From Halomicrobium urmianum (GTDB taxonomy: Archaea; Halobacteriota; Halobacteria; Halobacteriales; Haloarculaceae), in the NCBI RefSeq assembly GCF_020217425.1, contig NZ_CP084090.1, forward strand, positions 806,001-870,000: 64,000 nucleotides of DNA, written 5' to 3'. The translations under genes were made by a program, and so were the position numbers. Within the stretch, counting starts at the first letter, position 1. Each line of letters begins with the position of its first letter. Below are positions 1-64,000 of the stretch, piece after piece. The notes under the pieces were generated by a model. It saw only the letters and a program-made list of their open reading frames with translations, was not told where the DNA came from and made no database searches.

Positions 1-59
1 TGAGGCATAGAACGGGAGTCCACGCGAAAGCCTCGGGGCTTGACCCCGAGGCGATTTAC
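1..59 (+). mobile_element. Remnant right end of an IS1341-type (tnpB) element, cut by the window edge
   Basis: Positions 9-32 are identical (24 nt) to the 3' part of the tnpB gene at 7924..9255 (its positions 8010-8033, opposite strand). After the shared block comes a perfect 8-bp hairpin at 31-51 (loop 39-43) and then TTTAC at 55-59; the intact element also has perfect hairpins here and a TTTAC at its end. In the tnpB reading frame there is a TAG at 8-10, just upstream of the shared block, so this copy looks decayed or frameshifted. The start of the element lies outside the window. Assignment as an IS right end is inferred from the match to the second copy. Confidence 0.62.
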
Positions 60-97
60 CGTTAGCCGTATACGGATCGGCGGCGATACCTCTCGCA

Positions 98-2203
98 ATG
101 GGACCGTCCGACTCGGCGCCGGTGGGCCGGGACGACGTCCGGCACCTCTTCTCGCGGGTAGAGGAACCCGGCACGCCGTACACGACGACCGAAGTGGCGG
201 AGCGGCTGCGATGTCGGCCGGAGGCGGCCGATCGGACCCTGTCGGCGCTCGCGGACCGCGGCGAGCTGCGGAGCAGAGAGACCGACGACGGCAACCGCCT
301 CTGGTGGCAGCCGATCGAGGACCCGGACGTGGCCGAGGGGGAGCCCCGGCTTCGGGAGTTCGGCGCCTTCGTGAGCGCCGTCGAGGACTACGCCATCTTC
401 ATGCTCGATCCCGACGGCACCGTCGCCAGCTGGAACCAGGGCGCCAGGCGGATCAAGGGGTACGAAGAGGAGGACATCGTCGGCCAGCACTTCTCGACGT
501 TCTACACCGAGGAGGACAGAGCCGAAGACGTGCCGGAGGCGAACATCAAAAAGGCCGCCGAGCGGGGCCGCGTCGAGGACGAGGGGTGGCGCGTCCGCGC
601 CGACGGGTCGCGGTTCTGGGCGAACGTCGTCATCACCGCCATCTACGACGTCGACGGCACGCTCCAGGGGTTTACCAAGGTCACCCGCGACATGACCGAG
701 CAGCGGGAGTACGAGCTCCAGCTCCGCAAGGAGCGGGATCTGACCGAGCAGATCTTCGAGACCGTCCCCGTCAGCGTCTGCGTGATCGACGCCGACGGAA
801 CCTTCCTGCGGGCCAACCAGCGGGCGCTCGACCTCCTCGACGTCGATCAGGCCGGCCTGGGGGAGCAGTCGATCGACGACTGGGGCCTGTACGACGGCGA
901 GGGCGAGCGGGTGCCGGTCGAGCAGCGGCCGTGGTCGCGGGTCGCGGAGACGGGACGGCCCGTCTACGACGTCCAGTGTCGGTCCACCCGCGAGCCCGGC
1001 GGTCAGTGGTACTCGGTCAACGCGGCGCCGCTGGAGGGCGACCTCTCCGGGGACGCCGACATCGTGGTCGTCATCGAGGACATCACCGACCAGAAGGAGC
1101 GCGAACAGCAGCTCGAACAGCGGAAGACGGAACTGGAGACCGAACTGAGCGGCATCCTGGGGCGCATCTCCGACGCCTTCTTCGCGCTCGACGAGGAGTG
1201 GCAGTTCACCCACCTCAACGAACACGCGGCGGAGCTGTTCCGGCACTCCGAGGACGACCTCACCGGGCGGTCCTTCTGGGAGGTGTTTCCGGAGTGGTCC
1301 GACGGGCAGCTCTGGGAGCGGTTCCACGAGGCGATGGACACGCAGGAGCCCGCCAGCTTCGAGCTGTACGACGAGGAGCTGGACGTGTGGCTCGAGTACA
1401 ACGTCTACCCCTCCGAGACGGGGCTGTCCATCTACGCCCACGACATCACCGACCGCCGGGAGTACCAGCGCCGGCTCGAGGAGTCCAACGAGCGACTCGA
1501 ACAGTTCGCGTACGCCGCCTCCCACGACCTCCAGGAGCCCCTTCGAATGGTCTCCAGCTACCTCCAGCTGATCGAGCGCCGCTACGCGGCGGAACTGGGC
1601 GACGAGGGCCGGGAGTTCATCGAGTTCGCGGTCGACGGCGCCGACCGCATGCGCGACATGATCGACGGCCTCCTCGCGTACTCCCGGGTCGAGACGCGCG
1701 GCGAGCCGTTCGAGCCAGTGGACCTCGACGACGTCCTCGCGGACGTGCGCGAGGACCTTCAGATGAAGGTCGCCGAGAGCGACGCCGAGATCACCGTCGG
1801 GACGCTGCCGACCGTCGAGGGCGACCGCGGCCAGCTGCGGCAGGTGCTCCAGAACCTGATCGACAACGCCATCGAGTACAGCGGCGACGCGCCGCCACGC
1901 GTCCACGTCGACGCGGAGCGCGTGGCGCGAGGCGCCTCGAATCGGAGCGGCGACGCCGCGGAGAGCGGCGGTGAGTGGGTCGTCTCGATCAGCGACGAGG
2001 GGATCGGCATCGACTCCGACAACGCCAACCGCGTCTTCGAGGTGTTCCAGCGCCTCCACACCCACGAGGAGCACGACGGGACCGGCATCGGGCTGGCGCT
2101 GTGCGAGCGCATCGTCGAGCGCCACGGCGGCGAGATCTGGGTCGACTCCGAGCGCGGCGAGGGCTCGACGTTCTCGTTCACGCTGCCAGCCGTCGGCGAG
2201 TGA
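98..2203 (+). CDS. Multi-PAS sensor histidine kinase with N-terminal winged helix
   Basis: A 701-aa protein with no obvious membrane segment, so probably a cytoplasmic sensor. Residues about 10-72 look like a winged-helix domain (TTTEVAERL, then a basic turn ending in WWQP). Three PAS/PAC-like domains follow (about 85-200, 212-340, 350-470), the first two closing in DMTEQ and DITDQ. The HisKA dimerisation helix carries the phospho-acceptor His476 (ASHDLQEP), followed by an ATPase domain with the N box NLIDNAIEYS, DEGIGID and GTGIGLAL. It autophosphorylates and would pass phosphate to an unidentified response regulator; no receiver gene is adjacent. The first ATG sits 38 nt after the IS remnant. 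The kinase core is closely similar to the one at 39270..40835. Confidence 0.93.
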   Translation: MGPSDSAPVGRDDVRHLFSRVEEPGTPYTTTEVAERLRCRPEAADRTLSALADRGELRSRETDDGNRLWWQPIEDPDVAEGEPRLREFGAFVSAVEDYAIFMLDPDGTVASWNQGARRIKGYEEEDIVGQHFSTFYTEEDRAEDVPEANIKKAAERGRVEDEGWRVRADGSRFWANVVITAIYDVDGTLQGFTKVTRDMTEQREYELQLRKERDLTEQIFETVPVSVCVIDADGTFLRANQRALDLLDVDQAGLGEQSIDDWGLYDGEGERVPVEQRPWSRVAETGRPVYDVQCRSTREPGGQWYSVNAAPLEGDLSGDADIVVVIEDITDQKEREQQLEQRKTELETELSGILGRISDAFFALDEEWQFTHLNEHAAELFRHSEDDLTGRSFWEVFPEWSDGQLWERFHEAMDTQEPASFELYDEELDVWLEYNVYPSETGLSIYAHDITDRREYQRRLEESNERLEQFAYAASHDLQEPLRMVSSYLQLIERRYAAELGDEGREFIEFAVDGADRMRDMIDGLLAYSRVETRGEPFEPVDLDDVLADVREDLQMKVAESDAEITVGTLPTVEGDRGQLRQVLQNLIDNAIEYSGDAPPRVHVDAERVARGASNRSGDAAESGGEWVVSISDEGIGIDSDNANRVFEVFQRLHTHEEHDGTGIGLALCERIVERHGGEIWVDSERGEGSTFSFTLPAVGE

Positions 2204-2271
2204 CGGGGCCGGCTTCACGTCCCCGTCCGTCCCCTATTCGAGAGTACGACGACGGTCGCGCGCTGCAGCGT

Positions 2272-2357
2272 CTCTAGTAGAAAGTGAACGCACTGACACA
2301 CTCGAAGGGTACTCGGGGTATCCTTCGAGGTGTCGGTAGTTTCGATTTCTGCTCTAG
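2272..2357. repeat. Palindromic 86-bp element, copy 1
   Basis: An imperfect inverted repeat starting CTCTAGTAGAAAGTGAAC and ending TTCGATTTCTGCTCTAG. The centre holds the arms CACACTCGAAGGGTAC and the matching ATCCTTCGAGGTGT. It belongs to a family with copies at 31512..31596 and 32285..32370. The right terminal CTAG supplies the TAG stop codon of the MFS gene on the minus strand (2354-2356). It sits between two gene 3' ends (kinase and MFS), so a role as a bidirectional terminator is possible, but three similar copies argue for a dispersed element. Confidence 0.8.
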
Positions 2358-3646
2358 TCCCCGGGCGTCGGCGCGGTGTCGCCGCGGCGCTGGGCTCTGA
2401 TCGTCGTGACGGCGAAGACGCTCGTCGCGAAGGCGATGAAGCCGGCGGCGGCGAGGAAGGAGGCCTCCGGGGAGACGAAGTCCTTGATCAGACCGATCAG
2501 CACCGGGCCCGTGACCTGCCCGACCTTCCACGAGATAGAGCGCAGCGACATGCTGGAGGCGACGGCGTCGTGCGCCTCGCCCTCGCCGACGAACAGGGCC
2601 ATGCTCGCCGGGAGGCGGACGCTGTCGGCCAGCCCGAGGATCGAGAACGCGCCGAACAGGGCGAAGAAGGCGCCGCCCAGAGCCTGCGTGCGCCCGAACG
2701 CCTGGAACTCGATCGGCGTCACCGTCCCCTCGAAGTAGGCCGCCAGCGGGATCAGCGCCGTCCCGACGCCGTAGAGGCCGGCCCCGACGATCACGAACCA
2801 GTGGCGCCGGCCCACCCGGTCGGTCAGGTCGCCGACGTAGCCCTGCGTCAGCGCCTTCGTCAGCTTTCCGCCGGCCATGATCCACCCGATGGCGAAGGCG
2901 TTGATCCCGAACGTCGTCCGGGCGTAGATGGGCAGGAAGATGATCACCGCCATCTTGCCCACGCTGAAGGTCAGCCGGAAGGTCACCAGCGCGCGCAGCA
3001 TCGGCCGGCCCAGCAGGGCCCGGAACGTCTCGACGCCCCCGGCGTCCTCGGGGTCCTTCTGCCCGCCGGGGTCGTCCCGGAGGAAGGCCCACACCAGCGC
3101 GAACGCGACGAGCGTCACCCCGCTCAGGACGGCGTAAGTGGTCGTGAACCCGTGGGCGTACAGCAGGTACCCGCCGACGACGTCGCCGGCGAGCGAGGAG
3201 ATGGAGCCGAACTGGTTGTACGAGCCCAGCCACTGGCCGCGCCGGCCGTCCGGGCTGATCTCGCCGACGACGGTCGATCCGGTGACCCACAGGAGCGACG
3301 CGCCGAGGCCCTGGAGCATCCGCACGACGACGACGTGGACGGCGCTGTCGACGAGCAGGAAGCCGGCGAACACGCAGACGTTGACCAGGAAGCCCACCAG
3401 GAGGTACCGCTTCGAGTTGCCCACGTCGATCCGGCGGCCCAGCGGCAGGACCACGACGAGCTGGACGACGGCGAAGGCCGTCCCGAACAGCCCCTCGACG
3501 AAGCCGGTCGTGCCGAACAGGTCGGCGTACAGCGCCAGCGCGATGATGATAGTCGAGTACGCCTGGCTACGGGCGAAGGCAGTGCCGGCGAGGGCCGCGA
3601 ACTCGCGGTCGCGCAGGAGGCCGATGGAGCCGCCGACGCGGGCCAC
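2354..3646 (-). CDS. Major facilitator superfamily transporter
   Basis: 430 aa with about twelve hydrophobic segments and a loop near the middle (around residues 190-215). The inter-helix motif 'GDLTDRVGRR' in the second half matches the MFS loop signature. The substrate cannot be read from the sequence; drug or sugar efflux and organic-anion uptake are all possible. The gene is divergent from the second MFS gene (3805..5076), with the intergenic region 3647-3804 between them. The stop codon falls inside the end of palindromic element copy 1, so the C-terminus may have been set by that insertion. Confidence 0.85.
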   Translation of the reverse strand: MARVGGSIGLLRDREFAALAGTAFARSQAYSTIIIALALYADLFGTTGFVEGLFGTAFAVVQLVVVLPLGRRIDVGNSKRYLLVGFLVNVCVFAGFLLVDSAVHVVVVRMLQGLGASLLWVTGSTVVGEISPDGRRGQWLGSYNQFGSISSLAGDVVGGYLLYAHGFTTTYAVLSGVTLVAFALVWAFLRDDPGGQKDPEDAGGVETFRALLGRPMLRALVTFRLTFSVGKMAVIIFLPIYARTTFGINAFAIGWIMAGGKLTKALTQGYVGDLTDRVGRRHWFVIVGAGLYGVGTALIPLAAYFEGTVTPIEFQAFGRTQALGGAFFALFGAFSILGLADSVRLPASMALFVGEGEAHDAVASSMSLRSISWKVGQVTGPVLIGLIKDFVSPEASFLAAAGFIAFATSVFAVTTIRAQRRGDTAPTPGD

Positions 3647-3804
3647 TCAGCGCATCACCACGCCTAGAGAGGAGCGCAACGCCGCAAAAACCGCTCGGTC
3701 CCGGCATCCTTCGTTGGGGAACGGGGCGGCTACTTTTATTACTGGTAGCAATTCGGGCCCCCGAACTATCCGCCGGTACCCAAACCGACTGGTTGCCCCC
3801 ACCC

Positions 3805-5076
3805 ATGTACCCGACGATGCCCGGGACGAGAGCGTCGCTGGCCGCCGTCAGGGAGGCGCCGCGTTCGACAGTGGTGGTCGTCGGCGCGATCAGCGGCTCG
3901 CAGTTCGTCAACCACGCCTACCTCACGCTCTTCCCGCCGATCCTCGCCGTCCTCGAGGGGGACTTCGGCGTCGGTCTGGGTCTGCTCGGCGTGGCGCTGG
4001 GCGTCCAGGGGGCGACGAACACGCTCTTCCAGCTGCCCTTCGGCCACCTCGCCGACCGCTACGACCGGACGCTCGCGCTGGGACTGTCGTCGCTGCTCGG
4101 TGCCGTGGGCGTCCTCGCGACCGCCGTCGCTCCGGACTACGCCTGGTTCCTCGTCGGCCAGGCCGTCGTGGGAATCGGCGTCGCCGGCCACCACCCCGCC
4201 CACTACCCGCTCATCTCCGACGCGACCCCGGAGGACCTGCTCGGGCGCGCGTTCAGCGTCTACGGCTTCGGCGGGTCGCTGGGCTTCGCGGCCCCGCCCG
4301 TCATCCTGGGAAGCCTCGTCGCGACCGGCCGCTCCTGGCGACTCGGCGTCGGCGCCATCGGCGTCGTCGGCCTCCTGTACGCGGCGGGGATCACGCTGCT
4401 GTTCGCCCGCGGCGTGACCGACGACGTGACCGCGCCGAACGTCGATCCGGCCGCCAACGGCGGCGGTGAGGCCCCGTGGATCGAGCGCGCCCGGTCCTAC
4501 GTCCGCGACCTCCTCGCGTCGCCGGGGATCCTCGCGCTCGCGCTGCTCGCGCTCGTGGGCTCGACGGCCAACTGGGGGTTCACCTCGTACGTCGTCGTCT
4601 TCCTCACCGACGGCTACGGCCTCTCGCTGTCGCTGGCGAACTACGCGCTGACGGGCGCGTTCGTCGCGGGCGCGCTCGCCGTCTTCCTCGGCGGCCACTT
4701 CACCGACCGGCGGGCGCCCGGTCCCGTCATCCTCTGGAGCTTCGGGCTCCTCACCGTTCTGTTCGCCCTGCTCGCGACGGGCCTGCTCCCGCCGCTGGCC
4801 GCGGCCGGTCTGGTCCTCGCCATCGGCGGCACGCGCGCCGTCGCCGGCCCCGCCCGGTCGAAGCTCACCGACGCCCTCTCCGAGAGCGGCGCGACGGGGA
4901 CGAACTTCGCCGTCATCACCGTCGGGACGATGCTCGGCAACGCCGTCGCGCCCCCGGTCTTCGGGACCGTCATCGAGCGGTTCGGTCCCAGCGTCGCCTT
5001 CGCCGGCATCGCCGGGGTCTCCGTGCTGGCAGTCGCCGTCACGGTCTGGCTCGTCCGCCGGTTCGACGAGGCCTGA
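3805..5076 (+). CDS. MFS transporter, Fsr-like
   Basis: 423 aa from the ATG at 3805 (an in-frame TTG at 3793 and ATG at 3817 are alternatives). About twelve membrane helices. The motif GHLADRYDR after helix 2 is the MFS loop signature, and GHHPAHYPLIS in helix 4-5 resembles the GHPA motif of fosmidomycin-resistance-type (Fsr) carriers. That suggests an efflux pump, but the substrate is unknown. An AT-rich TATA-like stretch (3730-3741) lies about 65 nt upstream, so a short leader is likely. It is divergent from the MFS gene at 2354..3646. Confidence 0.87.
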   Translation: MYPTMPGTRASLAAVREAPRSTVVVVGAISGSQFVNHAYLTLFPPILAVLEGDFGVGLGLLGVALGVQGATNTLFQLPFGHLADRYDRTLALGLSSLLGAVGVLATAVAPDYAWFLVGQAVVGIGVAGHHPAHYPLISDATPEDLLGRAFSVYGFGGSLGFAAPPVILGSLVATGRSWRLGVGAIGVVGLLYAAGITLLFARGVTDDVTAPNVDPAANGGGEAPWIERARSYVRDLLASPGILALALLALVGSTANWGFTSYVVVFLTDGYGLSLSLANYALTGAFVAGALAVFLGGHFTDRRAPGPVILWSFGLLTVLFALLATGLLPPLAAAGLVLAIGGTRAVAGPARSKLTDALSESGATGTNFAVITVGTMLGNAVAPPVFGTVIERFGPSVAFAGIAGVSVLAVAVTVWLVRRFDEA

Positions 5077-5134
5077 GGGCGGTCGCCGGGCCCCGCGCAC
5101 GAACGCATTTGTGTTAGCGATTCAAAATGTTCGT

Positions 5135-5290
5135 ATGGACTACGCCGACTACGTGGACGAGGTCAGCCCGACGGCGATGATCGTCTTCGGACTCATCCTG
5201 TTCCTGATCCCCGAACCCGCAAGCTCCGCGCTCGGTGCGGGTCTGATGGTGCTCGGCGGCGCGTGGCTGTTCTACGAGTGGAACAGGTAG
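5135..5290 (+). CDS. Small two-helix membrane protein
   Basis: 51 aa starting MDYADYVDEVSPTAMIVFG and ending FYEWNR. There are two hydrophobic stretches (about residues 14-26 and 32-47) separated by a Pro-Glu-Pro turn, so a helical hairpin is likely. The composition and short acidic head match the small membrane proteins common in haloarchaea. No function can be assigned. The start at 5135 gives this reading frame; the ATG at 5127 is out of frame with it. It follows the Fsr-like MFS gene by 58 nt and may be co-transcribed. Confidence 0.6.
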   Translation: MDYADYVDEVSPTAMIVFGLILFLIPEPASSALGAGLMVLGGAWLFYEWNR

Positions 5291-5352
5291 CCGCTGACCG
5301 TCGGTCGCGCGTCTGACGTAGGCCTTTGTGGCCGTAGTTCCAGGGCAGGGGT

Positions 5353-5838
5353 ATGAGCAGCGACGCGCGGACGGGCTCGCGGGAGGGGGACGCCCGAGGA
5401 GACGCGCCAGCGAACGGAGACGGCGACGGGGTGCCGGCACGGTCGTGTTCGTTCTGCGGAACCGCGACGCGGTCTCCGCTCGCGCTCCAGTGGTACGACC
5501 GCCCGGACGTCGACCGGCCCGCTGGCGTCCCAGACCACGGCGGGCTGGACCTCTGCCGGGACTGCGCCGACGAGGTGGTCGAACTGCTGTCGACCTGGAC
5601 CGCGCTCGGGGCACCGCCCGTCAACGCCGACGCGCCCATCGCCGACGGCTACCGCCGCGTCGCCGACGCGTGTAGCTTCTGCGACGACCCGCTCGACGAG
5701 GGCGCGGCCGGCGTCGAGTGGTACGGGGTGGCCCGCGACGCCGACGCCGCGCCCGAGTACGCCAACTACGCGCTGTGCGAGGGATGCCGGACCGTCACCG
5801 GTCGGTTTCTGCAACACGTCCGCGACGACTGTCAGTGA
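5353..5838 (+). CDS. Double CxxC zinc-ribbon protein, function unknown
   Basis: 161 aa. A disordered, Gly/Asp-rich N-terminus of about 30 residues leads into two similar modules: CSFCG...LCRDCADE and CSFC...LCEGCRTV. Each module has two CxxC pairs about 35-40 residues apart and a conserved QWYDR/EWYGV segment between them, so the protein looks like an internal duplication with one zinc site per repeat. Metal binding is inferred from the cysteine pattern. It may bind nucleic acid or protein; neighbours give no hint. Confidence 0.7.
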   Translation: MSSDARTGSREGDARGDAPANGDGDGVPARSCSFCGTATRSPLALQWYDRPDVDRPAGVPDHGGLDLCRDCADEVVELLSTWTALGAPPVNADAPIADGYRRVADACSFCDDPLDEGAAGVEWYGVARDADAAPEYANYALCEGCRTVTGRFLQHVRDDCQ

Positions 5839-5856
5839 GCGGCGACGGCCGCGTCG

Positions 5857-6261
5857 TCACCGGTCGGCGGTGACGTCGAGGTGCTCCTCGTACGCGTCCG
5901 CCACGGGTTCCGGGACCCGGTAGCTCTGCCACTCCGCCAGCGCCGTCGCCGCGAGGAAGCACAGGACGAACCCCGCCGCGACGGTCTTCGAATCGCCCGG
6001 GTCGAGCGTATCGAGCGTCCGGTGGAACCAGAACAGGTCCGTCAGGGGCGACGTCTGGTGGATGTCGCGTAATCGATCCGCGGCGACCGGGCTCACCCAG
6101 TGGAAGTCCGGCACCATCGCCCACCCGCCGCCAGCGAGGACCAGCGTCCGGGGAAACCGGACGTTCGGGATCAGGAAGGCGACCGCGAGGGTCGTCAGCC
6201 CCGCCCCGAGCGCGAAGTGCGCGATGGCCATCGACATGCTTCGATGCTCCGCCCACTGCAT
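5857..6261 (-). CDS. Small membrane protein, possibly metal-dependent hydrolase-like
   Basis: About 134 aa from the ATG at 6261; a GTG at 6276 and ATGs at 6237 and 6231 are in-frame alternatives. The N-terminal helix AIAHFALGAGLTTL contains a membrane-embedded His, followed by PDFHW and FWFHRTLD. This pattern of His/Asp near helix ends resembles the membrane-bound YdjM/DUF457 group of predicted metal-dependent hydrolases, but the match is weak. A third hydrophobic segment lies near residue 100. It is convergent with the zinc-ribbon gene. Confidence 0.55.
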   Translation of the reverse strand: MQWAEHRSMSMAIAHFALGAGLTTLAVAFLIPNVRFPRTLVLAGGGWAMVPDFHWVSPVAADRLRDIHQTSPLTDLFWFHRTLDTLDPGDSKTVAAGFVLCFLAATALAEWQSYRVPEPVADAYEEHLDVTADR

Positions 6262-6386
6262 CTTAGTCGTACTCACTGCCCCGCCATCGAGACGCCGGAG
6301 CTCCCCGGGCTCCGTGCGGGATGCCGAGTGGTCTCCGAAGCGGATCGTCCGCAGTACTATGGTAGGGGCCCCCGTACCGTCGGGTA

Positions 6387-6812
6387 ATGACGGGAGCGGT
6401 CCACGACACGTACGTCGCCGCCCTGCAGCACGGCAGCGCGGCCCTGCCGGAGGGGACGCGGAAGGTCGGCGTCGTCCGCAAGCCGACCTCGTGGTTCCAC
6501 GGGGTCGTTGACGAGAACCGGCCGGAACTGGGGCCGCCGGCGGACCTGCTGGCGGAGTTCCAGAGTCGGGAGGAGGCGTTCAAGGCACAGGGAATGTGCG
6601 ACGAGGGGGCGCACAACGCCACCTGGGAGGTGGTGGCCTTCGAGGAACGCTACCGGGAGCACCTGGAGAGCGAGGCGGCGCGGGCGGCGGTCGAGGACCT
6701 GCTGGACCTGCTGGAGGCGGGGACTGACGTGGCGCTGGTCTGCTACGAGAACACGGACCAGAAGCGGTGTCACCGGACGGCGTTGCGCGAGCATCTCGAA
6801 GCGCGCCTGTAG
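6387..6812 (+). CDS. DUF488 family protein
   Basis: 141 aa. The C-terminal signature VALVCYENTDQKRCHRTAL, with Cys and His in the order C-x-E-N...C-H-R, is the hallmark of DUF488. The N-terminal part (KVGVVRKPTSWFHG) matches the family's first strand. The biochemical role of DUF488 is not established; a conserved Cys/His pair suggests a catalytic or metal site. The gene stands alone, 92 nt ahead of the aldo/keto reductase. Confidence 0.75.
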   Translation: MTGAVHDTYVAALQHGSAALPEGTRKVGVVRKPTSWFHGVVDENRPELGPPADLLAEFQSREEAFKAQGMCDEGAHNATWEVVAFEERYREHLESEAARAAVEDLLDLLEAGTDVALVCYENTDQKRCHRTALREHLEARL

Positions 6813-6874
6813 CGCGCGGTCACACGGTTTCCTCTCGCGCTCCGTCCCGAGCCTGTCCCTGACCCTGAAAAACC

Positions 6875-6883
6875 GTTATACAC
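6875..6883 (+). promoter_or_regulatory. TATA-like box for the aldo/keto reductase gene
   Basis: GTTATACAC lies 22-30 nt ahead of the ATG at 6905, after an A-rich stretch (CTGAAAAACC) that fits a BRE. The spacing implies a leaderless or nearly leaderless transcript. Confidence 0.6.
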
Positions 6884-6904
6884 CTGCCGGGCGCAGTCGC
6901 CAGT

Positions 6905-7912
6905 ATGGAGTACCGACGACTCGGCGAGACGGGACTGCAGGTCTCCCCGATCTGCTTCGGGACGTGGCGCTTCGGCAAGGAACAGGACGGCGTCGTCGAG
7001 ACGGGCCGCGAGGAGGCCCACGAGCTACTGGACGCCTTCGCCGACCGGGGCGGCAACTTCATCGACACGGCCAACGGCTACGGTGGAGGCGACAGCGAGC
7101 GCTGGATCGGCGACTGGCTCGAGGACCAGGATCGCGAGGACTTCGTGATCGCCTCGAAGTGCTACTGGTCGCAGGTCTCGCGCTTCCAGGAGAACCTCTC
7201 GCGGAAGAACGTCCGCGCCGAGGTCGAGGGGTCGCTGGACCGCCTCGGCACGGACTACCTGGACGTTCTGTACCTGCATCGCTTCGACGACGAGACGCCG
7301 ATCGAGCGGACGCTTCGGACGCTCGACGACCTCGTCAGCGAGGGGAAGGTCCACCACGTCGGCATCTCGACGTGCGACGCCTGGAAGCTCACCAAGGGCC
7401 TCTGGCAGGCCGACGTGAACAACTACGAGGCCTTCACCGTGACCCAGCCGCTGTTCCACGCGGCCTACTACGAGGACGTGAAGGAGTACCTCGACGTCTG
7501 CGCGGACCAGAACATCGCGGTCTGCCCGTACTCGCCGCTGGCCGGCGGCTTCCTCACGGGCAAGTACGAGCGCGCAGGCGACGGCACCTACGACCTCGAC
7601 GCCCCGGAGGGCACGCGGGCCGAACTCGACGACCGCTTCCTAGACTTCTACGTCTCCGAGCGCGGCTGGCACGTCCTCGACGCCGTCCGCGAGGTGGCCG
7701 ACGAGGTCGACGCCACGCCCGCTCAGGTCGCACTGCGCTGGCTGATGGACCAGCCCGACTTCGACTGCGTGCCGATCGTCGGCGCCCGCACCGTCGACCA
7801 GCTCGACGAGAACCTCGGTGCGCTGGACGTCGAGATCTCCGACGAGCAGTTCGACCGCATCTTCGAGGCGCGCTACGACGAGGACGGCTCGCTCTACCAG
7901 ACGAACGCGTAA
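6905..7912 (+). CDS. Aldo/keto reductase
   Basis: 335 aa, a full-length (beta/alpha)8-barrel. The catalytic tetrad is visible as Asp54, Tyr59, Lys85 and His125 (FIDTANGYG, ASKCYW, LYLHRFDD). The C-terminal NADP-binding part contains VPIVGARTVDQLDENL. It reduces aldehydes, ketones or sugars with NAD(P)H; the natural substrate is unknown, and the closest group is the YajO/potassium-channel-beta-like AKRs. The TAA stop at 7910-7912 overlaps the inferred TTTAC right terminus of the downstream IS element, so the last codons may have been altered by insertion. Confidence 0.92.
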   Translation: MEYRRLGETGLQVSPICFGTWRFGKEQDGVVETGREEAHELLDAFADRGGNFIDTANGYGGGDSERWIGDWLEDQDREDFVIASKCYWSQVSRFQENLSRKNVRAEVEGSLDRLGTDYLDVLYLHRFDDETPIERTLRTLDDLVSEGKVHHVGISTCDAWKLTKGLWQADVNNYEAFTVTQPLFHAAYYEDVKEYLDVCADQNIAVCPYSPLAGGFLTGKYERAGDGTYDLDAPEGTRAELDDRFLDFYVSERGWHVLDAVREVADEVDATPAQVALRWLMDQPDFDCVPIVGARTVDQLDENLGALDVEISDEQFDRIFEARYDEDGSLYQTNA

Positions 7913-8033
7913 ACTACCCCTCCCTACTCGCTCACAGCGTCGCCGTTCGCTTCGGTGCGGGTTCCGTCAGACGAGGTCTGACGACGTGCAGACTGTGAGT
8001 CTGCACTGGGGCTTTCGCGTGGACTCCCGTTCT
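7913..8033 (-). ncRNA. Predicted reRNA (omega-RNA) scaffold at the tnpB 3' end
   Basis: The minus strand carries two adjacent perfect hairpins inside the tnpB 3' end: a 9-bp stem with 3-nt loop (7986-8006) and an 8-bp stem with 3-nt loop (7965-7983). They follow the 24-nt block shared with the remnant at 1..59. The guide would be the sequence just outside the element, GCGTTCGTCTGGTAGAGCGA (antisense of 7889-7908, in the aldo/keto reductase gene). RNA identity is inferred from position and structure by analogy with other TnpB systems. Confidence 0.5.
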
Positions 8034-9255
8034 GGCCGCCGTTGGCGGCAGGCTCGTAATTGCCATTCACGTTCACCGTCCCGCGATTCAAGCGCACGTT
8101 TACGGGTGCGCCTCCGCCCGACGACTTTTGCGCCGAGCGGAGATGCTTCAGACCAACGTTCTTCGCCGCGTTGTAGTCCGCATGGGGCGAGTAGCCGCAC
8201 TTCAAACACTCAAACACGTCCTGTCCGTCCACAGTCGGGCGGTTGTCTTCGTGGGTGAATCCACACCTAGAGCATCGCTGGCTCGTGTATGCAGGACTCA
8301 CCTGTTCGACTGAAATTCCGACCACCTCGGCTTTGTACTCGACGTACTCGAACAGGCGGCGGAACGCCCATGCGTGAAGCTTCTTGGCGCGAGGCATCCG
8401 CTCACGAGTCCCTGTCAGGTCTTCAAATGCAATCACATCACAGCCGGTTTCGGCGGCTTCCGCAACAAGTTCCTTTGAGACGGTGTGTAAGAAGTGATCG
8501 TAGCGTCCTGTCTCGGTGCGTCCAATCGACTGGATCGTTTCGTGGGCGGCTCGGGTCCCGCGCTGTTGGAGCGACCCGCGTCGCTTCTCGAACTCGCGGT
8601 GCCAGTGATTCAACTCCGATCCGTTCCAGAATGTGCCTGTCGAAGTGACGGCGACATTTTCGATGCCGAGGTCAACGCCGAGGACTGTCCTGTGCTCGTC
8701 GTTGCCTTTGTCGGCTGTCTCGAACTCCACATCCGCCTTTGTTCGGACGTGAAGGTAGAACTCGCCGTCGCGGTAGTGGAGTTCTGCGCCCGTCACTTCG
8801 TAGTCATCATCAAACAAGTACTCCGAGTGGGGAGTCTCGTGGTCCTCGTCAGGAAGGATGTACTCGGCGGTGATGCGTCCTTCGACGGTCGAGAGCGTGG
8901 CGTGGTCGTCGTTGAACGTCGCACACCGCTTGTCGTAGACCAGCGTCGGTGCGGAGAAGTGTGGTTTCCCCGCGTATTCGCCTTGTTTCCACCGAGTGAC
9001 GACGCTCTGTACGGCGTCGGCAGCCTTGTTGCGGGCGTTCCGAACGAGATTTGCGTGGAGTCGCGTCTCGGCCCGCACGTCGTCGTAGGTTTCGCGCTGG
9101 AGATCGGCTTTGCTCGTCGTCTTGTACTTGCCTTGCCATGCGTAATCGACGACGTAGTTGGCGGCCCACAAGAATTCGGAGATGGTTTCGTGGAGGAGGT
9201 CGGTGTCGCTGTCGGCCACATCGAGTTTGACGGGCACGGTGCGACGTACCTCCAT
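7924..9255 (-). CDS. tnpB: RNA-guided endonuclease TnpB (IS1341-type transposase-like protein)
   Basis: 443 aa. An N-terminal helix-turn-helix/wedge part is followed by a RuvC-like nuclease with Asp195 ([10 protein letters not shown]), Glu278 (IAFEDLTG) and Asp360 (HADYNAAKN). A Cys4 zinc finger (Cys328, 331, 350, 353) sits between the last two acidic residues, as in TnpB. All catalytic residues are present, so the protein looks active. Family knowledge: TnpB uses an RNA from the element's right end (omega-RNA/reRNA) to cut DNA next to a TAM, helping the element persist. The 60-residue tail after about 380 is low-complexity and overlaps the predicted RNA scaffold. With no tnpA nearby, movement would need a transposase in trans. 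Confidence 0.93.
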
Positions 9256-9643
9256 CCGTACTTTAGATGTGGAAATATGTTTTTATATTAATAACGATCC
9301 GATTGGGAACTGGCCAGCTAGTGGGGGTGGGTAGCGTCATGCCACGTCGGTTTCTTCTCCGGCCTACTCGCTTGCTTCGATCGTTCCTTAAGACCAGAGG
9401 CCTACCTTGGAGTACGCTGAGAGGCGCTCACTGCCGGCCGGCCTTGACAGTCGATTTCTCGCCGAAGGGCCATCAGAGCGCCGCGTATCGCGTCTCGTCT
9501 CGCAACGTCTCCCTGAGGAATGGTACCGATTGATATACGCCCGTTTACTCGCCTCAGAATAATATTTCAGATACGCCATCGATACGGGCAATAATTGAAA
9601 ATTGTAAAGGTATAAGCGTGAGTGGGCCGCAGTGACTGATACG
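9256..9643. other. 388-bp non-coding stretch between tnpB and pckA
   Basis: It holds the probable left end of the IS1341-type element (up to about 9337, with an AT-rich tnpB promoter around 9275-9300), then AT-richer DNA without a convincing gene, and the pckA promoter (9607-9617). Short open frames here lack codon bias and a start signal. Confidence 0.6.
9607..9617 (+). promoter_or_regulatory. TATA-like box for pckA
   Basis: AAGGTATAAGC lies 27-37 nt ahead of the ATG at 9644, in an AT-rich context. The spacing favours the ATG at 9644 over the GTG at 9632 as start, with a leaderless transcript. Confidence 0.62.
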
Positions 9644-11149
9644 ATGTCAGATCTCGGGATGACGGTCCAATCCCCGGCCGAGCGTCTGCCCGACCCCGCC
9701 GAGACGGATACCGTCGAGTACGATCCGTCGTTCGAGCGCCTGCGCGAGCACTCGCGCGACCTGGAGACCGAGACGGAGTTCGGCTCCCCCGCGTACGTGA
9801 GCGAGCACCGGTCGCGCAACGCCGACGCCACGAAGAACGCGGTCGACGACGAGTTCACCGCGAGCGACTACCAGTACGTCGAGACGGCCTACGACGCCGC
9901 CCACGAGCGGGAGATGGTCTGTCTCGACCGCCGGATCGGCCGCCACCCCGAGAACTCGTACGTCTGTCGCCTGTTCGTCCCGAAGCGGTACGCGCGCATC
10001 GCGCTGGCGTGGGGGAAGCTGCTGGAGCCCGTCGACGGGGACCCGGAGCCGGACTTCTACACCGTCCAGCTCCCCGACCACGACGAGGTCGCCGTCCGCG
10101 TGGTGCCCGACGCGGGCGTCACCGCCGTCCTCGGGAGCGACTACACCGGTGAGGCCAAGAAGTCGTTCCTGCGGCTGTTCATGTACTACGCGAAGCAGCA
10201 GGGCGGTCTGGGTCTCCACGCCGGGACCAAGCGCGTCGACCTGGAGACCGACGACGGGACGGAGACCGTCGGGCAGGTCTTCCTCGGCCTCTCCGGCACC
10301 GGCAAGTCGACGCTGACGGCCCACGGACTCGACCTCGAGGAACCGGAGGAGGCGACGATGCTACAGGACGACGTCTGCGCGCTCCGCCCCGACGGCTCCG
10401 TCGCCGGCAGCGAGGGGCAGGGCCTCTACGTCAAGACCGTCGGCCTCGACGCCGACGAACAGCCCGCTCTCTACGACGCGGTCACCCACGAGTCGGCCGT
10501 CCTGGAGAACGTCCACGCCGACGAGGACGGCGCCGTCGACTTCGACAGCGACGAGCACACGGCTAACGCGCGCGCCGTCATCGAACGCGACCACCTCGCC
10601 TCGGCCGACGACGAGATCGATCTGCCCGGGATCGACCAGGTGTTCTTCATCACCCGGAACCCCGCGATGCCGCCCATCGCGAAGCTCACGCCCGAGCAGG
10701 CCGCCGCCGCGTTCATGCTCGGCGAGTCGGTCCAGACGAGCGCCGGCGACCCGTCGAAGGCCGGCCAGTCCATCCGCGTCGTCGGCACGAACCCCTTCAT
10801 CGTCGGCTCGAAGGGCGAGGAAGGCAACCGGTTCCGCGACCTCGTCGCCGACCTCGGCGCGGAGTGTTTCGTCCTCAACACCGGCAGCGTCGGCGACCGC
10901 GACGTCGGCGTCGACGACACGGTCGCCCTCCTTCGAGCAGTCTCCCGCGGCTCGATCGAGTGGCGCGACGACGACGCCACCGGCCTCACCGTGCCGGCGT
11001 CGGTGCCCGACATGGACGTGAGCCGCTTCGGCGTCGCGGACGCGCTCGACGATCACGAGGACTGCATCGAGCGCCTCCGGACCGAGCGCCGGTCGCACCT
11101 CGCGCGCTTCGACGACCTGGACGACGAGATCGAGGACGCCGTCTACTGA
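9644..11149 (+). CDS. pckA: Phosphoenolpyruvate carboxykinase (ATP)
   Basis: 501 aa from the ATG at 9644. It converts oxaloacetate plus ATP to phosphoenolpyruvate, the entry step of gluconeogenesis. Evidence: the P-loop GLSGTGKST (residues 215-223), the preceding YTGEAKKSFLRLFMYYAKQQ segment, LYVKTVGLD and the C-terminal TRNPAMPPIAKLTPEQAAAAFMLGES, all in the order seen in ATP-type PckA. The length is a little shorter than bacterial enzymes (about 530). It is transcribed alone, with its own TATA-like box. The GTG at 9632 is an alternative start. Confidence 0.9.
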   Translation: MSDLGMTVQSPAERLPDPAETDTVEYDPSFERLREHSRDLETETEFGSPAYVSEHRSRNADATKNAVDDEFTASDYQYVETAYDAAHEREMVCLDRRIGRHPENSYVCRLFVPKRYARIALAWGKLLEPVDGDPEPDFYTVQLPDHDEVAVRVVPDAGVTAVLGSDYTGEAKKSFLRLFMYYAKQQGGLGLHAGTKRVDLETDDGTETVGQVFLGLSGTGKSTLTAHGLDLEEPEEATMLQDDVCALRPDGSVAGSEGQGLYVKTVGLDADEQPALYDAVTHESAVLENVHADEDGAVDFDSDEHTANARAVIERDHLASADDEIDLPGIDQVFFITRNPAMPPIAKLTPEQAAAAFMLGESVQTSAGDPSKAGQSIRVVGTNPFIVGSKGEEGNRFRDLVADLGAECFVLNTGSVGDRDVGVDDTVALLRAVSRGSIEWRDDDATGLTVPASVPDMDVSRFGVADALDDHEDCIERLRTERRSHLARFDDLDDEIEDAVY

Positions 11150-11180
11150 CGGGCGGCGCTCCCGGCGCGCCGAGCGAACG

Positions 11181-11190
11181 ATTTATTGAC
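11181..11190 (+). promoter_or_regulatory. TATA-like box for the VanZ-like gene
   Basis: ATTTATTGAC lies 22-31 nt ahead of the ATG at 11212, so the gene can have its own leaderless transcript although pckA ends only 62 nt upstream. Confidence 0.6.
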
Positions 11191-11211
11191 CGCCGTCCGA
11201 CCACTGGAGCC

Positions 11212-11661
11212 ATGCGCGAGGTTTGTCTCCCGCTGTTGCCGACGTGGGTCCGCTGGCTCGGCGTCGCCGTCGTCGCGGGCGTGATCTTCTACCTGTCGGT
11301 GCTGACCACGCCACCGGCGGAGCCCATCGCCAGACCGTTCTCGTTCATCCCGCTGGACAAGTGGCGTCACTTCCTCGCCTACGCCGCGTTCGGCGGGAGC
11401 CTCGGCTACGCGACGGCGGACTGGGACTGGTCGACGCGGCACCTCGCGGCGCTCGTGCTCGGTGCGACCGTGCTCTACGGCGTCGGGATCGAGGTCTGGC
11501 AGTCGTTCGTCCCGCGGCGGTACATGTCGCTCGGTGACGCCTACGCCAACGCGCTCGGAGCCGTCGTCGCCAGCCCGTGGTTCATCGTCCGGGAACGGGC
11601 CGAGTTCGTCGAACTCCGGGCGTGGCTCGGATCGCTGACCGGCGACGGAGAACCGGCCTGA
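11212..11661 (+). CDS. VanZ-like membrane protein
   Basis: 149 aa with four hydrophobic segments. Two conserved VanZ features are visible: the helix-start PLDKWRHFLAYAAFGGSLGY and GIEVWQSFVPRRYMSLGDAYANALGA. The family was named after a teicoplanin-resistance protein, but its function is unknown in archaea, which lack peptidoglycan; a lipid or envelope role is possible. The ATG at 11212 was chosen because it follows the TATA-like box at the expected distance and because upstream codons overlap pckA. It is convergent with the epimerase gene, whose stop codon abuts at 11662. Confidence 0.82.
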   Translation: MREVCLPLLPTWVRWLGVAVVAGVIFYLSVLTTPPAEPIARPFSFIPLDKWRHFLAYAAFGGSLGYATADWDWSTRHLAALVLGATVLYGVGIEVWQSFVPRRYMSLGDAYANALGAVVASPWFIVRERAEFVELRAWLGSLTGDGEPA

Positions 11662-12672
11662 CTACTCCCTGACCGCGTCCAGAAAGTCGCCGGTGGCGTC
11701 GCGCCACGCAGCGATCAGTTCGTCGTCGTCCTCGCTGTCCCAGGGGTCGATCTCGTCCTCGTCCTCCAGCCACTCGATCGTGCGCTCGACGCCCTCGCGG
11801 AAGGAGATCGTGTACTCGAAGTCGAGGTCGCGGCGGGCCTTGCCGTTGTCGAATACCGTGGAGAACTGGAAGTGGTCGAGCAGCATTCCGGTCCGGTCGG
11901 GCACCGCCTCCGCGAGGACGTCCGTCGGGATGGAGACGAGTTCGGGTTCGGGCGCGCCCAGGGCGTCGGCGACCGCCTCGTGGTACTGTCGCCACGTGAT
12001 CACCTCCTCGCTGGTGACGTGGTAGGCCTCGCCGTAGGCGACGTCGTTGCCGACGGCGTTCACGAAGGCGGCGGCCACGTCGTCGCGGTGACACGGGCCC
12101 CACAGGCCCTGGCCGTCGCCGTGGACGATTACGGGCTCGCCCTCGCGGAGGCGGTCCAGGTAGTACGTGCCGGTCCCCAGCGAGTGCAGGACGGGGCCGC
12201 CCTCGCCGTAGGTGCTCCACGGGCGGATCACGGTGGCGGCGAAGTCGCCGCGCTCGTGAGCGGCGAAGAACAGGTCCTCGCACTCGGCCTTGTCCGCGCC
12301 GTACTGGCTGACCGGTGGTTCCCGGGGAGCGTCCTCCTGCACGGGATTGGTCTCCAGCGGCCGGTGGTAGACGTCGACGGTCGAGCAGAAGACGTACTGC
12401 TCGATTTCGCCGGCGAACACCTCGATTGCCGCCTCGGCCTTGTCCGGCGAGAAGCACACCATGTCGATCACGCAGTCCGGGTCGACCTCGTCCCGGGCAG
12501 CGCGGAGGTCCTCGTCCTCGTCGCGGTCGCCGCGGGCGAAGTCGACCTCGTCGGGCACGTCCGCCTCGCTCTCGCCGCGGGTGAAGCAGGTCACGTCGTG
12601 GCCCGCCGCGACTGCCTGACGCGTGATGCCCGTGCTGATCAGGCCGGTGCCGCCGATGATGAGTACGTCCAT
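11662..12672 (-). CDS. NAD-dependent epimerase/dehydratase (extended SDR)
   Basis: 336 aa. The N-terminal Rossmann motif GGTGLISTGI (residues 7-16) binds NAD(P). 'RGD', SKADK-like 'QYGADKAECE' (a Tyr-x3-Lys catalytic pair in YGADK) and VIRPWSTYGEGG match the extended short-chain dehydrogenase group that acts on nucleotide sugars or related compounds. The substrate is not evident; GDP/UDP-sugar 4-epimerase/reductase or RNA-binding CSP41-like members share this pattern. It sits 40 nt downstream of the membrane-anchored protein at 12713..13246 on the same strand and may share its transcript. Confidence 0.85.
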   Translation of the reverse strand: MDVLIIGGTGLISTGITRQAVAAGHDVTCFTRGESEADVPDEVDFARGDRDEDEDLRAARDEVDPDCVIDMVCFSPDKAEAAIEVFAGEIEQYVFCSTVDVYHRPLETNPVQEDAPREPPVSQYGADKAECEDLFFAAHERGDFAATVIRPWSTYGEGGPVLHSLGTGTYYLDRLREGEPVIVHGDGQGLWGPCHRDDVAAAFVNAVGNDVAYGEAYHVTSEEVITWRQYHEAVADALGAPEPELVSIPTDVLAEAVPDRTGMLLDHFQFSTVFDNGKARRDLDFEYTISFREGVERTIEWLEDEDEIDPWDSEDDDELIAAWRDATGDFLDAVRE

Positions 12673-12712
12673 GGCCGATGCGGGACCCGGAGGGTCTTAG
12701 CCTTCGGGGTGC

Positions 12713-13246
12713 CTACAGCAGGTACCAGGCCAGTAGCGCGACGATCAGCAGCTTCTTGAAGAGAACGACGGCGATGATCGTCTGCTGGAGCGACAGCGAC
12801 CGGACCCGCTGGACGACGCCCCGGAGGAGCGCCGGCGACCGCGCGAGTTCGCGCGCGAGGAGTCGGAGTTCGGTACGGAACGTCTCGACCGGCGACCCCT
12901 GCCCCTCGACGTAGGACTCGTGGGCAGTGGGCACCCAGCGGTTCCCGGTGTAGACGACCTCGACCTGCGTCGATTCGAGGTGGCCGACCTGCTCGAAGTC
13001 GAATCCCTCGGACTCGGCCAGCGCCTCGAGCTGGCAGACGTCGCGGTCGTCGTCCAGGTCGTAGGTCAGCCGGACCGCCTCCGTCGTCCACTCGAAGCCC
13101 AGGCGCAGGACGACCTGGTCCTCGCCGACCCAGACGTCCCTGACGGTGGCGCGCTCGACGGTCCCCCGGCACTGCTTGCGCTTCCGGCGGAGGTGCTCGT
13201 AGTCAGAGGAGGGCGGACGCTCGGTCGTGGTGGTCGAGCGGGACAT
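12713..13246 (-). CDS. Hypothetical protein with C-terminal membrane anchor
   Basis: 177 aa, not recognised. Residues 1-20 are Ser/Thr-rich, residues about 20-125 form a predicted mixed alpha/beta globular part (RDVWVGEDQVVLRLGFEWTT, then a run of acidic strands), and the C-terminus ends in a hydrophobic helix, LLIVALLAWYLL, preceded by basic residues. That layout suggests a tail-anchored cytoplasmic domain. The ATG at 13246 follows a TATA-like box (13275-13284) at leaderless spacing. Confidence 0.7.
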   Translation of the reverse strand: MSRSTTTTERPPSSDYEHLRRKRKQCRGTVERATVRDVWVGEDQVVLRLGFEWTTEAVRLTYDLDDDRDVCQLEALAESEGFDFEQVGHLESTQVEVVYTGNRWVPTAHESYVEGQGSPVETFRTELRLLARELARSPALLRGVVQRVRSLSLQQTIIAVVLFKKLLIVALLAWYLL

Positions 13247-13274
13247 CTGACTGATTGACCTTCAGGACGCGATA

Positions 13275-13284
13275 GTTTAATACT
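13275..13284 (-). promoter_or_regulatory. TATA-like box for the tail-anchored protein gene
   Basis: On the minus strand AGTATTAAAC lies 29-38 nt ahead of the ATG at 13246. It is AT-rich within a GC-rich region, consistent with a leaderless promoter. Confidence 0.55.
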
Positions 13285-13380
13285 CTGACGACCGGAAATA
13301 TCTGGCAACCGGACTCGCCCCGCCGCCGGCGTCGCGCCGACCGGCGCAACCCTTTTCGAGGACTCCGCCGAGGTAGGGGT

Positions 13381-14130
13381 ATGGCCACCTTCGACGTCGG
13401 CGTCCAGAGCGTCGTGTACAAGGAGTACTCGCTCTACGAACTGCTCGACGAACTCGGCGAGACGGGCATCGACCAACTGGAACTGTGGGGCCGCCACCTC
13501 GACGCCGAGGACGACGAGGAGACGGTCGCCGCGGCCGAGGACGCGATCGCCGACGCCGGCGTGTCCGTCTGCGGCCACGGCGTCGTCGACCTCGACGACA
13601 CCGGGCAGGCCCGCGAGCACGTGGCCTTCGCCGACCGCATCGGCGCCGACTACGTCACCGTGAACTACCCGCCCGCGCGGGACGACGTCACGGAGGAGCT
13701 GATCGACCTGGCCGAGGAGTTCGATATCGACGTCGGGATTCACAACTACTCCTCGGTCCACCACGACGACCTCTCGAAAGTGTTCTCCTCCATCGACGAC
13801 GCTCGCGACGTCCTCGACGAGTACGACCACCCCCGGCTCGGCCTCTGCGCCGACACCGGCCACTTCCTCGTCGAGGACGTCGACCCCGTGGAGGTGATCC
13901 GGGAGCTGGGCGACCGGATCAACAGCGTCCACCTGAAGGACACCTCCGAGGCGGAGGAGGAGGACGTCCCCGGCGCCGGACGGCTCGACCTCCCCTTCCT
14001 CGTCGACCTGCTCGACGAGCACGCGGACCTGGATGCGCCGCTGGTCATCGAGTACGAACTCCCCGCTGAGCGGGCGACGGAGGCGCTGATCGAGGCCGAG
14101 CGGAACGTCCGGGCGGCCCTGGACGACTGA
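13381..14130 (+). CDS. Sugar phosphate isomerase/epimerase-like TIM-barrel protein
   Basis: 249 aa of the xylose-isomerase-like TIM-barrel superfamily. The metal-binding pattern is visible: a Glu in QLELWGRH, His in GIHNYSS, Asp/His in LCADTGHFL, His in SVHLKDT and a final Glu in VIEYEL. These would coordinate a divalent ion for ketose/aldose isomerisation or epimerisation of a sugar. The substrate cannot be told from sequence. It has a short upstream AT-rich stretch (CCCTTTTCG near 13350) that may be its promoter and no same-strand partner. Confidence 0.85.
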   Translation: MATFDVGVQSVVYKEYSLYELLDELGETGIDQLELWGRHLDAEDDEETVAAAEDAIADAGVSVCGHGVVDLDDTGQAREHVAFADRIGADYVTVNYPPARDDVTEELIDLAEEFDIDVGIHNYSSVHHDDLSKVFSSIDDARDVLDEYDHPRLGLCADTGHFLVEDVDPVEVIRELGDRINSVHLKDTSEAEEEDVPGAGRLDLPFLVDLLDEHADLDAPLVIEYELPAERATEALIEAERNVRAALDD

Positions 14131-14152
14131 TCCTCCGCGCGGCGATCGACGG

Positions 14153-14365
14153 CTAGTCGTCTGCGACCCGGTACTCCGCCGGCGTCCCCCCGACGGCCTC
14201 GACGTCGCCGGCCTCGGCGAGGTCCTCGCAGGCGTCGCGGACGGCCGAGGTCGCGACGTCGCGGCTCCGCCGGGCGATGCGACGCTGGATCTGTCCGACG
14301 CGCAGCGGCTGGTCGGTGTCGGCCAGCAGCTCGCGCACGCGCCCGGCGGTCTCGTCGTCGGCCAC
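14153..14365 (-). CDS. Small winged-helix-like protein
   Basis: 70 aa from a GTG start at 14365. The sequence VRELLADTDQPLRVGQIQRRIARRSRDVATSAVRDACEDLAEAGDVEAV has the helix-helix-recognition-helix-beta-wing layout of small archaeal winged-helix proteins. It could be a DNA-binding regulator or a domain kept from a larger one. Target unknown; the metallophosphoesterase gene (14432..15067) lies upstream on the same strand. Confidence 0.6.
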   Translation of the reverse strand: MADDETAGRVRELLADTDQPLRVGQIQRRIARRSRDVATSAVRDACEDLAEAGDVEAVGGTPAEYRVADD

Positions 14366-14431
14366 GTGCGACCGTCGGGGCGTCGGCGACCGAAAGTGTG
14401 TCTCACTGGCCCGTCAGGCGCTCCGGCGCAC

Positions 14432-15067
14432 TCAAGCGGGCGTCTCGCGAACCGTCAGCTCCAGGGTCTCGGGATCGAGCCGGTAGTAGCACTGCCAGAC
14501 GGGCGCGAGGCTGACGGCACGCACGCCGTGAACGGTCGCCTCCGCGTGGCGCTCGTGGTGGCCGACGAGACAGAGGTCCGGCTCCAGCTCTTCGACCAGG
14601 CGCGTCACGTGCTCGCAGCCGGCGTCGTAGCCGTAGTAGATCAGTCCCTCCGGCGCCTCGTGGGTCATGAGGACGTCGACGTCCTCCAGGGCGGCGACCG
14701 CCTCGACGTCCTCGCGGACGAAGTGCCGCCGCCGGTCGCCCGAGAGTTCGCTACGGGGCTTGTCGTACTGCGTCGGCGCGTAGTTGCCGGAGAGGCCGGC
14801 GACGCGAAGGCCCTCGACCTCGGCCGCGGTGCCGGCCAGCAGGTGGGCGTTACTGACCTGCGCCGGCGATTCCCCCGCCCGGAGCGCGTCGATCACGTCG
14901 AAGTCCTCGTTGTTCCCCCCGACGAACCACGTTGGCACGGGGAGGTCGTAGCGCTGGAGGTCGCCGAGCTGGAGCGCGGCGTCGGCGTCCGCGTCGTCGT
15001 AGGCCGCCGCCAGGGCGTCGTCGTTGTCCGGATCCTCCGCCGCGTGCGCGTCGCCGAGGACGAGCAT
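14432..15067 (-). CDS. Calcineurin-like metallophosphoesterase
   Basis: 211 aa. Metal-binding motifs occur in the expected order: GDAHA near residue 5, LQLGDLQRYD, VGGNNEDFD (GNHD-like, with Asn-Asn-Glu in place of Asn-His-Asp), MTHEAPEG and VGHHERHA. Such enzymes hydrolyse phosphodiesters or phosphomonoesters using two metal ions; the change in the GNHD box is unusual and may alter activity. The ATG at 15067 is preferred because the frame upstream overlaps the AI-2E gene. It is downstream of that gene on the same strand, with a gap of 35 nt, and may be co-transcribed. Confidence 0.83.
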   Translation of the reverse strand: MLVLGDAHAAEDPDNDDALAAAYDDADADAALQLGDLQRYDLPVPTWFVGGNNEDFDVIDALRAGESPAQVSNAHLLAGTAAEVEGLRVAGLSGNYAPTQYDKPRSELSGDRRRHFVREDVEAVAALEDVDVLMTHEAPEGLIYYGYDAGCEHVTRLVEELEPDLCLVGHHERHAEATVHGVRAVSLAPVWQCYYRLDPETLELTVRETPA

Positions 15068-15102
15068 GGTCGAACGGTCGCGTTCCACCGGGGAAAGGCT
15101 GG

Positions 15103-16116
15103 CTACTGTCCGGCGAGCACGGGGTCCTCGTACTCCTCGCGGTAGACGTCCAGCGTCGCCTTCAGCGCGCCGATGATGATGGGGCCGACGAAGATGCCGA
15201 TGAAACCCATCACCGTCAGCCCGCCGAGGATGCCGATGATGATGACCGCGGGGCTGACGCGGGCGTAACGGTCGACCACGACCGGGCGGAGGTAGTCGTC
15301 GGAGATGCCGACGATGATCGCGCCGTAGACCACGAGGAGGCCGGCCGCTATCGGCCGGCCGATCGTGAAGAGGTAGATCGCCGCCGGCCCCCACACGAGG
15401 AAGGAGCCGACCACGGGCAGCAGCGAGAGGACGATCATCACGGCCGTCCAGAAGAAGGCGTTGGGGACGCCCGCGACGAACAGACCGGCCCCGGCGAGGG
15501 AGCCCTGGATGATGGCGACGAGGACGTGCCCGGCCAGCACGGCGTTGGTGATGTGGTTAATCGACTCGAAGAGGTCGTCTTCGACGTGGTCCGGGAGCGG
15601 CAGCACCCACCGGAGCCACTCGAAGAAGGACTCGCCGTCGCGCAGGAAGTAAAAGAGGAGAAACAGCGTCAGACCGAGCCCGACGAGGACATGCGTCAGG
15701 GTACCGAAGACGTCGATGGCGCTGCCGAGCGCCTCCATCCCGCCGTTGCCGGCGGCCGACTGGATCGACCCGACGACGTCGACCTCGACGCCGAGGAGTT
15801 CCTCGAGGCCGGCCTCGAACTCCTCGAGCCCCTCCCCGCCGGAGCCCAGTTCCTCGACGAGCGCGGCGGCGTCGGCGGCGACGGCCCGAATCACAAACGC
15901 CAGCGGCAGGAGCACGGCGACCGTGACCGCCGCGGAGAGCACCGCCGCGGCCTTCGAGGGACCTGTGTGGCGTTCGAGCCGATGCTGGAGCGGGGCGAGC
16001 ACCGACGCGAGGACCACGGCCAGCAGGAAGTACTCGAGGTACGGGAGCACCATCAGCGTCGACACCATCAGGAGCACGCCGGCGACGCCGAGGAGGAACA
16101 CCTTGCTCGTGTCCAT
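15103..16116 (-). CDS. AI-2E family permease
   Basis: 337 aa from the ATG at 16116. Six to eight membrane helices, the first pair being KVFLLGVAGVLLMVSTLMVLPY. The region PLPDHVEDDLFESINHITNAVLAGHVLVAIIQG and the glycine-rich end VMGFIGIFVGPIIIGALKATLDVYREEY match the AI-2E/YdiK/TqsA family. The group exports diverse small molecules or sodium ions, and the AI-2 assignment is not transferable to archaea. It lies upstream of the metallophosphoesterase gene. Confidence 0.87.
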   Translation of the reverse strand: MDTSKVFLLGVAGVLLMVSTLMVLPYLEYFLLAVVLASVLAPLQHRLERHTGPSKAAAVLSAAVTVAVLLPLAFVIRAVAADAAALVEELGSGGEGLEEFEAGLEELLGVEVDVVGSIQSAAGNGGMEALGSAIDVFGTLTHVLVGLGLTLFLLFYFLRDGESFFEWLRWVLPLPDHVEDDLFESINHITNAVLAGHVLVAIIQGSLAGAGLFVAGVPNAFFWTAVMIVLSLLPVVGSFLVWGPAAIYLFTIGRPIAAGLLVVYGAIIVGISDDYLRPVVVDRYARVSPAVIIIGILGGLTVMGFIGIFVGPIIIGALKATLDVYREEYEDPVLAGQ

Positions 16117-16269
16117 ACCCGTCACAGGGCTCGAACGGAGAAAATGTCGGCGACTGTGGCGTTCGGTCCGAGCGGACTCGGCGGCGGGCGACAGCCTGCC
16201 GCCGACCGCGCGTCCGCGGTTGACCGTGCCGGCCGGGCCCTCAACTGTCACGGGGCCCTACCGGGCGGC

Positions 16270-17367
16270 ATGCCCGATCCACCCGCCTACGAGGTCGCGG
16301 TCGTCGGCGGCGGCCCGGCCGGCCTGACGACGGCGCTGTACACGACGCGGCTCGGCCACCGGACCGCCGCTTTCGAGCGCGTCGGCGGCCGCCACGCCGC
16401 GGTCGACAACGTCCACAACGTGCTCGGCGTCTCCGAGGACGTCTCCGGGAGCGAACTCGCCGAGCGGGGCGTCCGCCAGCTGGAGGAGTACGGCGCCGAC
16501 TACCACCCCGACTCCGTCGACGCCGTCGAGCGCGACGGCGACCGGTTCCGGATCGAGGGGGCCCACGGGACGGCCACCGCCGAGCGGGTCGTCCTCGCCA
16601 CCGGCTTTTCCGACGAGGGACCGGGCGTCCCCGGGCTGGAGCGGTTCACCGGCCGGGGCCTGCACTACTGCCTGCACTGCGACGCCTACACGCTCGGCGA
16701 CGGGGCGACGTTCGTCCTCGGGCACACGGAGCACGCCGCTCAGGTCGCCATGCTGCTCCTGCACTTCACCGACGACGTGACGCTGCTGACCGACGACGAG
16801 GCGCCCGAGTGGAGCGACGAGACGGCGGCCCAGCTCGAGGCTCACCCGGTCGAGCGCGTCGACGCGGAGGTGATCGGCGCGTTCGCGGAGGGCTCCGGCG
16901 GGTCGACGGTTCTCGAAGAGGGCGGCGTCCGCGGCGGCCCGGCCGGGGAGTGGCTCGGCGGACTCACCCTCGCCGACGGCACCGAGCGGGAGTTCCTCGG
17001 CGGCTTCGCCGTCTACGGGCTGGAGTACAACAACCGGCTGGCCGCGGACCTGGGCTGCGATCTGGCCGACGACGGCGCCGTCGCGGTCGACGAGGTCGGT
17101 CGGGCGAGCGAGGACGGCGTCTACGCCGTCGGCGACGTCACCCACGGCCAGAACCAGACGCCCGTCGCGCTGGGCGACGGCGCGCGGGCCGGCATCGCGC
17201 TCCACAGGGACCTCCGGGCGTTCCCCGTCGACGCCGACGCCCTCGACGCGGTCGACCCGACGGACCTGCGGGTGCCCGGCGCGGCGGCCGAGCTCAGGGC
17301 GCGGATGCGCCGCGACCGCGGCAGGGACCACCACGCGGGGCTGCGCGACCCCCGGTCAGACGAGTGA
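16270..17367 (+). CDS. Thioredoxin reductase-like flavoprotein
   Basis: 365 aa. An N-terminal FAD site GGGPAGLTTALYTTRLG (from about residue 13), a second FAD contact GDVTHGQNQTPVALGDGARAG near the C-terminus, and a redox CxxC in HYCLHCDAY at the position of the thioredoxin-reductase disulfide. The NAD(P)H-binding motif is degenerate (VLGHTEHAAQ instead of a GxGxxA core), so electron donation by NADPH is doubtful; a ferredoxin- or F420-linked donor is possible, as known for deviant archaeal flavin thioredoxin reductases. It is convergent with the EEP gene. Confidence 0.84.
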   Translation: MPDPPAYEVAVVGGGPAGLTTALYTTRLGHRTAAFERVGGRHAAVDNVHNVLGVSEDVSGSELAERGVRQLEEYGADYHPDSVDAVERDGDRFRIEGAHGTATAERVVLATGFSDEGPGVPGLERFTGRGLHYCLHCDAYTLGDGATFVLGHTEHAAQVAMLLLHFTDDVTLLTDDEAPEWSDETAAQLEAHPVERVDAEVIGAFAEGSGGSTVLEEGGVRGGPAGEWLGGLTLADGTEREFLGGFAVYGLEYNNRLAADLGCDLADDGAVAVDEVGRASEDGVYAVGDVTHGQNQTPVALGDGARAGIALHRDLRAFPVDADALDAVDPTDLRVPGAAAELRARMRRDRGRDHHAGLRDPRSDE

Positions 17368-17391
17368 GCCGCCCGCCCCGGTGGGTGAGCC

Positions 17392-18219
17392 CTACCCCCG
17401 CCGGTCCGTAGTCCGTCGGGGGAGCGACAGCGTCGTCATCACCGGCAGATGGTCGGAGGGGTACTTGCCGTCGCCGTACGTGTCCGAACAGGCGCCGTGG
17501 ATGTGGATCTCCACCTCCGGGGTGACGAACACGTAGTCGATGCGCTTCTCCGGCACGAGGCTGGTGAAGTCGGTCACCGTCGTCTCGGGGCCGTGGTGGT
17601 CGTGGTTGGCCGCGTAGTGGGCGTCGAGCAGCGTCCGCTCGCAGCCCACCGAGGTCGTCATCCGGTCGTAGGGCTCCTCCGACTCGCGCATGTTGAAGTC
17701 GCCCGTGACGATCACGGGGTCCCGCGGGGAGAGCTCGTCGATCCGGTCCCGGAGAAGGGCCGCGCTCTCGCAGCGCGCCTCGTCGCCGGCGTGATCGAAG
17801 TGCGTGTTGTAGTGGGTGAACTCGATCCCGGTGTCGATCTCACGGAGGTGGGCCCACTTGACGAGCCGCGGGAGCATGGCGTCCCAGCCGACGCTCCCCG
17901 GCTCGTCGGGCGTCTCGGAGAGCCAGAAGGTCCCCTCGTCCTCGAGGTTGAACCGCTCGCGGTCGTAGGCGATGGCGGCGTACTCTCCGGCGCTCTCGAC
18001 GTCCCCGCCCCGCCCCGCGTACAGCCACTCGTACCGGGGCAGCCGCTCCCGGAGGTCGTCGACCTGGTCGTGCAGCGCCTCCTGGAGGCCGATCACCTCC
18101 GGGTCGTGGAACCGGATGACGCTGGCCACCGCGTCGCGGCGCTTGCGCCAGACGTACTCCGTGTCCTTCGGGTTGTCGTACCGGACGTTGTAGGTCATCA
18201 CGTCGAGACGGGAGGGCAT
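17392..18219 (-). CDS. Endonuclease/exonuclease/phosphatase (EEP) family hydrolase
   Basis: 275 aa, a complete EEP domain. Metal and catalytic residues are in order: MTYNVRYDN (Asn), GLQEAL (Glu), TGDFNM (Asp/Asn), and SDHLPVM (Asp/His), plus the preceding IDYVFV. The family includes nucleases and phospholipid/inositol phosphatases; DNA repair (ExoIII-type) is less likely because the DNA-specific insertions are not obvious, and metal-dependent phosphoesterase activity on a small substrate is favoured. The stop is followed by 24 nt to the flavoprotein gene end. It starts 3 nt after the end of the gene at 18223..18510, so the two are probably an operon. Confidence 0.88.
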   Translation of the reverse strand: MPSRLDVMTYNVRYDNPKDTEYVWRKRRDAVASVIRFHDPEVIGLQEALHDQVDDLRERLPRYEWLYAGRGGDVESAGEYAAIAYDRERFNLEDEGTFWLSETPDEPGSVGWDAMLPRLVKWAHLREIDTGIEFTHYNTHFDHAGDEARCESAALLRDRIDELSPRDPVIVTGDFNMRESEEPYDRMTTSVGCERTLLDAHYAANHDHHGPETTVTDFTSLVPEKRIDYVFVTPEVEIHIHGACSDTYGDGKYPSDHLPVMTTLSLPRRTTDRRG

Positions 18220-18222
18220 GGC

Positions 18223-18510
18223 CTACGAGTACAGCTCCGCGGTGATCTGGTCCTCGTTGTGCGTGATCACGTCGTGAACGGCCCGGAGGTCCTCGTCGCT
18301 GAGCCCCGAGTTGCCGGTCGTCGCGCCCCGGACCGTCGAGAGCCGCGAGGCGACGTAGCCTTTCGTCCAGGCGCGCGCGACGGGTGACAGTCTGTCGTCG
18401 TCCTCGTCGAGCAGCTCTTCGTCGGACAGCGACGACCGCATGTCCCTGGCCAGCCGCGCCGAGAAGTTGTTCAGGAAGAGGTCGAGGAACTTTCGCTCCG
18501 CGTCGTTCAT
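18223..18510 (-). CDS. Small helical hypothetical protein
   Basis: 95 aa from the ATG at 18510 (the frame stays open further upstream without typical composition). It is mostly alpha-helical and acidic (FLDLFLNNFSARLARDMR, then AVHDVITHNEDQITAELYS). Not recognised. Its stop codon is 3 nt before the start of the EEP gene on the same strand, indicating translational linkage, which suggests it is a partner or a regulator of that hydrolase. Confidence 0.65.
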   Translation of the reverse strand: MNDAERKFLDLFLNNFSARLARDMRSSLSDEELLDEDDDRLSPVARAWTKGYVASRLSTVRGATTGNSGLSDEDLRAVHDVITHNEDQITAELYS

Positions 18511-18809
18511 GTCGCCTGAAAGGAGCTCCACGGCCAAAGGCGTTGGCTCGCCCCCGAACGACCGCCGCTGACGGCGTCGCCGAATCTCCACTGGTCCTCG
18601 GAACCGCTCGTAGAAGCAAGCCGTTACCGGCGAGTAATCGTACATTTTCAGGCGAACGCGGGGCTTACGATAACGAATGCCCCTCGTACAGCCGACACGG
18701 TTAAAGATTCCGGAGTTCTATATCGGCCACCCTCGTCGTATAGCGGCGACTTGACAGGACCCGATTCGACAGGGACCGATCGACGCGGCGTTCACGGAAT
18801 TCGATCGCT

Positions 18810-19811
18810 ATGGTCACGATACTCTACACCTTCGACAGGCGTTTCATGTGGAAAACGTTCGAGGCGATCGACGGGCACGTCGACCGGGCGTCGGCCGCGT
18901 TACCCCTGCGGCAGTCGGCGCGGGGATCCCAGTCCTCGATCCCCGAGGTCGACGCCCCGATAGAGTCCGCCGCCGACCTCGACGCCGCAGTCGCCGAGAT
19001 AGACCCGGACGTCGTCGTCCAGAACCACCGGTTCGAGGCGGCGGTGCTGGACGAGCGGCCGTCCTACCACGACGACTACCCCGTCGTACACGTCCGCCAC
19101 GGGGCCTCCGTCGGCCGGGGCGAGGTCCACAACACCACCCGGGACCTCGGCGACGTCGTCGACGTGGCCCTCGCGCCCGGCGAGCGGTGGGCCACGGCGT
19201 ACCGCGAGTCGATGGCCGACGACGTGCGCGTCGCCGTCGTCGGCGTCCCCGAGGCCGACGACCTCGTCGCGGCCGACCCGCCCCGCGAGCGGCGGGTCCT
19301 CTACGCCCCGACCAACCACAACTACGGCGGCGGGAGCTACGTCGAGACCGCCGAGGACGTCCTCGACGTCTTCGAGGGCTCCGAATACGAACTCCGCTTC
19401 CGTCCCCACCCGATGGACCGCCAGGAGGAACCCGGCAAGTCCGTCACCGAGCGCTGCCGCGAGCGCATCGCCGACCTCCCCAACGTCGTCTTCGACGACG
19501 CCGACACCCCCCGCGAGAGCATGCTCGACGCCGACCTGCTGCTCTCCGACTACTCCGGCATCGTCACCGAGTGGCTCCACACGGGTCGCCCGCTCGCCCA
19601 GCTCACCGACGTCGCCGCCGACGCCGACGTCCCGCCGCTGGGCTATCGGACCGACGACCTCTCTATCGAGGCGATCGATCGGCTCTACGAGGACGGCTAT
19701 CCGCCGGACGTCGAGCGGCGGGTCGACGAACGGATCGCCGAACTGGGGATTCCGATGGACGGCCGCGCCGGCGAGCGGGCCGCCGAGGAGGTGCTGGCAT
19801 GCACGCAGTGA
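18810..19811 (+). CDS. TagB/TagF-like CDP-glycerol glycerophosphotransferase family protein
   Basis: 333 aa. It has the C-terminal half of the PF04464-type fold: VLYAPTNHN, ELRFRPHP, VFDDADTPRESMLDADLLLSDYSGIVTEW, where SDYSG is the nucleotide-contact motif and the preceding acidic loop is typical. In bacteria these enzymes move glycerol-phosphate or ribitol-phosphate from a CDP-alcohol to teichoic-acid chains. The region before about residue 130 is divergent. Its last 13 nt overlap the nucleotidyltransferase gene, and that pairing suggests activation of an alcohol phosphate and its transfer to a surface glycan. Exact substrate unknown. Confidence 0.78.
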   Translation: MVTILYTFDRRFMWKTFEAIDGHVDRASAALPLRQSARGSQSSIPEVDAPIESAADLDAAVAEIDPDVVVQNHRFEAAVLDERPSYHDDYPVVHVRHGASVGRGEVHNTTRDLGDVVDVALAPGERWATAYRESMADDVRVAVVGVPEADDLVAADPPRERRVLYAPTNHNYGGGSYVETAEDVLDVFEGSEYELRFRPHPMDRQEEPGKSVTERCRERIADLPNVVFDDADTPRESMLDADLLLSDYSGIVTEWLHTGRPLAQLTDVAADADVPPLGYRTDDLSIEAIDRLYEDGYPPDVERRVDERIAELGIPMDGRAGERAAEEVLACTQ

Positions 19812-20503
19812 TCCTGGCCGCCGGCGAGGGCAGCCGGATGGGCCCCCACACCGACGACGTTCCGAAGGCGTTCATGGACCTCGGCGGGGAGACGCTGTAC
19901 CGGCGCCAGCGGGACGCCATCGACCCGTACGTCGACGACGTCACCGTCGTCCTGGGCTACGCCTACGAGAACGTCGTCGATCGGCTCGGCTCGGCGCGGC
20001 CCGTGATCTTCGAGGACTGGGCCGACTACGAGAACGCCGAGTCGCTGCGCCGCGGGACGGCCGGCGTCGACGACGACGTGCTCGTGCTGAACGGGGACGT
20101 CCTCGTCGCCGGGTCCGTCATCGAGCGGGTCGTCGACCGCTTCGAGGCGGCACCTGGCCGGAGCGTGGTGGCCGCCATTCCCGGCCACCAGGAGGGCTCG
20201 ACAGCCGTCCGGTCCGACGACCGCGGCGTCGTCACCGACTACGGGATGATCCGCGGCCACCGGCACGCCGGTCTCGGCGTGGTCGATCGGTCCCACCTCG
20301 ACGAGGCCCGCGCGCACCTCGCCGCGCACCGCGACGAGTGGTACCCGGGCATCTACACCCGGGTCGTGACGGAGATGGTCCCCATCCCGTCCGGCGGTCA
20401 CGTCGAGATCAACTACCCTAGCGACAGGGCCGCCGCCCGCGACAAACTCCCGCTGGACGCCCCTGACGGACTCGACCTTCAGACGTCGGCGACCCACGAG
20501 TGA
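19799..20503 (+). CDS. LicC-like sugar/alcohol-phosphate nucleotidyltransferase
   Basis: 234 aa. The N-terminal motif ILAAGEGSRMGPHTDDVPKAF is the NTP-binding signature G-x-G-x-R...P-K, and NAESLRRG plus VLVLNGDVLVA (metal-binding Asp) follow. The order and short length match LicC-type cytidylyltransferases (phosphocholine) and related inositol/glycerol-phosphate enzymes more than large glucose-1-phosphate types. The predicted product is a CDP- (or NDP-) activated alcohol or sugar for the overlapping glycerophosphotransferase gene. ATG at 19799 chosen because it overlaps the upstream stop at 19811, a usual coupling arrangement. Confidence 0.82.
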   Translation: MHAVILAAGEGSRMGPHTDDVPKAFMDLGGETLYRRQRDAIDPYVDDVTVVLGYAYENVVDRLGSARPVIFEDWADYENAESLRRGTAGVDDDVLVLNGDVLVAGSVIERVVDRFEAAPGRSVVAAIPGHQEGSTAVRSDDRGVVTDYGMIRGHRHAGLGVVDRSHLDEARAHLAAHRDEWYPGIYTRVVTEMVPIPSGGHVEINYPSDRAAARDKLPLDAPDGLDLQTSATHE

Positions 20504-20705
20504 ATTCGAGGCGGTTCGCACAGGAGCGTTCTCGGGCGACGTTCAGCGCGGACGTCTGCGAGACGCGTTCACCGTCCGCTGTGACGGAGACCGTGGCGTG
20601 GAAACGACTGCTTTCTCCGGGGATCCCGGTCGATTGACGATGGAGAATCGGCCGCCGGAAGCGTGAAGCGAAGCCGTTAATGGGAGGCTTCGCCTTGCGC
20701 GGGTA

Positions 20706-21401
20706 ATGCGCCTCATCGCGCACCGTGGGTGCGCCGACCAGTATCCCGAGAATACCGTCGCCGCGGTCCGGCAGTCGGCCCGGTACGCCGACGCTATCGA
20801 GGTCGACGTCCGCCGCTGTGGCTCCGGCGAACTCGTCGCCTTCCACGACGAGCGCGTCGACAGGCTGACCGACGCCGAGGGCCGCGTCGCCGACCTCCCC
20901 TGGGACCGCCTGGGCGACCTGGAAGTGCTCGACTCCGGGGAGACCGTTCCCCGCCTCCGGGCCGTCCTCGACGCCGTCCCCGAGGGCGTCCGCGTCCAGG
21001 TCGAACTGAAGGAGACCGGACTGGCCGCCGACGTCCGCGACGCCGTCGCCGGCGTCGACCGCGAGGTGGCCGTCTCCTCGTTCGACGAGACGGCGCTGGC
21101 GGCGGTCCGCGACCTGGAGTGGGACGTGCCGACCGGCTTCCTCTTCGAGTCCGATCCCGAGGCCAACCTCGCGACCGCGCTGGAGCTGGGCTGCGACGCC
21201 GTCCATCCCCACTACGACTGCTGTCTGGAGACGGACGTGGTCGACGCCGCCCACGCCGCCGGACTGGACGTGATCGCCTGGAAGGCCCTCGAAACCCGCG
21301 AGGAGTTCGCCGCGCTCCGGGAGGTCGACGTCGACGGCGCCACCGCCGACCGGTGGGACATCGCGCCGACGAGCAAGGCCGCCCCGGCGGCCTCCGACTG
21401 A
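20706..21401 (+). CDS. Glycerophosphodiester phosphodiesterase
   Basis: 231 aa. The GDPD signature is complete at the start: AHRGCADQYPENT (His5, Arg6) with the acidic EVDVRR, the HD pair in AFHDERVDRLTD, and VQVELK near the middle. The enzyme hydrolyses glycerophosphodiesters to glycerol-3-phosphate and an alcohol. Position just after the TagB/LicC-like pair (200 nt gap) suggests turnover or recycling of glycerol-phosphate-containing envelope material, but the gap holds a separate TATA-like signal (TTAATGG near 20677), so transcription may be separate. Confidence 0.88.
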   Translation: MRLIAHRGCADQYPENTVAAVRQSARYADAIEVDVRRCGSGELVAFHDERVDRLTDAEGRVADLPWDRLGDLEVLDSGETVPRLRAVLDAVPEGVRVQVELKETGLAADVRDAVAGVDREVAVSSFDETALAAVRDLEWDVPTGFLFESDPEANLATALELGCDAVHPHYDCCLETDVVDAAHAAGLDVIAWKALETREEFAALREVDVDGATADRWDIAPTSKAAPAASD

Positions 21402-21531
21402 CGCCGCCGGCCACTGCTCGCTACGCCGGGGTCATCCGGTCGTCGATATTAGGGGCATTATATCCCAACGTACAGTTTAGATAATATGCCGGATAGCCTT
21501 ATGTGTCTGATCGGACAATCGACAGGTAGCC

Positions 21532-21711
21532 ATGAGCGCAACCGCAACCGACTGGAGCGACCCGGAGACCTGCCCGTTCTGCGGCGACGACCTCGTCGAC
21601 CCCGGCGCCGGCTTCGTCGACCACATCGGCGAGAACCCCGACTGCGAGGACAGCTGGAGCAACTGGCGCGACAACCTCGCCGGCGACGTCCGCGGCGAGT
21701 GGGCCGGCTAG
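21532..21711 (+). CDS. Small C2HC-type zinc-finger protein
   Basis: 59 aa, too short to be recovered easily from size-filtered predictions. A Cys-x2-Cys pair (TCPFCGDD) is followed by His (FVDHIGENPDCE) and a last Cys, giving a CCHC-like zinc site. A conserved C-terminal segment (SWSNWRDNLAGDVRGEWAG) follows. Small zinc-finger proteins of this type are widespread in haloarchaea, but the function is mostly unknown. The TATA-like CCTTATG at 21497 supports it as an expressed gene. Confidence 0.72.
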   Translation: MSATATDWSDPETCPFCGDDLVDPGAGFVDHIGENPDCEDSWSNWRDNLAGDVRGEWAG

Positions 21712-21890
21712 CGCGCGACCGACAGTAATCCACTTCCCCTTCCCCCGCCTACCCCCGCACGGCCGATGACGAGCGTCGCCGGCGACGGCGACTCCGGTTC
21801 CGAGCGAGGATGACCACCTGGCGGTGACGAACCCTATGAGTGCCGAGGCCAGTCTTCCGCCGTTCGCGCCCGTCGCCGAGCCGCCGGCCA

Positions 21891-21908
21891 GCCCCGACTG
21901 ATCGGGGC
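21891..21908. other. Perfect 7-bp inverted repeat between the zinc-finger gene and aglB
   Basis: GCCCCGA, a 4-nt loop CTGA, and TCGGGGC. It lies between the small zinc-finger gene and aglB, 53 nt ahead of aglB. It may act as a terminator stem or regulatory hairpin; no T-run follows, so termination is unproven. Confidence 0.35.
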
Positions 21909-21961
21909 CCCTCAGCGTGTGCCGGCACCGAGCCCTTATTCCCGGCACTCGATGGTAGCGT

Positions 21962-24688
21962 ATGGCCGAGCGAACGGAACGTGACGGATGGACCGTCGAC
22001 GTGACGCCCCTCCTCGAATTCGTCCGGCGGTTACCGCACGTTCCCTCCTACCTCCTCCTCGCGATGGCGTTCATGTTCTGGGTCCGCGCGCAGTCCTACG
22101 GCAACTTCGTCCGCGACGACGGGAGCGTCCGGCTCACCGCGGTCGACTCGTGGTACCACTGGCGGACGACGATGTACACGGTCCGCAACTGGCCGCAGAC
22201 GATGCCGTACGACCCGTGGACCGCGTTCCCGACGGGCACCTACGTGGGCCAGTTCGGCACGCTGTTCGACCAGATCGTCGCGACCGCCGCCATACTCGTC
22301 GGCGGGGGCGATCCGACGCCGGAGACGGTCCTCTCGGTCGCGCTGCTGGCCGTCCCCGCCATCGCCGCGCTGGTCGCGATCCCCACGTACTTCGTCTGCA
22401 AGCGCCTCGGCGGGCGGATCGGCGGACTGGCTGGCGTGGTCCTGCTCGCGCTGTTCCCCGGTCGGTTCATCGGGAAGAGCACGGTGGGGATGTACCAGCA
22501 CCACGCGGCCGAGGTCCTGTTCATGTCCCTGGCGGTCCTGGCGACGATGGTCGCGCTGACCGTCGCCGAGCGCGAGCGGCCGAGCTACGGGCGCGTCGCC
22601 GATCGCGAGTGGGGGACGCTCCGTCGGCCGGCCGGCTACGCCGCCCTCGCGGGCGTCGCGGTCGCGCTCTACCTCTGGGTGTGGCCGCCAGGGGTCGTCC
22701 TCGTCGGGATCCTCGCGATCTTCTTCGCGATCGAACTGAGCGCGCGGTACGTCGGCGGCGGGAGCCCAGAACCGCTCGCGTTCGTCGGCGCGGTGGCGCT
22801 CGCGGTCACCGGGCTCCTCACCACGGCGACGATGGAGGTCACCGAGATCCACCCGGCGGCCGAGGGGCCGCTGCAACCGGCGCTCGCCTTCGCCGTCGCC
22901 GGCGGCTGCGTCTTCATGGCGTGGCTCGCCCGCGAGTGGGACCGTCGCGGGATCGACGAGCGGTACTACCCGGCCGCCGTCGCCGGCGGCGCCGCGGTCT
23001 CGATGGCCGTGATGGCGCTCGTCCTGCCCGAGGTCTGGGACCGGATCCTCCGGGGCGTGTACGGTCGACTGATCCCGGTCGGATACACGTCGACGGCGCT
23101 CACCGTCCCCGAAGCGGGGCCGCCGGACGACCCCCTCGGGTTCTTCTACGAGCAGTACGGTCCGGCGTTCCTCACGGGGTTGATCGGCCTGGCCGCGCTC
23201 GCCGCCCGGTCCGTCCTCGGGGACGACCACCGGGCCGAACACGTGCTGATCGTCGTCTGGGCGCTGGTCCTCACGTCGATGGCGGTCACCCAGCAGCGCT
23301 TCCACTACTACTACGTCGCGCCGGTCGCGGCGCTGAACGCCGCCCTCGTCGGGGAGATCGTCGGCGGGATCGACCGCAGCGACCTCCCGCAGGTGCGCGT
23401 GATCGACGTCGGTCGCGTGGCGGTGCTCCTGGGGGTGGCGGCTGTCGTGCTGCTCCCGCTGACGCCGCTGGCGGCGCCGGCGACGGTCCTCGACGCCGGG
23501 GGTGACCAGCGCCCCAGCCGGGACGCCATGCGCTGGCAGAGCACGAACCACTGGCTGGAACAGAACAGCCCCGCACCCGGCGCGTGGGGCGGCGCGGACA
23601 ACGCGGACGAGTTCGGCTACTACGGCACCTACCCCGTTCCGGAGGACGACGACTTCGCGTACCCCGAGGGGGCCTACGGCGTGATGTCGTGGTGGGACTA
23701 CGGCCACATCATCACGGTCCAGGCCGAGCGCATCCCGCACGCGAACCCCTTCCAGCAGAACGCCCGCTCGGCGGCCGCCTTCTTCACGGCGGACTCGGAG
23801 GAACGGGCGCAACGCGTCCTCGAAGCGATCCCCGCCGCCGAGCGGTCCGACGACCTCAACCAGTTCGACGAGGCCGAACTGGACGCGCTCGCCGACGAGC
23901 GAACCGCCCAGCAGCGGGGCGAGGAGACCCGGTACGTCATGATCGACGACGAGATGGTCGGCGGGAAGTTCGAGAGCATGCGGACCTACGCCGGCGAGGA
24001 CACCGGCACGTACCGGGAGTCCCGGGAGGTCCGGGTGAACGAGGACGCGAGCACCGTCAGCGGGACCGTCACCGCGCCGGCGCGCAACGACGCCTACGAC
24101 GACACCGTGCTCTCGCGGCTCTACTTCGACGACGCCGACGGGATGGAGCACTACCGGCTCGTCCACAACGACGACCAGCAGTCGCAGTTCGTCACCATCG
24201 CGGTCTCGCGCGACGGCGGCGAGAGCTGGGACCCCGAGTACGTCAACCGGCCGGTGACGCCGAGCCTCGCGGAGTCGCTCTCCGAACTGCAGGACGACCC
24301 CGACGTCGAGGTCGCCGTCTACGACGTGCGCATGCAGCCCGTGGTGAAGGTCTTCGAGCGCGTCGAGGGCGCGCACCTGAACGGCACCGTCGACGCGCCC
24401 GCTGGGACGACGGTGACCGCCGAACTCGAACTCACCACCGAACAGCGCGACCGGACGTTCACCTACACGCAGACCGCGACCGTCGGCGAGGACGGCGAGT
24501 TCTCGATGACGGTGCCGTACGCGACGCGCGAGGACGCGGACGTCGAGGACGGCTACACTGACAGCGGCGTGACTGCCGAGGGCACCTACGAGATCAGCGT
24601 CGACGGCGAGCCCGTCGGCACCGCCGATGTCGCCGAGAGCACGCTCTACGACGGTGGGACGGGCGAGGTCACGCTGGACGGTGGGTGA
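21962..24688 (+). CDS. aglB: Oligosaccharyltransferase AglB (STT3 family)
   Basis: 908 aa. It transfers a lipid-linked glycan to Asn in N-x-S/T sequons of exported proteins. The acidic metal-binding motif VDSWYHWRT (first outer loop), the catalytic signature WWDYG at residues 577-581 and the downstream HANPFQQN are all visible. About 13 helices fill the first 520 residues, and the remaining 390 residues form the extracellular domain. A TATA-like CCTTATT lies about 25 nt ahead of the ATG. Nearby are a TagB-like enzyme (18.8 kb) and a secreted protein with many sequons (28.2-31.2 kb), consistent with a surface-glycosylation neighbourhood. Confidence 0.95.
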   Translation: MAERTERDGWTVDVTPLLEFVRRLPHVPSYLLLAMAFMFWVRAQSYGNFVRDDGSVRLTAVDSWYHWRTTMYTVRNWPQTMPYDPWTAFPTGTYVGQFGTLFDQIVATAAILVGGGDPTPETVLSVALLAVPAIAALVAIPTYFVCKRLGGRIGGLAGVVLLALFPGRFIGKSTVGMYQHHAAEVLFMSLAVLATMVALTVAERERPSYGRVADREWGTLRRPAGYAALAGVAVALYLWVWPPGVVLVGILAIFFAIELSARYVGGGSPEPLAFVGAVALAVTGLLTTATMEVTEIHPAAEGPLQPALAFAVAGGCVFMAWLAREWDRRGIDERYYPAAVAGGAAVSMAVMALVLPEVWDRILRGVYGRLIPVGYTSTALTVPEAGPPDDPLGFFYEQYGPAFLTGLIGLAALAARSVLGDDHRAEHVLIVVWALVLTSMAVTQQRFHYYYVAPVAALNAALVGEIVGGIDRSDLPQVRVIDVGRVAVLLGVAAVVLLPLTPLAAPATVLDAGGDQRPSRDAMRWQSTNHWLEQNSPAPGAWGGADNADEFGYYGTYPVPEDDDFAYPEGAYGVMSWWDYGHIITVQAERIPHANPFQQNARSAAAFFTADSEERAQRVLEAIPAAERSDDLNQFDEAELDALADERTAQQRGEETRYVMIDDEMVGGKFESMRTYAGEDTGTYRESREVRVNEDASTVSGTVTAPARNDAYDDTVLSRLYFDDADGMEHYRLVHNDDQQSQFVTIAVSRDGGESWDPEYVNRPVTPSLAESLSELQDDPDVEVAVYDVRMQPVVKVFERVEGAHLNGTVDAPAGTTVTAELELTTEQRDRTFTYTQTATVGEDGEFSMTVPYATREDADVEDGYTDSGVTAEGTYEISVDGEPVGTADVAESTLYDGGTGEVTLDGG

Positions 24689-24782
24689 TCAGTGTAACGG
24701 TTTCGTCCCAATCTGGTTTCCACCTAATAACGAATTAGCGCTTGTCGTAACGTTGAAAGCGGAATATCTCAAGGGAACGGGT

Positions 24783-25562
24783 ATGGAGCGCAGATTTAGC
24801 ATGGACCGCCGCGCGTATCTGAAGACCGTCGGCGCGGCGAGCGCGTCCGCGGCAGTCGCCGGCTGTCAGGGCGGCGGCAGCGGGAGCGACGACACTATCG
24901 TCCCGGGGACGGCCTCGGGCTTCCCGCCGTTCGAGTACACCGAGGGCGGCGAACTGGTCGGCTTCGACGTCGCGCTGGCCGAGGAGACCATCGACCGCGC
25001 CGGCTACGAGGTGGGCGACTGGGTCGACATCGAGTTCGACTCGCTGATCCCGTCGCTGACCGAGGGCGACATCGACCTCGTCGCCGCGGCGATGACCATC
25101 AACGACGAGCGCGACCAGACCATCGACTTCAGTAACCCCTACTGGGAGTCCAACCAGGCCGTGCTCGTCCGCGAGGGCGGCGACTTCCAGCCCGAGAGCA
25201 CCGACGACCTGGAGGGGAAGCGCGTCGGCGCCCAGTCGGGTACCACGGGCGAGGAGCAGGTTCAGGGGCTGATCGACGACGGGACCATCAGCGGGGAGGA
25301 CTACCGCCAGTACGACAACTACACGCTGGCCGTCGAGGACCTCGAGAACGGCAACGTCGACGCCGTCGTCATCGACGTCCCCGTCGCGGAGAACTTCACC
25401 GGCGACCGCTCGGTCGAGATCGCCTTCCAGATCGAGACCGGCGAGCAGTTCGGCTTCGGCATGCGCGAGGACGACGACCGCATCGAGGACATCAACTCGG
25501 CGCTGGCCGAGATCCGGGACGACGGCACCTACGACGACCTCGTCTCGGAGTACTTCGGATAG
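24783..25562 (+). CDS. ABC transporter substrate-binding lipoprotein, polar amino acid type
   Basis: 259 aa. An N-terminal MDRRAYLKTVGAASASAAVAGC contains a twin-arginine pair and a lipobox (AVAGC), so it is exported and lipid-anchored outside the cell. The rest is a type-3 solute-binding protein (FEYTEGGELVGFDVALAEE..., then DLVAAAMTINDERDQ). Start at 24783 or at the in-frame ATG 24801, both ahead of the signal. It is the first gene of the S-P-A-P operon, followed 3 nt later by permease 1. Glutamine, glutamate, histidine or a related amino acid is the likely ligand. Confidence 0.93.
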   Translation: MERRFSMDRRAYLKTVGAASASAAVAGCQGGGSGSDDTIVPGTASGFPPFEYTEGGELVGFDVALAEETIDRAGYEVGDWVDIEFDSLIPSLTEGDIDLVAAAMTINDERDQTIDFSNPYWESNQAVLVREGGDFQPESTDDLEGKRVGAQSGTTGEEQVQGLIDDGTISGEDYRQYDNYTLAVEDLENGNVDAVVIDVPVAENFTGDRSVEIAFQIETGEQFGFGMREDDDRIEDINSALAEIRDDGTYDDLVSEYFG

Positions 25563-25565
25563 CGC

Positions 25566-26282
25566 ATGACGTCCGTCCCGCTGCAGGCCGGCGACTGGCT
25601 GTTCGTCCTGCAAAACTGGGAGTTCCTTCTCCTCGGGACGATCGTGACCGTGCTACTGACGGCGACCAGCCTCGCGCTGGGCTTCGCTGCCGGCTTCCCG
25701 GCCGGTGCCGTCGAGGTGTACGGGTCGGGCCGCCTGCGCGAGTCCGTCAGCACCGCCGGCGTCGTCCTGCGCGGGACGCCCATCGTCGTGCTGATCGTCC
25801 TGTTCTACTTCGGCCTGCCGATCCCGCAACTGGGTACGGTGCCCGTGCTGGACGTCCAGCTGGACGCCTTCCTCGCGGCGACGCTAGCGCTCGGCCTCCG
25901 CAGCGCCGCCTACCAGAGCCAGGTGTTCCGCGGGGCCATCCAGTCCATCGGCGAGGGCCAGATGGAGGCCGCGCGGGCGGTCGGCATGTCCCGCCGCGGG
26001 GCGGTCCGCCACGTCATCTTCCCGCAGGCCGTCCGCCGGTCGATCCCGGGCTTCCAGAACGAGTTCACGATCGTCCTCAAGGACACCAGCGTCGCTTTCG
26101 CCATCGGACTGGCCGAACTGCTGACCCGGGCGGAGAACCTCTACCTCCAGCCCGGCCAGGGCACCGCCGTCATGGAGGTCATCCTCGCCATCACCGCCAT
26201 CTACTTCGTCCTCACGTTCACGACGAACCGGACGCTCGACTACCTCGAATCCGTCTACGCGATCCCCGGAGGGAACGAATGA
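25566..26282 (+). CDS. ABC transporter permease, polar amino acid type
   Basis: 238 aa with five to six helices. The cytoplasmic EAA-type loop GQMEAARAVGMSRRGAVRHVIFPQAVRRSIPG is clear, with the usual G-x3-AAR-A-G pattern that contacts the ATPase. It overlaps the ATPase start by 4 nt (ATGA), so translation is coupled. With the second permease (27010..28032) it would form the heterodimeric channel. Confidence 0.93.
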   Translation: MTSVPLQAGDWLFVLQNWEFLLLGTIVTVLLTATSLALGFAAGFPAGAVEVYGSGRLRESVSTAGVVLRGTPIVVLIVLFYFGLPIPQLGTVPVLDVQLDAFLAATLALGLRSAAYQSQVFRGAIQSIGEGQMEAARAVGMSRRGAVRHVIFPQAVRRSIPGFQNEFTIVLKDTSVAFAIGLAELLTRAENLYLQPGQGTAVMEVILAITAIYFVLTFTTNRTLDYLESVYAIPGGNE

Positions 26283-27013
26283 GCCTGCTACGCGTCGAGA
26301 ACGTCGACAAGGCCTACGGCGACGAGGAGGTACTGCACGACGTCAGCTTCGAGATGGACCAGCGCGACGTCGAGGTGATCGTCGGCCCCAGCGGGTCGGG
26401 CAAGTCGACGCTACTGCGCTGCGTCAACCGCCTCACCGAGATCGACGACGGCGAGATCTACCTCGACGACGAGGAGATCCACGGGATCGACGAGAACGAC
26501 CTGCGCCGCCGGGTGGGGATGGTGTTTCAGGACTTCAACCTGTTCGCCCACCGCACCGCGCGCGGCAACGTCACCCTCGGGCTGACCGAGGTACTGGACA
26601 TGTCTGAGTCGGAGGCCCGCGCGACGGCCGACGACTACCTCGACCGCGTGGGGCTGGCCGATCAGGCCGACTCCTACCCCGCGGAGCTGTCGGGCGGCCA
26701 GAAGCAGCGCGTCGGCATCGCCCGCGCGCTGGCGATGGACCCCGAGCTCATCCTGTTCGACGAGCCGACCAGCGCGCTCGACCCCGAACTCATCGGCGAA
26801 GTGCTCGAAGTGATGAACGACCTCGCCGAGGAGGGGATGACCATGCTCTGTGTCACCCACGAGATGGGCTTCGCCCGGTCGGCGGCGTCGACGCTGACCG
26901 TCCTCGACGACGGCCGGATCGTCGAGCGCGGACCGCCCGAGCGGCTGTTCGAGGACCCCGAGCACGACCGGACCCGGTCGTTCCTCGGTCAACTGACGGA
27001 CCTCGACCGATGA
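26279..27013 (+). CDS. ABC transporter ATP-binding protein, polar amino acid type
   Basis: 244 aa. Walker A GPSGSGKST (residues 36-44), signature LSGGQKQR, Walker B ELILFDEPTSALDPELI, and the switch His in VTHEMGFA. It is most like GlnQ/HisP-type ATPases. ATG overlaps the previous stop, and the last codon overlaps the next gene (ATGA at 27010). It powers uptake of the polar amino acid. Confidence 0.95.
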   Translation: MSLLRVENVDKAYGDEEVLHDVSFEMDQRDVEVIVGPSGSGKSTLLRCVNRLTEIDDGEIYLDDEEIHGIDENDLRRRVGMVFQDFNLFAHRTARGNVTLGLTEVLDMSESEARATADDYLDRVGLADQADSYPAELSGGQKQRVGIARALAMDPELILFDEPTSALDPELIGEVLEVMNDLAEEGMTMLCVTHEMGFARSAASTLTVLDDGRIVERGPPERLFEDPEHDRTRSFLGQLTDLDR

Positions 27014-28032
27014 GCGCGCACGAGGAGACCCAGCTGGAGGCGATCGGCGAACTCCCCGGCCGGCGGCGGCTGGTCGTCGGCGCGGTCGGTGCGTTCTTCT
27101 GGGCGTGGCTGCTCGCCCGCTGGGCGTACCACAACACGGTCCTCGACCGCCTGTTCACGTCGGTGGGCCTGCCGGACCTGATCAGGTCCGAGCGGGGCGT
27201 CCGCGGGCGCGAGCCCTGGCTCCCGGCGGCGCCGTTCGAGGCGGTCGCCGACGCCGTCGGGGGCGTCGCCGCGGCGCTCGGGCCGGCGAGCCCGCTGCTC
27301 GACTGGCTCGTCTGGCTGTTCGACCTCGCCGCCTTCGCGACGCAGACGGCGCCAGCGCTGGCCTCGGGCGCCTACCTCACCGTCCTCCTGACGGTCGTCT
27401 CCATGCTGCTGGGCCTGGTCATCGCCGTCCCCGTGTCCGTGGCCCGCGTGTACGGCGGACGCGTCCTCAACCTGCTCTCGCTGGCCTACACGGAGCTGAT
27501 CCGGGGGACGCCGCTTCTGGCGCAGCTCTTTTTCCTCTACTTCGGGCTGCCGCTGGCGGGCTGGTTCGACGGGTTCGCGTTCGTCGGGGAGGGGCCCGTC
27601 CCGCGGTCCGCCGTCTTCGTCGCCGTCGTGGGCTTCACGATCAACTCCTCGGCCTACCAGTCCGAGTACATCCGCGCGGCGCTGCAGTCCGTCGACGAGG
27701 GACAGCTGACCGCGGCCCGCGCCGTCGGCCTCTCGAAGCTCCAGGGAATCCGCCACGTCGTCCTGCCCCAGGGCCTGCGCTACGCCATCCCGGGCTGGAC
27801 CAACGAGTTCGTCTACCTGCTGAAGTACTCCTCGCTGGCCGCGTTCATCACCGTCCCCGAACTGTTCCGCCGGGCCCGGGACATCGGCTCGGACACGTTC
27901 CAGTTCACGGACGTCTACGTCGTCGTCGGGGTGTTCTACCTCGCGCTCGTCCTGACCGTCTCGCTCGCGATGGGACGAGTCGAGACGGTGGTCGCCATCC
28001 CCGGCCTCGGCAGGACCGGCGACGACCGCTGA
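27010..28032 (+). CDS. ABC transporter permease, polar amino acid type (long form)
   Basis: 340 aa, about 100 residues longer than the first permease. The extra N-terminal part (residues about 1-110) includes a membrane helix and a soluble loop. The standard permease core has ARAVGLSKLQGIRHVVLPQGLRYAIPG as its EAA loop. A four-base overlap with the ATPase gene suggests translational coupling. The two permeases differ in size, as in GlnP/HisM-like pairs, and are predicted to be the unequal halves of one channel. Confidence 0.9.
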   Translation: MSAHEETQLEAIGELPGRRRLVVGAVGAFFWAWLLARWAYHNTVLDRLFTSVGLPDLIRSERGVRGREPWLPAAPFEAVADAVGGVAAALGPASPLLDWLVWLFDLAAFATQTAPALASGAYLTVLLTVVSMLLGLVIAVPVSVARVYGGRVLNLLSLAYTELIRGTPLLAQLFFLYFGLPLAGWFDGFAFVGEGPVPRSAVFVAVVGFTINSSAYQSEYIRAALQSVDEGQLTAARAVGLSKLQGIRHVVLPQGLRYAIPGWTNEFVYLLKYSSLAAFITVPELFRRARDIGSDTFQFTDVYVVVGVFYLALVLTVSLAMGRVETVVAIPGLGRTGDDR

Positions 28033-28041
28033 CCGGGCGAG

Positions 28042-28113
28042 GCGACCGACCTGCTGGCCGAGCAACCGGACGAGGCCGCCACGTGCGCTCTCGACGTGAT
28101 CGACGGGGCATAG
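28042..28113 (+). pseudogene. Possible 3' remnant of a gene
   Basis: A reading frame starting right after the ABC operon encodes ATDLLAEQPDEAATCALDVIDGA and ends in TAG at 28111-28113, with no start codon. Amino-acid composition and codon use look coding, so this may be the tail of a lost gene. Too short to identify; the call rests on coding-like composition alone. Confidence 0.25.
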
Positions 28114-28220
28114 GCGAGTCGCGACAGCGGCGAGACGGCGTCGCCACTCCTCGTGGCGACCGAAAAAATGAGAACGGCGGTGCGACCGGGGACCGGATCC
28201 CCGGGCTGCCGTCGCAAGGG

Positions 28221-31200
28221 TTACGCGTCCTGCTGGACGGTGACGCTCGCGTTCGCCAGCACCGTTCTGTTGTCGACCACGAACGGACCGTCCTCGGTCC
28301 CGTTGGTGGCGACGAAGTCGAACGTCTCGTTGTCGGTCGTCTCCTGATGCGCCATCGCGATCTGGACGTCACCCTGGGTGAGCGCCGACTCCTGGAACTC
28401 GGCGCCGGTGACGTTGAACAACTCGATCGTCACGTTCTCGTGCGTTCCGGCCTCGAGGTACTCGGAGACGCCGATGACGCTATCGACGGTCTCGTTAGCC
28501 GTGTACAGCGAGGAGTTGTGGATCGCGACGTAGCCGGCGTCGCTCAGCGTGACGCTATCGATCACGACTGTCGAGCCGTTCGAGACCTGGTTCTCGAAGG
28601 TCACCGAGGTCTCGTTGGCCGCGACGGCGGTCTCGTTGTCGACGGTTTCGTTGTCGTCGATGATCCCGACGGTTTCGTTGTCGTCGATGATCCCGACGGT
28701 TTCGTTGTCGTCGACGTCGGTTTCGTTGTCGACGACGTCGGTCTCGTTATCGACGACGTCGGTCTCGTTGTCGGTCTCCTCGATGATCTCCAGGGTCACC
28801 GAGGCGTTGTCGACGACCGGTTCGCCGTCACTGAGGTAGGGACCGTCCTCGGTCCCGTTCGTCGCGACGAAGTCGAACGTCTCGTTGTCGTTCGTCTCCT
28901 GGTGTGGCATCGCCGTCAGGCGGTAGTCGTCGAGGACGTCCCGGTCGTACTCGGCTCCGGAGACGTTGAAGAGCGTGACGTTCACGTCCTCGTGCGTCCC
29001 GGCCTCGAGGTACTCCGAGACCCCGACGACGCTATCCACGGCCGCATTCTCCGTCGCGTTCTCCGCGTACAGAGAGGAGTTGTGGATCGCGACGTAACCG
29101 CCCTCGGGAACGGTGACGTTGTCCACCGTGACGACGGTGCCGTTCGTGATATGCCGCTCGAGGTTCACCGAGGCTTCCTCGGTTTCGTTGTCGACGACGG
29201 CCGTGTCGTTGTCGTCGATGATCCCGACGGTCTCGTTGTCGTCGACGTCGGTCTCGTTGTCGACGGTTTCGTTGTCGTCGATGATCCCGTCGGTTTCGTT
29301 GTCGTCGACGTCGGTCTCGTTATCGACAATCGCATCGGTCTCGTTGTCGACCATCTCGGTCTCGACGGCTATCGACGCGTTGTCGATGACGAGTTCACCG
29401 TCGCTGAGGTAGGGACCGTCCTCGGTCCCGTTGGTGGCGACGAAGTCGTACGTCTCGTTGTCGGTCGTCTCCAGGTGAGGCATCGCGGTCAGCTGCTGGT
29501 CCTCCTGGAGCGCGGTCTGATCGAACTCGACGCCGGAGACGTTGTAGAGCGTGACGTTCACGTTCTCGTGCGTCCCGGGTTCGAGGTACTCGGAGACGCC
29601 GATGACGCTGCCGAGGGCGTCACCCTCGAACAGCGAGGCGTTGTGGATTGTCACGTAACCGCCCTCGGGGACGGTGACGTCGTCCACCGTGACGACGGTG
29701 CCGTTCGAGGTCTGGTTCTCGAAGGTGACCGAGGCCTCCTCGGTCTCGTTGTCGACGACGTCCGTGTCGTTGTCGACGACGTCGGTTTCGTTGTCGTCGA
29801 TGATCCCGACAGTCTCGTTGTCGTCGACGCCGGTCTCGTTATCGACGACGTCGGTCTCGTTGTCGTCGATGATCCCGACAGTCTCGTTGTCGTCGACGTC
29901 GGTCTCGTTATCGACGGCGTCGGCCTCGACGGTTATCGACGCGTTGTCGATGACGAGTTCACCGTCGCTGAGGTAGGGACCGTCCTCGACCCCGTTGCTC
30001 ACGACGAAGTCGTACGACCCGTTCTGGGTGTCCTCCACGTGAGGCATCGCGGTCAGCTGCTGATCCTCCTGGAGGGCGTCCCGATCGAACTCGGCGCCGG
30101 TGACGTTGAAGAGCGTGACGTTCACGTCCTCGTGGTCCCCGGGCTCGAGGTACTCGGAGACGCCGATGACGCTACCGACGGCGTCGCCCTCGAACAGCGT
30201 CTCGTTGTGGATCGCGACGTAGCCGCCGTCGCTCAGCGTGACGCCGTCGACCACGACGGTGGTACCGTTCGAGGTCTGGTCCGCGAAGGTCACTGCCGCT
30301 TCCTGCTGGTCGGCAGTTTCGTTGTCGACCTCGGTCTCGTTGTCGATGATACCGACGGTCTCGTTATCCTCCGGGACTTCGTCACCCGGGGTAACCTCAT
30401 CGGGCGTCTCCGTCTCCGTCGGAGTTTCAGTCTCCGTCTCAGTCGGAGTCTCGGTTTCCGTCTCCGTCTCAGTCGGAGTCTCGGTTTCCGTCTCCGTCTC
30501 AGTCGGAGTCTCGGTTTCCGTCTCAGTCGGAGTCTCGGTTTCAGTCTCCGTCGGAGTCTCGGTTTCCGTCTCAGTCGGAGTCTCGGTTTCAGTCTCCGTC
30601 GGAGTTTCAGTCTCCGTCTCAGTCGGAGTCTCGGTTTCAGTCTCCGTCGGAGTTTCCGTCTCGGTAGGCGTCTCCGTCTCCTCGGGCGCGACGCCCGGGG
30701 ATTCGATGGTCAGCGTGCCCACGGAGAGGTCCTCGACGGTGAGCGACTCGGCACTCAGGTGTCCGTTCAGGAGGACTCCCTGAAGCGCGGACGCCTCCGT
30801 CGAGGCGCCCTCGAAGGTCACGCGGTCGGCCGAGACGCCTTCGAGCGTGACCGATTCGATCTCGGCGTCGATCGTCGCGACGCCGTCTTCGACGGTGATC
30901 GACGCCGAGTCGATCGAACCGATCTCGACGCGTTCGGCCTCGAAGCCTTCGACGTTATCGCCGATAGTGGCCTCGAACCCGTCGCGCATCGGCTCGTCCG
31001 TGCTCCGGAGCTCGTCCAGTGATATGGTCAGGTTGGACACCGTGACGTTCGACATCGTGACCGTCTCGGCCTGGACGTCTTCGGCGACGACGCTCTGGGC
31101 GTTACCTTCCTGCTGATTGGCCGCTCCAACTCCTGTGAACGCGACTGCGGTTCCCGCCGAGAGTACGACGGTCATCGCGAGGAGCAGCGCTTTCAGCCCG

Positions 31201-31226
31201 CTCGTCGTTGCTGGTGAATCTGTCAT
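28221..31226 (-). CDS. Large secreted surface protein with Thr/Glu stalk and four repeated domains rich in N-glycosylation sequons
   Basis: 1001 aa. An N-terminal signal peptide is visible (residues about 10-35). Residues about 177-275 are an almost pure Thr/Glu/Pro repeat (TETETPTE units). After that come four similar domains of about 120 residues (about 312-430, 497-620, 685-810, 875-1001), each with a YLE/GVSEYLE...DVNVTL...NVTGAEF core and ending in NAS. They resemble the haloarchaeal DUF7282 domain, though I could not run a search. Between them are linkers of 60-70 residues made of DNET units. By my count about 27 NET/NDT sequons lie in the linkers. No C-terminal anchor or LPXTG/PGF-CTERM signal is seen. 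It would be a heavily N- and perhaps O-glycosylated surface protein. Confidence 0.85.
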   Translation of the reverse strand: MTDSPATTSGLKALLLAMTVVLSAGTAVAFTGVGAANQQEGNAQSVVAEDVQAETVTMSNVTVSNLTISLDELRSTDEPMRDGFEATIGDNVEGFEAERVEIGSIDSASITVEDGVATIDAEIESVTLEGVSADRVTFEGASTEASALQGVLLNGHLSAESLTVEDLSVGTLTIESPGVAPEETETPTETETPTETETETPTETETETPTETETETPTETETETPTETETETPTETETETPTETETETETPTETETETETPTETETETPTETETPDEVTPGDEVPEDNETVGIIDNETEVDNETADQQEAAVTFADQTSNGTTVVVDGVTLSDGGYVAIHNETLFEGDAVGSVIGVSEYLEPGDHEDVNVTLFNVTGAEFDRDALQEDQQLTAMPHVEDTQNGSYDFVVSNGVEDGPYLSDGELVIDNASITVEADAVDNETDVDDNETVGIIDDNETDVVDNETGVDDNETVGIIDDNETDVVDNDTDVVDNETEEASVTFENQTSNGTVVTVDDVTVPEGGYVTIHNASLFEGDALGSVIGVSEYLEPGTHENVNVTLYNVSGVEFDQTALQEDQQLTAMPHLETTDNETYDFVATNGTEDGPYLSDGELVIDNASIAVETEMVDNETDAIVDNETDVDDNETDGIIDDNETVDNETDVDDNETVGIIDDNDTAVVDNETEEASVNLERHITNGTVVTVDNVTVPEGGYVAIHNSSLYAENATENAAVDSVVGVSEYLEAGTHEDVNVTLFNVSGAEYDRDVLDDYRLTAMPHQETNDNETFDFVATNGTEDGPYLSDGEPVVDNASVTLEIIEETDNETDVVDNETDVVDNETDVDDNETVGIIDDNETVGIIDDNETVDNETAVAANETSVTFENQVSNGSTVVIDSVTLSDAGYVAIHNSSLYTANETVDSVIGVSEYLEAGTHENVTIELFNVTGAEFQESALTQGDVQIAMAHQETTDNETFDFVATNGTEDGPFVVDNRTVLANASVTVQQDA
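30404..30690 (-). repeat. Low-complexity Thr/Glu/Pro-coding repeat
   Basis: About 95 codons of alternating ACN-GAR units interrupted by CCG, encoding TETETPTE-type repeats. It is a tandem repeat within the 1001-aa surface protein gene, likely to expand or contract by slippage, with GAG/GAA and ACN codon changes limiting exact repetition. It encodes a stiff, O-glycosylation-prone stalk. Confidence 0.8.
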
Positions 31227-31511
31227 GGCATGGATCCATCGGACGTATCGCCGGCAAGCGAGTTTGTTATACAGCGGCCAGATCCCCCAAGGATCGGCTT
31301 TGCGCGACGGCAGGCAGACGCGGGATTCGATATGGCGACCCTTGAACGATATGGGGGAGGGTAGGTGCGGCGATACGCAAGCGAGGACCTGGCACCGGAG
31401 GAGCGCGGCAGACGGACGCTGTGCCGCGGTCTGGTCCCCGGTTTCCGTCCCGATACCAGTACTCTTGACTTATCACGTGCGGCCGACGCCGTCGTCGTCT
31501 ACAAGTCGAAA
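31227..31511. other. Intergenic region with promoter of the surface-protein gene
   Basis: Upstream of the 1001-aa gene. On the minus strand TGTATAACAAAC near 31268 could be its TATA-like box, about 40 nt ahead of the ATG at 31226. The rest up to the palindromic element (31512) shows no convincing gene in any frame. Confidence 0.5.
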
Positions 31512-31596
31512 CTATAGTAGAAATTGAAACTATTCACACATCGAAGGGCGCCCCGAGTGCCCCTCGAGTGTGTCAGTGCGTTCAATGCTACTATAG
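31512..31596. repeat. Palindromic element, copy 2 (85 bp)
   Basis: Starts CTATAGTAGAAATTGAAAC and ends GTTCAATGCTACTATAG, with inverted arms CACACATCGAAGGG and CCCTCGAGTGTGT. It is nearly the reverse complement of copy 3 at 32285..32370, so copies 2 and 3 form an inverted pair around the acidic-protein gene. It is placed upstream of that gene, whose possible GTG/ATG starts all lie beyond it. Confidence 0.85.
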
Positions 31597-31853
31597 CGGG
31601 AAAGCGGCCGGACGGATCGGGCAGTTCCTCCAGTGGCCGCTCCCGTGCGGCGGCACCGAGCAGTCACACCGCTCCCGCCGTGCCCAGTCAGTCCACGTCG
31701 CCCGACGAGGGCCGGACTGCCGTCCCCAACGGACTTCATCGTGCATACCCAACGGAACACATGGTTCATCTACTGTGGCGAGTCCTGCGCGCCGTCGGAC
31801 TCCGACGAGAACGCGAAGACGCGGACGGCCGTCGGCCCACGCCTGAGACCGGC
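31597..31853. other. Stretch between palindromic element copy 2 and the acidic-protein gene
   Basis: No separate gene is convincing. An open frame continuing the acidic-protein gene upstream contains a possible earlier start at 31761 (MVHLLWRVLRAVGLRRE), so part of this stretch may be coding. Confidence 0.4.
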
Positions 31854-32300
31854 ATGCGCCGACTCCTTACGCTGCTCGGACTCGTCGGCGTCGCGTACGC
31901 CATCGCCAGGCGGCTCGGCGTCGACGCCGTCCCGTCGGCCGGCGAGGTCCGCCGGACTGCCGGCGACGCCCTCCCCGGCGACGCGCACGAAATCACCATC
32001 CGGGAACCCGGCGAGGCGGACGAGGAGGGCGACGACGGGACGGAAACGGATGCCGAGGCCGAAGCGGGCGAACCCACCGAGGCCGACCTGCCAGCCGAGG
32101 CCGTCGAGGAGCGCACCGTCGAGGACCCCGACGCGGAACCGGCGGAACCCGGGGAGATGACCGTCGACGAGGAGATCTCCGAGGACGTGCTCGACGAGGA
32201 CGCCGAGTCCGGCGAGAGCGCGTCTAGCACCGAGAGCGACGCGGGCGAGGGTGACGACGACGAAAGCGAGGGCGGCGCTGATCGCTATAGTAGAAAATGA
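31854..32300 (+). CDS. Small acidic protein with N-terminal membrane helix, bracketed by inverted palindromes
   Basis: 148 aa from the ATG at 31854 (MRRLLTLLGLVGVAYAIARR); an in-frame ATG at 31761 would add 31 residues. One basic/hydrophobic N-terminal helix, then a strongly acidic, disordered Glu/Asp/Ala-rich tail with no recognisable domain. The last codons (DRYSRK then TGA) run into palindromic element copy 3, so the element supplies the stop and the last four or five residues. Function unknown; it may be a membrane-tethered acidic tail protein. The inverted pair of elements around it is the notable feature. Confidence 0.6.
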   Translation: MRRLLTLLGLVGVAYAIARRLGVDAVPSAGEVRRTAGDALPGDAHEITIREPGEADEEGDDGTETDAEAEAGEPTEADLPAEAVEERTVEDPDAEPAEPGEMTVDEEISEDVLDEDAESGESASSTESDAGEGDDDESEGGADRYSRK

Positions 32301-32370
32301 ACGCACCGACACACTCGAGGGGCACTCGGAGTCCCCCTCGATGTGTGAATAGTTTCAATTTCTACTATAG
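32285..32370. repeat. Palindromic element, copy 3 (86 bp)
   Basis: Starts CTATAGTAGAAAATGAACGC and ends TTTCAATTTCTACTATAG. Near-reverse complement of copy 2 at 31512..31596. It carries the TGA (32298-32300) that ends the acidic-protein gene. Inner arms CACACTCGAGGGG and CCCCCTCGATGTGTG form the stem. Confidence 0.87.
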
Positions 32371-32563
32371 GGCGGTCGCGTCGCGTGGCTGGTCCGCGTT
32401 CCACGGGCCGCGGCGCGAACGAGCGCGACGCCACGCGGTCTGCGCCGGGCACAGAGTACCTCGCGCACGTAAACGTCGCCGTACCGGGCCCGCGTCTGCG
32501 GCCGCGGGGGCCCGACGATCGTAACACGGATATAACAAACTCGGGGGGCCGCGTGGGGACGTT

Positions 32564-33355
32564 ATGAGCCAGACAACCGCCGGGGCGGGGCTGCGCGGCG
32601 TCGACGTCGCCGGCCCGCCGGACGGCGAACCGATCGTCTTCGTCCACGGCGTCCTCTTCACGCGGGCGCTGTGGGCGCCCCAGCGCGAGGCGCTGTCCGA
32701 CGAGTTCCGCGTCGTAGTGCCGGACCTCCCCGGCCACGGCACCCGCTCGGAACTGGACTTCCGGATGGAGCGCGCGCTGGACCTCCTGACGGACGTGATC
32801 GACGAGGAGGCCGGCGGGTCGGCGACGCTGGCCGGCCTGTCGCTGGGCGGGTACGTCGCCACGGAGTTCGCGCAGCGCAACCCGGATATGGTCGACGCGC
32901 TGGTGATCTCCGGCAGCAGCGCCAACCCCGTGGGCTCGCTGGAGACGCTGACCCGGGCCGTCTCGAAGGCGTCGAACGCGGCGACGAAGAGCCGGCTGGT
33001 GCGGCGCGGCGTCGACAAGGTGTCCCGCTGGTGGGTCGACCGCCGGGACCTCCAGCAGGACGTGAAACGCGAGATCAAGGACGCCGGCTTCTACCCGAAG
33101 CAGTTCGGCGAAGCGGGCCACGAGCTGGCGGGCCGGGACTTCCGGACCGCGTTCGCGGCCTACCCCGGCCCGGCGCTGGTGTGCAACGGTCGGTGGGATC
33201 TGCTCAATCGGCTCGGCGAGAAGGCCCACGCCTCGACCGCGCGGGACGCCGACGTCGAGGTGATCGCCGGCGCCGGCCACGTCTGCACGCTCGAACGGCC
33301 CGACGACTACGTCGCGACGATCCGCCGCGTCGTCCGGACGCGGGCGAGACGATGA
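32564..33355 (+). CDS. Alpha/beta hydrolase
   Basis: 263 aa. The nucleophile elbow GLSLGGY gives Ser93; the oxyanion-hole motif FVHGVLFTRALW (residues 26-37), the acid near Asp212 (VCNGRWDLL) and His239 (GAGHVCTLERPDDY) complete a standard triad. The family includes esterases, lactonases, dehalogenases and C-C hydrolases; the substrate cannot be chosen. It is transcribed on its own after palindromic element copy 3 and is convergent with the MFS gene. Confidence 0.88.
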   Translation: MSQTTAGAGLRGVDVAGPPDGEPIVFVHGVLFTRALWAPQREALSDEFRVVVPDLPGHGTRSELDFRMERALDLLTDVIDEEAGGSATLAGLSLGGYVATEFAQRNPDMVDALVISGSSANPVGSLETLTRAVSKASNAATKSRLVRRGVDKVSRWWVDRRDLQQDVKREIKDAGFYPKQFGEAGHELAGRDFRTAFAAYPGPALVCNGRWDLLNRLGEKAHASTARDADVEVIAGAGHVCTLERPDDYVATIRRVVRTRARR

Positions 33356-33376
33356 TCGGCGGTTCTCCGGTCGCCG

Positions 33377-34627
33377 TCAGACCTCCCGCAGCGCCGTCCC
33401 GACGATAGTCACCGCCAGTCCGCCGGCCGCGAGGACGCCCAGCCCGGGCCCGAAAGAGCCCGTCAGGTCGCGGAGCGTGCCCACGGCGACCGGGCCGAGG
33501 AACCCGCCGACCTCGCCGACGGCGAACACGAAGCCGACGGCCGTTCCCGTGAGCCGCGGACCGACGCCCTCCAGATCCGGCGGGATGGCCCGCACCAGCG
33601 GCGAGACGCCGCCGACGCCGAAGCCGGTCGCGAGGACGCCGAAAAGAGCCAGTGGCCCGGTCGCGCCAGCGAGCACGGCCAGCACGCCCGCGGCGGCCGA
33701 TCCCCCGCAACCGATTATCGCCGCCCGCCTGCGCCCGTAGCGGTCGGCGACGGCCGGGACGGCGAGGACGCCGACGACGTTGGCGACGACGAGCAGGCTC
33801 GTCGCCCGGCCCGCCAGCGCCGCTGACAGCCCTCGCGTCTCCAGCACCGTGGGGAGCCATCCCTGCATCCCGTGGATGACGAGCAGGTTCATCGTGCCGA
33901 CGACGACCACGAGCCGTAGCTCCCGGTGGCCGAGCACCGCGCGCAGGTCCCGGGCGAGCGACGCCCGCGAGAACCCGGTGGCCGCGCCGGCCGCCCCGCC
34001 GTCGCCGTCGACCGGCGCCAGCCGCGCGACGGCGAGCCAGACGCCGGCGTAGGCGATCGAGGCGAGCCCGCTGTAGAGGAAGAGGGGCCGCCAGCCGCCC
34101 AGCGCCGGCCCGAGGACCGAGCGTCCGACCGCGAACGCCGTCGCCGTCCCCGCCGAGGAGCCGACGAGGTAGATCGAGGAGGGGAAGCCCGTCCGGTCCG
34201 GCGGGAACAGCGTGGAGACCAGCTTCGGCAGGCCGAAGGTGATCGCCGTCGCGCCGACGCCCAGCAGTATCGTCGCCGCCAGCAGCGACGGGAACCCCGG
34301 CGCGGCGCTGCGGGCCGCCTGTGCGGTCCCGAAGACGACCAGCCCGGCCGCGATGCTCCGGACCGGCCCGATCCGGTCGACCGCCAGCCCGGAGAACAGC
34401 GCCAGCGGGACGTACGTCAGCGGGACTGCACCCGTCAGCACGCCGGCCTCCGTCCCCGAGAGGCCCACCTGGTCGACGATCGTCGACAGGTACGCCGGCA
34501 ACAGGAACCAGACGAACAGCAGACACCCGTAACTCACCGCCCCCGCGACGACCAGGCCGTACGACCAGGCCGTCGAGTCAGTTTCGGGCGTCTCCTCCTC
34601 GGCACCGTCGACGTCTTCGTCACTCAT
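33377..34627 (-). CDS. MFS transporter
   Basis: 416 aa with about twelve helices. The loop motif DRYGRRRAAI sits between helices 8 and 9, and GLAVDRIGPVRS between helices 2 and 3. A proline-rich, acidic N-terminus of about 20 residues precedes the first helix. It is probably a small-molecule efflux or uptake permease of unknown substrate. Upstream is a 34-bp direct repeat (34672-34762) shared with the methyltransferase 3' end. Confidence 0.87.
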   Translation of the reverse strand: MSDEDVDGAEEETPETDSTAWSYGLVVAGAVSYGCLLFVWFLLPAYLSTIVDQVGLSGTEAGVLTGAVPLTYVPLALFSGLAVDRIGPVRSIAAGLVVFGTAQAARSAAPGFPSLLAATILLGVGATAITFGLPKLVSTLFPPDRTGFPSSIYLVGSSAGTATAFAVGRSVLGPALGGWRPLFLYSGLASIAYAGVWLAVARLAPVDGDGGAAGAATGFSRASLARDLRAVLGHRELRLVVVVGTMNLLVIHGMQGWLPTVLETRGLSAALAGRATSLLVVANVVGVLAVPAVADRYGRRRAAIIGCGGSAAAGVLAVLAGATGPLALFGVLATGFGVGGVSPLVRAIPPDLEGVGPRLTGTAVGFVFAVGEVGGFLGPVAVGTLRDLTGSFGPGLGVLAAGGLAVTIVGTALREV

Positions 34628-34671
34628 CGCCCGGAGATTGGGAAAACGTCGGTAAAAACTCTAGTCGTCTG

Positions 34672-34762
34672 TCGAGCCCAGTCTCACGCCGTTCGACTGG
34701 ACGCCGAAAGGCTCGTTCCACTCGCCTTTCGAGCCCGGCCTCACGTCGTTCGGCCGGACGCC
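34672..34762. repeat. 34-bp direct repeat at the methyltransferase 3' end
   Basis: Two copies (34672-34705 and 34729-34762), similar at most positions, spaced 57 bp apart start to start: TCGAGCCC..TCACG..GTTCG..TGGACGCC type. The second copy overlaps the last codons and stop of the methyltransferase gene, while the first lies just beyond it. It looks like a short 3' tandem duplication. Confidence 0.6.
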
Positions 34763-35406
34763 GGCCCGAAGACCCGCATCGTGTCCCGCCGGGTCTCCGT
34801 CTCGCGGAGCTGCTCGAGCCCCGTCCCCTCGAACACGTCCCGCCAGTTCCGGTAGTACAGCGGGACCTCGCCGTCGACGTAGTTCACCGGCGGATCGTCG
34901 CCCCGCTCGTCGTCGCCGTCGTCGCTCGCGTCGCCCGCCGCGCCGCCTTCGCCGTCCTCGTTCTCCACCGTGATCAGGCGCTGGTCGGTCACGCGGGCGA
35001 TCTCGGAGAAGACCCACGCCGCGTCGGGGTGGACGTGCTGGAGCGTCTCGACCGAGTAGACGGCGGCGAAATGATCGTCCGGGAGGTCGGGCAGCACGTC
35101 GTCGAACGCGCCCTCGACGAAGGTGCCGGCCGCGGCGAGGTCGGGGTACTCGTCGGCCATCACGTCGAACGCCTCGCCGTTGACGTCGACGCCGTGGAGG
35201 TCCTCGAACCCGCGCTCGTGGAGGTGCGCCAGGTGGCGACCCGAGCTACACCCGAGTTCGAGGACGGGGTCCTCGCTCGACACGGCGTCGGCGAGAGCGT
35301 CGCCGACGGCCTCGCTGACGTCGTTGGGGCCGTGGTGGGCGTAGTAGTCCGGCGAGTACGCGCCGCGCCGCTCGGCCCAGAGGTCACGGTTTTCGGGTGC
35401 GTCCAT
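34741..35406 (-). CDS. Class I SAM-dependent methyltransferase
   Basis: 221 aa from the ATG at 35406 (an open frame before it overlaps the neighbour). Motif I VLELGCSSGRHL (residues about 47-58), an acidic end of strand 2 (LHGVDVNGEAFDVM), and the conserved DDHFAAVYSVETLQHV acceptor region define the SAM fold. Substrate unknown. Near residue 150 there is an acidic insert (GEGGAAGDASDDGDDERG). It is transcribed away from the phage-type gene by 52 nt on the same strand. Confidence 0.83.
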   Translation of the reverse strand: MDAPENRDLWAERRGAYSPDYYAHHGPNDVSEAVGDALADAVSSEDPVLELGCSSGRHLAHLHERGFEDLHGVDVNGEAFDVMADEYPDLAAAGTFVEGAFDDVLPDLPDDHFAAVYSVETLQHVHPDAAWVFSEIARVTDQRLITVENEDGEGGAAGDASDDGDDERGDDPPVNYVDGEVPLYYRNWRDVFEGTGLEQLRETETRRDTMRVFGPASGRTT

Positions 35407-35458
35407 GGATGAGCGAGGGGTGCCGCGGGGAAAGGCCTTCGCGTCCGCCGGCGGGCGG

Positions 35459-36010
35459 TCACTCGTTTCTCTCGTCGGTGCTGTCCGCACTGGTATCGTC
35501 ACCCGCAGCGACGGTGTACTCGGCGATCCACGGCGGTTCCGACCGCCCGCCCGACCACTCGAAGAGGTGATGCTTGTCGTTGGCGTAGTAGTAGCGGTAG
35601 GCGTCGACGTAGTCGTCGGCCGACCACTCGCCCGTCAGCTGCGGCGGGTCGGAGCGGCCCGTCGCTGGCCAGTCGAGGTCCGCGACGGCGTCGCAGTCGA
35701 GCGACTGTACGACCGTCCACGAGCCGTGCTCGTCCCCCGGGTCGTGGTCCCAGCGGCGGCGCCACTCCTCGTGGGCGGCGTCGGCGTACTCGTAGAGCCG
35801 GCACCAGTTCGCGTGGCTCCGGGCCGCCCAGCGCGTGAGCGGGTGGTGCTCGTGTGTGAAGTACAGGTCCTCGGACTCCGGGTAGCCGTTCACCTGCGCG
35901 GCCGTGGTGAGCACCATGGCGCACTCGAAGACGCTGCTGGTCACGTGGGCGTCGACCAGCCAGGCGACCGCCTGATCGACGTCTCGGTCGAGCCAGAACG
36001 CGTTGACCAT
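35459..36010 (-). CDS. Phage-type uncharacterised protein
   Basis: 183 aa. The order of short motifs (FWLDRDVDQAVAWLVDAHV, then FECAMVLTTA, HPLTRWAARSHANWCRLYEYA, and near the end Y-x3-YYANDKHHLFEW...RSEPPW) looks like a phage-encoded family in which HP-x-x-W-x-x-x-S and YY...K...W...PxW are conserved, typically 150-180 residues. Family function is unknown and I could not run a search to confirm. No other phage gene is near, so it may be an isolated acquisition. Confidence 0.55.
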   Translation of the reverse strand: MVNAFWLDRDVDQAVAWLVDAHVTSSVFECAMVLTTAAQVNGYPESEDLYFTHEHHPLTRWAARSHANWCRLYEYADAAHEEWRRRWDHDPGDEHGSWTVVQSLDCDAVADLDWPATGRSDPPQLTGEWSADDYVDAYRYYYANDKHHLFEWSGGRSEPPWIAEYTVAAGDDTSADSTDERNE

Positions 36011-36125
36011 CGGTCCGTTCTACGCCGCCAAGACGGATATGGGGCGTGTCACTACATTGCAACAAAACAGTCAATATTGCTAACAGTTTTCGACCTCCCG
36101 CCCCTACGGACCCGTGAGGTCACCG

Positions 36126-36659
36126 ATGAAATCCATACTAAGCAGCCAGAACCCCGAACAGGAGATGGAGAACGCCGCACAGGAGATGGAAGAGGCCATC
36201 AGGGACTACGTCGAGAAGTCCGTCGAGGAGGCCCACACCCGGCAGTCGACCGAGGTGGAGATGACCCGGAGGACGTCCGACAGCAGCGGCGGCAGCAAGT
36301 TCCCGCTCCTGCTCGCGGTCGGCGCCGCTGTCGCCGTCGCCTACGTACTCCGGAAGCGGTCCGGCCCCGGGTCCGGTTCCGATTCCATGGGCGGGACGGT
36401 CGAGAAGGCCTCCAGCAAGATCGAGGAGGTCGCCACCCAGACGGCCGACCAGACGGAGCAGATGAGCCACGAGGCCGCCGACACGGTCCGCCAGACCGGC
36501 CAGCAGGTCTCCGATATGAGCGATCAGGCCGCGGACCAGGTCGAGGAGAAGGGCGAGCAGGCCAGCGAGCAGGTCGAGGAGAAGGGCCAGGAGGCCAGCG
36601 ACAAGGTGGAGGAGAAGGGCGAGCAGGCCACCGACGAGGACCAGGGATCGAATCAGTGA
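36126..36659 (+). CDS. LEA/apolipoprotein-like repeat protein with a membrane helix
   Basis: 177 aa from the ATG at 36126; a GTG at 36114 would add four residues. Residues about 10-55 are acidic helical (EQEMENAAQEMEEAIRDYVEK), then one membrane helix (FPLLLAVGAAVAVAYVL, about 60-76). After that, about 70 residues of 11-mer-like repeats (EEVATQT, QAADQVEEKGEQASEQVEEK, QEASDKVEEKGEQ) predict a long amphipathic coiled coil. This resembles YtxH/LEA-like stress or membrane-shape proteins. No functional claim is supported. Confidence 0.7.
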   Translation: MKSILSSQNPEQEMENAAQEMEEAIRDYVEKSVEEAHTRQSTEVEMTRRTSDSSGGSKFPLLLAVGAAVAVAYVLRKRSGPGSGSDSMGGTVEKASSKIEEVATQTADQTEQMSHEAADTVRQTGQQVSDMSDQAADQVEEKGEQASEQVEEKGQEASDKVEEKGEQATDEDQGSNQ

Positions 36660-36964
36660 CGGCGGGACCGTCGCGGCGGTAGTCGGCGACACGCGTGCCG
36701 ACACGCCGGGCCGACAGCGCGATCACTGTCGGGTTCCGCGCTGCGAGGGGAGCGCGCCCTCGAACGACCCCACGCTTACATTCGAGCGATTCGCAGACTA
36801 GGCAGAGTGGTCACTATCACGCCCCGCGCGCACGAGGATCGCCAGCGACCGATCGACAGCGACGGGCACGGCGTCCGACCGTCGACCGACGGATCTCCCG
36901 GCCGGCACTGCGCGCCCGGTCGCCGGGACGATCAACCGCCGACCGACGGGGCGGGGAGCGACCG
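36660..36964. other. 305-bp intergenic region
   Basis: Between the LEA-like gene and the CNNM gene. No gene, hairpin or repeat stands out. The CNNM promoter must be here, but no clear TATA-like box is seen. Confidence 0.4.
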
Positions 36965-38362
36965 ATGGTAGACGTCCTCTTCTCGGCCGGTCGGGTCGTC
37001 GCCGCGCTCTTTCTCGTCGTGCTCAACGGCTTCTTCGTCGCCTCGGAGTTCGCCTACGTGCGGGTCCGGTCGACGGCCGTCGAGGGGCTCGTCGAGGAGG
37101 GGGCCGCCGGGGCCGAGTCGCTGCAGAACGCCGTGAACAACCTCGACGACTACCTCGCGACCACCCAGCTGGGCATCACCATCGCCTCCCTCGGCCTGGG
37201 CTGGATCGGCGAACCGGCAATTGCGGCCCTGCTGGAACCCGTGCTCGCGCCGATCCTCCCGGAGAGCCTCATGCATCTGATGGCCTTCGCGATCGGGTTC
37301 AGCGTCATCACGTTCCTGCACGTCGTGTTCGGCGAACTCGCCCCGAAGACCATCGCCATCGCGCAGGCCGAGCGAATCGCGCTGCTCGTGTCGCCGTTCA
37401 TGCGGATGTTCTACTACCTGTTCGTCCCGGGCATCGTCGTGTTCAACGGGACGGCGAACTTCTTCACGCGGCTGATCGGCATCCCGCCGGCCTCGGAGAC
37501 CGAGGAGACGCTCAGCGAGGAGGAGATCCTGATGGTCCTGACCCGCTCGGGCCAGAAGGGCGAGGTCAACACCGCCGAGGTGGAGATGGTCGAGCGCGTC
37601 TTCCAGTTCGACGACATCACCGCCCGCGAGGTGATGGTCCCACGGCCGGACGTGGTGACGGTCCCGGCCGACCTCCCGCTGCCCGACCTGCGGGCGTTGA
37701 TCGCCGAGGAGAAGCACACGCGCTACCCCGTCCTCGACGCGGAGGACGACGACCGCGTCGTCGGCTTCGTCGACGCCAAGGACGTCCTCGCGGCCGTGGA
37801 CGAGGACGGGAACGCCGACCGGACGGCGGCGGACCTCGCGCGGGACGTCGTCCTCATCCCCGAGACGGCCACCGGCGACGAACTGCTCACCGCGTTCCAA
37901 GAGCGTGAGGGCCAGATCGCCGTCGTGATCGACGAGTGGGGCGGCTTCGAGGGAATCGCGACCACGGAGGACGTCGTCGAGGTGATCGTCGGTGACCTCC
38001 GCGACGAGTTCGACGTCGCCGCCGGCGAGCCCTCGATCGACCGGCGCGGCGACGGCACCTACGCCGTCGACGGCGGCGTCCCCATCGCGGCCGTCAACGA
38101 CCGCCTGGAGACGGCCCTCGAGAGCGACGAGTTCGGAACGATCGGCGGGTTCGTCCTCGACGAACTCGGCCGGGCGCCGGAGACCGGCGACCGGATCGAG
38201 GCCGACGGCGCCGAGATCACCGTCGAGGCGGTCGACGGCGCCCGCGTGGAGCGCGTGGTCGTCCGCCCCACCGAGGACGCGGCGAGCGGCGACGAGGGAG
38301 CCCCCGACGGGGTCGGAGAGCCCCGCGAGGGCGGTCCCGAAGGCGGCGACGGGGCCGAGTGA
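36965..38362 (+). CDS. CNNM/CorB-type membrane protein (hemolysin family, DUF21-CBS-CorC)
   Basis: 465 aa in three parts. An N-terminal DUF21 membrane domain with four helices (residues about 1-190, GFFVASEFAYVRVR and GELAPKTIAIAQAERIALL), two CBS domains (about 215-335), and a CorC_HlyC domain (about 350-430, VIDEWGGFEGIATTEDVVEVIVG). Members of this family are Mg2+ or other ion transporters or their regulators and respond to ATP via the CBS pair. A short acidic tail follows. The ATG at 36965 is preferred because the helix starts right after it. Confidence 0.9.
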   Translation: MVDVLFSAGRVVAALFLVVLNGFFVASEFAYVRVRSTAVEGLVEEGAAGAESLQNAVNNLDDYLATTQLGITIASLGLGWIGEPAIAALLEPVLAPILPESLMHLMAFAIGFSVITFLHVVFGELAPKTIAIAQAERIALLVSPFMRMFYYLFVPGIVVFNGTANFFTRLIGIPPASETEETLSEEEILMVLTRSGQKGEVNTAEVEMVERVFQFDDITAREVMVPRPDVVTVPADLPLPDLRALIAEEKHTRYPVLDAEDDDRVVGFVDAKDVLAAVDEDGNADRTAADLARDVVLIPETATGDELLTAFQEREGQIAVVIDEWGGFEGIATTEDVVEVIVGDLRDEFDVAAGEPSIDRRGDGTYAVDGGVPIAAVNDRLETALESDEFGTIGGFVLDELGRAPETGDRIEADGAEITVEAVDGARVERVVVRPTEDAASGDEGAPDGVGEPREGGPEGGDGAE

Positions 38363-38513
38363 GGGCCACTCGAAACTCGACCGGCCAGCCGGCGACTCAC
38401 CGTCGCTCGTCGACCCGTCGGCGGCCACCGTCCACCCGTCCGGCCGCGAATCCGCGCGGTCGTGCTACCGTCACTCGCGGAACGTCTTTACGTCGTTCCC
38501 GCCTCCCTCCGGT

Positions 38514-39125
38514 ATGAACTACGACGCTGCCCTCGACAGGGCGTTCGACGCGCTCCCGGACCAGCCCCGCGACGCCGGCGACCGGCTGTCGATCCCCGAC
38601 CCGGTCGGCCAGACGGACGGCTCGTTCACCCGACTGACCAACCTGGAGGACATCGCGGACGCGCTGGCCCGCGACGCCGACCACGTCCACAGCGCCATCC
38701 AGCGCGAGCTCGGTACCGCCGGCCAGTTCGACGGCGGCGAGGCCCGCTACAACGGTTCCTTCTCCGTCTCCGACTTCGAGGAGGCCGTCGACGCCTACGT
38801 GACCGAGTACGTCACCTGCTCCGAGTGCGGCCTGCCCGACACCCGCCTCACCCGAGAGGACGGCGTGGACATGCTCCGCTGCGAGGCCTGCGGCGCCTTC
38901 CGCCCCGTCGCCAAGAAGCCCGCCGCGAACACCCAGTCCGACCGCCCGACCCTCGAGGAGGGAGAGACCTACGAGCTGAAGATCACCGACACCGGCCGCG
39001 AGGGAGACGGCGTCGCCGAGAAGGGCAAGTACACCATCTTCGTCGAGGGCGCCCGCGAGGGCCAGGTCGTCGAGGCCTACATCGACTCCATCAGCGGGAC
39101 GCTGGCGTTCGGCCGCCTCGCCTGA
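38514..39125 (+). CDS. Translation initiation factor aIF2 subunit beta with C-terminal TRAM domain
   Basis: 203 aa. It is part of the initiator-tRNA carrier complex aIF2. The core has the alpha-beta domain (residues about 35-98), then the C4 zinc finger (Cys102, 105, 123, 126; TCSECG...LRCEACG). Residues about 146-203 form a TRAM domain, GETYELKITDTGREGDGVAEKGKYTIFVEGAREGQ, an RNA-binding beta-barrel typical of haloarchaeal aIF2-beta-like proteins. A TATA-like CTTTACG near 38485 sits 27 nt upstream, suggesting leaderless mRNA. Confidence 0.9.
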   Translation: MNYDAALDRAFDALPDQPRDAGDRLSIPDPVGQTDGSFTRLTNLEDIADALARDADHVHSAIQRELGTAGQFDGGEARYNGSFSVSDFEEAVDAYVTEYVTCSECGLPDTRLTREDGVDMLRCEACGAFRPVAKKPAANTQSDRPTLEEGETYELKITDTGREGDGVAEKGKYTIFVEGAREGQVVEAYIDSISGTLAFGRLA

Positions 39126-39240
39126 GGCGGGACCCGCTTCACGTCCGCAGATGGCGGCCGCTCTGCCGTCAGTCGCTGCTTCCCGACCGACCTCGGACAG
39201 TCGCGGCCTCCCGGTCCGGGAACCGGTGTCGAGAGGAGGA

Positions 39241-39250
39241 CTTATTGTCG
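39241..39250 (+). promoter_or_regulatory. TATA-like box for the second histidine kinase
   Basis: CTTATTGTCG lies 20-29 nt ahead of the GTG at 39270, consistent with a leaderless transcript starting at or near that GTG. Confidence 0.55.
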
Positions 39251-39269
39251 GCATGCCCTAAGCGGCGTC

Positions 39270-40835
39270 GTGCCCTCTTCGAGCGATCCGCCGGCAGAGG
39301 ACGCGGACCTGCTCTCCCAGACCACGGTCCTCCGGCTGCTGAACGCGGCTGACCTCGCGTTCGTTCGGTTGACGTCCGACGGCGACGTGGTCGCTGCGAA
39401 CGCGGAGTTCGAGTCCCTCACCGGTCGGTCCCTGGAAGCGGTCCGAGGCGCGCCGTTCACCGACCTCCTGGCGACGGTCCCGTCCCCGCTCGAGTCGGTG
39501 CTGGACGCCAGCGCCGAGGACGGCGAGTCGCTCGCCTTCGTGGTACCGATCCGAACGGCGTCCGGCGACGTCGTGCCGTGCAAAGCCCACCTCGCTGCGA
39601 CCGGCGGGCGAGACGACGGCGCCGTCGCCCTGCTCCTCTCGCGGCAGTCGAACTCGTCGCTGGACGCGGACGGCCGGGACCGTCTCGACCCCGAACGCGT
39701 CGAAGAGACCGCGGCGAAGGCGTTCGTCGCGCTCGCCGACGCGCTCTCGGACGGCATCATCGTCCTCGACACGGCGAGCGAGATCCAGTACGCGAACCCG
39801 GCCGTCGAGCGGATCCTGGGCTACTCCCCGGACGAGCTCGTCGGGGGCAGCAAGCTCAGCATCATCCCCGAGCGCCTCCGCGAGAACCACCTGAGCGCGC
39901 TCAGCCGGTACCTCGAGACCGGCGAGCGCAACATCGACTGGGAGTACGTCGAACTTCCGGGACAGCACGCCGACGGTCACGAGGTGCCGCTCGGCATCTC
40001 CCTGAACGATTTCGTCTTCGAGGGCGATCGCTACTTCGTCGGACTGTTCCGCGACATTTCGCCGCGGAAGGAGGCCGAAGAGGCCCTCCGCGACCGCGAG
40101 CGCCGGCTGGAGGAACTGATCGAGGAACTGGAGGCGTCCAACGAGCGACTGGAGCAGTTCGCCTACGCGGCCTCCCACGACCTGCAGGAACCCCTTCGGA
40201 TGGTCTCTAGCTACCTCCAGCTGATCGAGCGCCGCTACGCCGACGAGCTCGACGAAGACGGCCGCGAGTTCATCGATTACGCGGTCGACGGCGCCGACCG
40301 CATGCGAGAGATGATCGAGGGACTGCTGGAGTACTCGCGCGTCGAGTCCCGCGGCGACCCGTTCGAGGCCGTCGACCTCGACGACGTGCTCGCGGAGGTC
40401 CGCGACGACCTCCAGATGAAGATCACCGAGAGCGGGGCGGAGATCACCGCCGGCCCCCTGCCGACCGTCCGGGCGGACCGCGGTCAGATGCGTCAGGTGT
40501 TCCAGAACCTGCTGGACAACGCCATCGAGTACAGCGGCGACGAACGGCCCCGCGTCCACGTCGCCGCCGAGCGCTGCAACGGCCCGGACGCCCCGGACAC
40601 CGACGACGACTGGTGGCGGATCTCGGTCGCCGACGAGGGGGTCGGCATCGACGCCGACGACGCCGGCCGCGTCTTCGAGGTCTTCCAGCGTCTCCACTCG
40701 CAGGCCGACCACGAGGGCACGGGCATCGGACTGGCGCTGTGTCGTCGTATCGTCGAGCGCCACGGCGGCGCCATCCGCGTCGAGTCCGACCCCGGTGAGG
40801 GATCGACCTTCCGCTTCACCCTCCCGGCGGGGTGA
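39270..40835 (+). CDS. PAS sensor histidine kinase
   Basis: 521 aa. Two PAS domains (residues about 25-130 and 160-275; the second is clear, with DGIIVLDTASEIQYANPAVERILGYS), then HisKA with the phospho-acceptor His303 (ASHDLQEPLRM) and a C-terminal ATPase (NLLDNAIEYS, DEGVGID, GTGIGLAL). There is no membrane segment. Start at GTG 39270, placed by the TATA-like box. The kinase core is closely related to that of 98..2203, so the two are probably paralogs from a duplication; the paralog differs by a winged-helix N-terminus and an extra PAS. Confidence 0.92.
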   Translation: MPSSSDPPAEDADLLSQTTVLRLLNAADLAFVRLTSDGDVVAANAEFESLTGRSLEAVRGAPFTDLLATVPSPLESVLDASAEDGESLAFVVPIRTASGDVVPCKAHLAATGGRDDGAVALLLSRQSNSSLDADGRDRLDPERVEETAAKAFVALADALSDGIIVLDTASEIQYANPAVERILGYSPDELVGGSKLSIIPERLRENHLSALSRYLETGERNIDWEYVELPGQHADGHEVPLGISLNDFVFEGDRYFVGLFRDISPRKEAEEALRDRERRLEELIEELEASNERLEQFAYAASHDLQEPLRMVSSYLQLIERRYADELDEDGREFIDYAVDGADRMREMIEGLLEYSRVESRGDPFEAVDLDDVLAEVRDDLQMKITESGAEITAGPLPTVRADRGQMRQVFQNLLDNAIEYSGDERPRVHVAAERCNGPDAPDTDDDWWRISVADEGVGIDADDAGRVFEVFQRLHSQADHEGTGIGLALCRRIVERHGGAIRVESDPGEGSTFRFTLPAG

Positions 40836-40889
40836 CCGGCGGTCGACGGCCTCGAACGGGTCCCCGCGGGACCACACCGCCCGTCCGCG

Positions 40890-41897
40890 CTAGATCCCCC
40901 TGACCGTCTCGATGAGGCCGAGGATCTCGAGTGCCATCCACGCGAGGAAGAGCGCGTACAGCCCCAGGAAGCCGTAGGCCTCGCGGTCTGACAGTTCGAG
41001 ATCCGTCCGCGTGAAGACGATGAACACCAGCGTCGCAAAGGCCAGAAAGCCCATCGTCGGAATCGCGGCGAGGAAGTTGACGGTCGTCGAGCCCCCGAGG
41101 AGGACGCCGACGGGAATCGCCACCAGCAGGTTGAACGTGTTGCTCCCGAGGACGTTCGTGAGGCTGGTCACGCCCGACCCCTCTCGAGCGGCGTTGACGC
41201 TGACGAAGGCGTCGGGGAGGCTCGTCGCCGCGGCGATGACGGTCAGCCCCCACAGGAGGCTGGGCGTCCCGAAGATCTCGCCGAGATCGAGGGCGGCCCG
41301 GACGATGCCCTCGACGCCGACGGCGATCAGGACGAGGGCGACGGCCAGCACGGCCCACTCGCGGCCCACGTCGACGTCCGTCGACCGCTCCGGCGCGTGC
41401 TCGCTGACGTCCTGCTGGTGGAGGAAGACGTAGATGCCGTAGGTGGCGATCGGGATGACCGCCAGCGGCGGCGTGAGGATCGCCGCCTGGTTCGTCCCGC
41501 CGGGAACGTAGGTCGCCCCGAGCGCGAACATGATGAACAGGACGAGGACGCTGATGATGTAGAACTGCGCGTCCTTGTGGACGACGTCCCTGGTCACCGC
41601 CAGTTCGTCGCTGAACAGCGCCGACAGCGCCGGGATCACGAGCAGGTTGAAGATGGCGCTCCCGACGATGGCGCCGACGCCCAGCGAGAACTCCCCGTGG
41701 ACGACCGTGCTGATGACGACGGAACTCAACTCGGGGAAGCTCGACCCGACCGCGACGACGACGGCCCCGTGGACGGCCACGGGCAGGCCGTAGTACGCGC
41801 TGAGTCGCTCGGCGGACTGCTCCAGGTACTCGCTTCCCTTCCAGATGACCGCCGTCGCGACGACCGCGAGTCCGAGCGCCAGCAGGAGGCCGGGCAT
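40890..41897 (-). CDS. Sodium/calcium exchanger-like membrane protein
   Basis: 335 aa, about ten helices with an internal duplication. Both alpha-repeats are visible: GSSFPELSSVV with GSAIFNLL, and ATSLPDAFVSVNAA with GSNTFNLLVAIPV. These form the ion-binding centre of the CaCA superfamily. It would exchange Na+ or H+ for Ca2+, or possibly other cations. The ATG at 41897 was chosen because the membrane helix begins with it. Confidence 0.9.
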   Translation of the reverse strand: MPGLLLALGLAVVATAVIWKGSEYLEQSAERLSAYYGLPVAVHGAVVVAVGSSFPELSSVVISTVVHGEFSLGVGAIVGSAIFNLLVIPALSALFSDELAVTRDVVHKDAQFYIISVLVLFIMFALGATYVPGGTNQAAILTPPLAVIPIATYGIYVFLHQQDVSEHAPERSTDVDVGREWAVLAVALVLIAVGVEGIVRAALDLGEIFGTPSLLWGLTVIAAATSLPDAFVSVNAAREGSGVTSLTNVLGSNTFNLLVAIPVGVLLGGSTTVNFLAAIPTMGFLAFATLVFIVFTRTDLELSDREAYGFLGLYALFLAWMALEILGLIETVRGI

Positions 41898-41992
41898 CGC
41901 GTAGCGGTTACTTGCGGGCGGACAAAGGTATGTTCCTCTCGGACGCCGGAAGCGGGGTGACGCTACGGGACCGGCGTCGGCGGTCCACCGGT

Positions 41993-43587
41993 CTATCGCC
42001 CGCTCACGTCTCCCTCGACGGATCGGGAGAACCCGAGCACCTCGACAGTGACGGGCGTCCCGGGTTCCGCGTCGGAGAAGTCCATCGACGCGGACCACGA
42101 GCCGTCCGCCTCGACGGTCGGCCGGGCGGTCAGCAGGAACGCGTCGCCGCCCTCGCCGGTGGCAGCGACCGTCAGCGTCGTCCCCGGTGCGACCGTCGTC
42201 GTCCCCGAGACGGTCACCGACTCCGGTGGGATCGAAACCGGCTCCTCGGCGTCGATCGTCGCGCTCCGTTCGACCGCCCGAAACACCGCCGAGACGCTCT
42301 CCTCCTCGCCGTCGGCCACGTACGGGTTGTCGTCCGTGATCGTGAACGTCGCCCGATAGGGCTGCTCGACCTCGAGGCGACCGCTGTCGACGACCGCGAA
42401 GAACCGATCGTTCTCGGCGTCCGTGACGAGCGTGATCGCCTCCAGGGGGACTTCCTCCGGCGGCCGGTTGATCACGTCCGCCTCCTCGACGGTCAGGTCG
42501 TAGCCGTACTCGTCGTTCCGGAGGTCCGCGGCGTCGTCGAGCGTCGCGTACAGGCCCGACGCGTCGACGCGGACGACTGCCCAGTCACCGGTGGCGACCG
42601 ACTGGCGCTCGGTGACCTCCTCGGCGAAGTCGTCCGAGCGGGCGGGGTCCGCTCGCTGCGGAGCGACGCCCGCGACCGCGCCCTCCGTCTCGCGGGGCTG
42701 GAGGGACAGCAGGGTCTCCGCCACCACGCGGCCGTCCACGGACGCCTCGACCGGGTACGGCGCCGAACTGAGCGACGGGTCGGCCCCGGCTATCTCCCGC
42801 TTGACGGTCCGGATCCCGTCCTCGTCGTCTGCCGCCGTGACGGGGGGTCGTCACCACGGCCCGCGACGAACGTGTCGAGTTCGATCGTCACCACGTCGTC
42901 GCCGCTCCCGTCGACGACCGTGAACGAGAGCAAGTAGTTGACGGCCTCGGCTCCGAGCGAGACCCGCACCCGGTCGCGGTCGCCGAGGTCCAGCGTCAGC
43001 GACGCCACGTCGCCCACCTGCTCCTCGACGATGTCGGACTCGAATGCCGGCTCGTCCGCCTCCTCCGTCTCGGTCTCGGTCTCCGTTCTCTCCTGTTCGG
43101 CTTCGGGCGTCGGGGTGGGTGTCGCCGTGTCCTGTGCCGCCTCGATGGAGACGTCCCCGACCATCGTATTCGGGTGGACCTCACAGAGGTACTCGGCCAT
43201 CGCATCGGTCGCCTCGAACTCGACGGTCTGGGTCGCGCCCTCCTCGCTGATGATCTCGCTCCGGATCAGGTCCTCGCCGCTGCCGTCCCGGACGACGAAG
43301 TTGTGCGGCACGCCGTCGACGTTCTCCCAGACAACCTCGTAGCTCCGCCCCGGCACCAGCGTCAGCGTCGGGTTAGTCTCGTCCTCGATGTCGGCCGGCG
43401 CCCGGCCGACCCAGCCGGTCGTGTCGCCGCCGAGTTCGATCTGCTCCGGCTCCGTCTGTGCCGCCCCGAGAACCGGACCGAGACCGATCGCCGTCCCGCC
43501 GACGGCGGCCAGCGAGAGGATCGTCCGCCGCGTCGCAAGCGATACCTGTTCGTCCCCGCCGCGTTCGGCGTTGTCTGAGCTGCCCAT
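41993..43587 (-). pseudogene. Frameshifted cupredoxin/surface-domain protein (two frames, joined at a G6 run)
   Basis: The first frame (43587 to 42848) encodes a Tat-type signal (SLATRRTILSLAAVGG) and a cupredoxin domain with copper ligands His95, Cys135, His138 and Met142 (PHNF; CEVHPNTM). It then continues into a Glu-rich linker and a surface-domain start (LTLDLGDRDRVRVSLGAEAVNYLL). The second frame (42847 to 41993) continues the same domain. The break is at six C on the coding strand (+ strand G-run 42842-42847). A seventh C would restore GDDPP followed by VTAADDEDG and give about 531 aa. Upstream in the second frame is a TGA, so that frame cannot be a separate gene with an earlier start. 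The whole resembles haloarchaeal surface proteins with a BGTF/DUF7827-like module. Confidence 0.75.
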
Positions 43588-43797
43588 AGTCTGTTGGAAA
43601 CCGCGCGTGTCCGGAATCGCCCGCCGTACCGTCCGCCGTCGGAAGCCAGGCCCGAGTTCACTCGGGATGCGACGGACAAAGCGTCCGCTGACCGTTCATC
43701 CGATCACCGCCGGTACGGTCAGCTTATCCAGTCGTGGGCGCCGACGGAAGCGACCACATCCAGAACGCATTTGACCGCCGCACGCCAGTCCGTACTC

Positions 43798-44430
43798 GTG
43801 CCATTCGGCGTCGACGAAGCGGGCAAGGGACCGGTACTGGGGTCGATGTTCGCCGCCGCGGTCCGCTGCGATCCCGCCGACCTGCCTGACGGCGTCGGCG
43901 ACTCGAAGGGCATCCCCGCCGAGCGGCGCGCCGCCCTCGACGTCGAGATCCGCGCGGTCGCCGACGTCGCCGTCGCCGAGGTACCAGTCGACCGCATCGA
44001 CGACCCCGAGACGGACATGAACGCGCTGACCGTCGACGCTCACGGCCGCGCGCTCGCCGGCGTCGCTCGCGACGGCCTGGCGGGCACCGTCGACGCCGGC
44101 GACACCGACGCCGACCGCTTCGGCCGCCGCGTCGCCGAGCGCGTCGACGCTACTGTCACCGTGAACGCCGCCCACGGCGCCGACGAGACCGACCCGCTCG
44201 TGGGCGCCGCCAGCATCGTCGCCAAGGAAGCTCGCGAGGCCCACGTCGACGACCTCCGCGAGGAGTTCGGCGCCGTCGGTAGCGGCTATCCCAGCGACCC
44301 CACGACCCGCGAGTTTCTGGCCGACTACGTCGACTCCAGCGGCGACCTCCCGCCCTGCGCCCGCGCCTCGTGGTCCACCTGCGAGGACGTGCTGGCAGCG
44401 GCCGAGCAGGCCACTCTCGGGGAGTTCTAG
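43798..44430 (+). CDS. rnhB: Ribonuclease HII
   Basis: 210 aa from the GTG at 43798. It cleaves RNA in RNA-DNA hybrids, removing ribonucleotides and primers. The active-site Asp-Glu is in the start, FGVDEAGKG (Asp6, Glu7), with DSKGIP and AASIVAKEAREAHV following in the order known for archaeal RNase HII. The frame extends upstream, but only this GTG gives a normal N-terminus. Confidence 0.92.
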   Translation: MPFGVDEAGKGPVLGSMFAAAVRCDPADLPDGVGDSKGIPAERRAALDVEIRAVADVAVAEVPVDRIDDPETDMNALTVDAHGRALAGVARDGLAGTVDAGDTDADRFGRRVAERVDATVTVNAAHGADETDPLVGAASIVAKEAREAHVDDLREEFGAVGSGYPSDPTTREFLADYVDSSGDLPPCARASWSTCEDVLAAAEQATLGEF

Positions 44431-44474
44431 GCGACGATCGAACGGCTACTACGGACAGTAGGGATAGCATCCTC

Positions 44475-44794
44475 AACAGCCAGAAGGCCCCCGGAGTGTC
44501 GACTCCCGCGGCTCGCTGCGGTCCTCGAGCTTCGCCCTGCGGTCCTTACGTCGCCGGGGTTCGTCGACACTCCGGCCCCTTTCAGTCCCGGCCGGTTCGG
44601 CTGTCCAGGCGGGCGGGATTGAAAGGGGCGCGCCGTTCGCGGAGCGAGACGACGCAAGCACCGTCGTTCGAAAGACGCCGGAGGTGTCTTCCGTGATCAC
44701 GAGAGAGCTTCGCTCTCTCGAACGACAGCGAACGCAGTGAGCAAGGAGCACAGCGAGTCGCAGCCCGCGAACGGCGCGGGGCTTTCTGGCTGTT
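44475..44794. mobile_element. MITE-like element, 320 bp, with 17-bp terminal inverted repeats
   Basis: Left end AACAGCCAGAAGGCCCC (44475-44491), right end GGGGCTTTCTGGCTGTT (44778-44794), inverted with one mismatch. Inside are a 12-bp inverted pair (44491-44502 and 44564-44575), a perfect 8-bp hairpin (44701-44719), and a GGGATTGAAAGGGG motif in the middle. It has no reliable coding frame. Such short, structured, noncoding elements between inverted repeats are usually moved by a transposase in trans; none is nearby. It lies between the ends of rnhB and the convergent secD gene. Confidence 0.65.
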
Positions 44795-44865
44795 CTCGAA
44801 ACAGGTAGCAGCGGTTGCGGTCGCGGTCGAAACGGATCGAGAGAAAGAAGCTGAAACGACGTTTC

Positions 44866-46443
44866 CTAGCGCTCCTCGCCCATGACGAGCGAGCGGAGGA
44901 TGTCGCCGTAGGCGGGGCGAGTCACCAGGACGCCCAGGAGGACGCCGACGATGGTGACGATGGCGAACCCGCGCAGTTGCTGGAGGCTGAGGATGGCCAG
45001 CGGGCTCATGGCGATGATGGTGGTCGCCGCGGCCGCACCGATGACCCACAGGGCCTTCCGGAAGCGGCTCTGGAACACCCTGTCGGTCTGGACGTCGCCC
45101 TGTTGCAGGATGTCGTCGGCGATGATCACCAGGTCGTCCACCCCGGTACCGATGACGGCGATGAACCCGGCGATGTGGCTCAGGTCGAGTGCCAGCCCGA
45201 CGCCGGCGGAGAACCCGAGCAACAGGACCACCTCGGAGAGGGCGGTCAGCACCATCGGGACGGCCACCCGGACGTCGCCGTAGCGTGCGATCACGACGCC
45301 GGAGACGGCCAGGACGGCGGCGATGGCGGCGATGATCGAGTTGATGCGGGCGTCGGATCCGAAGCTCGGGGAGATGAACGAGATCGAGCCCTGGTCGAGC
45401 GCCAGCCCGGTCGGGAGGGCGCCGGCGCGCAGGTTCACGGACAGCTGCTGGGCCTCGCTGAAGTTGTTCGTCGGCAGGCGGAAGCCGGGGTCGCTGGCCC
45501 AGCTCCCGTCCATCATCGACTCGGCCAGGCGGGGCTGCATGCCGAAGCTCCCGACGACGTTGCCCTCGCGGACGATCAGGATACAGGGACCGTTCTCGCC
45601 GGGCCAGCCGCAGCGGCTCCCGCCGGTGCTGGCGATGCCGGTCTCGACCATGTCCCGCTGGAACTGCTGGGCGGTGTCGCCCTGCTGGACGCTCACGGAG
45701 ACGTACGGGTTCCCGGCCTGGCTCGTCTGCGGGACGCCGATGCTCGTGAAGTCGTCGTTGGTCGCGACCGTCCGGTTGACGAAGGTGCCGTTCTCGTTCT
45801 CGTGGTAGGCCCGGACCTCGACCTGACCGGTGCCGCTCAGCAGCTCGCGAACCTCGGAGCTGTTGGCGTTGGGGACCTCGGCGACGACGAAGTAGCGGTC
45901 CTCGCTGACGGAGTAGATCGACCGCACCTGCCCGCCCTGGATGCCGGTCTCGTCGATCTTGTTCTGGAGGACCTCGACGACCTCGCCGCGCGTGTCGCTG
46001 GTGACGCCCTGCCGGACCTGGCCGGGCGAGAAGCCGGCCGCTTCGACGGCCGACCTGACGTCCGACTGGGAGGCGTTAGCGCTGCGGACCTCGATGGCCC
46101 AGCCGTTACCCGACGTGCCCGTGGGCGGGACGGCCGCGACGTCGCGGGCGGACACGCCGTCGAGGTTCCCGGCGACCTCGGACTGGACGGTGGTCCGGTC
46201 GGCGCCGTCGTACTCGATACCGGTCGCGGTCCAGCCGTTCAGCGGCGCCTGGACGCGCGTCCCGCCGGAGAGTTCCAGCCCGTAGCGGAGATTCGTCGGG
46301 CCGTCGGTAGTCGTGGCGTTGGCCGCGGTGGCGTTGCTGCCGTCGGTGCCGCCGCCGACGCCGGGGCCGAACAGCAGGAACAGGCTCGCGAGCACGGCGA
46401 CGACGAGCAGCGTGATCCGGAGGTTGTCGCGGATCCGGCTCAT
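44866..46443 (-). CDS. secD: Protein-export membrane protein SecD
   Basis: 525 aa. Together with SecF it uses ion flow to aid translocation through SecYEG. Six membrane helices are spread as one N-terminal and five C-terminal segments around a large extracellular domain. The region LGLALDLSHIAGFIAVIGTGVDDLVIIADDI and QGSISFISPSF are the SecD/SecF-type motifs. Start at 46443 overlaps the secF stop by 4 nt (TGA/ATG), indicating translation coupling in the order secF-secD. Confidence 0.92.
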   Translation of the reverse strand: MSRIRDNLRITLLVVAVLASLFLLFGPGVGGGTDGSNATAANATTTDGPTNLRYGLELSGGTRVQAPLNGWTATGIEYDGADRTTVQSEVAGNLDGVSARDVAAVPPTGTSGNGWAIEVRSANASQSDVRSAVEAAGFSPGQVRQGVTSDTRGEVVEVLQNKIDETGIQGGQVRSIYSVSEDRYFVVAEVPNANSSEVRELLSGTGQVEVRAYHENENGTFVNRTVATNDDFTSIGVPQTSQAGNPYVSVSVQQGDTAQQFQRDMVETGIASTGGSRCGWPGENGPCILIVREGNVVGSFGMQPRLAESMMDGSWASDPGFRLPTNNFSEAQQLSVNLRAGALPTGLALDQGSISFISPSFGSDARINSIIAAIAAVLAVSGVVIARYGDVRVAVPMVLTALSEVVLLLGFSAGVGLALDLSHIAGFIAVIGTGVDDLVIIADDILQQGDVQTDRVFQSRFRKALWVIGAAAATTIIAMSPLAILSLQQLRGFAIVTIVGVLLGVLVTRPAYGDILRSLVMGEER

Positions 46444-47309
46444 CGGTTCACCCCCTCGTAGACGTACCAGCGCAGCAGCGTGACGTTCATCATGTAGGTG
46501 TTCATCAGGTCCGCCGCCAGCCCGAACACGAGCACGAGTCCGATGGCGGTCAGAAGCTGAACCCCGAACAGCCAGGCGGTGAACGCCATGGCGGCCATGG
46601 CGCACAGCGACGTGATCGTCATCGTGACGCCGGTGCGCATCGCCCGGTAGGTCGACTCGTAGAAGTCGCCAGAGCGGCGCAGGACGTGCGTGTTCAGCAG
46701 GATGTCGGAGTCGACGCTGTAACCGATGATCATCAGGAGCGCGGCGACGGTACCGAGTGTCAGCTCGATCCCGAAGACGTTCATCAGGGCGACCGGAATC
46801 ACGATGTCGGAGAAGGCCGACAGGACGACGGCGATGGAGGGAACGAACGTCCGGAACAGGGCGAACACGAGGACGCTCATCCCAAGGAAGGCGACGCCGA
46901 CGCCGATCAGCGCCGTCCGCTGGACGCTCTCCCCGAAGCTGGGACTGATCTGGTTGAGTCCGCGGTTCTCCAGATTCGACGCCGAGGAGACGGCGCTTTC
47001 GACCGCCTGCGAATCCGCGTCCGGCCCGAACGTGACGATGTACTCGCCGCTGGCCTGGGCGTACTGAACCTCGGAGATTTCCTGATCGAAGGCGGAGCGA
47101 ATCGCCGCTTCGCCGCCACCGTCGGTGACGGCCACGCGCAACTGGGTCCCGCCCGTGAAGTCTGTCCCCATGTTCACCGGCGCTCCGTTCAGGAACGTCC
47201 AGGCGAGGAGGACCAGCAGGGCGACCCCGAGCACCGCCAGCGGAACCGCGATGAGCTGGCGGTTCGAGTACCGCGTGTAATCGACTTCCGGTACCTCGAA
47301 TGCGACCAT
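46440..47309 (-). CDS. secF: Protein-export membrane protein SecF
   Basis: 289 aa with one N-terminal helix, a soluble domain (residues about 55-125) and five C-terminal helices. It carries GTDFTGGTQL and SVDSDILLNTHVLR, the SecF signature segments. A TATA-like GGGATATAAGAAGG (minus strand, near 47344-47352) lies upstream of the ATG at 47309. It is followed by secD with a 4-nt overlap; the two form an operon. Confidence 0.93.
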   Translation of the reverse strand: MVAFEVPEVDYTRYSNRQLIAVPLAVLGVALLVLLAWTFLNGAPVNMGTDFTGGTQLRVAVTDGGGEAAIRSAFDQEISEVQYAQASGEYIVTFGPDADSQAVESAVSSASNLENRGLNQISPSFGESVQRTALIGVGVAFLGMSVLVFALFRTFVPSIAVVLSAFSDIVIPVALMNVFGIELTLGTVAALLMIIGYSVDSDILLNTHVLRRSGDFYESTYRAMRTGVTMTITSLCAMAAMAFTAWLFGVQLLTAIGLVLVFGLAADLMNTYMMNVTLLRWYVYEGVNR

Positions 47310-47343
47310 GGGCGTGGGTGTGCCACCTGCCCGAATAAGCCTT

Positions 47344-47352
47344 CTTATATCC
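47344..47352 (-). promoter_or_regulatory. TATA-like box for the secF-secD operon
   Basis: On the minus strand GGATATAAG lies about 35-43 nt ahead of the secF ATG at 47309, so a leader of about 10 nt is expected. Confidence 0.6.
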
Positions 47353-47439
47353 CAGAAGTTGACGGCTGCCGATCCGCCCGCTCGCGGCGGCGACGCGCGT
47401 CCGGGAGAGCCTTGTCTGTGGGGCCCGTTACCGTCCAGT

Positions 47440-47745
47440 ATGGAACCAGCCACTGACGTCGTGCTGTCGTACCCGAGCGACCTGAGCGACTGGGGCCGCG
47501 ACGCCGTCGACCGCTCCTCCTTTCGCGCCTACCTCCGGACGGCCCACGACGAGGCGCGCGAGGGCGACGTCTGGGAGGAGTTCACCGGCGTCGGCTGCTG
47601 CGGGGACACGCTGGACGTCCCGCTGCGGGTCGAGCGCGTCGCTGGCGGGCCGGCGATCACCGACGAGACGGCCTTCGAGTTCGTCGACCGCGAGGAAGTC
47701 ACCGGGGGCGGCGGCTGGCAGGTCCAGAGCGCGGCCGGGCCGTAG
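47440..47745 (+). CDS. Small hypothetical protein
   Basis: 101 aa, not recognised. It has no membrane segment. A short Cys pair occurs in GVGCCGDTLDVPL, near residue 50, followed by a beta-rich segment (LRVERVAGGPAITDETAFEFVD). The Cys-Cys pair may be a metal or redox site. It is convergent with the gene at 47758..48219. Confidence 0.6.
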   Translation: MEPATDVVLSYPSDLSDWGRDAVDRSSFRAYLRTAHDEAREGDVWEEFTGVGCCGDTLDVPLRVERVAGGPAITDETAFEFVDREEVTGGGGWQVQSAAGP

Positions 47746-47757
47746 CACGCGGACGTC

Positions 47758-48219
47758 TCACTCCGGCAGGTAGCGCACGCTGACGACGCCGTCGTCGGCC
47801 CGGACCTCCACGCGGTCGACGCCGAGGCGGGCTGCCCGCGCCACGGTCTCCTCGTCCGCGATCACGTCCGCGACGGCCGAGTCGGTCCGGTCGGCGTCGA
47901 CCGTCAGGACGTGGAGTTCGCCCTCGCCGGCCCGCTCGCGGCGGGTGACCTCGCCGACGTCCTGCTCGGCCGCGACGTCGCGGGCCTGCGCAGTGGGCTC
48001 GAGATCGCTGCGCTCGACGGGGATCGTCCGACGAGCCTCGACCTCGGCCACGTGGTATGCCACTTCCAGGGGCGGCTCCGGTTCGACGGTTCCCTCGAGG
48101 ACCATCCGGTCCTCAAGGTCCGGGTTCTCCGAGAGCGTCACGACCTGTCCGTCTTCCACGTCGCGCAGCGTCGCCGTCTCCTCGTCGGCGGCGACGACGA
48201 GGAACGTGCCGGTCTTCAT
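47758..48219 (-). CDS. Conserved haloarchaeal hypothetical protein
   Basis: 153 aa with a two-part layout: an N-terminal beta-rich region (GTFLVVAADEETATLRDVEDGQVVTLSENPDLE) and a C-terminal alpha-beta part (VDADRTDSAVADVIADEETVARAARLGVDRVEVRADDGVVSVRYLPE). It may match the DUF5812 group of haloarchaea; I could not check. Function unknown. It is 70 nt before the membrane-protein gene at 48290..48973, on the same strand. Confidence 0.65.
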   Translation of the reverse strand: MKTGTFLVVAADEETATLRDVEDGQVVTLSENPDLEDRMVLEGTVEPEPPLEVAYHVAEVEARRTIPVERSDLEPTAQARDVAAEQDVGEVTRRERAGEGELHVLTVDADRTDSAVADVIADEETVARAARLGVDRVEVRADDGVVSVRYLPE

Positions 48220-48289
48220 GGGCGGTCGTACTCGGTCCCCGCCCTTTGCCCCGTCGGTCCGCGGCGGCTGTGACCCTCGCGGGGGGCTG

Positions 48290-48973
48290 TCACTGTCGCC
48301 AGCGGCGAGCGACGAGCCACATGACGACGGCGACGGCCGTCGGCGGAACCAGCCCGGCCAGCGCCGGGAGCGCGTAGAGCGCGTCGACCACGGGCGCGAG
48401 CGGGCCGTCGGCCGGCTGTCGCAGCGACGGCGGGACAGAGATCACGAGCGCGACGTACAGCGACGCGACGAAGCCGAATCCCAGCGCGCCCAGCGTCGCG
48501 TCGTAGCCGGCGTCGCCCCGTCCGCGGCGGTGGCGGCGGGCGACGAACAGCAGCGGCGCGACCAGCGGCACGACGACGAGGAACCCGACGAAGACGAAGA
48601 AGGCCCGCGAGAACGTGAAGCTCCCGCCGACGGCCCCGCCCGTCTCCCCCAGCAGGACGACCACGCCGAGCGAGAACAGGAGCGCCACGAGCAGCGTCAG
48701 CAGGACGCCGACGACGGCGTACGCGCGTAACAGCCACGACTCGCTGGCCCGGACGGCGTAGGGCGCCGCGCCGACGACGCCGCCGTAGGCGTCCCCGTCG
48801 TCCGCGTCGGGGTCGGCGGCCGCCGTTCCGTCGGCGCCGTACGCGCTCTCGACGCTCTCGGCTTCGCTGCTCGCCGTTCCGGGACCGCTCCCCGCCGTCG
48901 CGCTCCCGTCGCCGGCGTCGGCGTCGCTCGCACCGCTCGCGGTCCCGTCGGCGGCGGACCCGTCCCCTGCCAT
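48290..48973 (-). CDS. Hypothetical membrane protein with disordered N-terminus
   Basis: 227 aa. Residues 1-60 are a low-complexity Ala/Ser/Gly/Asp tract; residues about 80-227 form four or five hydrophobic helices with a basic loop (ARRHRRGRGD). No known domain. It is divergent from pgi, whose ATG is 91 nt away. Confidence 0.65.
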   Translation of the reverse strand: MAGDGSAADGTASGASDADAGDGSATAGSGPGTASSEAESVESAYGADGTAAADPDADDGDAYGGVVGAAPYAVRASESWLLRAYAVVGVLLTLLVALLFSLGVVVLLGETGGAVGGSFTFSRAFFVFVGFLVVVPLVAPLLFVARRHRRGRGDAGYDATLGALGFGFVASLYVALVISVPPSLRQPADGPLAPVVDALYALPALAGLVPPTAVAVVMWLVARRWRQ

Positions 48974-49030
48974 GGCCGGCGCTTCGCGGCCCCGGAGGTT
49001 AAACGGCGTGATGACCGTCGAAGGTGGGCG

Positions 49031-49040
49031 GTACTTTTGT
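49031..49040 (+). promoter_or_regulatory. TATA-like box for pgi
   Basis: GTACTTTTGT lies 24-33 nt ahead of the ATG at 49064, in the short divergent region with the membrane-protein gene. Leaderless spacing. Confidence 0.55.
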
Positions 49041-49063
49041 GTCCGGTAGCCGTCTCCCGATCC

Positions 49064-50362
49064 ATGGAAGTCGACATCGGTAACGCGCTCGCCGAGGCGG
49101 CCGACCCGGGCATCGACCGGTCGGCGCTTGAAGACCTGAACGAGCGCGTCGCGGAGGCCCACGAGCGCATCGAGCGCGGGCGGGCGGACGGCGAGTTCGG
49201 CTACGCCGCGCTGAACCTGCCCGAGCGGACCGATCCCGACGAGATCCGCGAGGCGGTCGCGCCCGTCGCGGACGCCGAGACCGTGCTGACGGTCGGCATC
49301 GGCGGCAGCGCGCTGGGCGCGCGGACGATATCGACCGCGCTCGGCCCCGACGCCGGCGCGAATCACCTCGTGCTGGACAACGTCGACCCGGAGCACGTCC
49401 GGCGCGTACTCGACGGGGTCGACCTCGAATCGGCGGCGGTCAACGTCGTCTCCCGGTCGGGCACCACCGCGGAGACGCTGGCGAACTTCCTCGTCGTGCG
49501 CGAGGCGATGGAGTCGGCCGGCGTCGACTGGAGCGAGCGGACGGTCGTGACCACCGGCGAGTCCGGGCCGCTGGCCGAACTCGCGACCGAGCGAGACCTG
49601 CCGCGACTGGCCGTCCCGGAGGGGGTTCCCGGCCGGTTCTCGGCGCTGTCGTCGGTCGGGCTCGTCCCCGCGGCCATCCTCGGGATCGACCTCGACGGGC
49701 TGCTCGCGGGGGCCCGGGAGGCCGCCGACGGGCTGGCGACCTCGCTGTTCGACTGCCCGGGCTACGCCTACGGCGCGACCGCCGTCGCGCTGGAGGATCG
49801 CGGCGCGACGATCAACGCGTTCGTGCCCTACAGCGAGCGCCTGGAGCCGTTCGCGGAGTGGTTCGCCCAGCTGTGGGCCGAGAGCCTCGGGAAGGAGGGC
49901 CGCGGCCAGACCCCGGCGCGAGCGCTGGGCGCGACCGACCAGCACTCCCAGCTCCAGCTCTACCGGGCCGGCCGCGCCGACAAGCTCGTGACCTTCCTGC
50001 GCCCGCGCGAGCGCCCCGAGCAGCGGGTCCCCGACGTCGAGCACGACGACCTCGCGTACCTCGCCGGGACCGACCTGGGGGAGCTGCTGGACACCGAACT
50101 GCGGGCGACCGAGGCCAGCCTCGCCGAGGCGGAGCGCCCGAGCGTCCGCGTGGAGGTCGACGCGCTGGATGCCCGCGGGCTCGGGAGCCTCCTCTACGGC
50201 ATGGAGGCCGCCTGCGTCATGGCCGGTGAGCTGACCGACGTGGACACGTTCACCCAGCCTGCCGTCGAGTGGGGCAAGGAGGCCGCGCGCGACGCCCTCG
50301 CCGGCGAGTCGACCGATCGGACGCGGGCGATGGACGAGAAGAGCGAACTGCGCGTCGACTGA
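49064..50362 (+). CDS. pgi: Glucose-6-phosphate isomerase
   Basis: 432 aa. It interconverts glucose-6-phosphate and fructose-6-phosphate. The SIS-domain motifs are visible: VGIGGSALGAR near residue 75 and VSRSGTTAETLANF near 130. The C-terminal GKEGRGQTPARALGATDQHSQLQLY region includes the Glu/His/Gln residues of PGI catalysis. It is shorter than bacterial PGI (about 550) but in the range of other archaeal PGI-type proteins. Downstream is the CPBP protease gene, 80 nt away. Confidence 0.9.
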   Translation: MEVDIGNALAEAADPGIDRSALEDLNERVAEAHERIERGRADGEFGYAALNLPERTDPDEIREAVAPVADAETVLTVGIGGSALGARTISTALGPDAGANHLVLDNVDPEHVRRVLDGVDLESAAVNVVSRSGTTAETLANFLVVREAMESAGVDWSERTVVTTGESGPLAELATERDLPRLAVPEGVPGRFSALSSVGLVPAAILGIDLDGLLAGAREAADGLATSLFDCPGYAYGATAVALEDRGATINAFVPYSERLEPFAEWFAQLWAESLGKEGRGQTPARALGATDQHSQLQLYRAGRADKLVTFLRPRERPEQRVPDVEHDDLAYLAGTDLGELLDTELRATEASLAEAERPSVRVEVDALDARGLGSLLYGMEAACVMAGELTDVDTFTQPAVEWGKEAARDALAGESTDRTRAMDEKSELRVD

Positions 50363-50410
50363 CCGGCGTCCTCGCCCCGGAGCGCGCTCTCCGCGGCGCG
50401 TCAACGGGGG

Positions 50411-50420
50411 CTATATACGG
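50411..50420 (+). promoter_or_regulatory. TATA-like box for the CPBP protease gene
   Basis: CTATATACGG lies 23-32 nt ahead of the ATG at 50443. It is a strong TATA-like box with leaderless spacing. Confidence 0.65.
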
Positions 50421-50442
50421 GCCGGGACCGAAGCCCTCGGCG

Positions 50443-51204
50443 ATGAGTTCGGACCTCTATCGGCCCGCCGACACCGAGGTGCAGGTTCAGTCGGTGTTAC
50501 ACGCGGTCGGGATCGTCGCGCTGGCCTTCGGTGCGGGGGTCATCCTCTCGCTCGTCGGCGTCGTCGGGGTAGGGATACTGACCGGGAACGTGGGGGGCTC
50601 CTCGCTGGCGACCAGCGTCGTCGGGAGCGTCCTGCAGTTCGCCGGATTCATCCTCGTCGTCGTCGCCTATCTCGCCGTCAATGACGACTACGACCTCGTC
50701 GACTGGCGCGTCCCGACGCTCTCGGACGTCGTCTGGATGGCGGCGGCCTTCGCGGGGTTGCTCGTGTCGGTGTGGATCGTCGGTGCCATCGCCACGGCGC
50801 TGGGCGTCGAGAGCGCGCAGAATCAGGTCATCGTACAGGGCCAGCAGGATCCCCGCCTCTTTCTCTACATGATCCCGATCACGATCCTGCTCGTGGGTCC
50901 GGGAGAGGAACTCCTCTTCCGAGGGGCCGTCCAGGGGCTACTGCGCCGGGCGTTCGGTCCAGCCCCGGCCATCGCCGGCGCGAGTGTCCTCTTCGGCACG
51001 GCACACGTCGTCGCCCTGATCGGCTCCGACACCGGGATCTTCACGTACATCGCCGTGGCCGCCATCCTCGGCGTCATCCTCGGGAGCGTCTACGAGTACA
51101 CGGACAACATCGTCGTCCCGATCGTCGTCCACGGGTTCTGGAACGCCATGATCTTCGCCGCGCAGTACGCCATAGCGGTCTACGACGTCCCGATGCCGCA
51201 GTAA
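50443..51204 (+). CDS. CPBP intramembrane glutamic metalloprotease
   Basis: 253 aa with about eight helices. The active-site motif EELLFRG gives Glu155, Glu156 and Arg160, followed by FGTAHVVAL with His188 and VVHGFWNAM with another His near 234; together these define the Abi/CPBP (CAAX protease-like) family. Substrates in archaea are unknown; in other organisms it acts on membrane proteins or bacteriocin precursors. TATA-like box and ATG at 50443 fit well. Confidence 0.88.
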   Translation: MSSDLYRPADTEVQVQSVLHAVGIVALAFGAGVILSLVGVVGVGILTGNVGGSSLATSVVGSVLQFAGFILVVVAYLAVNDDYDLVDWRVPTLSDVVWMAAAFAGLLVSVWIVGAIATALGVESAQNQVIVQGQQDPRLFLYMIPITILLVGPGEELLFRGAVQGLLRRAFGPAPAIAGASVLFGTAHVVALIGSDTGIFTYIAVAAILGVILGSVYEYTDNIVVPIVVHGFWNAMIFAAQYAIAVYDVPMPQ

Positions 51205-51268
51205 CACCGCACGAGTCAGAGGGCCGTCTGACGGAGCTTTATGCGGTCCTCTGAGAGACGCGTGTGCA

Positions 51269-51412
51269 ATGCCGACCCGATACACGGTCGCCTGCGACGA
51301 CGAGCAAGCGCGGGCGGTCGAGCGGCTCGCCCACCGGTACGGAATCAGCGAGGAGGCCGTCGTCGAGCAGCTGATCGACCTCGGCCTCGAATCGATCGAG
51401 GAGCGGTCCTAG
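51269..51412 (+). CDS. Small ribbon-helix-helix-like protein
   Basis: 47 aa, MPTRYTVACDDEQARAVERLAHRYG... with the pattern of a short beta-strand followed by two helices (EEAVVEQLIDLGLESIEERS). It resembles RHH DNA-binding proteins such as CopG but is shorter. Its stop overlaps the convergent nob1 stop by 4 nt (CTAG at 51409-51412). Not recognised further. Confidence 0.6.
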   Translation: MPTRYTVACDDEQARAVERLAHRYGISEEAVVEQLIDLGLESIEERS

Positions 51413-51867
51413 GCGGGGTTCTTCCGCGAGAGGTCGCTCCCGCAGATGGGACAGCGGTCGTGGTTCTCGTCGAACTCGCGACCGCAGCCCTGGCACTGGA
51501 ACAGCCAGTTCCGCTGCTCGTCGATGCCCTCGCGTGCGATGACCTCGACGGGGATCGAGAGCTTCTCGGCGACGTTCTGCATCGCGTAGTCGTCGGTGAC
51601 CAGACGCCCGTCCAGTTCGAAGGCGGCGGCGATCAAACGGACGTCCGTCTGCGAGAGCTCGGCCAGATCGCCCGACTCGCGGGCCGCCCGCTCGACGCGC
51701 TCGACGGTCTCGGGCTCGGGGATGTGCATGTGCATGCCCGACCCCTCCAGGGCGTCGAAGCGGTAGGCGCTCTCGTCCTCCAGTTCCTCGCGGACGAGCG
51801 GGATCGAGGAGATCGGTTCGTCGGTGTGGTACTCGTTGATGAACGCGGACGAGTCGAGAACGTACAT
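51409..51867 (-). CDS. nob1: Ribosome maturation endonuclease Nob1
   Basis: 152 aa. A PIN domain with acidic residues at the usual positions (LDSSAFIN, Asp5; TDVRLIAAAFELDG and VTDDYAMQN near the middle) is followed by a zinc ribbon, FQCQGCGREFDENHDRCPICGSD. Nob1 cleaves the 3' end of 16S pre-rRNA during small-subunit maturation. It is followed on the minus strand by the PRC-barrel gene, whose start is upstream at 52107; stop of that gene and nob1 start are adjacent (51867/51868), so one transcript is likely. Confidence 0.92.
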   Translation of the reverse strand: MYVLDSSAFINEYHTDEPISSIPLVREELEDESAYRFDALEGSGMHMHIPEPETVERVERAARESGDLAELSQTDVRLIAAAFELDGRLVTDDYAMQNVAEKLSIPVEVIAREGIDEQRNWLFQCQGCGREFDENHDRCPICGSDLSRKNPA

Positions 51868-52107
51868 TTAGCGGTCGATGATCATGTGGTCCTTGACTGC
51901 CTGCACGCGGTCGACGGGTACGAGGAGTCGACCGGTCTCGTCGCGCTCGAACCGGGTCTCCCCGAGCGCCTCGATCGGATCGATGACGAGGTGCTGGAGC
52001 CGACCCGTGTCCAGATCCATCGTGATGTTGTACAGGCTCCCGAGTTCGGCACCGTCCGTCCCCATGACGTCCTTTCCCGAGAGGTTCTCGGCGAGTATCT
52101 CGGCCAT
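51868..52107 (-). CDS. PRC-barrel domain protein
   Basis: 79 aa, a single beta-barrel domain (SGKDVMGTDGAELGSLYNITMDLDTGRLQHLVIDP). PRC-barrels act in RNA metabolism (RimM-like) or as photosynthetic-centre subunits; here it precedes nob1 and faces infB, which favours a ribosome-related role. Its stop codon is immediately next to the start of nob1 (no gap), so the genes are coupled. Divergent from infB, with 190 nt between them. Confidence 0.82.
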   Translation of the reverse strand: MAEILAENLSGKDVMGTDGAELGSLYNITMDLDTGRLQHLVIDPIEALGETRFERDETGRLLVPVDRVQAVKDHMIIDR

Positions 52108-52297
52108 ATTTGTCCTTCCGAGTGGGATACTATAAACGCCACGGGACGTCTGACGCGCGTCATCGGCTGACCGGGCGATCGAGCCCCGGCCGGCCGCGGG
52201 ACGACTGCGCCGGACGACGGCCGCCCGCGGTCCCATGACGATGCACTTTTGTGACGCGCCCGACCTATCTCAGGTAACTTCTGGACGGTGATTCTCT

Positions 52298-54112
52298 ATG
52301 GCCGAAACCGACACAGACGCCGACGGGGAGCCCGACCCGGGAGCGCTGCGAACGCCGATCGCGGCGGTCCTCGGACACGTTGACCACGGGAAGACTAGCC
52401 TGCTGGACGAGATCCGCGGCTCCGCCGTCGCGGCCGGCGAGTCCGGCGCGATCACCCAGCACATCGGGTCGACGCACGTCCCGCTCGAGGTCATCTCGAA
52501 GATGGCCGGCGACCTCGTCGACCCCGACGACTTCGACCTGCCGGGCCTGCTGTTCATCGACACGCCCGGCCACCACTCGTTCTCGACGCTGCGCTCCCGC
52601 GGCGGGGCGCTGGCGGACATCGCCATCCTCGTCGTCGACGTCAACGACGGCTTCCAGCCCCAGACCTTCGAGGCCATCGACATCCTCAAGCGGACCCAGA
52701 CGCCGTTCATCGTCGCCGCCAACAAGATCGACACCGTGCCTGGCTGGAACCCCAACGAGGGCAGTCCGGTCCAGATCACGATGGACGACCAGTCCGAGCG
52801 CGTCCAGTCGGACCTCAACGAGAAGCTCTACGAGATCATCGGCGAGCTCTCGGACAACGACTTCTCCGCGGACATGTACTGGCGCGTCCAGGACTTCCAG
52901 AACAACATCGGCGTCGTCCCCGTCTCCGCCGAGACCGGCGAAGGCATCCCCGACCTGCTGACGGTGCTGATGGGGCTGTCACAGCGCTACCTCAAGGAGG
53001 AGATGACCATCGACGTCGGCGGCCCGGGCGTCGGAACGGTGCTGGAAGTCACCGAGGCCCGCGGCTTCGGGACGACCGTCGACGCCGTCGTCTACGACGG
53101 TACCATCCGCGAGGACGACCAGCTCGTCGTCGGCGGCCTCGACGGCCCGATCACGACGGACGTGCGCGCCCTGCTGAAGCCCCAGCCGCTGGCGGAGATC
53201 CGCACCGAGAAGCAGTTCGAGCGCGTCGACGAGGTCGCGGCCGCCGACGGCGTCAAGATCGCCGCGCCGGACCTCGACGACGCCATGGCCGGCGCGCCGA
53301 TCCGCGTCGTGCGGGACCGCGACGTCGGCGAGGTCATCGCCGAGGTCGAGGCCGAACTCGCCGAGTTCGAGGTCTCCACCGCGGAGGAGGGCATCGTCAT
53401 CAAGGCCGACACGCTGGGGTCGCTGGAGGCGCTCGCCGGCACGCTCGAGGAGAACGAGATCCCGATCATGCGCGCCGAGGTCGGCGACGTCGCGCCGCGG
53501 GACGTCCGCGTCGCCGAGACGGCCGGCGAGCCGATCCACCGCGCCATCCTCGCGTTCGGCGTCGACGTCCTCGGCGACGCCCGGCGGCTGGCCGAGCAGG
53601 AGGACGTCAACGTCTTCGAGCACGAGGTCATCTACCAGCTCATCGAGGACTACGAGGACCACGTCGAGGCCATCGAGACGGCCCAGCAGGACCAGATCCT
53701 CGAGAACATCACCCGGCCCGCCCGCTTCCAGATCCTCACGGACCACACGTTCCGCCAGAACGACCCCGCCGTCGTCGGCGTCGAGATCGGCGGCGGCCGC
53801 CTCCGGCGCAACTCCCGCGTCGTGAAGTTCGACGGCGACGAGCCCGAGCGCGTCGGCCAGCTCAAGTCCATCCAGGACGAGGGCGAGGACGTCGACGAGG
53901 CCACGACCGGCGAGCGCGTCGCCGTCTCCATCGACGGCCCCACCGTCGGCCGCGACATCGAGGAGGGCGACGAGCTCTGGACCGAGATCCCCGAGAAGCA
54001 CGCCAAGATCCTCGAACAGGAGCTCACCGAGGACATCACCGCCGACGAGCGGGAAGTCCTCCACCAGTACCTGGAGACCCGCCGCAACCGGGACCCCTTC
54101 TGGGGGAAGTGA
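52298..54112 (+). CDS. infB: Translation initiation factor aIF5B (IF-2 family)
   Basis: 604 aa. A GTPase that promotes subunit joining. The G-domain motifs are G1 GHVDHGKT (residues 26-33), G3 DTPGHHSF and G4 NKID, then beta-barrel domain II, a central domain III and domain IV near the C-terminus. It is full length for archaeal aIF5B and lacks the long N-terminal extension of eukaryotic eIF5B. It is divergent from the PRC-barrel/nob1 pair, an arrangement that keeps ribosome-related genes together. Confidence 0.95.
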
Positions 54113-54300
54113 CCGCCGAGTAGCGCGGGCTCTCTCTTCTCGTCGTCGCTCGTCGTGGATCGCCGTGGAGCGACGCGTCGTCACGTGAGCGCTCCCGATA
54201 GCGACTACCGTCCGTCGTGGCGGGCGACCCCGCGCTTTTGTGCCGTCGACCCGAAAGAACGGGTACGACAGTCACCACGAGGCGGCCAGCAGCGGGTAAT

Positions 54301-54310
54301 AATATTTAAT
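54301..54310 (+). promoter_or_regulatory. TATA-like box for the small membrane protein at 54335
   Basis: AATATTTAAT lies 25-34 nt ahead of the GTG at 54335; it is AT-rich and well spaced for a leaderless transcript, which supports the short frame as a real gene. Confidence 0.6.
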
Positions 54311-54334
54311 TAGAAGGCGCTCGTCGTCGCACAC

Positions 54335-54523
54335 GTGTCCCCCAGCCCCTCGCTCGCGACGGCGGACCTGGTGCTGGTCGCCGTCGCGGTCTCGATGCTC
54401 GTCGCGTGGGTCGCAGCAGCCGTTACCTCCTTACAGCTCGGGGTGGCGCTCGGCGCGGGGAGCGTGCCAGCGTCGGGCACCATCGGCTACGCGCTGTTCT
54501 ACGACCCGCCGAACGAGGACTGA
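54335..54523 (+). CDS. Small membrane protein, function unknown
   Basis: 62 aa from a GTG start, with one clear hydrophobic helix (LVLVAVAVSMLVAWVAAAV, about 12-30), a second weaker one, and a short polar C-terminus (FYDPPNED). The frame is supported by a strong TATA-like box at leaderless spacing. It is unrelated to infB, which ends 222 nt before. Confidence 0.55.
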   Translation: MSPSPSLATADLVLVAVAVSMLVAWVAAAVTSLQLGVALGAGSVPASGTIGYALFYDPPNED

Positions 54524-54610
54524 CGGGCTGTCCGCCGCGGTAGCGTCGCGACTGTCCAGTGAAACCGACGGCGAAAACCCGCGTCTCGATCGACGACCCC
54601 CGTCGACCCC

Positions 54611-54964
54611 TTACTGTGCGGCGGGCACCGCGCCGTCTCCCATCGCCTGTTTCACCTGGAGGGCGGCCGACGCGGCGAGTCCGTGCACCAGGTCGGTGCG
54701 TTCCTCGTCGGAGATTCGCACTTCCTCGTCCCCCTCGGGCGTGTAGTTCGCGCTCACCACGGACCCCACCGGCGGCTGGACGGCGATCGTCGCCTGCGGA
54801 CCCGACGCGGCGTCGGTGATCTCGGACCCGATGGCGAACTCGCCGGGCAGCACTTCGCGCAGGCCGCTCGCGACGGTAGAGAGGTCCCGGCGCAGCGCCT
54901 TGCGCTGTTCGGGCGTCAGCGTGACTGCCTCGTCCTGGGGCCCGAACGACGTGTTTCCATACAT
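54611..54964 (-). CDS. Conserved haloarchaeal hypothetical protein
   Basis: 117 aa. An alpha-beta layout: helix PEQRKALRRDLSTVASGLREVLPG, then strands (EFAIGSEITDAASGPQATIAVQPPVGSVVSANY) and an acidic C-terminal helix. It may belong to the DUF5811 group; not checked. Function unknown. It is 110 nt downstream of the arginine decarboxylase on the same strand and may be co-transcribed. Confidence 0.6.
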   Translation of the reverse strand: MYGNTSFGPQDEAVTLTPEQRKALRRDLSTVASGLREVLPGEFAIGSEITDAASGPQATIAVQPPVGSVVSANYTPEGDEEVRISDEERTDLVHGLAASAALQVKQAMGDGAVPAAQ

Positions 54965-55074
54965 TTGCGGTTCGGCGCACCTAAGGCAACCTGGGATATA
55001 AACACGGCGATGAAAGGCGCCACGGGCGCACACCCGTCGATGGCTCGCGAGTCAGTCGCTGACCGAACGGCCGC

Positions 55075-55545
55075 TCACAGCGCCGGCCGACTCTCGCCGT
55101 AGACGGCACACACCACGGCAGCGGCGTACTCGTCGTCGGGTGCGACCGACCGGACGACCACGTTCTCGTCGACGAAGTTCCAGTCCCGCAGCGTCTTGCC
55201 GTGGGCCAGCCCCCGCTCGACCTCCTCGCGGACGTGATCCGGGTCCTCGCCGTCCACCTCGTAGAAGATGCCGCGGCCGGACTCGCTGCGCGCCCAGCCG
55301 ACGGCCGCCGTCGCCCGCTCGCCGGGCGCCGCCGTCGCCGAGGACTCGACGACGTGGAGCTCCTCCCCCACGGGCCCCAGGTCGGGCGCGGTGCCGACCG
55401 TCTCGATCGGCGGCCCCGCGGGGATGACCGAGGAGAGGGTCACGAGGTTGTAGTTGTGGACGCCCGCGGCTGCCAGCGCGGCGTCGAACGCGGCGAGTTC
55501 GGTGGGACCGGTGTCCGTCCCCCACACGATCCGAATGACGCTCAC
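55075..55545 (-). CDS. Pyruvoyl-dependent arginine decarboxylase
   Basis: 156 aa from a GTG start. It converts arginine to agmatine, used in polyamine-like compounds and in tRNA-Ile agmatidine modification. The self-cleavage site is in HNYNLVTLSSVIP: Ser38-Ser39, where chain splitting gives the pyruvoyl group. The C-terminal GHGKTLRDWNF-like segment (LAHGKTLRDWNFVDENVV) fits the PvlArgDC family. Normal length for the single-gene archaeal enzyme. Confidence 0.9.
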   Translation of the reverse strand: MSVIRIVWGTDTGPTELAAFDAALAAAGVHNYNLVTLSSVIPAGPPIETVGTAPDLGPVGEELHVVESSATAAPGERATAAVGWARSESGRGIFYEVDGEDPDHVREEVERGLAHGKTLRDWNFVDENVVVRSVAPDDEYAAAVVCAVYGESRPAL

Positions 55546-55648
55546 GTCCCGGTTTCGACGGCGCTACGGGTAAGGGGTTTCGTTTCGACGGTGCGGAGAA
55601 GTGGTATCGTCACCAGCATCCGCGCCGAACGGAGTGAGGCACGGTTCA

Positions 55649-55826
55649 CCGGACGCGAGCGAACGGAGTGAGCGCGCCGTCCGGGAGTTTTTCGCCACCG
55701 GAAGACTCGCTCTGCTCGTCTTCCGAGCCCTGTCTCGCTACGCTCGACAGGACCACGTTTTTGCAAGGGGGGGTTCCCGCAGGTCGCCGGAGGCGACCGA
55801 GGAAACCCTCCGCAGCAAAAAGGTGG
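55649..55826. repeat. Cluster of palindromes abutting the PAN stop codon
   Basis: Four inverted repeats follow each other: 55649-55684 (CCGGACG...CGTCCGG), 55699-55725 (CGGAAGAC...GTCTTCCG), 55729-55751 (CCTGTC...GACAGG) and a long hairpin 55753-55826 with outer arms CCAC.TTTTTGC / GCAAAAAGGTGG and a perfect inner hairpin 55782-55798 (GGTCGCC, GGA, GGCGACC). The last one ends directly at the PAN stop codon (minus strand 55827-55829). Together they look like REP-type intergenic elements, and may also terminate PAN transcription. Confidence 0.7.
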
Positions 55827-57050
55827 TCAGGCGAAGGCGACCGGCGTGCCGCTCTCGTCCTCGGTCTCGTCCTCGACCTTCTCGAGGGCGTTCTGGAAGT
55901 CGGCCATTCGGACCTCGGTGCGGTCGTCGCGGATGGCGAACATCCCGGCTTCGGTGGTCAGCGACGCCAGTTCGGCGCCGGAGAAGCCGTCGGTCCGGTC
56001 GGCCATCTCGCCGAGGTCGACCGTATCGGCGACGTTCATGTCGCGGGTGTGGATCTCGAGGATGCGCTCGCGGCCCTCGTGGTCGGGGTTGGGGACCTCG
56101 ATGAGGCGGTCGAAGCGGCCCGGGCGCAGGATGGCGCGGTCGAGCATGTCGAAGCGGTTGGTGGCGGCGATGATCCTGATTTCACCGCGCTCGTCGAAGC
56201 CGTCCATCTCCGACAGCAGCTGCATCATCGTCCGCTGGACCTCGGCGTCGCCGGAGGTCTTGGACTCGGTCCGCTTGGCCGCGATGGCGTCGATCTCGTC
56301 GATGAAGATGATGGCGGGCTCGCGCTCGGCGGCGAGCTCGAAGAGGTCCCGCACCAGGCGGGCGCCCTCGCCGATGAACTTCCGGACGAGTTCGGAGCCG
56401 GCCATCTTGATGAAGGTGGCGTCGGTCTCGTTGGCGACGGCCTTGGCCAGCATCGTCTTGCCCGTGCCCGGCGGGCCGTGCAGCAGGACGCCCGACGGCG
56501 GGTCGATGCCGATCTCGCGGAACTGCTCGGCGTTGACGAGCGGCTCCTCGACCGCCTCGCGGACCTCGCGGATCTGCTCCTCGATGCCCCCGATGTCGGC
56601 GTACGTGACGGTTGGGGAGCCGTCGACCTCCATCGCCTGCGCGCGGGCGTCGGTCTCGGCCTCGAGGATCTCCTTGACGCTGAAGGAGTCGTTGATCGCG
56701 ACCCGGTCGCCGGCGTCGAGGTCCTCACGGATGGAGGGGGCGACCTCGGTCAGCACCTCCTGGTTGTTGCCGTGCTGCTTGACGACGACGCCGTCGTCGG
56801 TCAGCTCCTCGGCGGTGGCGATGTACAGCGAGGAGGTCTTGAGCATCTCGTTCTCCCGCTCGATACGGTCGACGTCGTCGGTGAGGTCCGCCTGTCGCTC
56901 GCGGGCGGCGTCGAGCTGGTCCTCCAACTCCTCGTTGACGTGAACGAGGTCGACGTAGTGCTCCTCGAGCGCCTCGAGGCGCTCGTCGGGGGTCATATCG
57001 GGGTCAAGGTCCAACCGGGGCCGCTCGGGAAGCGAGGGACTGCGCGACAT
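55827..57050 (-). CDS. pan: Proteasome-activating nucleotidase PAN
   Basis: 407 aa from the ATG at 57050 (an upstream ATG at 57080 adds ten residues). It is the AAA+ ATPase that unfolds substrates for the 20S proteasome. Coiled coil (residues about 24-72), OB domain (about 75-130), Walker A GPPGTGKT (192-199), Walker B IIFIDE (247-252) and GGLRPGRFDR-like RPGRFDR. The C-terminal tail GTPVAFA has Phe in place of the Tyr of the HbYX motif that opens the proteasome gate, a conservative change. Downstream lie the palindromes described above. Confidence 0.94.
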   Translation of the reverse strand: MSRSPSLPERPRLDLDPDMTPDERLEALEEHYVDLVHVNEELEDQLDAARERQADLTDDVDRIERENEMLKTSSLYIATAEELTDDGVVVKQHGNNQEVLTEVAPSIREDLDAGDRVAINDSFSVKEILEAETDARAQAMEVDGSPTVTYADIGGIEEQIREVREAVEEPLVNAEQFREIGIDPPSGVLLHGPPGTGKTMLAKAVANETDATFIKMAGSELVRKFIGEGARLVRDLFELAAEREPAIIFIDEIDAIAAKRTESKTSGDAEVQRTMMQLLSEMDGFDERGEIRIIAATNRFDMLDRAILRPGRFDRLIEVPNPDHEGRERILEIHTRDMNVADTVDLGEMADRTDGFSGAELASLTTEAGMFAIRDDRTEVRMADFQNALEKVEDETEDESGTPVAFA

Positions 57051-57140
57051 CTGGTTGTCGGTTCTACGGTACTGGAACACAAAGTGCCTTTGGATCAGGG
57101 GGTCGACCGGCGGCGAAGGGCCGACCGCATCCCGCCGACG

Positions 57141-58943
57141 TCAGGAGAGTTGCTCGAACTCGTCGAGGTAGTCGCCGTACGTGTCGATCGCCGACTCGAC
57201 GGGGTCAGCCGAGGCCATGTCGACGCCGGCGTCCCGCAGGAGTTCGAGGGGGTACTTCCGGGACCCGCTGCGGAGGAACTCCCGGTAGCTGCGGGCCGCC
57301 GGTTCGCCCTCGTCCAGAATCCCGTCCACGAGCGCGACGGCCGCCGAGATGCCCGTCGCGTACTGGTAGACGTAGAACGCGCGGTAGAAGTGCGGGATGC
57401 GCATCCACTCGCGGGCGATCCGGTCGTCGAGTTCGGCGGTCGCGTAGTAGTCGCCCTTCAGCTCCGCGTAGAGGTCGTCGAGCCGATCGGCGGTGAGCGG
57501 GTCGCCCTCCTCGACCATCCGATGGGTGCGATGCTCGAACTCGGCGAACATGGTCTGGCGGAACAGCGTCGAGCGGAACCGCTCCAGGTACTCGTTGAGG
57601 ACGTGCCGGCGCAGGCGCTCGTCCTCGACGGTCTCCAGCAGGTGGTGCGTGAGGAGGGTCTCGTTGACCGTCGACGCCACCTCGGCGACGAAGATCTCGT
57701 AGCTGGAGTAGATGTACGGCTGTGACTCGCTGGTGTACTCCGAGTGCAGCGAGTGGCCCAGTTCGTGGGCCAGCGTGTACATCGAGGAGACGTCGTCCTG
57801 GTAGTTCATCAGGATGTACGGCTGGGAGTCGTAGGTCCCGCCGGAGTAGGCGCCGGACTGCTTGTTCTCGGTCTCGTAGACGTCGACCCACCGGGACTCC
57901 AGGCCCTCGGCGACGCGGGACTGGTAGTCCTCGCCAAGCGGCGCGACGGCGTCGACCACGTACTCGCGCGCCTGATCGTATTCGACGTCCGGAGACTCCT
58001 CCCGGACGAGCGGGACGTAGAGGTCCCACATCCGCAGCTCGTCGTCGTCCGTTCCCGCCGTGACGGCCTCGCGCTTCAGGTCGGCGTGGCGGTGGAGGGC
58101 GCCGAGGTTCTCGCGGACGGTGTCGACGAGCGTATCGTACACCTCCACGGGGACGTTCGGGCCGTCCAGCGCCGCCTCGCGGGCGGTGTCGTAGTTTCGC
58201 GCCCGCGCGGTCTTCACGTCGGTCTTGACGCTGTTCTTGTAGGCCGCACCGACGGCGTTGCGGACCGTCTCCCACTCGTCGTAGAACGCCTCGTACACCC
58301 GCCGTCGGAACTCGCGGTCGGGGTTCTTCTGGAGCGTCGTGAAGTTGTTGAGCGTGATCGGCTGGGGCTCGCCGTCGGGGTCGTCGACCGTCGGGAACGC
58401 CATGTCGGCGTTGGCGAGCATGTTGTACACCTCGCCCGGGGCGCCCGTGACCTCGCTCAGTTCGGCCATCAGCTCCTCGACCTCCGCCGAGCGGGTGTGC
58501 TCTTTCATCCGGAGCACGTCGTCGAAGTAGTGCTCGTACTCGGCGAGGTCGGGCTCCTCGTCCATCATCGCCTCGACGTCCGCCCACTCCAGCCCCTGGA
58601 GTTCGGGCTCGAGGAAGCTCCCCGCGCTGGAGGCGTCCGCGGAGAGGGACTCCGTCCGCGCCGCCAGCGCCTGGTACTCGTCCCGGGTCGTGTCCTCGTC
58701 CTTCCGCATCCGGGCGTAGGCCGAGACGTCCGCCACCGTCCGCATCAGCTCCTCGTAGGTCTCCAGGGTCGCCAGGAGGGTCGCGGCGTCCTCCGTGGCG
58801 CGGCCCTCGTAGGCGGCCAGGTCGCCGACGAGCCCCTCGGCGGTCTCGAAGTCGGACTCCCACTCCTCGTCGTCGGCGTAGAGGGATTCGAGATCCCACT
58901 TGTACTCCTCGTCTACCTCCGATCGCTCGGGCACCGAACTCAT
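57141..58943 (-). CDS. pepF: Oligoendopeptidase F (M3 family)
   Basis: 600 aa, a zinc metallopeptidase for small peptides. The motif HELGHS is at residues 393-398 (His393, Glu394, His397), and the third ligand Glu is expected in EVASTVNETL about 30 residues later. Helical N-terminal domain and the length both match the family. The ATG at 58943 is followed by a normal N-terminus. It is 100 nt upstream of PAN on the minus strand but with its own spacing, so co-transcription is possible. Confidence 0.93.
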   Translation of the reverse strand: MSSVPERSEVDEEYKWDLESLYADDEEWESDFETAEGLVGDLAAYEGRATEDAATLLATLETYEELMRTVADVSAYARMRKDEDTTRDEYQALAARTESLSADASSAGSFLEPELQGLEWADVEAMMDEEPDLAEYEHYFDDVLRMKEHTRSAEVEELMAELSEVTGAPGEVYNMLANADMAFPTVDDPDGEPQPITLNNFTTLQKNPDREFRRRVYEAFYDEWETVRNAVGAAYKNSVKTDVKTARARNYDTAREAALDGPNVPVEVYDTLVDTVRENLGALHRHADLKREAVTAGTDDDELRMWDLYVPLVREESPDVEYDQAREYVVDAVAPLGEDYQSRVAEGLESRWVDVYETENKQSGAYSGGTYDSQPYILMNYQDDVSSMYTLAHELGHSLHSEYTSESQPYIYSSYEIFVAEVASTVNETLLTHHLLETVEDERLRRHVLNEYLERFRSTLFRQTMFAEFEHRTHRMVEEGDPLTADRLDDLYAELKGDYYATAELDDRIAREWMRIPHFYRAFYVYQYATGISAAVALVDGILDEGEPAARSYREFLRSGSRKYPLELLRDAGVDMASADPVESAIDTYGDYLDEFEQLS

Positions 58944-59044
58944 TGCGCCGGGGTTGGGTCGGTCCCGACGTAAGCCTTTCCGGGTCCGTGCCCGCTGGAC
59001 GCCGTCCAGATCCGATCCGTGAACCGATCGGGACGGTGCTGGCC

Positions 59045-59839
59045 CTACAGCCCGTCCAGCACCTCGCCGGCCACTCGCGCCCGCGTCCGCCACTCCGCCC
59101 GGCGCTCCGCGAAGACGGCGCGGGCGCTCCCGGCCGCCGCCTCGTCGACGGCGAACGTCAGCGACGGGTACGCCACGTCGACGAGGACCAGCGGGTACGC
59201 CGGCGCGGGCGGGACGCCCTCGTGGCCCGGCAGCGGCTCCGGCGCGAGCGCGCGGCCGACGCGGTCGAGGTCTGCGTCGCCGGTCGCCACGGCGCCGATC
59301 AGCGAGACGAGCCGCCGGACCAGCTGGCGGGCGAACCCGCCCGCCCCGAAGGTGAGCGCGAGGTGGTCGCCGTCGACGGACAGCGACGCCGAGAGGTCCC
59401 GCACCGTCCCGTCGTCGTCGGGCGTCAGGTTGTGGAAGTCGTGCTCGCCGGCGAGCGCGTCGACGGCCGCGCGGGCCCGCTCCGGGTCGGCGTCGGGCGC
59501 GTGGAGGTGATAGACGTACTCGCGCGCGACGGCGTCGTGGGTCGCGTGGAAGCCGTCGGGGGCGTCCGCCCGGGCCCAGGCGCGCACCTCGGCCGGGAGC
59601 TCGGCGTTGAAGGCGGCCGGCGAGAGCCACTCGGGCGCCTCGAACGCGACCGTCTGGGCGCGCGCGGAGACGCCGGCGTCGGTCCGGCCCGCCGCGGCGT
59701 ACCCCTCGGGCACCCGCTCGTCGCCGACGCCGAGGGCCGCCAGCGCGTCCAGAATCGCGTCCTCCACCGTCGGAACCGACGGCTGGCGCTGGAACCCCCG
59801 ATACGTCCGGCCGTCGTACGCGATCCGGTAGGCGTCCAT
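59045..59839 (-). CDS. truA: tRNA pseudouridine synthase A
   Basis: 264 aa. It modifies U38-40 in tRNA anticodon arms. The catalytic Asp54 lies in AAGRTDAGVSA, and FGAGGFARQLVRRLVSL near the C-terminus is the second family motif. Start at 59839 (MDAYRIAYDG) is preferred over the ATG at 59863 because the beta-strand pattern begins there. Downstream on the same strand is pepF, 101 nt away. Confidence 0.9.
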   Translation of the reverse strand: MDAYRIAYDGRTYRGFQRQPSVPTVEDAILDALAALGVGDERVPEGYAAAGRTDAGVSARAQTVAFEAPEWLSPAAFNAELPAEVRAWARADAPDGFHATHDAVAREYVYHLHAPDADPERARAAVDALAGEHDFHNLTPDDDGTVRDLSASLSVDGDHLALTFGAGGFARQLVRRLVSLIGAVATGDADLDRVGRALAPEPLPGHEGVPPAPAYPLVLVDVAYPSLTFAVDEAAAGSARAVFAERRAEWRTRARVAGEVLDGL

Positions 59840-59965
59840 GGGCCGACTCAGCGGCGCGGGCACTTCACGGCCCGGTTCTGTCGCTCGCCGACCGCTCCCG
59901 GTGAGTTTTCACGACCCGGGAAGGGAGTACCGGGTTTAGGTGGCTCGGGCCCGAAGGTCGGACCG

Positions 59966-60496
59966 ATGACATCCGACGCCGCCGCGGCGGACCGCTTCCC
60001 CCGGCCGCCCCTCTCCTTCGTCGACGCGGCGGATCGGGGCGTCGAGGTCGAGACGCTCGACGGCCCCGACGGGGCGGTCGACGCGCTGGCCGAGATGTAC
60101 GCCGACTTCGCGGCCGCCGACCGCGCCCAGGGCCTGCCACCGCGGACGGAACCGCGGATCCGCGACTGGGTCGAACAGTTGCTCGACGAGGGGATCAACG
60201 TCATCGCCCGCCACGGGGACCGGACGGTCGGCCACGCCGCCCTGCTGCCCTACGACGACACCTCCGAACTCGTCATCTTCGTCCACCCCGACTACCAGGA
60301 GGCCGGCATCGGCTCGCGGCTCATCCGCGCGCTGCTGGGCCACGGGCAGGAAACGGGCATCGGCCACGTCTGGCTCTCCGTCCAGCAGGACAACCACGTC
60401 GCCCGCAGCCTCTACCGCTCGGTCGGCTTCGAGACGATCGAGAGCCACGAGATCGAGTACGAGATGGAACTGGACCTGCTGCCGGCCGAGGAGTAG
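59966..60496 (+). CDS. GNAT family N-acetyltransferase
   Basis: 176 aa. The acetyl-CoA loop is visible as VHPDYQEAGIGSRLIRALLGHGQ (R/Q-x-x-G-x-G/A pattern), then GHVWLSVQQDNHVARSLYRSVGFE, the usual motif B. The substrate cannot be told. The first 40 residues form an extra N-terminal segment. It is divergent from truA with 126 nt between, and convergent with hisS (12 nt). Confidence 0.85.
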   Translation: MTSDAAAADRFPRPPLSFVDAADRGVEVETLDGPDGAVDALAEMYADFAAADRAQGLPPRTEPRIRDWVEQLLDEGINVIARHGDRTVGHAALLPYDDTSELVIFVHPDYQEAGIGSRLIRALLGHGQETGIGHVWLSVQQDNHVARSLYRSVGFETIESHEIEYEMELDLLPAEE

Positions 60497-60508
60497 GCGG
60501 GCGGTGCG

Positions 60509-61813
60509 CTACGCGTAGTCGTCGAAGGTCGGGCGCTCGCGGTCGCCGGGGAAGTCGTCGACCGGCGCCGTGGTCTGGTCGCCCGACGCCATGTCCTTGA
60601 CGGTGACCTCGTCGTTCTCGAGGTCCTGCTCGCCGACGATGACCACCGTCTCGGCGTTGATCGAGTCGGCGTAGCCCATCTGCGCGCCGAAGCTCCGGCC
60701 GGCGACGTCAGTCTCGACGACGTGGCCGCGGGCACGCAGGTCCCGCGCGACGCGGGCGGCGACCGGACGGGTGTCGCCCACCTGCAGGACGTAGTAGTCG
60801 GTCGACAGCGCCTCCTCGGGCCAGACGCCGGCGCGCTGGCAGAGCAGTCCCAGCGTGGCGTGCCCCGGCGCGAACCCGACGGCGGGCGTCGGCTGACCAC
60901 CGAAGCCCTCGATGAGGTCGTCGTAGCGGCCGCCGCCGAACACCGAGCGAGACACCTCGCCGGTCGAGTCGAAGCACTCGAAGACGACGCCGGTGTAGTA
61001 GTCCAGCCCGCGGGCGGTGGTCAGCGAGACGGTGCAGTACTCGCGAGCGCCGAAGTCCTCGGCGGCGGAAAGCACCGCTTCGAGGTTCTCGACGGCCTCG
61101 CCGACCTGCTCGGAGCCGGACCACTCCGCGAGCGTGGCCAGTTCGTCGGTGTCGACCTGGAGCATCTCGTCGAACTCCTCGGCCTGGTCGACGGAGAGGC
61201 CCGCCGCGGTCAGTAGCTCGAAGTACTCCTCGCGGTCGACCTTCGCCCGCTTGTCGACGGCGCGGACGGCCTCGGGGGCGTCGACGTCGGCCTCGAAGGA
61301 GTCCAGCAGCCCGGAGAGGATGTCGCGGTGAGAGACGCGGAAGTCGAAGTCGTCGGCAGTCAGCCCCAGTTCGGTCAGCATGTCCGCGGCGACCGCCAGG
61401 ACCTCCGCGTCGGCGTCTGGCTCCGACGACCCGAAGACGTCGACGTTGGTCTGGTAGAACTCGCGGAACCGGCCCTGCTGGACCTGCTCGTAGCGCCAGA
61501 ACGGCCGCGTCGAGTACCACTTGATCGGCTTCGACAGCTCCTGCTGCTTCGCGACGACCATCCGGGCGACCGTCGGCGTCAGCTCCGGGGTCAGGGCGAC
61601 GTCGCGGCCGCCCTTGTCCTCGAAGCTGTACAGCTCCTCGACGATCTCCTCGCCGGACTTGTCGACGTACATCTGCGTCTGCTCCAGGGCCGGCGTCCCG
61701 ATCTCCCGGAAGCCGTAGCGGCCGGCCACCGACTCTAGCTGGTCGGTCACCCACCGTCGGGCCTGCATCTCCTCGGGATAGAAGTCGCGAAAGCCCTTGA
61801 TGCGGTCGTACAT
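60509..61813 (-). CDS. hisS: Histidyl-tRNA synthetase
   Basis: 434 aa. Class II synthetase motifs are visible: motif 1 near residues 45-65 (the IGTPALEQTQM segment), motif 2 WRYEQVQQGRFREFYQ, the His-specific RGLDYYTGVVFE, and motif 3 near GFAPGHATLGLL. The C-terminal anticodon-binding domain starts near residue 330. A strong Shine-Dalgarno-like GGGGGAG lies 5 nt ahead of the ATG at 61813, which is unusual among the mostly leaderless genes here. Confidence 0.95.
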   Translation of the reverse strand: MYDRIKGFRDFYPEEMQARRWVTDQLESVAGRYGFREIGTPALEQTQMYVDKSGEEIVEELYSFEDKGGRDVALTPELTPTVARMVVAKQQELSKPIKWYSTRPFWRYEQVQQGRFREFYQTNVDVFGSSEPDADAEVLAVAADMLTELGLTADDFDFRVSHRDILSGLLDSFEADVDAPEAVRAVDKRAKVDREEYFELLTAAGLSVDQAEEFDEMLQVDTDELATLAEWSGSEQVGEAVENLEAVLSAAEDFGAREYCTVSLTTARGLDYYTGVVFECFDSTGEVSRSVFGGGRYDDLIEGFGGQPTPAVGFAPGHATLGLLCQRAGVWPEEALSTDYYVLQVGDTRPVAARVARDLRARGHVVETDVAGRSFGAQMGYADSINAETVVIVGEQDLENDEVTVKDMASGDQTTAPVDDFPGDRERPTFDDYA

Positions 61814-61958
61814 GTCTCCCCCTTCTGGGAGAGCGCAATTGAAACTGTCCTTACGCGCGTCCGGGGTGGCCGGGCGTCGGTGACCGAAGCCGGTCCGCGC
61901 GTCCGCCGGGGGACGGCGTCTCCCGGGACCGACCAGCGTGTCTACGGGAGGACCGCCT

Positions 61959-63137
61959 TCACTGCTGGCGGAACCGGTCGATGGCGTCCTTCGCCGACTT
62001 CGCGGCCGCCGCGGTCGAACCGACCTCCTCGATGGGGATCGACGTCGCTCCCTCGGGCTCCTCGACGTCCTCGACGTGACCGCGGACCCTGAGGACGGGC
62101 TCATCGTCCTCGCGGCGGCGGAGGGCGCGGTAGCCGGCCGCCAGCGCGAGGCCGGCCGCGACGCCGACGCCGGCGACGACCCCGCCCGACAGCGGCGCGC
62201 GCTCCGAGAGCCGAGTGTAGAGGCTCGACCCGGCCACGTGGCCCTCGTAGTCGCCACGCTGCTCCAGGTCGCCGACCGGCTCGTCGAGGACGTTCTTCTC
62301 GGACGTGCGCGCGGGTTGATCCTTCTTCTGCTGGCTGACGAACGTCGTGGACATGAGCCTGTCCGTGAGGCCCCTGGCGTACGTGCCCATCGCCGACAGC
62401 CACTTCGCGCCGCCGCCGACGTACACGTCGCGCCGGGGGCTCTCGGCGGCGTTCAGGATGGCCCGCGCCACCGTCTCGGGCGCGTAGACCGGCGGCGGGA
62501 AGTCCGCGGCCTCGTCCATGTAGTTCTTCGCGTGCTCGCGGTACGGCGTGTCGATCGCGGCCGGCTTGATCAGCGTCACCGAGACGGGCGCGCCGTCGGC
62601 CATGAGCTCCGCACGCAGGGCGTCGGTGAACGCCTTGACGGCGTGCTTCGAGGCCGAGTAACTCCCCTGTAGCGGGAGCGCCTGGTCCGAAGCGACGCTG
62701 CCGACGTTGACGATCGCACCGGGCTTGTGTCGGTTCCGGTAGTGCGCCGCGGCCGCCAGCGAGCCGTACAGCAGGCCCCAGACGTTGGTCTCGAACTGCT
62801 CGCGCATGTCGTCGACCGGCGTCTCGTCCAGCCGCCCGTAGATGAACTGGCCGGCGCCGTTGACCCAGGTGTCGAACCCGCCGTAGGTCTCCTCGGCGAC
62901 CGCGACGATCTGCCCGGCGGCCTCCGGGTCGCCCACATCGGTCGCGACGTACACCGCTTCGCCGCCCGCCTCGGAGATCTCGTGGGTCAGGTCGTCAAGC
63001 GCGTCCTCGCTGCGGGCGACCAGCACCAGGCGCGCGCCGCGCCTGGCGGCCGTCCGCGCGGTCGTCAGTCCGATGCCCGACGTCGCCCCGGTGATCACGA
63101 TCACCTGATCCTCGACCGGCCGGAGGTTCGGGGTCAC
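61959..63137 (-). CDS. Short-chain dehydrogenase with C-terminal membrane-associated extension
   Basis: 392 aa from a GTG at 63137, chosen because GGAGGTG lies 7 nt ahead of it. The SDR core (residues about 1-240) has the NAD site TGATSGIG (14-21), the Asn-Gly-Ala stretch NGAG, Ser in VGSVAS and Tyr/Lys in YSASKHAVK. After it come about 150 residues: a basic linker, a helix of hydrophobic character (GVVAGVGVAAGLALAAGYRAL, about 320-340) and an acidic tail. The extension suggests membrane tethering. Substrate unknown. Confidence 0.88.
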   Translation of the reverse strand: MTPNLRPVEDQVIVITGATSGIGLTTARTAARRGARLVLVARSEDALDDLTHEISEAGGEAVYVATDVGDPEAAGQIVAVAEETYGGFDTWVNGAGQFIYGRLDETPVDDMREQFETNVWGLLYGSLAAAAHYRNRHKPGAIVNVGSVASDQALPLQGSYSASKHAVKAFTDALRAELMADGAPVSVTLIKPAAIDTPYREHAKNYMDEAADFPPPVYAPETVARAILNAAESPRRDVYVGGGAKWLSAMGTYARGLTDRLMSTTFVSQQKKDQPARTSEKNVLDEPVGDLEQRGDYEGHVAGSSLYTRLSERAPLSGGVVAGVGVAAGLALAAGYRALRRREDDEPVLRVRGHVEDVEEPEGATSIPIEEVGSTAAAAKSAKDAIDRFRQQ

Positions 63138-63197
63138 GCGTCGCACCTCCGGTCGAGACTCGCCGTGGCGTCCGTGCGCCGCTGTGCGACCGCGCGC

Positions 63198-63222
63198 CGA
63201 GAGAGCGCTCTGCGCTCTCTCG
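63198..63222. other. Perfect 11-bp hairpin upstream of the SDR gene
   Basis: CGAGAGAGCGC, loop TCT, GCGCTCTCTCG. It lies about 60 nt ahead of the GTG at 63137. It resembles the GAGAGAGC hairpin inside the MITE-like element (44701-44719), so it may be a shared repeat unit, or a regulatory stem. Confidence 0.5.
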
Positions 63223-63408
63223 TGCTCCCGCGTCGTCTCCGAACACGCCGGGACCGCCGAGAACTGATCTGTGGCTGGGACATGCGAAATCACTCCGACG
63301 CCGCGCCGGTGTCCGTACCACGGCCACGACGCCCTTCACGCCGGGGCCTGTATTCGCAGGGGGAACGACCCGCGCGTCAGCCGCCCCGTAGCGGTCCGCC
63401 GCTGCACC

Positions 63409-63993
63409 CTATCGGCGGCCGACGACGCGCGACTGGACGTGTTCGGGGAACACCTCGCCGACGGCCCCGGACCCGTACTCGTCGGCCAGCAGCGCCCGCA
63501 GTTCCGTCTCGTAGTCCGCCTTCGGGACCGTCTCGCTGGGGCCGGTCTCGACCGACAACTTCCGCTCGACGAGGTCGTCGACGGCTCCGCGCCCGTAGCC
63601 CGACAGCGGCGCGACGTAGTCGACCCCGAAGCGGTCCTCCAGGCTCTGGGCCAGCGACCGGTCGACCGCCGGCGCGCGGTCGTCCCGCCGGGTCCCGTCG
63701 ACGACGACGTCGGCCGTCGCCGCCACCGTTTCGAGCGCGTGCTCGTGGACTAGCTGGATTCCCTCGCTGGGGTAGCCGTCCGCGACCATCCGCTCGACGG
63801 CCGCCTCGGCCACCTCGCGGTCGAGTTCGACCGCCTCGAAGGGAAAGCCGAGCGCCTCGGCGGCCGCCCGTCCCTCGGCGGCCACGTCGCGGATCCCGAA
63901 CGTGCAACTCACGAGCGTGACGTCGTAGAACGGCTCCAGCAGTAGCCCGGCGAGCGCCGAGTCCTTGCCCCCGCTAAAGAGCACGCGGGCCAT
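63409..63993 (-). CDS. PP-loop ATP pyrophosphatase family protein
   Basis: 194 aa. The N-terminal SGGKDSA (residues 7-13) is the PP-loop motif that adenylates substrates in N-type ATP pyrophosphatases. Later segments GIRD, GTRRDDRAP and the C-terminal ETELRALLADEYG are consistent with the alpha-hydrolase branch of the family; members include enzymes for diphthamide, tRNA thiolation and amidation. The specific role is unclear. The end is 272 nt from the SDR start on the same strand. Confidence 0.82.
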   Translation of the reverse strand: MARVLFSGGKDSALAGLLLEPFYDVTLVSCTFGIRDVAAEGRAAAEALGFPFEAVELDREVAEAAVERMVADGYPSEGIQLVHEHALETVAATADVVVDGTRRDDRAPAVDRSLAQSLEDRFGVDYVAPLSGYGRGAVDDLVERKLSVETGPSETVPKADYETELRALLADEYGSGAVGEVFPEHVQSRVVGRR

Positions 63994-64000
63994 CTACCGG

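Follow-up and report, generated by a model that had tools for sequence, protein, structure and literature searches.

A patchily distributed three-gene cassette of haloarchaea, sometimes carried on plasmids and lying amid unrelated genes, combines a PF04464-type (TagB/TagF-like) transferase (gene 1), a LicC-like nucleotidyltransferase (gene 2) and, as a genuine third member, a glycerophosphodiester phosphodiesterase (GDPD, gene 3). The copy described here lies in a 64,000-nucleotide stretch of the Halomicrobium urmianum genome, referred to as the window. We lean toward a phosphodiester pathway in which gene 2 would form a CDP-alcohol, gene 1 would pass on its alcohol-phosphate portion, and the GDPD would cleave and so recycle the resulting phosphodiester.

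Organization and conservation of the cassette

Gene 1 (18810..19811, plus strand, 333 aa) encodes a divergent GT-B transferase and gene 2 (19799..20503, plus strand, 234 aa, ATG at 19799) a nucleotidyl(cytidylyl)transferase. The 13-nt overlap between them (19799..19811, plus strand), already described by the initial annotation, is exact, and GC3 is 0.93 in each frame. The two genes are not a chance arrangement, because both proteins and the overlap are conserved in other haloarchaea; identity to the other haloarchaeal copies is 55-77% for the gene 1 protein and 47-75% for that of gene 2. Gene 1 is present in 19 of 292 sampled Halobacteria genomes (carriers at E≤4e-110, the remaining genomes all weaker than 1e-5), and gene 2 adjoins it in the same orientation in every carrier. 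A scan of GTDB species genomes revealed further carriers in Halobaculum, Halorientalis, Haladaptatus, Halorussus, Natronorubrum, Haloterrigena, Natrinema, Haloarcula, and Halomicrococcus. All 34 distinct loci compared retain an overlap of 13 nt; for two of them a shorter value is read solely because the aligned match starts a few residues inside gene 2. These counts bear out the synteny across haloarchaea that had been proposed as a check. Pairwise distances correlate between genes 1 and 2 (r=0.96) and between genes 1 and 3 (0.89).

Gene 3 (20706..21401, plus strand, 231 aa) starts 202 nt past the end of gene 2, in line with the distance of about 200 nt first given for it, and encodes a cytosolic GDPD. 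The match to PF03009 scores 110 bits against a cut-off of 23.6, and the alignment contains all of the GDPD motifs HRG...PENT, E.D, and HD. A GDPD gene follows gene 2 in 31 of the 34 loci after a gap of 36-240 nt, and may be transcribed separately from genes 1 and 2. In a comparison with 20 other haloarchaeal GDPDs, a branch with support of 100/98 sets those of the cassette apart. The cassettes without a GDPD (L057-L059) come from one family and include that of Halobaculum sp. XH14 (L059); the cassette of Halobaculum saliterrae (L076) has the GDPD gene. The retained overlap, the strict pairing of genes 1 and 2, and a GDPD gene of a separate clade at nearly all loci identify the three genes as a unit.

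Another hydrolase gene is a recurrent, but not universal, neighbor. An endonuclease/exonuclease/phosphatase-family (EEP) hydrolase gene, found in the window at 17392..18219 (minus strand), sits beside the cassette in 6 of the 19 sampled genomes (the window's and five others), including all three without a GDPD. It recurs jointly with a small gene lacking a Pfam family (in the window upstream of the cassette at 18223-18645, or to 18510 if a later start is used, minus strand) at L055-L058, and is also present at L059. The plasmid cassette of Halobaculum salinum likewise has an adjoining EEP gene and no GDPD. Because EEP genes accompany cassettes without a GDPD, a phosphodiesterase-type partner of genes 1 and 2 may be general.

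Of the genomes sampled from the window's own genus, half lack the cassette, and plasmid-borne copies occur in Haladaptatus and Halobaculum, so its history likely involves gain and loss or horizontal transfer.

Gene 2, a LicC-like nucleotidyltransferase

By sequence, gene 2 is nearest to the alcohol and phosphonate cytidylyltransferases LicC, PntC, and IPCT rather than to a glucose-1-phosphate enzyme, and is predicted to use CTP and an alcohol phosphate. The initial annotation had noted the nucleotide signature (GxGxR at residues 9-13, PK at 22-23) and a likeness to LicC, which profile and fold comparisons reinforce. Among PDB chains, the gene 2 family profile ranks LicC (1jyk) first with 1.4e-10, followed by an archaeal sugar nucleotidyltransferase, IPCT, and PntC. 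Fold matches to the gene 2 AF2 model (pLDDT 86) are headed by LicC, with PntC second. Residues R13, K23, and D100 are invariant in all 19 proteins and correspond to R16, K26, and D112, the catalytic set of IPCT (PMC12275187). The stretch W74..N79..S82-L83 fits YNNFYSL of LicC, a site at which the sugar nucleotidyltransferase 5z09 has GTGAA. The best curated NCBIfam matches were AglF (63 of 400 bits) and archaeal GlmU (62 of 292 bits), all far under cut-off; because neither exceeds roughly a fifth of its cut-off, AglF and GlmU were set aside as identities for gene 2.

Gene 2 shares with LicC and its kin (PntC, IPCT, CpgD) the best sequence and fold matches, the catalytic Arg/Lys/Asp set, the N..SL motif, and its length. 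It differs in being only ~18% identical, in having a PF04464-type partner enzyme, and in the absence of LicD (PF04991) from the window's genome, for which reason a lic phosphocholine system was set aside. The example of CpgD shows that the nucleotidyltransferase family of gene 2 makes CDP-alcohols for phosphodiester transfer (PMC12275187).

Gene 1, a PF04464-type transferase with an altered donor site

Gene 1 is a diverged branch of PF04464 whose donor may differ from CDP-glycerol. The window copy matches the PF04464 profile only in part and scores barely above the cut-off (24.3 bits against 22.1), and all 19 orthologs match it (best E=6e-11). Aligned by hhalign to 21 full-length PF04464 proteins of haloarchaea, the gene 1 profile reaches 98% (E=2e-13, 248 columns), against 0.2% in a single Epimerase_2 control. 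The SDYSG region (residues 246-250), by which gene 1 was originally assigned to PF04464, is accompanied by H97-G98, YAPT at 165-168, R198-P-H200, and E254. The hhalign alignment places H97-G98 at the WHG site, R198-P-H200 at the HP site, and SDYSG opposite TDYSS. Both H97 and H200 are invariant in the 19 gene 1 proteins, line up with H127 and H260, themselves invariant in the 21 full-length members, and occupy the sites of TagF H444 and H584, respectively. The two catalytic histidines of TagF and CgoT act as base and pyrophosphate ligand (PMC11666461).

The donor site departs from this pattern. Gene 1 lacks the PF04464 donor-site residues HGxPxK, PRxD, and S-S-x3-D, as judged against the published CDP-glycerol site (PMC11666461). 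The arginine of PRxD, at a position that is probably that of CgoT R542, is Arg or Lys in all 21 full-length haloarchaeal proteins and an invariant glutamate (E148, PEAD) in the 19 gene 1 proteins. HGxPxK is changed to HGASxGR and S-S-x3-D to S-G-x3-E, each invariant or nearly so. With these substitutions, the donor may be other than CDP-glycerol.

The AF2 model of gene 1 has a GT-B fold at mediocre confidence (pLDDT 72.5); built on 19 close sequences, it does not reliably place the two domains or decide the subfamily. Its Foldseek matches, headed by a UDP-GlcNAc 2-epimerase, include both such epimerases and TagF. Epimerase_2 is matched by just 1 of the 19 gene 1 proteins (E=0.025), and, given the PF04464 matches of all 19 and the hhalign control, identity as a UDP-GlcNAc 2-epimerase was rejected. 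A single-sequence PDB search with gene 1 returned nothing useful, and a profile search returned only PaaA matches (E≥0.006), judged to be chance.

Like TagB/TagF/CpsA-type CDP-glycerol glycerophosphotransferases, gene 1 has both catalytic histidines, YAPT, SDYS, a GT-B fold, and a partner cytidylyltransferase gene. Unlike them, it is shorter, has changed donor-site residues, is not in a glycan cluster, and has a cognate cytosolic GDPD.

Recurrence of the nucleotidyltransferase-PF04464 pairing

Pairing of a nucleotidyltransferase with a PF04464 transferase recurs independently of the cassette. The four next-best relatives of gene 2 (L070-L073, ~32-38% identity) are encoded 0.04-1.8 kb from full-length PF04464 genes (182-236 bits), and in a polysaccharide cluster on a Halorussus aquaticus plasmid, the gene for a 40% relative is separated by 9 nt from the PF04464 gene that follows it. 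The window's genome contains a second pair (L074:7636-9548; G000 contig C1 ~1489636-1491548), in which a full-length PF04464 gene (240 bits) overlaps a LicC/IPCT-like nucleotidyltransferase gene by 4 nt and an FkbM methyltransferase gene adjoins. A GxGxR..PK nucleotidyltransferase was found within ~1.5 kb at 21 of 30 full-length PF04464 loci. In a Fermentibacteraceae bacterium (L095:2732-6804), a LicC-like nucleotidyltransferase gene is followed by three consecutive PF04464 genes, and the first two junctions overlap. TagD (TIGR01518) exceeds its cut-off in none of the 19 cassette genomes. This recurrence suggests that, where haloarchaea lack TagD, the usual partner of a PF04464 transferase is a LicC-type enzyme. 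The initial view of a bacterial-type pair thus holds in its family relations, strict pairing, and independent recurrence, but the key positions of gene 1 differ from those of full-length PF04464 proteins.

Genomic setting and cell location

The flanks of the cassette vary by lineage and include genes for IleRS, UDG, a HIT protein, deoxyhypusine synthase, an AI-2E-type permease/transporter, and Nramp. In one family the site is stable, with IleRS/UDG on one side of the cassette and a HIT/archaeal prepilin-peptidase block on the other (L069:3067-12343; same block at L060-L067). No polysaccharide glycosyltransferase or exporter was recognized beside the cassette in scanned or annotated neighborhoods; one plasmid cassette locus has an upstream ABC transporter whose substrate is not assigned. 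The bacterial wall teichoic acid pathway differs on this point, as well as in having TagD.

In the window, a gene for an AglB-type oligosaccharyltransferase (21962-24688; STT3, AglB core, and AglB_L1 domains) starts 560 nt past the end of the GDPD gene. It has no counterpart next to the cassette at the other 18 loci, and an N-glycosylation cluster with AglB was set aside because this neighbor is unique to the window. Signal peptides, twin-arginine signals, and membrane-type hydrophobic segments are absent from all three cassette proteins.

Other features of the window are recorded here in their own right. Past AglB, from 24801 onward, lies what looks like an amino-acid-type ABC importer operon. 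A lower-GC stretch near AglB encodes a protein of 984 aa that looks secreted and contains four DUF7282 repeats (28221-31175, minus strand), possibly a surface glycoprotein. A TnpB/IS605 OrfB-type gene with a Cas12f1-like TNB domain (7924-9255, minus strand) lies in a low-GC island (GC 0.60).

Proposed pathway and alternatives

In the proposed pathway, gene 2 would convert CTP and an alcohol phosphate to a CDP-alcohol, most likely CDP-glycerol. The soluble gene 1 protein would transfer the alcohol-phosphate to a hydroxyl of an intracellular acceptor, either a small metabolite or a lipid or glycolipid at the cytosolic face, with chemistry as in TagF in which H97 would serve as the base and H200 would act on the pyrophosphate. 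The GDPD would then hydrolyze the glycerophosphodiester, and the product would be remobilized or edited. Glycerol is favored as the alcohol because of the GDPD partner and the PF04464 family, whereas E148 and the wide variety of substrates used among LicC relatives call for caution. An intracellular product, whether a soluble phosphodiester or a lipid headgroup, is favored because the GDPD is cytosolic and no glycan cluster accompanies the cassette.

Parts of this scheme have counterparts elsewhere. GlpQ-like GDPDs hydrolyze glycerol phosphodiesters; gene 3 shares with them PF03009 and the expected release of glycerol phosphate, and differs in being cytosolic and encoded with a synthetic pair. 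In the compatible-solute pathways of hyperthermophiles, the phosphotransferase is a membrane CDP-alcohol phosphotransferase, not a PF04464 protein, and we know of no GDPD partner of these pathways. They resemble the cassette proposal in their two-enzyme scheme: for glycerophosphoinositol and di-inositol phosphate, a cytidylyltransferase and then a phosphotransferase yield a soluble phosphodiester (PMC8262930, PMC12275187). Phosphodiesters built from CDP-alcohols have bacterial and hyperthermophile precedents (PMC12275187, PMC8262930), but not with the gene combination of the cassette.

The initial annotation proposed an archaeal phosphate-linked surface glycan or a glycan tailoring step. On such a reading, the pair would put phospho-alcohol units on a surface glycan or N-glycan, in a tailoring step resembling that of teichoic acids, and the GDPD would serve in turnover. 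This is how the PF04464 and LicC families act in bacteria, divergent relatives of the pair sit in polysaccharide clusters of other haloarchaea, and AglB is close by in the window. However, the scanned or annotated cassette neighborhoods lack a glycan cluster, the AglB neighbor is not conserved, and a GDPD that lacks both a signal peptide and a membrane segment would not be expected to encounter an exported polymer. With the other two proteins equally devoid of such segments, the surface-glycan claim is not supported for the cassette, and we regard this reading as unlikely. More improbable still is that gene 1 encodes a conventional GT-B sugar transferase, or an enzyme resembling epimerases, supplied with a nucleotide sugar by gene 2 acting as a sugar-1-phosphate nucleotidyltransferase (AglF/GlmU-like). 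The NCBIfam matches of gene 2 and the epimerase at the top of the gene 1 Foldseek list would fit such enzymes, but the consistent PF04464 matches and the hhalign control, the N..SL motif in place of GTgaA, the LicC/PntC-first rankings, and the association with a phosphodiesterase all argue against it.

The choice of alcohol is a finer question. A CDP-alcohol of ethanolamine, choline, inositol, or glycerate, with the GDPD-fold enzyme cleaving that phosphodiester or acting in salvage, is possible if somewhat doubtful; this is a variant of the proposed pathway, and the confidence given to each overlaps with that given to the other. Among relatives of gene 2, the substrates include phosphocholine, inositol phosphate, aminoethylphosphonate, and phosphoglycerate (PMC12275187), and the replacement of arginine by E148 could accommodate a headgroup that is cationic or uncharged. 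Yet a GDPD clade specific to the cassette speaks for a glycerophosphodiester, and the genome of the window has no LicD.

Implications

The three genes already carry public-record labels (CDP-glycerol glycerophosphotransferase family, NTP transferase domain, and GDPD), and literature searches on CDP-glycerol, CDP-2-glycerol, GDPD, and teichoic-type polymers in haloarchaea found no paper describing the cassette. The preferred reading links these generic labels in a single pathway that is open to testing, whose product would be a phosphodiester, either a metabolite or a lipid, for which we found no earlier report in haloarchaea. More tentatively, the cassette may specify an archaeal cytosolic pathway, spread horizontally among haloarchaea, that makes a new glycerophosphodiester (an osmolyte, a phosphate or carbon store, or a modified lipid headgroup) and has a cognate GDPD to undo it. 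If true, this would be, to our knowledge, the first use of the teichoic acid polymerase family outside surface polymers.
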